Source: Pirellulales bacterium (GTDB taxonomy: Bacteria; Planctomycetota; Planctomycetia; Pirellulales; JADZDJ01). From it: 36,051 nucleotides of DNA. Both the position numbers and the translations under genes were made by a program. The notes under the pieces are model-generated. The model saw only the letters and a list, made by a program, of their open reading frames with translations. It was not told the origin of the DNA and ran no database searches. Where the stretch lies: assembly GCA_035656635.1 (NCBI GenBank), contig DASRSD010000140.1, positions 1 through 36,051 of the forward strand. The letters run 5' to 3'. This document shows positions 1 through 36,051 of this stretch, one piece after another; within the stretch, counting starts at the first letter, position 1; each line of letters begins with the position of its first letter.

Positions 1-841
1 GCAGAATTTGCGTAACGGTCAGGACCAGGTCGGTCGCGGTAATCGTCGGCTGCATTTCGCCCGTGATCTCGAAGCCGATGACTTCCGGCATGAGCATGTA
101 CAAGGGCTGGCCCAGCATGTTGGCTTCGGCCTCGATGCCCCCCACGCCCCAGCCTACCACGCCTAAGCCGTTGATCATTGTGGTGTGGCTATCGGTGCCG
201 ACCAGCGAATCGGGCAGGGCGACATCTTCGCCGTCAATTTTGCGCACGAAGGCCACCTTGGCCAAATATTCCAAATTCACCTGATGCACAATTCCAATGT
301 TCGGCGGCACGACCCGAAAATTGTTGAACGCCTTTTGTCCCCAGCGGAGGAACTCGTAGCGCTCCTGGTTGCGGGCAAATTCCAAATCGACATTCAAATC
401 CAGCGCGTTGGCAGCCCCGAAATAATCGACCTGAATGGAATGGTCGATGACCAAATCGACCGGCACCAACGGATTGATTTTTTTAGGATCGCCGCCTAAC
501 CTCTGCATGGCGCTGCGCATGGCCGCCAAATCGACCACGCAGGGCACTCCGGTAAAATCTTGCAGCACCACGCGGGCGGGCTTGAAGGGTATTTCCAACT
601 CCGCGGGCTTTTCGGCGTTCCAGGCGGCCAGATTTTTCACGTCGGCTTCGGTCACCGAATAGCCATCGCAATTGCGAAGCACGGCTTCCAGCAAAATGCG
701 GATGAAAAACGGCAACGCCGAAATGCTCCCGAGGCCGGCGTCTTCCAGTTTCGACAAGCGGTACAACAGCGCCGTGCCGCTGCCGGTGTTCAACGTGGTT
801 TTTGCTCCAAAGGGATCAGCAGACCGTGGGGCGGGGCTCAT
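1..841 (-). CDS. acnA: Aconitate hydratase A, N-terminal part (runs off window start)
   Basis: Aconitase isomerises citrate to isocitrate in the TCA cycle, using a 4Fe-4S cluster in the cytoplasm. Reading the minus strand from the ATG at 841 gives about 280 uninterrupted residues. They begin [14 protein letters not shown] and contain the family signatures [74 protein letters not shown] and [14 protein letters not shown]. The spacing and wording match the AcnA/IRP1 branch rather than AcnB. The first cluster cysteine and everything after it lie beyond the window. No strong Shine-Dalgarno sequence precedes the start. The gene is divergent from the AAA ATPase, with a gap of about 360 bp. The family call is secure; only the C-terminal completeness is unknown. 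Confidence 0.95.
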
Positions 842-1202
842 AGCTTTGCACCAGGATTAATTTACGCGGGGAAAGAGAGCTAGCGGGGGGTAAGGTTGGG
901 GAAAATCCCACTGCTCTTCCGGCATTCTAGCGGTTTTCGGAAGTGGTGTCTGGGGGGCAGCCGATGGCAAAAACCAAGCCAATTATCCATTGTATTTTCG
1001 CCATAATCGCTACTCTGTGACGCTCGCTTTGGCAGACCCGTTCCGCCGGTTTGACGGCCGCCAACCGGAACCTAGATTTCATACGCTGCTGGGCTTGTCA
1101 CATCCTAGTCAGGAGCGGGTGGCTGGCTCGAAGTGCAAGTAATTTCCCTTGGTCCGCAGTCGTGGCGTTTCCGCGCCACTATTTACAAGAGGAATCCGCT
1201 CC
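842..1202. other. Divergent intergenic region acnA / AAA ATPase
   Basis: This 361-base gap must hold the promoters of both divergent genes. I could not assign a convincing -35/-10 pair on either strand. It contains a short palindrome, CCGGTT at 1046-1051 paired with AACCGG at 1063-1068. It also has an AGAGGAAT stretch at about 1188-1195 that serves as ribosome-binding site for the ATPase. No credible small gene was seen. Confidence 0.5.
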
Positions 1203-2723
1203 ATGGCCGATCGTTCTTCTACCGTGCAGGAATTGCTCAGCCGGCTTACCAAGTCCGCGGGCGAGCATGCCGGGGCCGATTCTTGGGCTGCCGTTGAAGC
1301 CACGACGCCCGATCATACCCGAGCCAAATCTGCGGCGGCCGCGCAAGTGAATCAGCAGCGGCAGGAAAAGCTCAATCAGCTGCTGGGGCGCATCGCAGAC
1401 CTCACGGGACAAACCGCCGAGCAAAGCACGGCCGCCTCGTCTGCCGCCAATCCGGCGGCGGGCGAAGATTTCGTGCCGCTGGAACCCACTTCGTACCACG
1501 AAGCAATGCTCTCGGAAAGCGAAGTGGAAGCGCTGGTTTTAAAATTTCTGCTCTCCCGGGGCGATGCCGCGGGGCGCGATATTGCCGAACAACTCAAGCT
1601 GCCGTTCGCGCTGATTGAAGAACTGCTGCGCCAATTGAAGCAAGACCAGTTGGTGTTTCATCGCGGGTCGGCCGCGATGAACGATTATCAATTCCAATTG
1701 GCGGAATTGGGACGCGAACGGGCCCGGCGGCTGTCGGAGCATTGCACGTACTTCGGCTCGGCGCCGGTCCATTTGAAGCATTACGTGGCCAGCGTCCAGG
1801 CGCAATCGCTCATGCGGCAACGTCCCACGGTGCAAAGCTTACGGGAAGCCTTTGACGACTTGCTGATCAGCCAAAAAATGATGGGGCGGCTGGGACCGGC
1901 CATCAATTCCGGCCGCGGGCTGTTCCTGTACGGCGCGGCAGGCAACGGCAAAACCAGCATTGCCGAACGCATTACCAAAGCTTTTGGACAGTACATTTGG
2001 ATTCCGCGCTCCATTGGCGTGGATGGGGAAATCATTCGGCTGTACGACCCCAGCAACCACGAAGTGGCCCCGCTGGAAAATCAGCAGGGGTTGCTCAACA
2101 ACAAAAAAATTGACTCCCGCTGGATTCGCATTCGCCGGCCAACCATTGTCGTCGGCGGCGAGCTGACGATGGACAACCTGGAGGTTACGCTCAACACCGC
2201 CACGGGCATCAGCGAAGCGCCCATGCAAATGAAAAGCAATTGCGGCACGCTGGTCATCGACGATTTTGGCCGCCAGCGCATGAGCATCGATGAATTATTG
2301 AATCGCTGGATTATGCCGCTGGAAAAGCGCTACGATTATTTAAACCTGGCCAGCGGCAAGAAAATTCAAGTGCCGTTCGATCAGTTGATTATCTTTTCGA
2401 CCAACCTGGAGCCGAAGGACCTGGTCGACGACGCCTTTCTGCGGCGCATTCCTTACAAAATTGAAGTTGTTGATCCGACGGAAGATGAATTCCGTGAGTT
2501 GTTCAAGCTGATGTGCCCGCGAATGGGCTTTGAATATCGCGAGGAAACGGTCAACTACGTGCTGGAAAAGCACTACAAACAGCAGCAGCGGCCTTTCCGC
2601 TGTTGCCAGCCGCGCGACCTGCTGTTGCAAGTGCGCAATTACTGCTCGTTCCACGATCTGCCGTTGACGTTGTCGAACGAGTACTTCGATTTCGCCGTGG
2701 AGAATTACTTCGCGGTGATGTAA
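1203..2723 (+). CDS. Winged-helix AAA-family ATPase
   Basis: A cytoplasmic AAA-type ATPase of about 506 residues, cellular role unknown. Residues 1-95 are Ala/Gln/Ser-rich and look flexible. Residues about 103-160 resemble a winged-helix domain (VLKFLLSRGDAAGRDIAEQL, then a second helix pair). The AAA module follows: Walker A GAAGNGKTS at 244-252, Walker B LVIDD at 350-354, a sensor-1-like IIFSTNLEP, and an arginine-finger-like AFLRRIPYKIEV. A C-terminal helical lid with a conserved-looking CQPRDLL motif ends the protein. I chose the ATG at 1203 over an upstream start at 1149 because AGAGGAAT lies just before it. Proteins of this architecture are common in Planctomycetes and deltaproteobacteria, but I know no assigned function. 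The gene stands alone, with a 290-bp gap to the next gene. Confidence 0.85.
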   Translation: MADRSSTVQELLSRLTKSAGEHAGADSWAAVEATTPDHTRAKSAAAAQVNQQRQEKLNQLLGRIADLTGQTAEQSTAASSAANPAAGEDFVPLEPTSYHEAMLSESEVEALVLKFLLSRGDAAGRDIAEQLKLPFALIEELLRQLKQDQLVFHRGSAAMNDYQFQLAELGRERARRLSEHCTYFGSAPVHLKHYVASVQAQSLMRQRPTVQSLREAFDDLLISQKMMGRLGPAINSGRGLFLYGAAGNGKTSIAERITKAFGQYIWIPRSIGVDGEIIRLYDPSNHEVAPLENQQGLLNNKKIDSRWIRIRRPTIVVGGELTMDNLEVTLNTATGISEAPMQMKSNCGTLVIDDFGRQRMSIDELLNRWIMPLEKRYDYLNLASGKKIQVPFDQLIIFSTNLEPKDLVDDAFLRRIPYKIEVVDPTEDEFRELFKLMCPRMGFEYREETVNYVLEKHYKQQQRPFRCCQPRDLLLQVRNYCSFHDLPLTLSNEYFDFAVENYFAVM

Positions 2724-3013
2724 CTCCCGCTGGCCCGCTTTATCTTCCGCGCGCTGCCTGAAGCTTGCACATGCAAAAACGCGGGGTAGGCGAGGGTGCG
2801 GGTTCCCGCTGGCGGTAGGGCTTTAGGCCGATCGTGCCATTCGTTCCGTTTAAGCAGTTGGCCGCGCCGGCAGTGCGCGTTTGGCAAGCTATGAATTGAA
2901 GGACGCGGATTGGGCACACGGTGCTGCGCCATAGTGCACAGGGCGTTCCCTGCGGCCCTCCGCCATGAGTTGCCATCGGCGTCCGTACGATTTTTCACCC
3001 AGCCGGGCCGCGC

Positions 3014-3664
3014 ATGAGCAAGACCATCGAAACCGAAAGTTCTGCGATTGAAAAAGCCGCCGGTCGCCATCCGCGCTATCACTGGCCCGTTGTTCTGGCG
3101 GTCTTGTGGTCGGTAGCGGTCGCCGCCGGGCTGTGTTTTTTGGCCGTGTATTCCGCCACGCCCGGTTCGGCCAGCGATCCGCCCAAAAATTGGCCCGCCC
3201 AAGCCGGCCTGGAATTAAACCCCCAAGGGGCAACGCTGGTGATGTTCGTGCATCCGCACTGTCCCTGCACGCGGGCCAGCTTGTCGGAGCTGGAACGGAT
3301 GTTGCGAAATTGCGAGCGGCCGGTCAGTGTGTGGATTGTTTTTTACAAGCCGACCGAAATGCCAGACAACTGGGAGCAAAGCGATTTGTGGCGGAGCGCA
3401 TCGGCATTGCCGGGGGCGCATGTGATCAGCGATCCGGATGGCGCCGTTGCCAACGGCTTTCACATTTTCACGTCCGGCCAAACGCTCTTGTACGATGCGC
3501 ACGGAAAACTCTTGTTTAGCGGCGGAATTACCGGAGCGCGCGGCCACGAAGGAGACAATGCCGGCGAAACCGCCATCCAAGAATTTGTGAATCACGGCGA
3601 TTCCGGCTGCCGGCAAACGCCAGTCTTTGGTTGCCCAATTATCAATTCCGGTACATCGCCGTGA
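3014..3664 (+). CDS. RedB-like membrane-anchored thioredoxin-fold protein
   Basis: This protein has 216 residues. A short cytoplasmic N-terminus is followed by one membrane helix (about 25-47), then an outward-facing domain. That domain starts like a thioredoxin/redoxin fold ([20 protein letters not shown]) and has a CxC motif, Cys83 and Cys85, at the usual active-site position. A later segment ([30 protein letters not shown]) fits the beta-hairpin half of the fold. Planctomycete homologues are often annotated RedB, but the reaction is not established. The stop lies 13 bases before the hybrid kinase start, so the two are very likely co-transcribed. That suggests a redox or metallochaperone-type sensing partner. 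No good Shine-Dalgarno sequence precedes the ATG. Confidence 0.8.
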
Positions 3665-3677
3665 AAGCCTGGTTGGA

Positions 3678-6451
<2,774 letters not shown>

Positions 6452-6461
<10 letters not shown>

Positions 6462-7396
6462 AAGTTCTTGTTGCCGATGATGAAGCCGTCTCCAGAAAAC
6501 TTCTGGAAAGCACGCTGCGCCGCTGGGGATACGAAGTGGTTGTCGCCTGCGACGGCCTGGAAGCCTTTCGCATTCTCCAGGAAGTCGATGCGCCCAAGCT
6601 CGCCATTCTCGACTGGCTAATGCCCGGCCTCGATGGCGTGCAAATCTGCCGCGAAATTCGCCAACTCCGCTCCGAGCCGTACACGTACATTTTGCTCCTC
6701 ACGGGCAAAAACACCAAATACGACGTGATTGAAGGGCTCGACGCCGGCGCCGATGATTATGTCATTAAGCCGTACGATGCCCGAGAGTTGCAAGTCCGCC
6801 TGCGAACGGGCAAGCGCATTTTGTATTTGCAGGAGCAGCTCATCGCGGCCCGCGAAACCCTCCGCGACCAGGCCACGCACGATGCCCTTACCGGCCTGTG
6901 GAATCGGGCAGCGACGTTCGAAATGCTGGCCAATGAGCTGGCTCGCCAGCAGCGACACGGTGGATCGATTGGCGTGGTGCTGGTCGACTTGGATCGCTTC
7001 AAGCTAATCAACGACGACTATGGCCATTTAATTGGCGACGAAGCGCTCCGTTCCGCAGCCAAGGCCATGCAAGGTTGCACCCGCCGCTACGATGCGGTGG
7101 GGCGCTTCGGCGGCGAAGAATTCATTTTGGTATTGCCCGGCTGCGACAGCATGAATGCCCTTAGTCACGCCGAGCGGATGCGCGTGGCCATTGAGCAAAT
7201 TGCCATCGAAACGCCACGCGGTCCGGTCGGTGTGACGGCCAGTTTGGGCGTGGCCGTGGCGTGTCCCGATCAAACCACCGACGCGGTCAGCCTGATCCGC
7301 GCCGCCGACGCGGCGTTGTATCAGGCCAAAAACAACGGCCGCAACCGGGTGGAATTCGCCAATAGCGAAGATTTCAGCGCCGCCAGTTGCAGTTAA
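6452..7396 (+). CDS. REC-GGDEF response regulator, diguanylate cyclase (PleD-like)
   Basis: Makes cyclic-di-GMP from two GTP when its receiver is phosphorylated (family knowledge). It has 314 residues. The receiver spans 1-120, with acidic pair Asp9/Asp10, phospho-site Asp54 in [12 protein letters not shown], and Lys106 in VIKPYDA. A connecting helix (about 120-140) leads into the GGDEF domain, which begins DALTGLWNR. The catalytic signature is GGEEF at 220-224, so the cyclase should be active. An RxxD motif (RRYD, 211-214) lies exactly five residues before it, the canonical product-inhibition I-site. The start overlaps the kinase stop by 10 bases, which means translational coupling. The kinase Hpt His867 is therefore the likely phosphodonor for Asp54. 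A single receiver, not the tandem pair of Caulobacter PleD. Confidence 0.94.
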
Positions 7397-7430
7397 CAGC
7401 TGACCGTGTGACGAAGTTTTCTACATCGCC

Positions 7431-7447
7431 GGAAGGCCACGCCTTCC
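7431..7447. repeat. Short perfect hairpin between convergent genes
   Basis: GGAAGGC, a 3-base loop, then GCCTTCC form a perfect 7-bp stem between the cyclase stop and the dcd stop. No T-run follows on either strand, so it is a weak candidate for a transcription terminator. Confidence 0.45.
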
Positions 7448-7501
7448 GATCCGGATGCTGTGGGCCGCGGGCTACAATCGCCCGTTTAATGCGAGCATTC
7501 C

Positions 7502-8077
7502 TTAGTGCGAGCGCTCCATCCCAAATTCCAGCTTGAGCTGCGGATCGCGCTGCTCTTCCGGATTGAGCTCTTTGAATAACAGGCTCGGCTGAATGTCGCG
7601 GTTGTGCTGATATTTGTCGCTTTGGTATTCCGTAATTTCACCGCACACCTGGTGATAAAAAATTTGGCAGATCGGCACGCGCGGATAAATTCGCACCGGC
7701 TGCACGGCAAACATCTCCAGCGTCCAGTAGCCGCAAAACCCAACGTCGCCAAAGCCCGCCGTAACGTGCACAAACAGCCCCAGCCGGCCCACGCTGGAGC
7801 GCCCTTCAATCATGGGCACTAAATTGTGCGTTTCGGTCCGCTCCACCGTGCGGCCCAAATACAGTTGGTTCGGGCTAAGAATCAGCCCTTCTTCTGGAAT
7901 TTCGATGCGCCGCACCCGGTTGGCCTTGCGCATGTCGAGCACCACTTCCTCGTACGTCATCAATTCGTGATGCAACGCCAGGTTGTAGCTGTTGGGGTTA
8001 AGATTTCGCGCATTGAACGGATCGATCACGATGTTCCCGCCCAATTGCTGGCGAATTTCGTTGCCCGTCAGAATCAT
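7502..8077 (-). CDS. dcd: dCTP deaminase
   Basis: Deaminates dCTP to dUTP for thymidylate synthesis; some family members also hydrolyse dUTP to dUMP. The 191 residues match the usual length of about 190. Diagnostic segments are NPNSYNLALHHEL, the nucleotide-binding EGRSSVGRLGL (91-101), and HVTAGFGDVGFCGYWTLEM. The last carries the catalytic Glu121. The C-terminus has the tyrosine-containing segment KYQHNRDIQPS, which usually closes over the triphosphate. The start lies 12 bases after the stop of nth, so the two form an operon. This pairs a dUTP-producing enzyme with a base-excision-repair nuclease. Whether the enzyme is mono- or bifunctional cannot be told from sequence alone. Confidence 0.94.
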   Translation of the reverse strand: MILTGNEIRQQLGGNIVIDPFNARNLNPNSYNLALHHELMTYEEVVLDMRKANRVRRIEIPEEGLILSPNQLYLGRTVERTETHNLVPMIEGRSSVGRLGLFVHVTAGFGDVGFCGYWTLEMFAVQPVRIYPRVPICQIFYHQVCGEITEYQSDKYQHNRDIQPSLLFKELNPEEQRDPQLKLEFGMERSH

Positions 8078-8089
8078 GGCGTTCCTCGC

Positions 8090-8851
8090 TTAGCTGCGCC
8101 GTCCACGGCCAGATGCAGTTCCCCTGGCGGACGTACTGGCTTTCGCTCCGCCGACGCGCAATCCCCGGGAGGAAACTACCCGGCCGCCGGCGGCCTGCTT
8201 TTTGACTCCAATTTTCGGGCAAACCACGTTCAGCACGCAATCCTCGCACCGGGGCTTACGGGCCGTGCAAATTCGACGCCCATGATGAATCAGCCGATGG
8301 CTGAAATCAATCCACTGGCCCTCGGGCAACAGCGGCATCAGGTCGCGCTCAATTTTCACCGCGTCGGAGTGTTTCGTCAAACCTAGGCGATGAGCAAGCC
8401 GGCTGACGTGGGTATCGACCACCACGCCAGAAGCAATTCCATATGCTGTGCCCAGCACCACATTGGCCGTTTTGCGCCCCACGCCAGGCAATTTCACCAA
8501 TTCCTCCAGCGATTGCGGAACTTTGCTGTTGTGCTCCTCCACCAGCTTGCGGCAGCACTCTTGAATGCTTTTGGCCTTGTTGCGAAAAAAGCCGGTGCTT
8601 TGAATTGTCTTTTCCAGGTCCGTCCGATTCGCCGCTGCCAACGCCGCCGCGGTGGGATATTTTTTGAACAGCACGGGCGTGACCATATTCACCCGCACGT
8701 CAGTGCACTGCGCAGAAAGAATGGTGGCGATCAGCAATTCCAGCGGAGTGGAAAAGTTCAAAGCACACTTGGCGCTTGCGTACTCCGCCGCCAGCAGCTT
8801 GGCGATTTTTGCGGCCCGACGTTTCGCGTCCTGTGCGCTGGCGACAGCCAT
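8090..8851 (-). CDS. nth: Endonuclease III (DNA glycosylase/AP lyase)
   Basis: Removes oxidised pyrimidines and cuts at abasic sites. I place the start at the ATG at 8851, giving 253 residues, because AGGA lies about 10 bases upstream. An in-frame ATG at 9001 would add 50 residues of basic sequence unlike the family. The helix-hairpin-helix LPGVGRKTANVVL carries the catalytic Lys127, and VVVDTHVSRL carries the catalytic Asp146. The four cluster cysteines have the exact C-x6-C-x2-C-x5-C spacing (CTARKPRCEDCVLNVVC), so a 4Fe-4S cluster is expected. The protein is longer than E. coli Nth (211) because of a Gly/Ser/Arg-rich tail of about 30 residues, probably flexible and possibly DNA-contacting. 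Confidence 0.94.
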   Translation of the reverse strand: MAVASAQDAKRRAAKIAKLLAAEYASAKCALNFSTPLELLIATILSAQCTDVRVNMVTPVLFKKYPTAAALAAANRTDLEKTIQSTGFFRNKAKSIQECCRKLVEEHNSKVPQSLEELVKLPGVGRKTANVVLGTAYGIASGVVVDTHVSRLAHRLGLTKHSDAVKIERDLMPLLPEGQWIDFSHRLIHHGRRICTARKPRCEDCVLNVVCPKIGVKKQAAGGRVVSSRGLRVGGAKASTSARGTASGRGRRS

Positions 8852-9149
8852 GCCTGGTATTCCTGCGCGGAGAATCAAGTATCGAAGTAATCTAGCGCCC
8901 GGTGAGGCCGCAGAGTTCCTTCCACGGCGCCGCTTGGGTCTACGACTTAAGGCTTTGGCGATTGTGCGGCCAGTAACGAAAAGTGTCAAGCGGATAGCCA
9001 AGTTAGGGCTAAATCCAGCTTGACACTACGCCACGGGAGGGATAGGTTTATGATGGATTTGCAAGCGCTATTTCAGCGCAGCGATCACCCGCGATACATC
9101 CAGATTTTGCGCAAGTCACCCGTCCCTTCATCCGTCAAATGAATCCGCC

Positions 9150-9920
9150 ATGAGCTTCGGCGACAATCCAAATCAAATTTCGCAATCTTCCGTTTGGGGT
9201 AACGTAGCCGCCCGCGCCGAACTGAACGAGCGCGCCGATTTCATCAAGAAAACATATTTGCACCTGCTGGGCGCCGTGCTGGCTTTCTGCGCGCTGGAGT
9301 TTGCTTATTTTCACATCAATACGGGACAAGCGGGACAAGATAGCACCCTGGCTGAAAGTCTGGCGGGAATGATGATGGGCAACGGCCGCGGTGGGTGGCT
9401 CATCGTGTTGTTGTTGTTCATGGGCGTGGCCTGGTTGGCGAATTACTGGGCCATGTCGTCGACCTCGGTCGGAATGCAATATGCCGGGCTGGGCCTGTAC
9501 GTGGTTGCGGAATCGATCATTTTCGCACCGCTATTATTTATTGCGTCGACGCCCCAATTCGGCGGCGCCAATGTCATTCCCACGGCCGGGTTGATTACAT
9601 TAATCATGTTTGCCGGCCTGACGGTGGCCGTGTTTGCCACGGGGCACGATTTCTCCTTCCTGCGCACGGCATTGTTTGTGGGCGGATTTGCCGCGCTGGG
9701 TTTTATTGCTTGCGGCGCTTTGTTCGGGTTTAACATGGGCAACTTGTTTACCGTCGCCATGATTGTGCTGGCCAGCGGTTACATTTTGTACGACACGTCC
9801 AACGTGCTGTATCATTATCGCATTGGGCAACACGTGGCCGCTTCGCTGGCACTGTTTGCCTCGGTAGCGCTGCTGTTCTGGTACATTTTACGGCTGGTGA
9901 TGTCGATGCAGCGGCGTTAG
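9150..9920 (+). CDS. Bax inhibitor-1/YccA family membrane protein
   Basis: A 256-residue inner-membrane protein of the BI-1 (UPF0005) family. Bacterial members such as YetJ act as pH-gated calcium-leak channels; others associate with the FtsH protease. A soluble N-terminus of about 35 residues ends ERADFIKKTYLHLLG, the usual family entry. Seven helices follow at about 36-54, 82-100, 111-132, 145-163, 171-193, 197-216 and 228-250. The conserved YDTSNVLYHYR motif lies between the last two helices. It is transcribed away from nth and faces the fabG-like gene at its 3' end. Upstream, TTGACA at 9020-9025 has no properly spaced -10: TATGAT at 9049 is 23 bases away. The promoter is therefore uncertain. 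Confidence 0.9.
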   Translation: MSFGDNPNQISQSSVWGNVAARAELNERADFIKKTYLHLLGAVLAFCALEFAYFHINTGQAGQDSTLAESLAGMMMGNGRGGWLIVLLLFMGVAWLANYWAMSSTSVGMQYAGLGLYVVAESIIFAPLLFIASTPQFGGANVIPTAGLITLIMFAGLTVAVFATGHDFSFLRTALFVGGFAALGFIACGALFGFNMGNLFTVAMIVLASGYILYDTSNVLYHYRIGQHVAASLALFASVALLFWYILRLVMSMQRR

Positions 9921-9976
9921 AAGCGCAGCTCGATCATCTCCAGCTTTGCCTCAATCCAATAACCGTCATTACTAAG

Positions 9977-10065
9977 ACGTGTGCCATGGCCACTGCTTTG
10001 AGTGGCCATGCCTGGATTCTCTGTGAGTTTCCATGCCCACACAGAGCCGTGGGCATGGCACGCGT
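9977..10065. repeat. Cloverleaf-like palindromic element between convergent genes
   Basis: An outer stem, ACGTGTGCC (9977-9985) against GGCACGCGT (10057-10065), has a single mismatch-type position. It encloses two perfect hairpins. One is ATGGCCACT/AGTGGCCAT (9986-9994, 10001-10009) with a 6-base loop. The other is CCATGCCCAC/GTGGGCATGG (10031-10040, 10049-10058) with an 8-base loop. It lies in the 179-bp gap between two convergent stop codons. It could act as a two-way terminator, be a REP/MITE-like dispersed repeat, or encode a structured RNA. No coding potential. Confidence 0.7.
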
Positions 10066-10099
10066 TACTATTTCGGCCGGTAGAAAAGCGTGACTCCAC

Positions 10100-10843
10100 T
10101 CAGACGGTAATGCCGCCATCGACGGCCAGTGTTTGGCCCGTGATGAACTGCGCCTGATCCGAAAGCAAGAATCGCACGGCGCCGGCCACGTCGGTGGGCT
10201 GCGCTAAGCGACCCAGCGGCGTGCGGCGGGTAATTCGATCGAGCTGTTCCTGGCTCAGGCCGTGCGTCATTTCCGTTTCCACATAGCCCGGCGCGACGGA
10301 ATTCACTCGAATTTGCCGCTCCCCCAATTCCCGGGCCAGCGAGCGGGTCATGGCGTCCAAGCCCCCCTTCGTCGCTGCATAAGCCGACAGCCCGCTGTAA
10401 CCCCGCAGGCCGATAATCGACGAAATATTTACAATCGAACCGCCGCCGGTCCCTAGCAGCATCCGCCGGACGACCGCTCGGGTCAGCGACAGCGCGCCGA
10501 TCAAGTTAATTTGCACCACGCGCTGGATTTTCTCTTCTGGCGTTGTGGCCAACACGCCGTCGATGGCCACTCCGGCGCAGTTGACCAGCCCGTAAGGAAT
10601 GCCGAATCGGCCTTCCGCGGCTTCTACAAAAGCCGGCAGCGTAGCGCCATCGGCCACGTCGGCCGTGGAAAAAAAGAAGTTGTTATTTGACGCTTGCGCA
10701 TCGGTGAACTTGGATGGTTTGCGGCTGAACGTGCTGACATTGTAGCCGGCCGCGAGCAAATCTTCGACCAAGGCTTGCCCCAGTCCGCGACTGCCGCCGC
10801 TGACCATGATGTGCCGATTTTTTCCTTCGCCGATGGTGCTCAC
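10100..10843 (-). CDS. SDR-family 3-oxoacyl-ACP reductase-like protein (FabG-like)
   Basis: A short-chain dehydrogenase/reductase of 247 residues, probably using NADPH to reduce a 3-oxoacyl thioester. The cofactor motif GGSRGLG is at 16-22, NCAG at 88-91, and the catalytic Ser141/142, Tyr155 and Lys159 fall in NISS and YAATK. The C-terminal VNSVAPGYVETEMT and ITGQTLAVDGGITV are classical FabG-type sequences. It follows the AMP-ligase gene by 14 bases on the same strand, so the pair probably modifies or activates acyl groups in one pathway. That context suggests a specialised reductase rather than the housekeeping fatty-acid FabG. The substrate cannot be read from sequence. Confidence 0.88.
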   Translation of the reverse strand: MSTIGEGKNRHIMVSGGSRGLGQALVEDLLAAGYNVSTFSRKPSKFTDAQASNNNFFFSTADVADGATLPAFVEAAEGRFGIPYGLVNCAGVAIDGVLATTPEEKIQRVVQINLIGALSLTRAVVRRMLLGTGGGSIVNISSIIGLRGYSGLSAYAATKGGLDAMTRSLARELGERQIRVNSVAPGYVETEMTHGLSQEQLDRITRRTPLGRLAQPTDVAGAVRFLLSDQAQFITGQTLAVDGGITV

Positions 10844-10857
10844 AAATTTTTATCCAT

Positions 10858-12255
10858 TCACGTTGCGGTGCGCACAACTTTTCCTGCGGCCGAAAGTTCG
10901 ATTCGCTCCACCAGTTCAATCACGCGCGGCCGTTGATGCGGCGCTAGCTTTTCGAGGGCCGCTTCCATTACTTTGGCCTTCACCGCTTCCGCTTCTTCCA
11001 GCCTGGCCGGCACAATTTGGGCCGCGACCAACTGTCCTACCAGCGACGATTGCCGGGCATACACTCGCACGTCGGCCACGCCGGGAACCGCCCGCAACAC
11101 AGGCTCCACTTCTTGCGGATAAACCTTGTTTCCGCCAACGTTAATGACATCGCTCCGCCGCCCGACAAACACATAGCGATCGCCGCTGCGCCGCACCAAA
11201 TCGCCCGTGGCAATCCACTCGTTTCGCCCTGCGCTTGCAGGCCGCGAACGATCATCGCTGGGCTTATCGTCGCCGTGTCTATCATCGCTGGGCCTATCAT
11301 AGCCTAGCATGGCGTTGGGCGATCGGACCAGCAGCTCGTCGTCTTCGATTTTCAGCTCCACGCCGTCGGCGGTTGTCGAACCAACCCACCCGGCAGGAAA
11401 TCCTGCCTTGCCGTCGGTTACGGAAAAGCAGCGGCCCAATTCGGACGTGGCATAAATGTGGACAATCCGCGTGTTGGGCAGCGTAGCCCTGAGCAGGTCG
11501 AGCACGTGCTGGTCGATGGCTTCGCCGCCCAGCGTAATTTGCTTTAGCGGCGCCGATTGCAGCTTGCCTGTATCGCCGAACAACAGCAACCGCCGCCAAT
11601 ACGACGGCGTGGCCGAGGCAAATTCCACACGCTCGCGCAGCAGCATGTCGATAATTTCGTCCACATCGGCATCCGGATGAGGAGACACCAACGTTCCGCC
11701 GTTCAATAAGCATTGCAGCGACACTTGAATGCCGGCGTACAAATTCGGCAAATACGATTGCAGCCAGACGGGCGGCTCCGCGGCGGCGGCCAATCGCACG
11801 GGCCGGCTTAAGCTGGCCCAGTTGTGTCGCACGGCTTTGGGGCGTCCTGACGTGCCTGAAGTGAGAATGATAACGGAACTTTCCCCGCTGCCGGCGGCCG
11901 CGTTTTCAAACGGTTGGCTATCGAAGCCAGAAATAATTGCCGCCCAGCGAAATTCCTGGACGAGCTGACGCTGCGCTTCGGTTGCCAGCGCCGGGTTCAG
12001 CAAAAATACGTCCGCCCGTAGCTCATCCAGCGCCGTCAACGCGGCCCAACTGAGCCCATCTCCACGGTGCACCAGCCCGATACGCGCGCCGCGCAAGGCG
12101 GAAAATTCCTGCGAGGCTTGAGTGGTTAAGGACTTCAAATCTTCCCAGGTCCAGCGCGCGTCGCCGGTGACGATAGCGGCCTGTGCTTTCAGCGCCGGGG
12201 AAATCCGTTGGGCAAATAGCGCTGTCCGGAGCGACGGTAAATGGGTTGATGCCAT
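10858..12255 (-). CDS. AMP-dependent acyl synthetase/ligase
   Basis: An adenylate-forming enzyme of 465 residues that would activate a carboxylic acid as acyl-AMP and then load it on CoA or ACP. The start is set at the ATG at 12255 (MASTHLPSLRTALF); an in-frame start at 12387 would run through non-conserved sequence and into DUF309. The phosphate-binding loop is LTSGTSGRPK at 131-140. Later motifs are YATSELG (A5), ATGDLV and GRRSDVINVGGNKVYPQEVE (hinge and C-terminal lid), and a terminal AAGKVVR with the catalytic lysine. The protein is shorter than typical acyl-CoA ligases (500-550), mostly at the N-terminus. An Asp/Arg/Ser-rich insert (PSDDRHGDDKPSDDRSR) lies before the A8 region and is encoded by a duplicated DNA segment. 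Forms an operon with the downstream SDR. Confidence 0.88.
   Translation of the reverse strand: MASTHLPSLRTALFAQRISPALKAQAAIVTGDARWTWEDLKSLTTQASQEFSALRGARIGLVHRGDGLSWAALTALDELRADVFLLNPALATEAQRQLVQEFRWAAIISGFDSQPFENAAAGSGESSVIILTSGTSGRPKAVRHNWASLSRPVRLAAAAEPPVWLQSYLPNLYAGIQVSLQCLLNGGTLVSPHPDADVDEIIDMLLRERVEFASATPSYWRRLLLFGDTGKLQSAPLKQITLGGEAIDQHVLDLLRATLPNTRIVHIYATSELGRCFSVTDGKAGFPAGWVGSTTADGVELKIEDDELLVRSPNAMLGYDRPSDDRHGDDKPSDDRSRPASAGRNEWIATGDLVRRSGDRYVFVGRRSDVINVGGNKVYPQEVEPVLRAVPGVADVRVYARQSSLVGQLVAAQIVPARLEEAEAVKAKVMEAALEKLAPHQRPRVIELVERIELSAAGKVVRTAT
11251..11298. repeat. Internal tandem duplication inside the acyl-ligase gene
   Basis: ATCATCGCTGGGC followed by C/T-TATC occurs at 11251 and again at 11281, a 30-base period, with diverged sequence between. 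It encodes the repeated PSDDR peptides. A multiple of three, so the frame is kept; a recent replication-slippage insertion is likely. Confidence 0.7.
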
Positions 12256-12348
12256 CGGGCGGTTGCGCCTCTGTCGAAATCGGAACAAATGCTTATGATG
12301 AATAGATAAGCACGCTGCGCCCGCGCCAGCCTTTAGCAGGTCGCCCTC

Positions 12349-12759
12349 ATGGTCGAGCATCCGGCCGACGACGAAAGCAATTACCATCCATTATACTTGG
12401 AGGGCATTGCGCACTTCAACGCGTGCGATTTCTTCGAGAGCCACGAATCTTGGGAGGAGTTGTGGACCGATTATCGCGGTCCGTCGCGCAAATTTTTTCA
12501 GGGGTTAATTCAGGCGGCGGTGGCCCTGTTCCATTTTGGCAACGGCAACATCCGCGGCGCAAAGAAACTGTATCACAGCACGTGCGGATACTTGAATCCC
12601 TACCGGCCGAAGCACATCGGGCTGGATTTGGAAACATTTTTGGGCCAATTCCAGCAGTGCTTCGCGGAAGTAGCTGTGTGCAACGCGGAGGAGTTTCCAA
12701 AGATTGACTTGAACCCGGAATTGATTCCGGAAATTCACTTGAACCCACCGCCGGCATAG
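12349..12759 (+). CDS. DUF309 family protein
   Basis: 136 residues matching the DUF309 family, small all-helical proteins of unknown function. The hallmark is the N-terminal FNACDFFESHESWEELW, followed by GPSRKFFQGLIQAAVALFHF and a GAKKLYHSTCGYL helix. The clustered His, Glu and Trp residues suggest a ligand or metal pocket, but none is proven. The C-terminal 25 residues contain two near-repeated peptides (IDLNPELIPE, IHLNP). It is divergent from the ligase, with 93 bases between start codons. I see no clear functional link to the genes downstream. Confidence 0.88.
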   Translation: MVEHPADDESNYHPLYLEGIAHFNACDFFESHESWEELWTDYRGPSRKFFQGLIQAAVALFHFGNGNIRGAKKLYHSTCGYLNPYRPKHIGLDLETFLGQFQQCFAEVAVCNAEEFPKIDLNPELIPEIHLNPPPA

Positions 12760-12761
12760 AA

Positions 12762-12969
12762 TTCACCACAGAGACGCAGAGGCACGGAGAGGGAAAGGAC
12801 GAAGGACTAATGGACGAATGCCGAATGAATGTCGAATGACCAAATCCCAATGACCAAACACGGCGGCTTTCCTTAGCCATTGGTGCTTGGCCATTCGTCA
12901 TTCTTTCGTTATTCGTCATTTGAAATTAGACATTTACCGCTCCGTGCCTCCGTGTCTCCGTGGTAAAAT
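12762..12969. repeat. Large imperfect palindrome of simple intergenic words
   Basis: The left arm (12762-12790) reads TTCACCACAGAGACGCAGAG and continues GCACGGAGA. The right arm (12941-12969) is its imperfect reverse complement, ending CCGTGGTAAAAT. Between them, GAATGNCNAATGACCAA-type words (about 12805-12865) pair with TTGGCCATTCGTCATTC-type words (about 12888-12922). The same CTCCGTGTCTCCGTGGTGAAA word recurs at about 21100-21120. It fills the gap between DUF309 and the LON-domain gene. It looks like a dispersed repeat, not a gene. Confidence 0.75.
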
Positions 12970-12983
12970 AAAGTTCTTGAATC

Positions 12984-13688
12984 ATGTCATCCGAAGAACT
13001 CTCATTCTCACCGGAAACGTTTAGCGGCACGGCGCGGTTGTTTCCGCTGCCCAATTTGGTGATGTTTCCGCACGTCATGCAGGCGCTGCATGTTTTCGAG
13101 CCACGCTATCGGGCGATGCTTGAGGAGGCGCTGGCCGACGACATGCTGTTTGCCCTGGCACAATTGTCTCCCGGATGGGAAGCCGATTATGAAGGCCGGC
13201 CGCCGGTGCATCCGGTCGCTTGCTTGTGCCGGGTGGCCACGCAGCATAAAACGGAGGAGGGAACGTACAATGTGCTAGTCTGGGGCATCAAGCGGATCAA
13301 AATTGCCCGCGAACTGCCGCCGGCCAAATTGTTTCGTGAAGCCGAGGTAACGCTTTTGGACGACGTGTATCCGGCGGAAAACGCTTCGCGCCGCAGCGGC
13401 TTGCAGCGCCGACTGGTGGCGGCTTTTCGCCGCATGCTTCCCAAGTTGCCGGTTTCGCAATCGCAGTTGGAGCCATTTTTGACCGACCAAATCAATTTGG
13501 GAATGTTGACCGATATTGTGGCTTATACGCTGAATTTAGATCAAAAAATTAAGGCCGAATTGTTGGCCCAGCCTCTTCCCGATTTGCGTGCCTTGCTACT
13601 ATTAGAGTGTTTGACCAAGGGGAAGAAATCGACTCCGGGGTACATGTCGCGGGACCGTGATTTCCCTCCTGCGTTTAGCAGCAATTGA
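12984..13688 (+). CDS. LON substrate-binding domain protein (LonN-like)
   Basis: 234 residues, made of the substrate-recognition (LAN) domain of Lon protease without ATPase or protease parts. Typical motifs are ARLFPLPNLVMFPHVMQALHVFEPRYR at about 18-44, HPVACLCRVATQ, and a G-[IV]-x-R-[IV] turn (LVWGIKRIKIARE). The C-terminal third is a helical bundle (LGMLTDIVAYTLNLDQKIKAELL). Stand-alone members are widespread, with no firm function. They may deliver substrates or regulate Lon. The start is about 15 bases after the palindromic repeat and has only a weak AAG stretch before it. The downstream folE is 82 bases away. Confidence 0.88.
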   Translation: MSSEELSFSPETFSGTARLFPLPNLVMFPHVMQALHVFEPRYRAMLEEALADDMLFALAQLSPGWEADYEGRPPVHPVACLCRVATQHKTEEGTYNVLVWGIKRIKIARELPPAKLFREAEVTLLDDVYPAENASRRSGLQRRLVAAFRRMLPKLPVSQSQLEPFLTDQINLGMLTDIVAYTLNLDQKIKAELLAQPLPDLRALLLLECLTKGKKSTPGYMSRDRDFPPAFSSN

Positions 13689-13770
13689 ATTCGGAGCGTT
13701 CCAACTACCGTGTAATCAATTCTGTCGTTCCTTCTAACATTTCTCGAACCTCCCTTTACATTTTCCACCT

Positions 13771-14424
13771 ATGCCTCCACGCTCAACCGATTCCGACATC
13801 TTTAACAGCACAATGGCATTGGAAGAAGACGAGGAATCTACCTCGCTTGCGTCCCGGCATGTCGACATGCGACGGATCGAACACGCCGTGCGCGAAATCC
13901 TGGCCGCCGTGGGGGAAGACCCCGATCGAGAAGGGCTCCGCGAAACACCCGCCCGGGTGGCGCGCATGTACGCGGAGCTGTTCAGCGGACTGCACGAAAA
14001 TCCCCGGGCCCATTTGCAAAAATTCTTCACGCAGGAATACGACGAAGTGGTGCTGATCCGCGACATCGCTTTCAACAGCGTGTGCGAGCACCATATGCTG
14101 CCGTTCATGGGGCAAGCGCATGTGGCGTACATTCCCAATGGCCGCGTGATTGGCTTGAGCAAGCTGGCCCGCGTAGTGGAAGTGGTTTCCAAGCGGCCGC
14201 AGGTGCAGGAGCGCATGACCGAAGATATTGCGAACCTGCTGGTCGAGGAATTGGATGCCAAGGGGGTGGCCGTGGTCATTGAGGCCACGCACACGTGCAT
14301 GACCATTCGCGGAGTCCGCAAGCCGGGCAGCGTGTGCGTAACGTCGGCGATGAAGGGCGTGTTTCGCTCCAATTTGTCCAGCCGCTCCGAAGTGATGACG
14401 CTGATTTACGGCGAACGGCGCTGA
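13771..14424 (+). CDS. folE: GTP cyclohydrolase I
   Basis: Converts GTP to 7,8-dihydroneopterin triphosphate, the first step of folate and pterin synthesis. It has 217 residues, near the E. coli length of 222. The zinc ligands fit Cys105, His108 ([12 protein letters not shown]) and Cys176 ([10 protein letters not shown]). [14 protein letters not shown] and [13 protein letters not shown] complete the active site. The variable N-terminus is acidic (LEEDEEST), and an internal ATG at 13813 could be an alternative start. The leader before the ATG is pyrimidine-rich without a Shine-Dalgarno motif. It uses GTP, as MoaA does further on, but they are separate pathways. Confidence 0.95.
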
Positions 14425-14430
14425 TTTAAA

Positions 14431-14528
14431 GGCAGAAGGTAGAAAGCAGAAGGCAGACTGAATTCACCTTCCCGTTCTGCTGGCTGCTTTGTGCCTCCCC
14501 CGCTTCTGCCTTCAGCCTTCTGCCTTCC
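14431..14528. repeat. Inverted GGCAGAAGG-word repeat
   Basis: GGCAGAAGGTAGAAAGCAGA (from 14431) and a purine-rich continuation pair imperfectly with CTTCTGCCTTCAGCCTTCTG (from 14504). The right arm abuts the start codon of the next gene. It can form a long imperfect hairpin in the mRNA and replaces any Shine-Dalgarno sequence. Confidence 0.75.
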
Positions 14529-15341
14529 ATGCTCATTCTTAGCCAATTTGTTCTCCGGCTGTCGCTGGGCTTGGCTTTTGCCATGGCGATTACGTCGCCC
14601 AAAAAAGTTACCAGCGGTTACTTTCGCAACCATGCCTACGTGCTGCTGGGCTTGAATGTGCTGGCGGTCTTGGCGGCGCTGGCTGACCAATCGCAATTAT
14701 TGCTGGCCCCGCCGATTGTTGCTGCCGTAGCAAGTTATTTATGTGCCGCCGCGTGGCTCTATGAAAAGCCGAAGCTGGGAACAACATTATTAGTGCTGAT
14801 TTTGTATTTTTCGTTCGTCGGCGCTTGTTCGGACCTACAAGTGCAACAAAGTGGATACGTTCAATCGTACCAAAACGTATTTTTTTTAGTGCCCGGCATG
14901 TTTTCGCATTTTATACTGCGACTTTTTATTTCCTTCTTCCTCGATCCACTGACGGCTGGCTTGCTTGTCGGCGGCACACTGGCGGCAATGTTTCTGGGGC
15001 ATTGGTATCTCAACTCGCCGACGATGGAAATTGCTCCCTTGAAAAAATTGCTCAAGCTGATGGCCATCGCCGCCGTGGCGCGAGCTGCGGTTTGTCTGAC
15101 GGCAATGCTGCTGATGCTGTGGCAAGGCCAGGAACTTTCCACGGTGCAAACGTGGTTGCTGGTGTTGCGCTGGACCGCCGGAATACTGGGCACGACGGCG
15201 CTCACGTGGATGGCGTGGGAAACTCTCAAAATTCCCAACACTCAAAGCTGCACAGGAATTTTGTATGTGGCGGTTTTAGCCACGTTTCTAGGAGAATTGA
15301 CCAGCCTGCTACTGTCCGCCGGCACGGGTTATCCTCTATGA
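14529..15341 (+). CDS. Polytopic membrane protein of unknown function
   Basis: 270 residues. I do not recognise the family. The protein is almost entirely hydrophobic, with about eight predicted helices (roughly 3-22, 34-51, 58-76, 83-100, 116-136, 140-160, 174-198, 207-228, 242-264). Histidines sit at helix edges (GMFSHFILRLF, LGHWYLNSP), and a few prolines break the helices. There is no signal peptide beyond the first helix, and no large soluble domain. The layout is reminiscent of quinone- or heme-binding membrane anchors, but no diagnostic motif supports that. It begins directly after an inverted repeat. The next gene also encodes a membrane protein with zinc-ribbon cysteines, so the two may belong together. 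Confidence 0.75.
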   Translation: MLILSQFVLRLSLGLAFAMAITSPKKVTSGYFRNHAYVLLGLNVLAVLAALADQSQLLLAPPIVAAVASYLCAAAWLYEKPKLGTTLLVLILYFSFVGACSDLQVQQSGYVQSYQNVFFLVPGMFSHFILRLFISFFLDPLTAGLLVGGTLAAMFLGHWYLNSPTMEIAPLKKLLKLMAIAAVARAAVCLTAMLLMLWQGQELSTVQTWLLVLRWTAGILGTTALTWMAWETLKIPNTQSCTGILYVAVLATFLGELTSLLLSAGTGYPL

Positions 15342-15364
15342 TGAGTAAGGGATTAGGGATTCGA

Positions 15365-15442
15365 GAGTAGAGGGTAGGGTTACACGAACAAGACCAGCAA
15401 TGGAAATCTTCCTCTACGCCCTACCCCCGCACCCCTGTCCCC
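15365..15442. repeat. Inverted AGAGGGTAGGG repeat with C-run tract before start codon
   Basis: AGAGTAGAGGGTAGG (15365-15379) pairs with CCTCTACGCCCTACC (15411-15425). The right arm continues into CCC-TA-CCCCC-GCA-CCCC-TGT-CCCC (15419-15442). That gives four G-runs on the minus strand with 2-3 base loops, a textbook G-quadruplex pattern. It ends 7 bases before the next start codon. Confidence 0.72.
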
Positions 15443-15449
15443 TTTTTCG

Positions 15450-15986
15450 ATGAACGTTACTTTCCCCTGCCCGAAGTGCGAGACGGCCTATTCAGCGGAA
15501 ATTGCCCCGGGCACAACCGCCTTGACTTGCACGCACTGCGGCCAATCGCTGCAAATTCCGGCCGGCGCGATCGACGAACACGGCGGCGTGCATCGCTGCC
15601 TGGCTTGCCCCAGCGCCGATTTATTTGTCCGTAAAGATTTTCCGCAGCAATTGGGCGTGGCCATTGTCACCCTCGGCTTATTGGGCAGTTGCGTGGCCTG
15701 GGCCTACAGCATGCTGTATTGGACGTTCGCCATATTGTTCGCCACGGCCTTGGTCGACGTGATTTTGTATGTGTTTGTGCCCAACGCGCTGATGTGCTAT
15801 CGCTGCGGCGCCATGTATCGGGGAACGGCCGATGTCGATCAGCATGCAGCGTTCAATTTAGAAACGCACGAGCGCTACCGGCAGCAGAAAATACGCTGGG
15901 CCCAACAGCAGGAAGCGGCCCGCCGATCGCAACCGGCAGGCAACCCAGCGCCGGGCGCAGGAAAATCAGCGGAGGCGCACGTTTAG
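15450..15986 (+). CDS. Zinc-ribbon membrane protein of unknown function
   Basis: 178 residues. An N-terminal zinc-ribbon has Cys7/Cys10 (CPKC) and Cys27/Cys30 (CTHC), of the MJ0042 or FmdB-like kind. A second cysteine set is split: Cys50/Cys53 (CLAC) precedes a hairpin of two membrane helices (about 68-88 and 92-112), and Cys116/Cys119 (CYRCG) comes right after it. If the two pairs join, a second zinc site would sit at the membrane face and clamp the helix hairpin. The C-terminal tail is Gln/Arg/Ala-rich and soluble. The start is taken from the ATG after the C-rich tract; no Shine-Dalgarno sequence. Function unknown. Confidence 0.8.
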   Translation: MNVTFPCPKCETAYSAEIAPGTTALTCTHCGQSLQIPAGAIDEHGGVHRCLACPSADLFVRKDFPQQLGVAIVTLGLLGSCVAWAYSMLYWTFAILFATALVDVILYVFVPNALMCYRCGAMYRGTADVDQHAAFNLETHERYRQQKIRWAQQQEAARRSQPAGNPAPGAGKSAEAHV

Positions 15987-16016
15987 CCCCAGCCAGACAG
16001 GCCAGCACACAGCGAC

Positions 16017-19000
16017 ATGGATCCGCAACGCCAAAGAATTCAAGAAGATTTGCGCGGCCTGGTCGCCGGCGACGTGCGCTGTGACGACGTGTTTCTGCAA
16101 CTCTTTGCCAGTGACGCCAGCTTGTACGAGTTGAAGCCGCTGGCCGTTGTTCGCCCACGCAATACGGCCGATGTTTCGGCCGTGGTGAAATATGCCGCCC
16201 AGCAGCGCATTGCAATTCACGCTCGAGGGACGGGCACGGGCCTGGCCGGCGAATCGCTGGGAACTGGAATTGTCGTCGATTTCTCGCGCTACATGCGGCG
16301 AATCATTCGCACAGAAAGCGAAACGGTGCGCGTGCAGCCCGGCGTGGTGCTGGCGCTATTGAATCAGCATTTGCGCGCTTTCGAGCGCATTTTTGGGCCC
16401 GATCCGGCCAACAGCAACGTCACCACCATGGGCAGCGTCATTGCCGTTGATGCCTCCGGCAGCTACTGGCCGAAATACGGTTCGGCACGGCAACACGTCG
16501 TGAGTCTGCAAGTGGCGCTGGCCGACGGCACGGTGATGGAGTTGGGCCGGGAAGAATTGATCGACCATGCCGCCCCAGCCAGCGCGCCAGCCGCTGATCA
16601 AAGTGGCAACGGAGCGTCAGTAGCAACGGCGGAACCGCTTAGTCCTGTGGAATTACGCCGGCAGGAACTCGTGCAAAAGGTGTCCGAGCTTCTCCAGCGC
16701 AATTCACCATCGATTGCCGCGCGTCAGTCGAAATCGCTGGTCAACAGGTGTGGTTATCAATTGACCGATGTGTTAAGCCCCACGCATTTGCATTTGGCGC
16801 GCTTGTTATGCGGCTCCGAGGGGACGTTGGCCCTGGTGACCGAAGCGACCTTGGCCACCCAACCGCTGCCCACGGCCCGCGGCGCCGCGATGTTGTTCTT
16901 CGATCGCTTGGAAAACGCGGCGCTGGCTGTGCAGGAGATTTTGCCGTTCGAGCCGAGTGCTTGCGATCTATTGGATCGGCGTCATTTGAGCTTGGCGCGC
17001 GAGACCAGCCCGGAATACGAGGTTCTCATTCCGGCCGCGGCGGAAGCGTTGCTCTTGGTGGAATACTCCGGCGATGATGCGGCGCTGGTTCGCCAACGGT
17101 TGACAGCCACCGTCGATCGGGTGCGCCGCAAAACCCAATTGGCCTTTGATGCTCGGCAAGCGTTCGATTACGCCGAGGTCGATTTATATTGGCAGCTTGC
17201 TCGCCGCGTGGTGCCGACGCTGCACCGCTTAAAAGGAAGCGTGCGGCCGGTGCCCATTGTGGAAGACGTGGCGGTGCCGCCGGCGCAACTGCCCGAGTTT
17301 TTGGTGCGGCTGCAAAACACTCTGAAACGGCAACAAGTCACCGCGTCGCTGTATGGCCATGTCGGACACGGGCAGTTGCATCTGCGACCATTCATCGACT
17401 TGGCCAGCCCCGAAGACGTGCAAAAAATGGAAACGCTGGCCGCGGAATTGTATGCCGAAGTACTGGCCGTGGGGGGAACGATCAGCGGCGAGCATGGCGA
17501 CGGCTACAGCCGCACGCCGTTTGTGCGCCAGCAGTATGGCGCCTTGTACGACGTATTTCGAGAGCTGAAGGCCGCGTTCGATCCGCTGGGAATTCTCAAT
17601 CCCGGAAAAATTGTGACCGACGAGCCGGTGTCCATCACGCGCAATCTTCGCCCCGTCGGAAATTTAGCCGGCGGCAATGGAGCCATGGCCGCCACGGCTG
17701 CGACGGCTGCGAAGCCAGAAAAAGCGGGCCTGTCGGCCGAGGGCACAGCCGCGCCGGCGCCCTCCAAGGCTCCCGCCGATTCGCCGGCCACGCCTCGCTT
17801 GGTCGAATTGCATTTGAACTGGAATCGCCAGCAACTCCTGGACGAAGCCCAGCGCTGCAACGGCTGCGGCGCTTGCCGCTCGCAGCTTCCGGACGTGCGG
17901 ATGTGTCCAATTTTCCGCGTATTGCCTGCCGAGGAGGCTTCGCCGCGCGCCAAGGCTAATTTGCTGCGCGCCATTTTCGACGGCCGGCTGGATGCCGATA
18001 CCGACCACAGCGAGGAATACAAGGCTGTTGCCGATTTATGCGTGAACTGCCACCAATGCCGCTTGGAATGCCCGGCCGGCATCGATATTCCCAAATTGAT
18101 GATCGAGGCCAAGGCTATGTACATCGACGCCAACGGCCTGCGGCCCGGCGAATGGCTGCTGGCGCGGTTCGACAAGCTTAGCAAGTGGGGAAGTAAATTC
18201 AGCCTCTTGGCAAATTGGGCCATCAGCAATCGGCCGGCTCGCTGGGTCATGGAAAAAACACTGGGCATTGCTCAAGGGCGCAAGCTCCCGCAATTTGCGC
18301 GGCGCAGCTTCGCGCGCCGAGCCGCTCGCCGCCGCCTGACACGCCCTACCCGCCGCACAGGCCGCAAAGTTTTGTATTTTGTCGACACTTATGCGAACTA
18401 TCACGATCCGCAACTGGCCGACGCTTTGGTCGCGGTGATGGAGCATAATGGCGTCGCCGTTTATGTTCATCCCGACCAAAAGCCCAGCGGCATGGGTTTA
18501 ATTACCATGGGATCGCTGGGCCCCGCCCGGCGGTTGGCCATGCACAACTTGCATTTGCTGGCCGAAGCGGTCCGCCAAGGTTATCACATTGTCGCAAGCG
18601 AACCCTCCACGGCGTTGTGCTTGACGCACGAATACTTGAACCTCATTGACGATGGTGATGCCCGCGCCGTCGCTGCCAACAGCAGCGACGCTTGCGCCTA
18701 CTTATGGGCATTGCACCAGCAGGGCTTGCTGCAGCTCGATTTGAAGCCGCTGAACACGGTCGTCGGCTACCATCAACCGTGTCACATTCGAGCACTGGGG
18801 GTTGGCTCGCCGAGCGAAAACCTGCTTAAGCTAATTCCCGGGTTGAGCGTACAATGCATCGATCGCGGCTGCTCCGGCATGGCCGGCCTGTGGGGGTTAA
18901 AACGCGAAAATTACCGCACCAGCCTGCGCGCCGGCTGGGGATTGATTTCGCGCCTCCGGGATCCAGGCTTGCAAATCGGCGCCACCGAATGCAGTTGCTG

Positions 19001-19133
19001 CAAAATTCAAATGGAGCAAGGCACGCCCAAGCCCACGATTCACCCGCTCAAGCTGTTGGCTTTGTCGTACGGATTGATGCCCGAAATTTCGCAACTATTA
19101 ACTAAGCGCGCCGAGGAGTTGGTGGTTACGTGA
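16017..19133 (+). CDS. FAD-linked oxidase / 4Fe-4S / CCG-domain fusion dehydrogenase (YdiJ-like)
   Basis: A 1038-residue fusion of a GlcD-type flavoprotein and a GlcF/GlpC-type iron-sulfur protein, the architecture of E. coli YdiJ (1018 residues), a D-2-hydroxyacid (D-2-hydroxyglutarate) dehydrogenase. In order: the FAD PCMH domain (VVRPRNTADVSAVVKYAA, ARGTGTGLAGESLGTGIVVD); the FAD-oxidase C domain (YGHVGHGQLHLRPF, GGTISGEHGDGYSR, FDPLGILNPGKIV); and an Ala-rich linker (about 550-595). Two 4Fe-4S motifs start at Cys614 (CNGCGAC...CP) and Cys675 (CVNCHQCRLECPAG). Two CCG-type segments close it (GYHQPCH...CIDRGCSGMAG, and ECSCCKIQMEQG). It is probably membrane-associated, passing electrons to quinone. 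An insert of about 45 residues (from about 185) interrupts the FAD domain. The stop overlaps the moaD start (GTGA). Confidence 0.92.
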   Translation: MDPQRQRIQEDLRGLVAGDVRCDDVFLQLFASDASLYELKPLAVVRPRNTADVSAVVKYAAQQRIAIHARGTGTGLAGESLGTGIVVDFSRYMRRIIRTESETVRVQPGVVLALLNQHLRAFERIFGPDPANSNVTTMGSVIAVDASGSYWPKYGSARQHVVSLQVALADGTVMELGREELIDHAAPASAPAADQSGNGASVATAEPLSPVELRRQELVQKVSELLQRNSPSIAARQSKSLVNRCGYQLTDVLSPTHLHLARLLCGSEGTLALVTEATLATQPLPTARGAAMLFFDRLENAALAVQEILPFEPSACDLLDRRHLSLARETSPEYEVLIPAAAEALLLVEYSGDDAALVRQRLTATVDRVRRKTQLAFDARQAFDYAEVDLYWQLARRVVPTLHRLKGSVRPVPIVEDVAVPPAQLPEFLVRLQNTLKRQQVTASLYGHVGHGQLHLRPFIDLASPEDVQKMETLAAELYAEVLAVGGTISGEHGDGYSRTPFVRQQYGALYDVFRELKAAFDPLGILNPGKIVTDEPVSITRNLRPVGNLAGGNGAMAATAATAAKPEKAGLSAEGTAAPAPSKAPADSPATPRLVELHLNWNRQQLLDEAQRCNGCGACRSQLPDVRMCPIFRVLPAEEASPRAKANLLRAIFDGRLDADTDHSEEYKAVADLCVNCHQCRLECPAGIDIPKLMIEAKAMYIDANGLRPGEWLLARFDKLSKWGSKFSLLANWAISNRPARWVMEKTLGIAQGRKLPQFARRSFARRAARRRLTRPTRRTGRKVLYFVDTYANYHDPQLADALVAVMEHNGVAVYVHPDQKPSGMGLITMGSLGPARRLAMHNLHLLAEAVRQGYHIVASEPSTALCLTHEYLNLIDDGDARAVAANSSDACAYLWALHQQGLLQLDLKPLNTVVGYHQPCHIRALGVGSPSENLLKLIPGLSVQCIDRGCSGMAGLWGLKRENYRTSLRAGWGLISRLRDPGLQIGATECSCCKIQMEQGTPKPTIHPLKLLALSYGLMPEISQLLTKRAEELVVT

Positions 19134-19375
19134 AAGTTCGCGTTCAACTTTTCGCCGTGGCGCGGCAATGGGCCCAGGCAGATTCCCTGGAAGTTGAAGT
19201 GCCCCTGCCGGCAACCGTGGCCGATTTGCGACAAGCGCTGTTGGCTCGGGTGCCTGGCCTGGCTCAATTTGGTCCACAATTACGCTTTGCCGTAAATGCC
19301 AATTACGCCGACGATTCCACACCCATTCCGGCCGACGCCCAGGTAGCATGTATCCCGCCCGTCAGCGGCGGATAG
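19130..19375 (+). CDS. moaD: Molybdopterin synthase small subunit, MoaD
   Basis: A ubiquitin-fold sulfur carrier of 81 residues. Its C-terminal Gly-Gly (PPVSGG) is adenylated and thiocarboxylated, then donates sulfur to cPMP in the molybdopterin synthase complex with MoaE. The beta-grasp is seen in KVRVQLFAVARQWAQADSLEVEV and in the late segment DDSTPIPADAQVACIPPVSGG. The start codon is GTG at 19130, overlapping the TGA of the dehydrogenase, so the gene depends on translational coupling. moaE follows after 97 bases, and moaA comes next. No moaC is in the window. Confidence 0.93.
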   Translation: MKVRVQLFAVARQWAQADSLEVEVPLPATVADLRQALLARVPGLAQFGPQLRFAVNANYADDSTPIPADAQVACIPPVSGG

Positions 19376-19472
19376 AATGAAGTTGTGGGCGGTAATTCAG
19401 CATTTCTCCTGTAAACAAATCGAGTTCTTTTCAAAACACACCCTTTCAAATCGATAACACACCTAATCAGTT

Positions 19473-19907
19473 TTGACCGCCGTGATCGAACTCACACCAA
19501 ACACCATTGACACTTCTGCCCTGCTGGACCGTGTGCAATCGCCGGCAGCCGGAGCCGTGGTGTTGTTCCTAGGCACGGCGCGGGAAATGACCGGCGGCCG
19601 CCGCACCGCTTCGCTCGATTACGAATGCTATCCGGAAATGGCCGAGAGCAAGCTGGCGGAGCTTGAAGCCGAAGCTCGCCGACGCTGGCCCATTACCGAG
19701 TGCTGCGTGATTCATCGGCTGGGACACTTGCAGCCGGGTGAAGCCAGCGTTGCTGTGGCCATAAGCACGCCGCATCGCAGCGATGCTTTCGCTGCGGCTC
19801 GTTGGCTGATCGACACCATCAAAACCGAAGTGCCCATTTGGAAGCGCGAAAACTGGTCCGACGGAACGGCCGAATGGGTGCATCCACCCCTAACCCCTAA
19901 TCCCTAA
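19473..19907 (+). CDS. moaE: Molybdopterin synthase catalytic subunit, MoaE
   Basis: The large subunit of molybdopterin synthase. It is 144 residues from a TTG at 19473; a GTG at 19482 is an equally good start, three codons in. Family motifs are GAVVLFLGTAREMTGGR, LDYECYPEMAESKL, IHRLGHLQPGEASVAVAIS, and APIW-like VPIWKRENWSDG with the conserved Lys. The last eight codons read PPLTPNP-stop and come from an intergenic C-rich repeat (19887-19930), so the C-terminus is repeat-derived. The region before the start is AT-rich with no Shine-Dalgarno sequence. Confidence 0.92.
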   Translation: MTAVIELTPNTIDTSALLDRVQSPAAGAVVLFLGTAREMTGGRRTASLDYECYPEMAESKLAELEAEARRRWPITECCVIHRLGHLQPGEASVAVAISTPHRSDAFAAARWLIDTIKTEVPIWKRENWSDGTAEWVHPPLTPNP

Positions 19908-19930
19908 TCCCTAGCCCCTAGCCACTCCCC
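19887..19930. repeat. CCCTAA-word tract, G-quadruplex-capable on minus strand
   Basis: CCCC-TAA-CCCC-TAAT-CCC-TAAT-CCC-TAG-CCCC, then a further CCCC at 19927-19930. Five or more C-runs separated by 3-4 bases give a G-quadruplex pattern on the minus strand. The left end encodes the MoaE C-terminus and its stop codon; the right end lies 5 bases before the moaA ATG. Confidence 0.8.
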
Positions 19931-19935
19931 TTCCC

Positions 19936-20922
19936 ATGCTCGTTGATTCCTTCGGCCGAATTCATAACAGCTTGCGCATCAGCGTGACCGATCGCTGCAA
20001 TCTACGCTGCTTTTATTGCATGCCGATGGAAAATGTCCAGTTTCTGCCGCGCGAAGAATTACTCACCTTCGAAGAAATTACGCGGTTTGTCCAAGCGCTG
20101 GTGAAGCTGGGAATCGACAAATTGCGATTGACCGGCGGCGAACCGCTACTGCGCAATGAATTGCCCACGCTGGTGAAAATGCTGGCCTCCGTTCCGGGCA
20201 TCCGCGATATTGCCCTGACAACCAACGGCCTGCTGCTCACGGAGCAAGCTGGCGCGCTGCGTGCCGCCGGATTGCAGCGATTGAACATCAGCTTGGATGC
20301 GCTTTCCGAAGCCGCCTTCCAGCAAATCGCTCGTCGCAAGGGTTTACAGCGCGTGCTGGATGGAATTTACGCCGCTCAGCAGGCGGGCTTTCGCAACATC
20401 CGGTTGAATGCAGTTTCCATTCGCGGCATCACGGAGGAAGAAATTGTGCCGCTGGCCTGTTTTGCCCGGCAACAGAAATTGGAATTGAGATTCATCGAAT
20501 ACATGCCGCTGGATGCGGAACATCACTGGAACCACGACCAATTACTCAGCGGCGCGGAAGTGCGCGAAATCATCGAGCGTGAAGTCGGCAATTTGGAGCC
20601 GTTGCCGGTGGTCGATCCAAGTCAGCCTGCCACCGATTTTCGCTATGTCGATGAAGGCGGCCGGGTCGGCTTCATCAATCCCGTGTCGGAACCGTTTTGT
20701 GGTTCCTGCAATCGATTGCGGCTAACCGCCGAGGGACAAGTGCGCAACTGCTTGTTCTCTACAATTGAATGGGATGCCCGCGCGCTACTGCGCCGCGGCG
20801 CGGGGGACGAAGAATTGGTCGCTTTAGTGGCCGCCTGCGTGCAAGCCAAGAAGCCAGGCCACGGCATCGACACGCCCGATTTTGTTCAGCCCCAGCGTGC
20901 CATGTACCAAATCGGCGGCTAA
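19936..20922 (+). CDS. moaA: GTP 3',8-cyclase, MoaA
   Basis: A radical-SAM enzyme that turns GTP into 3',8-cyclo-dihydro-GTP, the first step of molybdenum cofactor synthesis. It has 328 residues, the usual length. The SAM cluster cysteines are Cys21, Cys25 and Cys28 (DRCNLRCFYCMP). The second, GTP-binding cluster is Cys255, Cys258 and Cys272 (PFCGSCNRLRL...RNCLF). KLRLTGGEPLLR binds SAM, and the protein ends in the essential Gly-Gly (MYQIGG). No Shine-Dalgarno motif precedes the ATG; the leader is the C-rich repeat. The partner MoaC is not in this window. Confidence 0.96.
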   Translation: MLVDSFGRIHNSLRISVTDRCNLRCFYCMPMENVQFLPREELLTFEEITRFVQALVKLGIDKLRLTGGEPLLRNELPTLVKMLASVPGIRDIALTTNGLLLTEQAGALRAAGLQRLNISLDALSEAAFQQIARRKGLQRVLDGIYAAQQAGFRNIRLNAVSIRGITEEEIVPLACFARQQKLELRFIEYMPLDAEHHWNHDQLLSGAEVREIIEREVGNLEPLPVVDPSQPATDFRYVDEGGRVGFINPVSEPFCGSCNRLRLTAEGQVRNCLFSTIEWDARALLRRGAGDEELVALVAACVQAKKPGHGIDTPDFVQPQRAMYQIGG

Positions 20923-20957
20923 AGGAATCGCAAAAGCCGAAAAGGCCAGACCAAAGG

Positions 20958-21120
20958 TTAGCCGCGAATAAATGCGAACAAACGCAAATCTGAAAGACAA
21001 ACACCGAACCAGGCAACGGTAAATGTTTTGTTCTGCCGACTCAATCTTCATTTGCGTTCATACGCGTTCATTTGCGGCCATTTCTTGCCGGCTGGGTGTC
21101 TCCGTGTCTCCGTGGTGAAA
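20958..21120. repeat. Inverted GAACGCAAAT-word repeat plus CTCCGTGTCTCC word
   Basis: TTAGCCGCGAATAAATGCGA (from 20958, continuing ACAAACGCAAAT) pairs imperfectly with ATTTGCGTTCATACGCGTTC (from 21050, continuing ATTTGCGGCCA). It is followed by GTGTCTCCGTGTCTCCGTGG at 21096-21115, the same word as in the 12.8-kb palindrome. It fills the moaA to aminotransferase gap. Confidence 0.75.
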
Positions 21121-21128
21121 ATTAGCCG

Positions 21129-22349
21129 ATGCCTCGCATTTACCTCGACAATGCTGCCACCAGTTGGCCCAAGCCGGGAGCGGTGTATGCCGCGGTGGAA
21201 CATTATTTGCGGGAAAATGGCGCGCCCGCGGGTCGTAGCGGGTATTCCCAAGCGATGGAAGTCGAAGCAACCATTTCGGCAGCTCGCATGGCGGTAGCTC
21301 GTCTGATTGGAGCTACGAGCGCGCAACAAATTATCTTCACCACCAACGGCACGGAAGCCTTAAATTTCGCAATTCATGGATTGCTCCGCCGCGGCGATCA
21401 CGCCATTTGCACCGCCGCCGATCATAATTCTGTGCTGCGCCCATTGCGATACTTGGAAGCACAAGGTGAAATCGCAGTCACCCGGGTGCCGTGCAATTCG
21501 GTCGGCCTGGTCGATCCCGATGAAATTCGCCGCGCGCTGCGAACCAACACTCGGCTGGTGGTCACCACCCATGCTTCCAATGTCACCGGCGTGATTGAGC
21601 CTGTCGCTGAAATTGGCCGCATGGTTCGTGAGCATGGCGCACGATTTTTGGTAGACGCTGCACAAACGGTGGGACATTTGCCTGTGGCGGTCGATGAGCT
21701 CCATGCTGATTTGCTCGCTGCCCCGGCCCACAAGGGTTTATTGGGACCGTTGGGAACAGGGTTTTTGTATATTCGACCCGGGTTGGAAAACGAATTGCAG
21801 ACAATCCGCCAAGGCGGCACCGGCACCCGCAGCCACGAAGATCGCCAGCCGGAAACGCTCCCCGACAAGTTCGAAACCGGAAATCACAACGTTCCCGGCC
21901 TGGTAGGCTTAGCGGCCGCCTTACGCTGGCTACAGCAGCAAGGCATACAGAGCATCTGGCAGCACGAACAACAGCTTACCGCTCGGCTGCGCGATGGTTT
22001 GCGCCAAATTCACGGAGTCACCCTGCACGGCATTAGCGCTCTGGCATGTTCACCAGCCGCCAACATGGCGGTCACAGAGAAAGCGGGAACTTCCATGGAC
22101 TCTCCGCCAGCGGTGGGCGTTGTCAGCATCTCGATCGCCGGCTATGATCCGCAAGAAGCGGCGGCAGCCTTGGATGCCAATTTTGGCGTGCAAGTTCGCG
22201 CCGGATTGCATTGTGCGCCGTTAATTCACCAAGCCATGAACACCCTGCAAAACGGAGGAACCGTGCGCTTTAGCGTGGGCCCGTTCACCACGCCGCATGA
22301 AATTGAGATTGCCATTGGCGCCGTCGCCCAACTCGCCCGAGCAAATTAA
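21129..22349 (+). CDS. Class V aminotransferase, cysteine desulfurase-like
   Basis: A PLP enzyme of 406 residues that probably takes sulfur from cysteine and leaves alanine. It opens with IYLDNAATSWPKP and has the desulfurase-type FTTNGTEALNFAIHGL, TAADHNSVLRPL, VVTTHASNVTGVIEPVAEI and FLVDAAQTVGHLPV. The PLP lysine is Lys202 (APAHKGLLGPLGTGF). A Cys at 362 (RAGLHCAPL) fits the catalytic cysteine of the SufS/Csd (group II) subfamily. Its position just after moaA and moaD suggests it could feed sulfur to MoaD or to Fe-S assembly; that is inference only. No SufE- or IscU-like gene is adjacent. Confidence 0.9.
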   Translation: MPRIYLDNAATSWPKPGAVYAAVEHYLRENGAPAGRSGYSQAMEVEATISAARMAVARLIGATSAQQIIFTTNGTEALNFAIHGLLRRGDHAICTAADHNSVLRPLRYLEAQGEIAVTRVPCNSVGLVDPDEIRRALRTNTRLVVTTHASNVTGVIEPVAEIGRMVREHGARFLVDAAQTVGHLPVAVDELHADLLAAPAHKGLLGPLGTGFLYIRPGLENELQTIRQGGTGTRSHEDRQPETLPDKFETGNHNVPGLVGLAAALRWLQQQGIQSIWQHEQQLTARLRDGLRQIHGVTLHGISALACSPAANMAVTEKAGTSMDSPPAVGVVSISIAGYDPQEAAAALDANFGVQVRAGLHCAPLIHQAMNTLQNGGTVRFSVGPFTTPHEIEIAIGAVAQLARAN

Positions 22350-22436
22350 CGGCCCGTTTCGCTTTCCGGAATCCTTCCCTGGTTGAATCTTTCACGATTT
22401 CCTGACGCAGCATCGACCTGCATTCATCCTTTCGCC

Positions 22437-22853
22437 ATGCCACAAGCTCCCTGGTTTCAAAATGGCCTCCGCTTTCAGTGCACCCAATGCGGCGATTGCT
22501 GCACGGGAACGCCAGGCTATGTGTGGGTGACTGAGGATGAAATTGCGGCGCTAGCAAAAGTTGTCGGGCTGGCCGCTGATGACTTTGAGGCCCGGTATGT
22601 GCGTCGAGTTGGGTCGCGCAAAAGCCTGCTCGAATACGATAACGGCGACTGCGTTTTTTTCGACAGCCAAGCTCGCAAGTGCAAAGTTTACCAAGCTCGG
22701 CCCCGCCAGTGCCGCACCTGGCCCTTCTGGGACTCCAATATTCGGTCGCCGCAGGCCTGGAAGGAAACTTGCCAGGTTTGTCCGGGAAGTGGCAAAGGGA
22801 AACTGTACAGCGTGGAAGAGGTGCTGGCGCAATCGGCGGTCATCAAAATTTGA
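22437..22853 (+). CDS. YkgJ-family cysteine cluster protein
   Basis: 138 residues from the ATG at 22437 (MPQAPWFQNGLRFQC); an in-frame TTG at 22383 would add 18 unconserved residues. Cysteine motifs are CTQCGDCCTG near the N-terminus, then CVFF, CKVYQARPRQCRTWPFW and CQVCPG. That is the pattern of the YkgJ/UPF0153 family, thought to bind zinc or an iron-sulfur cluster. The biochemical role is unknown. It follows the desulfurase-like gene by 87 bases on the same strand, which fits a metal/sulfur link without proving it. Confidence 0.88.
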   Translation: MPQAPWFQNGLRFQCTQCGDCCTGTPGYVWVTEDEIAALAKVVGLAADDFEARYVRRVGSRKSLLEYDNGDCVFFDSQARKCKVYQARPRQCRTWPFWDSNIRSPQAWKETCQVCPGSGKGKLYSVEEVLAQSAVIKI

Positions 22854-23178
22854 TGTCTCCCGCCGGCGCAAAGTTTGCCGATTTTTCAAATTCTTCCCAT
22901 TCGGTAAAGTTTGGCGGTTGAAACGTCGATACTACAGGCCGACCAGCGCAGTCTATCTGCGCTGAGACGAAGCGTGTCGTCGCTAGCCATTAATATTCTT
23001 AAGTTCATTATTAGTAATGACTTATGGAATACATATCGCCGGCGGGTTCACTGTTTCGCCGTAAGTTCTTTGAAAATTTGAAGTTAATCGCAATCATCCT
23101 CAAGCGATTCATGACCAAGTGGCAGATGTTTGTCGCCGTAACTTGTTACTGACAGTGTCGCAAAATCGAAAAGATAGC
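22854..23178. other. Intergenic region upstream of HU
   Basis: About 325 bases without a credible gene. A perfect 8-bp stem, CAGCGCAG/CTGCGCTG with a 5-base loop (22944-22964), follows the YkgJ gene. No T-run follows it, so termination is uncertain. The middle (22985-23060) is AT-richer than the surroundings. The HU promoter begins at 23179. Confidence 0.5.
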
Positions 23179-23207
23179 TTGACACTAGTACTTACGCCAC
23201 CTACACT
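23179..23207 (+). promoter_or_regulatory. Sigma-70-type promoter for the HU gene
   Basis: A perfect -35, TTGACA at 23179-23184, is followed after exactly 17 bases by TACACT at 23202-23207 (four of six -10 consensus positions). It lies 76 bases upstream of the HU start codon. It is the best-formed promoter in the window, in keeping with strong HU expression. Confidence 0.65.
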
Positions 23208-23283
23208 TGGAGCGTGACATGGGCGGGTCGAACTGGCTTGTCAAGCCTTCGACTTTACGTCTCGTTAGAGGAGAATTTTCGCC

Positions 23284-23676
23284 GTGACCAAAAAAGAGAT
23301 CGTAAAGACCATCTCCGAGGAGATTGGCCTGACGCAACTCAAAACGAAGGAAATTGTCCAAAAAACCTTCGATGCCATCGTGGAAACCTTGGTCGAAGAA
23401 CGCCGCATCGAGCTGCGGAATTTTGGCGTGTTCGAGGTGAAGCAGCGTGCCGCTCGTAAGGCCCGCAACCCGCGCACCGGTGAAAAAGTCTTTGTGCCGG
23501 AAAAGTTTGTCGTGACATTTAAGCCCGGCAAGGAGATGGAAGAGAAGGTTCGGCAACTGGAGCGACAAGCAGCCGAAGCACGGGCCAAAGCAGCGGGGCA
23601 CCAGGTTAGCGACGGTTCGACGGTCGCCCCAACCGCCGGCACCCCACCAGCTTACGGAATGCAAGGCAGCGGCTAA
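23284..23676 (+). CDS. HU/IHF-family DNA-binding protein with C-terminal tail
   Basis: A nucleoid protein of 130 residues that bends and compacts DNA as a dimer. The first 92 residues are a standard HU fold: [19 protein letters not shown], then [20 protein letters not shown], the DNA-inserting arm [17 protein letters not shown], and [16 protein letters not shown] tail of about 38 residues (helical, then Ala/Gly/Pro/Thr-rich) extends beyond the usual 90. The start codon is GTG with AGAGGAGA 9-16 bases upstream, and a good promoter lies before it. Whether it should be called HU or IHF cannot be decided from this sequence. Confidence 0.93.
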
Positions 23677-24075
23677 TCACGCCACGGAACTCGATAACCC
23701 AGAAAACTGCTTTCTCCGCTGTCACACACGGAACGGATACCGACTTATCGCCACGCCTACCCAGAGGCGGTAAACAACTGCCGATCGCCAGATTCCGGTA
23801 ATTTGACCTCGGCGCGTAACACCAGAATAAGTAACCTTGCTCGCCCAAACGCAGCCAGCGACTCATCTTCCGGCTGCGAGAGCAAGCTCATCACAAATCA
23901 TTTCGAAACGGTTTGGCGGAGATAAACAAATCAGTTAGTGCACCGGCGCGTTCGTGCCCTGCACTGACCGTTGGCTGGCAAAAGCCAGTCGACGATATAT
24001 CACGCACGGAAACACTCAGGTATTTACCATCCCCGCAAGGGATTGCGGCGCATGCCATTCAGGAAGGAACCTGTG
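23677..24075 (+). other. Intergenic region HU / lipoprotein
   Basis: About 400 bases without a credible gene on either strand. Small palindromes are present: CTGGC-AAAA-GCCAG at about 23974-23987, and an AGTGCA/TGCACT pair at about 23937-23965. None ends in a T-run. AGGAAGGA at 24061-24068 is the ribosome-binding site of the lipoprotein gene. Confidence 0.5.
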
Positions 24076-24294
24076 ATGCGTAGGCTTATTTTTGCAACCG
24101 TAGCCGGGCTGGCAATTTCCAGCGCCACCGGCTGCCTCATACCGATGTACTCGGCCGATCCGTCGCGCCGGGCCGGCGAATTGCTGAATACATCGGAAGA
24201 TTTGCGCCAAGCGCTCGACGAATGGGAACGAATCTGGTTCCTCGATCAGCCGTCGCATATGACCCTCTACCGCACTCACGGCGGCATCCTGTAA
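24076..24294 (+). CDS. Small planctomycete-type lipoprotein, 72 residues
   Basis: It starts at the ATG at 24076, chosen for the strong AGGAAGGA 7 bases upstream and because the protein then opens with a lipoprotein signal peptide (MRRLIFATVAGLAISSATGC). The cysteine at residue 20 would be lipidated. The mature part is about 50 residues: SADPSRRAGELLNTSEDLRQ, then a helix ending LDEWERIWFLDQPSHMTLYR and the terminus THGGIL. I recall this WERFWFLDQPSHMTPYRTHGG signature as frequent in planctomycetes, with no known function. The gene is monocistronic: an intrinsic terminator follows about 80 bases downstream. Confidence 0.82.
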   Translation: MRRLIFATVAGLAISSATGCLIPMYSADPSRRAGELLNTSEDLRQALDEWERIWFLDQPSHMTLYRTHGGIL

Positions 24295-24371
24295 TTCGCT
24301 ACACCCGCATCGCAAGCACATTCACGCAGTTGACGGCAGTTGGGCCGCAGCATTCAGAACAAAGTCGATTG

Positions 24372-24410
24372 AACGCCGCAGGGCAGCCAGCCTGTGCGGC
24401 GTTTTTTTTT
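24372..24410 (+). terminator. Intrinsic terminator after the lipoprotein gene
   Basis: AACGCCGCA (24372-24380) pairs perfectly with TGCGGCGTT (24395-24403), with a 14-base loop, and runs into nine T residues (24402-24410). It ends the HU/lipoprotein side and separates it from pyrD. Confidence 0.88.
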
Positions 24411-24480
24411 GCGCGCAATTGCGGTAAGCTGCTAAGCCCAGAGCGTTTGATTCGCATCCACACCTTTAGCTTGTTCGCTT

Positions 24481-25407
24481 TTGTCCGCTCCCCCGCCATC
24501 CGTCGATCTTTCCGTTCGCTTGGGGCGTCTGACGCTTCCCAATCCGATTCTCACCGCCTCGGGCACATTCGGCTATGCGCGCGAAATGGCTGGCTTGGTC
24601 GATTTGAAGCGGCTGGGCGGAATTATTCCCAAAACCATTACCCGCCTTCCCCGACCGGGCAATGCCCCGTGGCGAACCATCGAAACGCCAGCGGGCATGC
24701 TGAATTCCATCGGGCTAGATAACGACGGGCAGGAAGCATTCATCGAACACCATTTGCCTTATTTGACGACGATTGGCGCGCCCATCATCGTAAGCATCGC
24801 AGGAAGCACCTTGGATGAATTCGTCGAAATGGCTCGCCGCATGGAAGGGCTCGCTGGCGTGGCAGCCCTGGAACTAAACATTTCCTGCCCGAACGTCAGT
24901 CACGGGGTCGATTTGGGCGTCGATCCCGAGATGTGCCGCCGCGTGGTGGCCGGCTGCAAAGCGGCATGCGGGCTTCCGATCATCGCCAAGCTAACACCCA
25001 ATGTGACAGATATTACGGTCGTTGCTCGAGCTGCTGCCGAGGGGGGGGCCGACGCCATTTCGGCCATTAATACCGCGCTGGGCATGGCGGTGGACTGGAA
25101 GCGCCGCCGCCCGATGCTGGGCAACGTGATGGGGGGCCTCAGCGGACCGGCTATCAAGCCGCTGGCACTACGCTGCGTGCATCAAATTTCGCGGGCCGTT
25201 GATACGCCGATTATCGGCATCGGCGGGATTGCCACCATCGACGATGTGATGGAGTTTTTGGTTGCCGGCGCAACTGCAGTGCAAATTGGGACGGCAAACT
25301 TCTATAATCCGACCGTAACGATGCAACTGCTAAATGCCCTGCCGGCGGCGTTGAACCAACTGGGGGCTAAATCTGTCTCGGAAATCATCGGAACAATCAA
25401 AACTTAA
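24481..25407 (+). CDS. pyrD: Dihydroorotate dehydrogenase, class 1B catalytic subunit
   Basis: Oxidises dihydroorotate to orotate in pyrimidine synthesis; cytoplasmic, FMN-bound. It has 308 residues. The start codon is TTG at 24481 and the protein opens [19 protein letters not shown]. Characteristic segments are [45 protein letters not shown] with the catalytic base Cys136, [15 protein letters not shown]-like [14 protein letters not shown], and [15 protein letters not shown] at the FMN phosphate. Class 1 uses Cys as base, whereas class 2 uses Ser. Class 1B enzymes usually partner with the Fe-S/FAD subunit PyrK, and none is adjacent here. Confidence 0.94.
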
Positions 25408-25443
25408 CCAAGCTCAATTCAACTCTAGTCTCTAAGCCTTTAG

Positions 25444-25469
25444 CCCCTACTCCCTAGCCCCTTTCTCCC
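25444..25469. repeat. CCCTAG-word tract before trpS, G-quadruplex-capable on minus strand
   Basis: CCCC-TACT-CCC-TAG-CCCC-TTTCT-CCC ends directly at the trpS ATG. Four C-runs with 3-5 base spacers form the same kind of tract as those before moaA and the zinc-ribbon gene. Confidence 0.75.
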
Positions 25470-26435
25470 ATGCGCGTTCTTTCCGGCATCCAACCGACCG
25501 GCCGATTTCATTGGGGCAATTACTTCGGCGCCATCCGGCAGTACATCGATCTGCAGAACGAAGATGCCGCTTATTATTTCATTGCCAATTTGCACGCGCT
25601 GAACCAAGTGCGCGATCCGCAGCAATTACGGCAGCTAACGCTCGATGCCGCCATTGATTTACTTGCGCTGGGATTGAATCCCGACAAAGCGGTGTTGTTT
25701 CTTCAGTCCGATGTGCCGGAAGTGACGCAACTGACATGGCTACTTTTGACCGGTACGCCGATGGGCCTGCTGGAGCGCTGCCACGCCTATAAAGATAAAA
25801 TCGCCAAAGGGCTGTCGGCTGATGCGGGCTTGTTCGCGTACCCTGTCTTAATGGCCGCCGACATTTTGTCCTACGATTCCGATACGGTTCCCGTCGGCGC
25901 CGACCAAATCCAGCACATCGAAGTGTGCCGCGACCTTGCCGCCAGCTTCAACCATCACTTCGGCCAAACGTTCGTCATGCCCAAAGCCAAGGTTTTGGAT
26001 CACTCGGCGAAAGTGCCGGGCATCGACGGCGAAAAAATGTCGAAAAGTTATAACAATACGCTGGAGCTGTTCGAAGATGCCAAAGCGCAGCGAAAGAAAA
26101 TCATGCGCATTGTGACCGACTCGCGCCCCATGGAGCAGCCGAAAGACCCAGACTCCGACCATTTATTTCAATTGTTCTCGCTGGTCGCCAGTGAAGCAGA
26201 GCGTGAGGAAATGGCGGCGCTATATCGTAAAGGCGGATTTGGCTACGGCGAAGTGAAAAAGGCTCTGGCCGACGCTGCCGAACGGTTTTTTGCCGAGCCC
26301 CGCGCACGCCGGGCAGATTTAGCCGCCCAGCCCAAACGAGTTTGGGAAATACTGGCCGATGGCGCTAGCCGGGCTCGCAAAAAAGCGGCCGAAGTTTTAG
26401 CCCGCGCCGAAAAGGCCTGCGGCGTAAAGGGGTAA
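25470..26435 (+). CDS. trpS: Tryptophan-tRNA ligase
   Basis: Charges tRNA-Trp. It has 321 residues, typical for the bacterial class I enzyme. The opening [17 protein letters not shown] contains the HIGH-like [18 protein letters not shown] holds KMSKS at 189-193. [23 protein letters not shown] is the family's dimer and tryptophan-binding region. The C-terminal helical part ends in an Arg/Lys/Ala-rich tail. The next gene starts 3 bases after the stop, so it is co-transcribed. Confidence 0.96.
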
Positions 26436-26438
26436 GCC

Positions 26439-26987
26439 GTGAGCATCTCGATCGACAGCGGCAACCATGCTGACGTGACGCCGCACCACGGGACTACAAT
26501 CGCGCTGTGGATTGCTACCGTAATCATGTTGTCGGCGGCGTTGGCTCGCATTGCGGTGTGGTTGCAGAATGCAAATTTTGCCCCGGTGGGATTATTCCCG
26601 TTGATGCTTGGCTTTGCCTTCGGTCTGAGCGCGGCCCTTGCCGCCGCTTACCTGGGACTGCACGGTCGCGGGCTGATCACCGGCGGCGTAATCATTTCGG
26701 CTTTCGTCCTGGTCGCTGCGGAACATGGTTTTTTTTATCTCGACTATCGACACCAATACCAGGCGAAAGTCGATCACGACGTGCAAAGCAACGTGATTTT
26801 GCAGCAGTATTTTAAGAACATGCTCGATGATTTTCGCGTCAAGCCGCCGACATTTTCTGAGTTCATGGCCGCAGAAGCCTCGACAAAATGGCTCTTGTGG
26901 ATTGTCGACGGAGCCGCCATGATCGCGGTAGCGGCCGTCGTGGCGTGGTTGATGGCGCCCCGCGCTCACCTGCCGGCTCGCGGCTAA
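26439..26987 (+). CDS. Small four-helix membrane protein, unknown
   Basis: 182 residues with a GTG start, 3 bases after trpS. I do not recognise a family. Four membrane helices are likely at about 20-40, 48-71, 78-97 and 150-174. Between the third and fourth is a soluble stretch of about 50 residues rich in Asp, Gln and His (LDYRHQYQAKVDHDVQSNVI, KNMLDDFRVKPPTFSEF). The hydrophilic loop and His/Asp content hint at a sensor or scaffold, but no motif supports that. It probably depends on trpS transcription. Confidence 0.78.
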   Translation: MSISIDSGNHADVTPHHGTTIALWIATVIMLSAALARIAVWLQNANFAPVGLFPLMLGFAFGLSAALAAAYLGLHGRGLITGGVIISAFVLVAAEHGFFYLDYRHQYQAKVDHDVQSNVILQQYFKNMLDDFRVKPPTFSEFMAAEASTKWLLWIVDGAAMIAVAAVVAWLMAPRAHLPARG

Positions 26988-27057
26988 CGCATTACTCACC
27001 GAATGTGTAGCGACGATGGCCGAATGCTCACAGCATCCGGACCGGACGGCGGGCCAC

Positions 27058-27101
27058 CCGGCTATTTGAACACAGCCGTCCGGCTATTTGAACGCGCTTC
27101 A
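27058..27101. repeat. Two-copy 22-bp direct repeat upstream of acpS
   Basis: CCGGCTATTTGAAC is present at 27058-27071 and 27080-27093, followed in the first copy by ACAGCCGT. It could be a regulator site or a slippage duplication. It lies 66 bases before the acpS start. Confidence 0.6.
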
Positions 27102-27166
27102 TCGGACCGAGGCTTGCTCTAAACTGACACTTAACATTCGCCTTCATCCCTCGACTCTTTGCTTCC

Positions 27167-27574
27167 ATGTCCATCTTCGGCATCGGCACCGATATTGTAG
27201 AATGCCTGCGCATCGCTCAAATGATCGAGCGGCATGGGGAGCTGTTCATCGCTCGGGTTTACACGCCGCACGAAATCGAATATTGCCAAAACCGCAAGCA
27301 AGCCACGCAGCATTTTGCCGGCCGATGGGCGGCAAAAGAGGCCGTGCTTAAAGCCCTGGGCACCGGTTGGCGGCGTGGCATTAGTTGGCGCGACGTGGAA
27401 GTTCACAACTTGCGGTCCGGATCGCCCACCGTAGCAATGCATGGCGGAGCCCGAGAATTTATGGATCAGGCGGGCGTGACGAACGTCATGATTAGCATTT
27501 CTCACTGCCGCAGCCATGCCACGGCATACGCTCTTGCGCTGGGCGGCGAGAAAATGGCTGACGGCGCCAAATAG
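27167..27574 (+). CDS. acpS: Holo-[acyl-carrier-protein] synthase
   Basis: Transfers 4'-phosphopantetheine from CoA to ACP, needed for fatty acid synthesis. It has 135 residues, close to E. coli AcpS (126). The magnesium-binding Asp9 is in GIGTDIVE. FAGRWAAKEAVLKALGTG has Glu58 and Lys57/Lys62. SISHCRSHATAYAL is the conserved C-terminal strand. The start lacks a Shine-Dalgarno motif and follows a pyrimidine-rich leader. It faces topA convergently across a palindromic repeat. Confidence 0.95.
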   Translation: MSIFGIGTDIVECLRIAQMIERHGELFIARVYTPHEIEYCQNRKQATQHFAGRWAAKEAVLKALGTGWRRGISWRDVEVHNLRSGSPTVAMHGGAREFMDQAGVTNVMISISHCRSHATAYALALGGEKMADGAK

Positions 27575-27590
27575 CCGGCCAGTGAAGCAC

Positions 27591-27663
27591 GAATGACCAA
27601 GCACCTATGACCCATAAGAAAGTCGGCGAGCAATATCTCATTGGTCATTGGGATTTGGTCATT
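27591..27663. repeat. Inverted AATGACCAA-word repeat between acpS and topA
   Basis: GAATGACCAAGCACC at 27591 pairs with TTGGTCATT at 27641-27649 and again at 27655-27663. It is the same word family as inside the 12.8-kb palindrome. It lies between convergent stop codons and could fold in either transcript. Confidence 0.7.
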
Positions 27664-27678
27664 GGTCCTTCTCGACCT

Positions 27679-30384
27679 TTACGCCGATTTCGATGCCACA
27701 GCCCGCCGCGACTTCCCTCCACTGGGCTTGGCTTTACTTTCCTTCGCTCCGCCGCTTTTGGCTGCGTTTGACTTTCCGCCGCGGCGCGCGCCCCGTTTCT
27801 GCGATGGACCAGCGGCCGCCCGTTCGGCCAATAGCCGCAGTGCAAACTCGAAGGTTACCTCTTCCGGCGTGGTATTTTTCGGCACCGAGGCGTTGGTAAC
27901 GCCGTCGGTCACATATTGGCCGTAGCGGCCGTCGAGCAATTGCACCGGATTTTTGGTGACCGGCGAAGGATCGAACACCTTCAGCGGTTCCTTCTTGGCG
28001 CCAAAGCCGCGCCGCTGAGCCTTGGGTTGCTTGAGCAGCTCCAGCGCCTCGTTGAAAGTGACCTCTAGCGGCGAAACGCCTGCCGGCAAGGAGCGTGTTT
28101 CCTCGCCGCACTTAATGTATGGTCCAAACCGGCCGTTGAATGCGGTTACGGTTTGACCGTTTTCCGGATGCGTTCCCAAATTGCGCGGCAGGCTCAGCAG
28201 CTTAAGCGCCGTGGCCAGATCGATGTTCTCCAGCGCCATGCCTTTGAGCAGCGAGGCATTTTGGGGCTTCTCTTCGTCATCGGGCGTGCCCCGTTGAATA
28301 TACGGTCCGAAGCGGCCCACTTTCAAAAATACCGGCTTGCCGGTTTCCGGACAAACGCCCAACGGCTCTTCCGCTTGCGAGGCGTGCGAGAATAGCTCGC
28401 GGCATTTTTCCAGCGTAAGCTCTTCCGGCGCCAGCCCCTCGGGCAACGATGCCCGTTGCTCTCCTTGCTCGATGAACGGACCATAGCGGCCCACGCGCAC
28501 ATAAAGGGGCGGCTCGCCTTTTGGTTCCGACAACAACACCCGGCTGACATCGCGGGCGTCGATTTCGTCGATTTTTTTGTCCAAATGTTTTTTCAACCCC
28601 GGTTGGCCGTTGCCGAAATAAAACTTTCGCAAGTAATCTGCCTGGGCTTGCTCGCCGCGACTAATGGCATCCAAATCGTCTTCCATTTGTGCCGTGAAGC
28701 CATAATCGACTAATTCCTGCAGGTGCTTTTCCAACAACTGCGTGACTGCGAAGGCCGTCCAGGTGGGCACCAGGGCGCCCCCCTTCTTAAACACGTAGTT
28801 GCGCGCTTGAATGGTGTCGATGATGGTGGCGTACGTGCTGGGTCGACCAATGCCCAACTCTTCTAGCGCCCGGGTAAGCGCGGCTTCGCTGAAACGCCCC
28901 GAGGGTTGCGTGGTGTGGCTTTTCGGCTCCAAGCCATTGCCGGCCAATTGCAATTTCTCTCCTTGTTCCAACGAGGGCAGAACCGCTTCTCGATCGGCCA
29001 ATTCCGCCTCCGGATCGTCGGAGCCTTCCACATAGGCCCGCAAGTAACCGGGGAATTCGATCGTCTTGCCCGCCGCGGTAAATTCCGCGCCGCCGCCGGC
29101 AATGGTGACAGTAATGCGTTGGCCGCGGCAATCGACCATTTGGCTGGCCATGGTCCGCTTCCAGATCAAATCGTACAGCTTGAACTCGTCGGGGTTGAGG
29201 CCGGCACGCAATTGCTCGGGAAAATCGAACGGGCTGCCGGCGGGGCGAATGGCCTCGTGCGCTTCCTGGGCATTTTTCACTTTGGTCGCATACACGCGCG
29301 GGCTTTGCGGCAGATATTCCGCGCCGTATTGCGAAGCCACTAATGACCGCGCCGTTTCGATGGCCACGCTGGCCAAGTTGGTTGAGTCGGTGCGCATGTA
29401 CGTGATGTGGCCGTTTTCGTACAAGCTTTGCGCCCCCTGCATGGTGCGGCGGGCCGTAAAGCCCAACTTGCGATTGGCTTCCTGCTGCAGCGTGCTGGTG
29501 GTAAACGGCGGATAAGGCTTGGACGTGTACGGTTTCACTTCCAGCGAAGCAACGCGAAACTCTGCGCCGCGCAATCGCTGGGCAAGTTCCTGCGTCTCTT
29601 TCTCATCCAGCTGCAGCAGGCCGGAATCTTTTAATTTTCCGGTGGCAGAGTCGAAATCTTTTCCAGCCGGAATTTGCTTACCGTTGACCGCAATCAACGT
29701 GGCCGCAAATTGCGTTTTGGCAGCATTGGCGAATGTGGCCAGCAAGTCCCAGTACGTGGCGGAATGAAATGCCATCCGCTGCCGTTCCCGCTCCACAATT
29801 AACCTCACGGCCACGCTTTGCACCCGGCCGGCGGAGAGCTTGGGCCGCACCTTGCGCCATAACAGCGGCGATACTTCGTAACCATACAGCCGATCCAAAA
29901 TGCGGCGCGTTTCCTGGGCCCGGACCAGGTCTTGATCAATATCGCGCGGATGCTGCAGCGCCTCCTGAATGGCGCCTTTGGTAATTTCGTGAAACACGAG
30001 CCGGTGGACAGGAACCTTTGGCTGCAGCACTTCGTTCAGGTGCCAACTAATGGCTTCCCCTTCACGGTCTTCGTCCGTCGCTAGATATAGGTCTTTCGCG
30101 TCTTTGACCAGGCTGCGAAGTTTTTTGACGTGAGCCGTTTTGCCATGCGGGATAACATAAAGCGGATCAAAATTTTTCTCCACATTCACGCCCAGCCGCG
30201 ACCAGGCCTGGTCCTTAAATTCAGCCGGAATCTCCTTGGCGCCCTGCGGCAAATCGCGAATGTGCCCAATGCTGGCCTCAACGGTGAAGTCGCGGCCCAG
30301 GAACTTGCTGATGGTGCGGGCCTTCGCAGGCGATTCAACAATCACCAAACTCTTTGCGCCGGCTTTGGGGGTTTTTTTCGCCAT
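27679..30384 (-). CDS. topA: DNA topoisomerase I
   Basis: A type IA topoisomerase that relaxes negative supercoils. It has 901 residues. The TOPRIM domain begins SLVIVESPAKARTISKFLG (Glu17) and continues to YLATDEDREGEAISWHL (Asp104, Asp106, Glu108). The active-site tyrosine is Tyr329 in HITYMRTDSTNL. RPKLSAGRVQSVAVRLIV and STLQQEANRKLGF are further family landmarks. The C-terminal third lacks the tetracysteine zinc fingers of E. coli TopA. It instead has about four copies of a GRFGPYI-type repeat (VGRYGPFIEQG, VGRFGPYIQRG, NGRFGPYIKCG, DGRYGQYVTDG) and then a Lys/Ala/Ser-rich basic tail. That architecture is known in planctomycetes, actinobacteria and others. Confidence 0.96.
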   Translation of the reverse strand: MAKKTPKAGAKSLVIVESPAKARTISKFLGRDFTVEASIGHIRDLPQGAKEIPAEFKDQAWSRLGVNVEKNFDPLYVIPHGKTAHVKKLRSLVKDAKDLYLATDEDREGEAISWHLNEVLQPKVPVHRLVFHEITKGAIQEALQHPRDIDQDLVRAQETRRILDRLYGYEVSPLLWRKVRPKLSAGRVQSVAVRLIVERERQRMAFHSATYWDLLATFANAAKTQFAATLIAVNGKQIPAGKDFDSATGKLKDSGLLQLDEKETQELAQRLRGAEFRVASLEVKPYTSKPYPPFTTSTLQQEANRKLGFTARRTMQGAQSLYENGHITYMRTDSTNLASVAIETARSLVASQYGAEYLPQSPRVYATKVKNAQEAHEAIRPAGSPFDFPEQLRAGLNPDEFKLYDLIWKRTMASQMVDCRGQRITVTIAGGGAEFTAAGKTIEFPGYLRAYVEGSDDPEAELADREAVLPSLEQGEKLQLAGNGLEPKSHTTQPSGRFSEAALTRALEELGIGRPSTYATIIDTIQARNYVFKKGGALVPTWTAFAVTQLLEKHLQELVDYGFTAQMEDDLDAISRGEQAQADYLRKFYFGNGQPGLKKHLDKKIDEIDARDVSRVLLSEPKGEPPLYVRVGRYGPFIEQGEQRASLPEGLAPEELTLEKCRELFSHASQAEEPLGVCPETGKPVFLKVGRFGPYIQRGTPDDEEKPQNASLLKGMALENIDLATALKLLSLPRNLGTHPENGQTVTAFNGRFGPYIKCGEETRSLPAGVSPLEVTFNEALELLKQPKAQRRGFGAKKEPLKVFDPSPVTKNPVQLLDGRYGQYVTDGVTNASVPKNTTPEEVTFEFALRLLAERAAAGPSQKRGARRGGKSNAAKSGGAKESKAKPSGGKSRRAVASKSA

Positions 30385-30913
30385 AAATACCGAGGTGAAT
30401 GGATGTTAAAGCTGTTCGTCTGGGAAGTATGGGATATTTGCCAGCACGATTTTTTAATTCTTAACGATCTACCACAAAACTATGTGATGATTGGACTTGC
30501 ACGCTTCTATTTGTCGAAAATACCTGGAAACTTCTCGATTTTTACCCTGCAATCGTTACGACCGGACCTAGCGCCGGTTCGGATCACTGTCAGCGGATTC
30601 TATGCCGCCGGCCGGCTTCCGCCTATGCGTTGTCGCCAAACACCGAGCGTTTTTTTTGCGCGAAACTAAAATCAAAACAACCACTGCACACGCGCCGCTT
30701 CGCTTGACTGGGATTGCATTTACGTCATGTAGCGCTACAATCGGCGTCTCCGAAATTGAATCTTTGGTATTCCGCTGCAGCCTTAATCGCATACAACCCG
30801 GGCACGTTGGTTGTCAAGCCATCTTTGCCTTTCGACCAGAACCAACGCCCCCGCGTAAACAAGGATATTGGGCGAAATGAAGCGCCCGCGCGGCTTCCTT
30901 TTAGGAACACCCT
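30385..30913. promoter_or_regulatory. Divergent promoter region topA / SurA-like gene
   Basis: This 529-base gap between divergent starts has no credible gene. A possible promoter for the rightward gene is TTGCAT (30714-30719), 16 bases, TACAAT (30736-30741). A perfect 12-bp palindrome, TGTAGCGCTACA (30728-30739), overlaps the -10 and could be an operator. A run of eight T residues at about 30651 is not preceded by a clear stem. AGGAA (30903-30907) is the ribosome-binding site of the downstream gene. Confidence 0.45.
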
Positions 30914-33601
30914 ATGGCCAGTCCGTTTCGCACGTTTCGCAAAAATCAGAAGGCTTGGATGGTCGTGTTGACCATCCTCAGCATGTTTGCCTTCGTCGTT
31001 TTGGGTTCCTCCGGCCGCATGGGCAGCGCGCTGGGCAAGCGCGAAGATCCCGAAATTTTTACGTGGGATTTTGGGACCGTTCATCGCAGCGATTTAAATT
31101 ATCGCAAAACGGTTTTGCATGCGTTAAATCAATTTCTGTTAGCTGCCTGCACGCAAGCCGGACTAACGCCGCAGCAGGCTGCCCAATACCAAATTCCCAT
31201 CACGGAACAGAACATGGTTGCGACCATGTTGCTCGATAAAAAGGCCGAGCAAATGGGAATTGTCGTCAGCGACGCCGTCGCCAACAGCTACATTAACACT
31301 CTCACCGAGAACAAGCTGAGTCCACAGGAATTGGCCAACATCGTTCGGAATGTATCGCAGCACTACGATGGCATTGGTCAGAGCCAACTGTTCGATGCGC
31401 TGCGAATGCAAATGGCTGCAAATTATGCCCAGCGGGCTTTCAGTCCGCTTTTGAATCGCATCCAGCAGTTCGGCCAGGGCATGCAGTTTGCCGTCTTCCA
31501 CGGCGATACTCCTGGCGACCGCTGGGATTACTTCTGCCGCTTAAACCGCAAAGTAACGGCGCAATTTCTGCCGGTGGCGGTGAATAAATTTGTGGATCAA
31601 ATTCCTGATCCCAGCCCGGAACAACTGAAAAGCTTTTACGAGCAATACAAAACCGCCGAGCCCGATCCGAACAGCCCCAACCCTGGTTTCCGTCAGCCGT
31701 TCAAAGCGAAGTTCCAGTACATCAAGGCAGATTACGAGCAACTGCTGGCTGCCGAATCGCCGAAAATTACGCAGCAGGAAATTAAAGATTATTACGACAA
31801 TCACCAGGAAGAATTCAAAAAGACCAAGCTCCCCGAACTGCCCGGCGATAAAGAATCGACCGAGGGCCCGTCCGAAAGCAAAGCAGGCGAAAAAGCCGCC
31901 GGAGGAACAAAAACCGACGAGGTGAAATCGAAATCGGGCGAGACGAAATCGACCGATTCCAAAGCGAGCGACGCAAAATCTTCTGATTCCAAATCAAGTG
32001 CCGCCAAATCCGACGCTGGCAAATCGGGCAGCACAAAATCGAGCGATTCGAAATCGGGCGATTTGAAAGGCGGCGCGAAGGGAGATCAAAAAACGGGCGG
32101 CGCCAAGAGTGACGCCAAATCTTCCGACGCCAAAAAATCGGACAGCCAGAAAAAATCGGACGATCAAACGAAGTCAGGGAGCGATAAGCAATCGAGCGTT
32201 TTCCCTGCGGCTTCGCCCGCCGGAAAATTAACGATGACGACCTCGCTAAACGGCGAGCAGTTAGCGCTGGCCGATGCTCCGCCTGCCACGCAAGGCCCGG
32301 CCACACAAGCCCCGGCGACCCAACCGCCAGCAGCCAAATCGTCGGTCCCCGCTGCTGCCGACGCCAAAGCGCCTGCGGCAAAATCAGCCGCTGCCCCGTC
32401 GACCGCAAAATCTCCTATTGCGAAGTCTGCCGACGCCAAATCGGCCGGTGGCAAGACGGATGCAAAGTCCACAGACGCCAAATCATCGGACGCGAAAACG
32501 GCGGATACTAAGTCCACGGATGCTAAATCCTCTGCCGCCCACGCAGCGGAAGGAAAGACCCCGGCTGCCGAGCCGCCTGTCGAATACGATCCGCTCGATA
32601 AAGTTGCCGACACCATTCGCAATCGGCTGGCGCAACAACAGGTCGATAAGCAGGTTGACGATGCCTTCTCCGCCATTGAATCGCAAATTCTGCAGTACAA
32701 CCGCGGCCTGGAAACCTATCGGGCGGCAGTGAGTCGCGGCAACAAAACGGCCAAAAAGCCGGAACCGCCCGACCTTACAGCATTAGCCAAGCCCTACGGA
32801 TTGGAAGCCAAAGAAACCGACCTGGTTTCAATCCTGGATGCGTACAATCACACCGATTTGGGCAAATCGCGCCGTTCGCTGGTGGCTGGCGATTACACCG
32901 CGCCCTCGTTTGTGCAACTGGCCTATCAACTCGATTCCAGCGGTCAGCCGATGTTGGCCATCTTTCAACCGCAGCGCAGCGACGACAACGACAACAACCG
33001 CTACCTGTGGTGGAAAATTGCCGACGAAACTGCTCGCACGCCGACGCTGGAAGAGATTAAGCCGGAAGTCACTTTGCGCTGGAAAATGGTTCAAGCGCGC
33101 AAGCCGGCATTGGCCAAAGCCAACGAAGACGCTGCCGAAGCCCGCAAACTCAAAGAAACTTTGAAGGAAGCCTTCGGCTCCGCGCCCGATAATGGCTTAG
33201 TTACCGCCGGGCCGTTCAGTTGGCTCACGCAACCGGTCGGACAACTCTTCGGGGCGCCCCGACTCACGCAAGTATCCGGCCTGGAGCAAGTGGGCTTCGA
33301 TTTTATGAAAAGCGTGTTCACATTGAAAACCAGCGAAACCGGAGTGGCCGCCAACGAACCGCAAACCATTTATTACGTGGTGCAAATCGAAAGCGAAGAA
33401 CCCACGCTGGACGCGCTCCATGAGGAATTCCTGACTAAAATGTCCAACGACATGTCAGTCATTCCTTACGCCTACGTGGGCGCCCAAGAAAATGGCGGTC
33501 TGATGACCGCCTGGTTTAAGGAAGTGCAGAACGAATTCGGCTACCAGCTGGCGCCCGGCGAAACGCTATCCGAAAGCCGCAGTGCCGCTGCGGAAGATTA
33601 A
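30914..33601 (+). CDS. Membrane-anchored SurA/PpiD-like protein with long Lys/Ser/Asp/Ala-rich insert
   Basis: 895 residues. An N-terminal cytoplasmic stub and one helix (about 13-33, KAWMVVLTILSMFAFVVLGS) anchor it, as in PpiD. Residues about 35-300 are helical and SurA-N-like, ending in KITQQEIKDYYDNHQEEFKK, a typical chaperone-to-foldase junction. From about 303 to 552 runs about 250 residues of low complexity (KSSDAKSSDSK and AKSADAK words, then Ala/Pro/Thr stretches). The ordered part resumes at PPVEYDPLDKVADTIRNRLAQ and contains Trp- and Gln-rich segments of unclear fold. I see no clear parvulin active-site signature, so isomerase activity is doubtful. Role inferred: envelope protein folding. 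Ribosome site AGGAA; the TPR gene follows after 27 bases. Confidence 0.8.
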   Translation: MASPFRTFRKNQKAWMVVLTILSMFAFVVLGSSGRMGSALGKREDPEIFTWDFGTVHRSDLNYRKTVLHALNQFLLAACTQAGLTPQQAAQYQIPITEQNMVATMLLDKKAEQMGIVVSDAVANSYINTLTENKLSPQELANIVRNVSQHYDGIGQSQLFDALRMQMAANYAQRAFSPLLNRIQQFGQGMQFAVFHGDTPGDRWDYFCRLNRKVTAQFLPVAVNKFVDQIPDPSPEQLKSFYEQYKTAEPDPNSPNPGFRQPFKAKFQYIKADYEQLLAAESPKITQQEIKDYYDNHQEEFKKTKLPELPGDKESTEGPSESKAGEKAAGGTKTDEVKSKSGETKSTDSKASDAKSSDSKSSAAKSDAGKSGSTKSSDSKSGDLKGGAKGDQKTGGAKSDAKSSDAKKSDSQKKSDDQTKSGSDKQSSVFPAASPAGKLTMTTSLNGEQLALADAPPATQGPATQAPATQPPAAKSSVPAAADAKAPAAKSAAAPSTAKSPIAKSADAKSAGGKTDAKSTDAKSSDAKTADTKSTDAKSSAAHAAEGKTPAAEPPVEYDPLDKVADTIRNRLAQQQVDKQVDDAFSAIESQILQYNRGLETYRAAVSRGNKTAKKPEPPDLTALAKPYGLEAKETDLVSILDAYNHTDLGKSRRSLVAGDYTAPSFVQLAYQLDSSGQPMLAIFQPQRSDDNDNNRYLWWKIADETARTPTLEEIKPEVTLRWKMVQARKPALAKANEDAAEARKLKETLKEAFGSAPDNGLVTAGPFSWLTQPVGQLFGAPRLTQVSGLEQVGFDFMKSVFTLKTSETGVAANEPQTIYYVVQIESEEPTLDALHEEFLTKMSNDMSVIPYAYVGAQENGGLMTAWFKEVQNEFGYQLAPGETLSESRSAAAED
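31890..32550 (+). repeat. Degenerate coding repeat (Lys-Ser-Asp-Ala words)
   Basis: Within the SurA-like gene, variants of AAATCnnnCGAn and GACGCCAAATC recur dozens of times. They encode SSDSK, SSDAK, SADAK, STDAK and similar pentapeptides. The reading frame is kept throughout. It probably grew by slippage and recombination. Confidence 0.8.
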
Positions 33602-33628
33602 GCTCTCTGGACCCGTTGCCTACGCGCC

Positions 33629-34015
33629 ATGGCTTCCTCGTCACGAGTTTTAAAATCGCGGGAGCTTCCTCAGGCATTACGTTTAGCGCAAGCCGGTCGC
33701 CGCCGCGAAGCCATTGTGCTACTGCGCGAACTCTCCCAGCAGCACCCCACAGACGCCTTGGTTTGGTTCCATTTGGGCGCCATGCTCGATGCCAGCGGAA
33801 AAATGCGCGAAGCCATTCCCTGTTATTTGCGGGCCTTGCGGCTGAATCCGCGGCATCCGCAGCATTACGAAATGTGCCTGTACCTGTGCAGTTCGTATCG
33901 TAAAACGGATCGTCCGGTGGCCGCGCGGCGCTGGCTCAACCAAGCAAAAACATTCCATCGCGACACCTCGCTCCAGCGCAGGCTGGAACGCTTGCTAAAT
34001 TCTGGACGGTCATAA
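33629..34015 (+). CDS. Small TPR-repeat protein
   Basis: 128 residues with tetratricopeptide repeats. One full repeat is ALVWFHLGAMLDASGKMREAIPCYLRALRLNPRHP (about 43-77), flanked by partial repeats (ALRLAQAGRRREAIVLLRELSQQHP before, and YLCSSYRKTDRPVAARRWLNQAK after). TPRs mediate protein-protein binding, so it may be an adaptor for the upstream envelope protein, with which it is likely co-transcribed. No signal peptide; basic C-terminus. A bidirectional terminator lies about 45 bases after the stop. Confidence 0.85.
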   Translation: MASSSRVLKSRELPQALRLAQAGRRREAIVLLRELSQQHPTDALVWFHLGAMLDASGKMREAIPCYLRALRLNPRHPQHYEMCLYLCSSYRKTDRPVAARRWLNQAKTFHRDTSLQRRLERLLNSGRS

Positions 34016-34036
34016 AACCAACGCGCCGATAATTTT

Positions 34037-34157
34037 GGTGGTCGCCTAATATGAAAAAATGCAGGCGTCTGTCTCCAGACGCCTGCTGTTTTCTCGAACA
34101 AAAGCGGCTGTGGACAGCCGTCGCTACATTGCCGAGCGGCCAAATTAGGCGACCATC
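34037..34157. repeat. Nested palindromic element enclosing two hairpins
   Basis: Outer arms GGTGGTCGCCTAAT (about 34037-34050) and ATTAGGCGACCATC (about 34144-34157) match at 13 of 14 positions. Inside are the 11-bp terminator stem (34061-34086) and a perfect CGGCTG/CAGCCG hairpin (34105-34120). It resembles a MITE or composite terminator between two convergent genes. Confidence 0.75.
34061..34093. terminator. Bidirectional intrinsic terminator
   Basis: GCAGGCGTCTG, loop TCTC, CAGACGCCTGC: a perfect 11-bp stem at 34061-34086. On the plus strand it is followed by TGTTTTC, and on the minus strand by ATTTTTTC. It would end both the TPR gene and the small basic-protein gene. Confidence 0.85.
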
Positions 34158-34162
34158 ATTTT

Positions 34163-34336
34163 TTAATCCAGGCCGATCAAATGCTTCACGGTCTCGACGA
34201 CCGTTTTACGCCGCTTGACGCGCCGAGTACGCCGCTTTTTGACGTTCGCCTTAACGCGGACGGTCGCTTTCTTGATCGCTTTGCCGCGAGCTTCCTGCCT
34301 TGCCGCCCGGCGTTTCATTGCACGCTTCTTGGCCAT
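34163..34336 (-). CDS. Very basic 57-residue protein
   Basis: It starts at the ATG at 34336, preceded by AAAGGA with 6-base spacing; a longer in-frame start at 34450 lacks such a site. The sequence begins MAKKRAMKRRAARQEARGKA. About 24 of 57 residues are Lys or Arg (42%), with no aromatic residue and no Cys. The last 13 residues form a short hydrophobic helix (TVVETVKHLIGLD). It could bind nucleic acid, or be a small ribosome- or nucleoid-associated protein. I cannot name a family. A terminator follows, so it is its own transcription unit. Confidence 0.72.
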   Translation of the reverse strand: MAKKRAMKRRAARQEARGKAIKKATVRVKANVKKRRTRRVKRRKTVVETVKHLIGLD

Positions 34337-34713
34337 GGTTAATCCTTTGAATTGAAGTGAACTATTTTGTGCCAGCTTGTTGCCACAATATACAATGGGC
34401 CTTTTGGAAGACAAGCGCCGCTGTGGCCAGCTTCTGTCTGAAGACCCCATTTATACAAGCGAGCGGTAGTGATGCATTTTGAAGTGAACTACATTGGGTG
34501 GCCGGGGGTCGAGTGCCGCCGAGCCCCCCGGAATGCTACCCGCTGGGGGCTCCTTTCGGTCGACCCCAGCCACCCTGCGGAAGCAAAGTGCATCCACGAC
34601 CGCGAGCTGCCAATCGTTGCCTGCGGCACACTATGTGCAGGGCAGTAGTGGGGGGCGTGTAATTTTCTAAAACGATTCGCCTATCAGCGATTCATCTTCC
34701 AGGAGGAAACATC
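34337..34713. other. Divergent intergenic region holding a large palindrome
   Basis: About 377 bases between the divergent small-protein genes. It holds the palindromic element at 34471-34596 and, near the right end, the strong AGGAGGA ribosome site (34701-34707). No promoter pair was convincing, and no gene was seen in it. Confidence 0.5.
34471..34596. repeat. Large palindromic element, REP/MITE-like
   Basis: Three nested arm pairs: GATGCATTTT (34471) with AAAGTGCATC (about 34585-34594); GGGTGGCCGGGGGTCGA (34496-34512) with TCGACCCCAGCCACCC (34560-34575), one bulge and one mismatch; and GAGCCCCC (34521-34528) with GGGGGCTC (34545-34552). It would fold into a long G/C-rich hairpin on either strand. 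I recall GGGTGGCTGGGGGTCGA-type sequences as common in planctomycete genomes, so this may be a dispersed family. Confidence 0.75.
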
Positions 34714-34968
34714 ATGGCTATGCAGAATCAAGCTCAACCCACCAAGGAAGCCCAAAAAACTAAGCGTCCGGACGACCAAGGAGAAATGAATAAAACCGGT
34801 CACGAGAAGCAAAATTCCGGTCAAAACCAAGGTCAGGAATATGGCCAAAACCAGGGACAAAAGCCCATGCGGAATCCGGACGAGCAAAACAAAAATCGCG
34901 ATGAGGGGAACCAACCTCGACGCGAAGAAAAAACTCACAGCGAGCAAGGCAAATCTTGTGGCTCCTGA
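34714..34968 (+). CDS. Disordered Gln/Asn-rich 84-residue protein
   Basis: Supported by the best Shine-Dalgarno sequence of the window (AGGAGGA, 6-base spacing) and a strong terminator just after it. The 84 residues contain 15 Gln and 9 Asn. There is no Leu, Ile, Val, Phe or Trp at all, so no folded core is possible. A GQNQGQ motif occurs at 36-41 and 44-49. Charges are mixed (Lys, Arg, Glu, Asp), and one Cys lies near the end. The composition resembles desiccation- or stress-related hydrophilins. I do not recognise a family; the role is inferred from composition only. Confidence 0.75.
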   Translation: MAMQNQAQPTKEAQKTKRPDDQGEMNKTGHEKQNSGQNQGQEYGQNQGQKPMRNPDEQNKNRDEGNQPRREEKTHSEQGKSCGS

Positions 34969-35003
34969 GTAAATGCGCTCGTCAGAAACTGCTACTTTTT
35001 ATG

Positions 35004-35046
35004 CCAGCGTGATCGACCGTCGATCGCGCTGGTGTTTTTGTTTTTC
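35004..35046 (+). terminator. Intrinsic terminator after the Gln/Asn-rich gene
   Basis: CCAGCGTGATCGA (35004-35016), loop CCG, TCGATCGCGCTGG (35020-35032): a 13-bp stem with one G-T pair. TGTTTTTGTTTTTC follows. Confidence 0.9.
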
Positions 35047-35215
35047 TTGAGTGTTCGCCACCGGCAAAATCTCTTGGCCATTCAGTCTGGCGGCGTTGCT
35101 TTGTAGTATCCAAGGCTGCTCTGTTGTGCTGGTCGGCAGTGGCAACCGTGCGACCGGTTTGCTATACTTCCGGGGGGATTGATCAAAATCGGCTACTGGC
35201 AGGTAAGGAGTTTCC

Positions 35216-36051
35216 ATGCACTGGCGGCTGCGAATGGCCTGCGTCACGGTATTGTCAGCCAGCAGCGCGTCAGCCTGCGCAGTGCTGCTGGGCGGCCCGG
35301 CACAGGCCGACGACCAAAAAACCGGCGGCTTCGAAACGACCTTCACGGAGCGCAGTCCGCAGAGCGAATTGAAGGCGCTGGCCAAGCGATTGAAGCTGCT
35401 CAACCCGGGCGACAAAATCGAGAGCCTGCAGGATTACGATTTATCGAAGGAAGGCTGGTGGGTTTACGTGCCGGAAAAGTACGATCCGGCCAAGCCGATG
35501 GGCCTGCTGGTGCTGGCGCTGTACAAACACGCCGATTCGCTGCCGCCGGCAGTTTTGCCGCAACTGGCCGACGCCAATATGGCGCTGATTGTGCCGAAGG
35601 AGTATTTAGATGCCTGGTGGAAGCGGGCCGGCCTGATGCTCGATGCCGCCTACAACATGCCAAAGCTGTACAAAATCGATCCCAAGCGCGTGTACATTTT
35701 TGGCAGCAACGACTGGGCCGACGCCGACGGCAAGATGTACTGCGTTGGCCTCCGCACTGGTTTGTTCTATCCCGAGGTATTCACTGGAATATTCTTATCC
35801 AACGGTCTGCAGTCGTACCGGCAGGTGAAAGCGACCGGGAATTCTTTCTACCAGGCGCAAATCCCCAAGCCAGATGGAGCGCAACTGCAACTGGCGCGCA
35901 ACCATCCGTTCGTGGTCGGAAGATTTGACAACCCGGAGGACACAGCCACCGCGGCGGCATACAAAGCCGACGGATTCAAATACGGCAAAGTCATTCCGGT
36001 GACCACGGAGCAGTATCACTATCCGAATTTCACCACCGACTGGCTCCCCGA
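35216..36051 (+). CDS. Secreted protein, alpha/beta-hydrolase-like, incomplete at window end
   Basis: It starts at the ATG at 35216 with AAGGAG 5 bases upstream and stays open for 278 residues to the window edge. A signal peptide (about 1-34, ending GGPAQA) is followed by the mature protein. The segments GWWVYVPEKYDPAKPMGLLV, VYIFGSNDWADADGKM and TGIFLSNGL follow the order of an esterase-type alpha/beta-hydrolase (strand, nucleophile elbow, next strand). The elbow reads FGSNDW rather than G-x-S-x-G. It may therefore be a divergent or inactive hydrolase, and the catalytic His would lie beyond the window. Family assignment is tentative. Confidence 0.7.
   Translation, partial: MHWRLRMACVTVLSASSASACAVLLGGPAQADDQKTGGFETTFTERSPQSELKALAKRLKLLNPGDKIESLQDYDLSKEGWWVYVPEKYDPAKPMGLLVLALYKHADSLPPAVLPQLADANMALIVPKEYLDAWWKRAGLMLDAAYNMPKLYKIDPKRVYIFGSNDWADADGKMYCVGLRTGLFYPEVFTGIFLSNGLQSYRQVKATGNSFYQAQIPKPDGAQLQLARNHPFVVGRFDNPEDTATAAAYKADGFKYGKVIPVTTEQYHYPNFTTDWLP

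Follow-up and report, generated by a model that had tools for sequence, protein, structure and literature searches.

Results

An 84-codon open reading frame free of five core hydrophobic residues

Analysis of a 36,051-nucleotide stretch of Pirellulales DNA (hereafter, the window) identified an 84-codon open reading frame (ORF) that most likely represents a true gene whose product is disordered, and we consider it very probable that this ORF is a genuine translated gene. The encoded protein contains no Leu, Ile, Val, Phe or Trp (LIVFW), and its ORF is bounded by a strong ribosome-binding site and an intrinsic terminator (Table 1). The full explanation that we favor, tentatively and with somewhat short of even confidence, is that of a real, free-standing small gene encoding a soluble, disordered protectant of the hydrophilin type. 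At present, the locus is best described as a well-formed orphan gene.

Table 1. Location of the 84-codon ORF and its associated elements in the window.
Feature	Position	Strand	Details
MITE-like repeat with terminal inverted repeats	34465..34601	.	137 bp; ends 112 bp 5' of the ATG
5' region, presumed promoter	34602..34713	+	
Shine-Dalgarno AGGAGG	34701..34706	+	7 nt 5' of the ATG; duplex -10.3 kcal/mol
Orphan ORF without L/I/V/F/W	34714..34968	+	84 aa; Q/N/K/E/G-rich; predicted disordered
GQNQGQ, copy 1	34819..34836	+	residues 36-41
GQNQGQ, copy 2	34843..34860	+	residues 44-49
Intrinsic terminator	35001..35035	+	16-bp stem, then T-rich tail TTTTGTTTTT; shuffle z -4.8

Recounting of the translation reproduced exactly the coordinates, the length of 84 residues, the absence of LIVFW, the 15 Gln and 9 Asn and the two GQNQGQ motifs reported in the initial annotation. 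Lys, Glu and Gly contribute nine residues each, and the protein, with a mass of approximately 9.6 kDa and a net charge close to zero (approximately +1), also contains four Met, three Ala, one Tyr and a single, C-terminal Cys. Gln and Asn make up 29% of the chain and charged residues 32%, so that these classes jointly account for 61% of it (51/84). The LIVFW-free stretch is frame-exact, beginning at the ATG preceded by the Shine-Dalgarno sequence and finishing at the stop codon. Upstream of the ATG at 34714, the frame stays open for 17 codons, and hydrophobic residues are present there (FSKTIRLSAIHLPGGNI before Met).

This LIVFW-free run is far from chance. The next-longest LIVFW-free, stop-free run in the window spans 53 codons and sits in a low-complexity part of an 895-aa ORF at 30914, and such runs reach no more than 36 codons in ten stretches sampled elsewhere in the genome. 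Similarly, 60 windows simulated under a Markov-1 model yielded runs that averaged 36 codons and peaked at 55. When the bases following the ATG were shuffled 200,000 times, no version of the ORF stayed free of LIVFW and stops, and the probability of such a run at the base composition of the ORF is approximately 3e-6. LIVFW-free runs as such are no rarity where the DNA of other organisms is GC-rich, with 191 runs of at least 70 codons in 1.14 Mb of fetched loci, a biased background in which most loci had been chosen by their Q/N motif and many are GC-rich; because of this bias, rarity was judged on the Markov simulations, the window and the ten same-genome stretches. The 895-aa ORF itself presents a weak SurA-like N-terminal match, below the Pfam cut-off, and a long repeated insert of the KSxDAKSS type, built from Ala, Lys, Ser and Asp (31925-32578), in which the window's next-longest LIVFW-free stretches lie.

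Gene signals and coding strand

To compare ribosome-binding sites, we computed anti-Shine-Dalgarno duplexes for 39 other non-overlapping ORFs of at least 60 aa in the window, each taken at its best start within the first 60 codons. The 84-codon ORF ranked first (-10.3 kcal/mol, versus -10.0 kcal/mol for the runner-up), bearing out by a narrow margin the earlier proposal that it carries the strongest ribosome site in the window. The strong terminator proposed alongside it was also recovered, as a 16-bp stem oriented for the + strand. A scan of 34602-34713 for sigma-70-like promoters returned none, and a sigma-54-like match at 34624-34639 was rejected as a promoter, since such matches occur at chance level (65 in the window, versus 84 expected). 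No RNA family reached its gathering threshold in the window.

The initial annotation had further described the protein as highly translated. The ribosome site agrees with this claim, whereas codon usage, like GC3, is atypical and does not support it. The synonymous-codon score of the ORF (-0.03) lies under those of all 77 reference pieces of 84 codons, drawn from 14 window ORFs (minimum 0.001). Its codon choice falls below genome-like synonymous choice (z -3.1) and lies 1.9 sd over uniform, random choice. GC3 is 0.49, versus 0.65 in seven ORFs of a ribosomal-protein cluster from the same genome, of which L14 was identified by Pfam and the remaining six are presumed ribosomal-protein genes from their place.

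The complementary strand contains a codon-aligned open frame of 87 aa (34684-34947, -) with an almost entirely hydrophobic translation. The frame is open because TTA and CTA (Leu) and TCA (Ser), the complements of stop codons, are absent from the sense frame, and it is a by-product of sense composition. We regard as improbable, and as the least likely of the readings considered here, that the sense frame encodes no protein, whether because the strand is merely T-poor or because the antisense ORF is the real gene. The antisense frame does possess an SD-like AGGAG (duplex -6.6), but this lies approximately 14 nt away from a TTG start. Its synonymous score (0.043) exceeds that of the sense frame, yet agrees with the values obtained when window genes are read in their shadow frames (mean 0.006, sd 0.082), and whereas a weak terminator-like hairpin is found near its end (34690-34677, 5-bp stem), the strong terminator and the best Shine-Dalgarno sequence are both on the + strand. 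A merely T-poor strand is likewise at odds with the distribution of T in the ORF, which is 5, 4 and 18 at codon positions 1, 2 and 3, respectively (chi-square p 0.001). Since T is rare at positions 1 and 2 only, the exclusion of LIVFW is tied to this reading frame, and its combination with retained third-position T suggests selection acting on the protein. The sense reading is hence preferred.

An orphan gene in a repeat-rich location

The 84-aa protein has no relative in the sets searched and is, in this sense, a taxonomically restricted orphan. It maps to no family in Pfam, NCBIfam or PHROGs and has no sequence match in the PDB, and tblastn searches against plasmids and phages returned no match. 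Scans of viral contigs and of 84,980 species, which reach close relatives only, yielded peptide-pattern matches in 2 and 14 stretches, respectively, and no confirmed locus. Besides itself, the single match in its own genome (E 0.17) has a stop inside. Among 57 relatives, matches at E<=1 were obtained in 24 genomes including its own (best other 0.039), and tblastn recovered 18 of 396 genomes of the same order at E<=0.05 (best other 0.0094) and 4 of 392 genomes of the same phylum at E<=0.01 (best other 0.0064), again counting its own; the three sets overlap, and in the latter two the best candidates, up to 13 per genome, were scored.

The weak matches whose loci were opened corresponded to parts of longer frames, stop-bearing frames or short frames in which no Met start was visible, and were judged by eye to be chance. 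The most tempting (L037, REEKTHAEQ versus REEKTHSEQ) falls within a 382-aa ORF, in antisense orientation, and a 28-residue stretch with 54% identity (L039) belongs to a frame of more than 900 codons. Re-scored E values of 3e-4 and 4e-8 stem from tiny databases, the latter also with composition correction off. At the DNA level, the 614-bp segment from the upstream repeat to the next ORF (34602-35215) is matched in two of the 57 genomes, one of them its own; in the other, the match is limited to approximately 30 bp at the terminator palindrome.

The 137-bp repeat upstream of the ORF starts with GGTAG and has at least 41 matches in its own genome, itself included (40 of 74 candidates scored), of which approximately 12 have the 5' leader and most others share the central part only. 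Twelve aligned copies present sharp common ends, and eight of the 11 other aligned copies match all 137 bp at 91-95%. The left end reads GGTAGTGATGCA and the right end, in other copies, TGCATCACTACC, which is degraded in the copy at 34465-34601. The repeat recalls the palindromic core and terminal GTAG of GTAG-tagged REPs, as outlined in PMC3733652, but its terminal inverted repeats are longer than those outlined there. A second MITE-like repeat (34030-34165) presents 18-bp inverted ends (TGGTGGTCGCCTAATATG and CAAATTAGGCGACCATCA) and, internally, a hairpin whose arms are 17 nt long. A search covering the surroundings of first-repeat copies and three other stretches located near-complete copies of 34041-34153 (83-86%) at L049/L183 and L053/L186, and a partial one at L056; the near-complete copies adjoin first-repeat copies, which under such sampling does not imply co-clustering. 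Between both repeats lies a second orphan, an extremely basic ORF of 57 aa (MAKKRAMKRRAARQEARGKAIKK..., 34163-34336, -) that matches no Pfam or NCBIfam family and, among 20 genomes, only its own.

The other ORFs adjoining the 84-codon ORF encode a TPR protein and a 278-aa product, cut by the contig end, with no family above cut-off; no stress-linked gene is found among them. The TPR gene matches a congener (L030), by protein, to residue 125, and the DNA match ends at approximately 33936, after which the contig of the congener carries other ORFs. The 84-codon ORF is thus placed near two MITE-like repeats, past the end of synteny. The use of synteny to date its arrival was discarded: because the match ends at that point and the next window gene was found in none of eight relatives (a query without positive control), the congener site is not allelic and is uninformative on timing.

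This setting bears on the possibility that the ORF is a translated orphan, newly arrived or newly born, whose disordered product is harmless and transient and has as yet no selected function. Such an origin is unlikely, albeit deserving of serious consideration, and would be in keeping with the lack of relatives in the sets searched, the narrow distribution of the 34602-35215 segment, the atypical codon usage and the proximity of two mobile-type repeat families beyond the congener DNA match. Against it, the strong Shine-Dalgarno sequence and terminator fit an established unit, and the frame-specific exclusion of LIVFW points to a protein under selection.

Predicted disorder and possible function

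The 84-aa chain, with a GRAVY of -2.34, little net charge and a composition dominated by Gln, Asn and charged residues, should not fold. Its charge-hydropathy (Uversky) boundary value of -0.50 falls on the disordered side, and a single-sequence AlphaFold2 model, which counts as weak evidence for want of an alignment, yielded a mean pLDDT of 61 and a pTM of 0.14; DSSP returned nothing on this model. Computed from sequence, these values support reading the "wholly disordered" protein of the initial annotation as very probably disordered.

Under the protectant explanation that we favor, the ORF would be expressed from its own short transcript, delimited by the observed ribosome site and terminator and by a presumed promoter. 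The core-free chain would then remain unfolded and hydrated, and might constitute a space-filling, water-holding molecular shield that separates other proteins when water is scarce or crowding increases, as supposed for hydrophilins. Translation, disorder in the cell and protection are, in this scheme, what we infer. The role in stress or desiccation put forward initially finds no support in homology, family assignment, neighboring genes or promoter, and, having composition for its basis, is a plausible guess.

The same composition could instead suit a small disordered partner or regulator, binding RNA, membrane or protein or forming condensates, with either its C-terminal Cys or its Q/N-rich repeats as the working part. 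The proportions of Gln and Asn and of charged residues are compatible with this role, as is the duplication of GQNQGQ, whose two copies differ in DNA at four sites, all of them third-codon positions, although this is a biased observation given that the copies were chosen for protein identity. The ORF shows no sign of an operon partner, however, having its own Shine-Dalgarno sequence and terminator and a preceding ORF on the opposite strand, and its net charge counts against simple nucleic-acid binding. We deem a partner or regulator, rather than a general protectant, improbable.

Comparison with look-alike ORFs and hydrophilins

KGG-motif proteins (PF10685) are small hydrophilic bacterial stress proteins. 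Pfam searches matched neither the KGG repeat nor any LEA family in the 84-aa protein (0 families at E up to 1), and PF10685 was absent at E<=0.001 from its own genome, with the control matched in three of 14 genomes.

Scanning for two QNQGQ motifs within 10 residues identified at least 120 loci. Among the matches listed, and counting frames of up to 260 codons, 26 motif-bearing ORFs are shorter than 200 aa, and three gene-sized ones are nearly LIVFW-free: one in Roseateles sp. YR242 (L175, 88 aa, GRAVY -2.37) and two copies, nearly identical to each other, in a single Rhodospirillaceae MAG, SJ625 (L100 and L137, 108 aa, GRAVY -2.35 for L100). Like the 84-aa ORF, all three are small, carry QNQGQ motifs, contain at most two LIVFW residues and lie 3' of a ribosome site (GGAGA), a resemblance that we count in favor of the protectant explanation. 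They are, in contrast, richer in Gln and Asn (45-47%, versus 29%) and poorer in charged residues (16-18%, versus 32%). These look-alikes were found via the motif, not by homology, and their similar composition does not amount to common descent. With the Roseateles look-alike as query, the genome of the window was unmatched, and the one match in 396 genomes of the order at E<=0.001 was rejected as a frame with four stops. It is conceivable, if rather unlikely, that short, core-free, Q/N/G-rich proteins with strong ribosome sites arise again and again, each time independently, in bacteria of unrelated phyla, and that the 84-aa orphan is one of them, a lineage-specific protectant without ancestry in known hydrophilins and recent in a repeat-rich site.

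Should the 84-aa protein be made and protective, it would indicate that gene signals and composition alone suffice to locate such protectants in cases that homology searches miss, and would provide a minimal case, devoid of Leu, Ile, Val, Phe and Trp, for how core-free chains protect.

The hydrophilin criteria of Garay-Arroyo et al. 2000, as restated in PMC4190154, comprise glycine above 6%, GRAVY below -1 and mean Hopp-Woods hydrophilicity above 1. With 10.7% glycine (9/84) and its strongly negative GRAVY, the 84-aa protein justifies "hydrophilin-like" as a description, but its mean hydrophilicity of 0.89 is under the nominal threshold. The hydrophilin pool reported in PMC4190154, with values of -0.3 to 1, also lies below that threshold. 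Because of the Hopp-Woods value, and because the hydrophilin definition is called not sufficient in that source, we do not file the protein as a member. Literature searches, at the level of titles and opening abstract lines, gave no planctomycete-specific result on hydrophilins. In Acinetobacter, two hydrophilins, DtpA and DtpB, support drying tolerance according to the account in PMC13232832, and a protectant function is therefore described in bacteria. Their gene cluster includes the catalase KatE, as that account describes it, whereas the 84-codon ORF stands alone, and the two are likened by description. The 84-aa protein shares with hydrophilins a high glycine content, a very low GRAVY, predicted disorder and a small, soluble nature, its GRAVY lying below the range of -1.86 to -1 given for the pool in PMC4190154, and it plausibly works like a hydrophilin.
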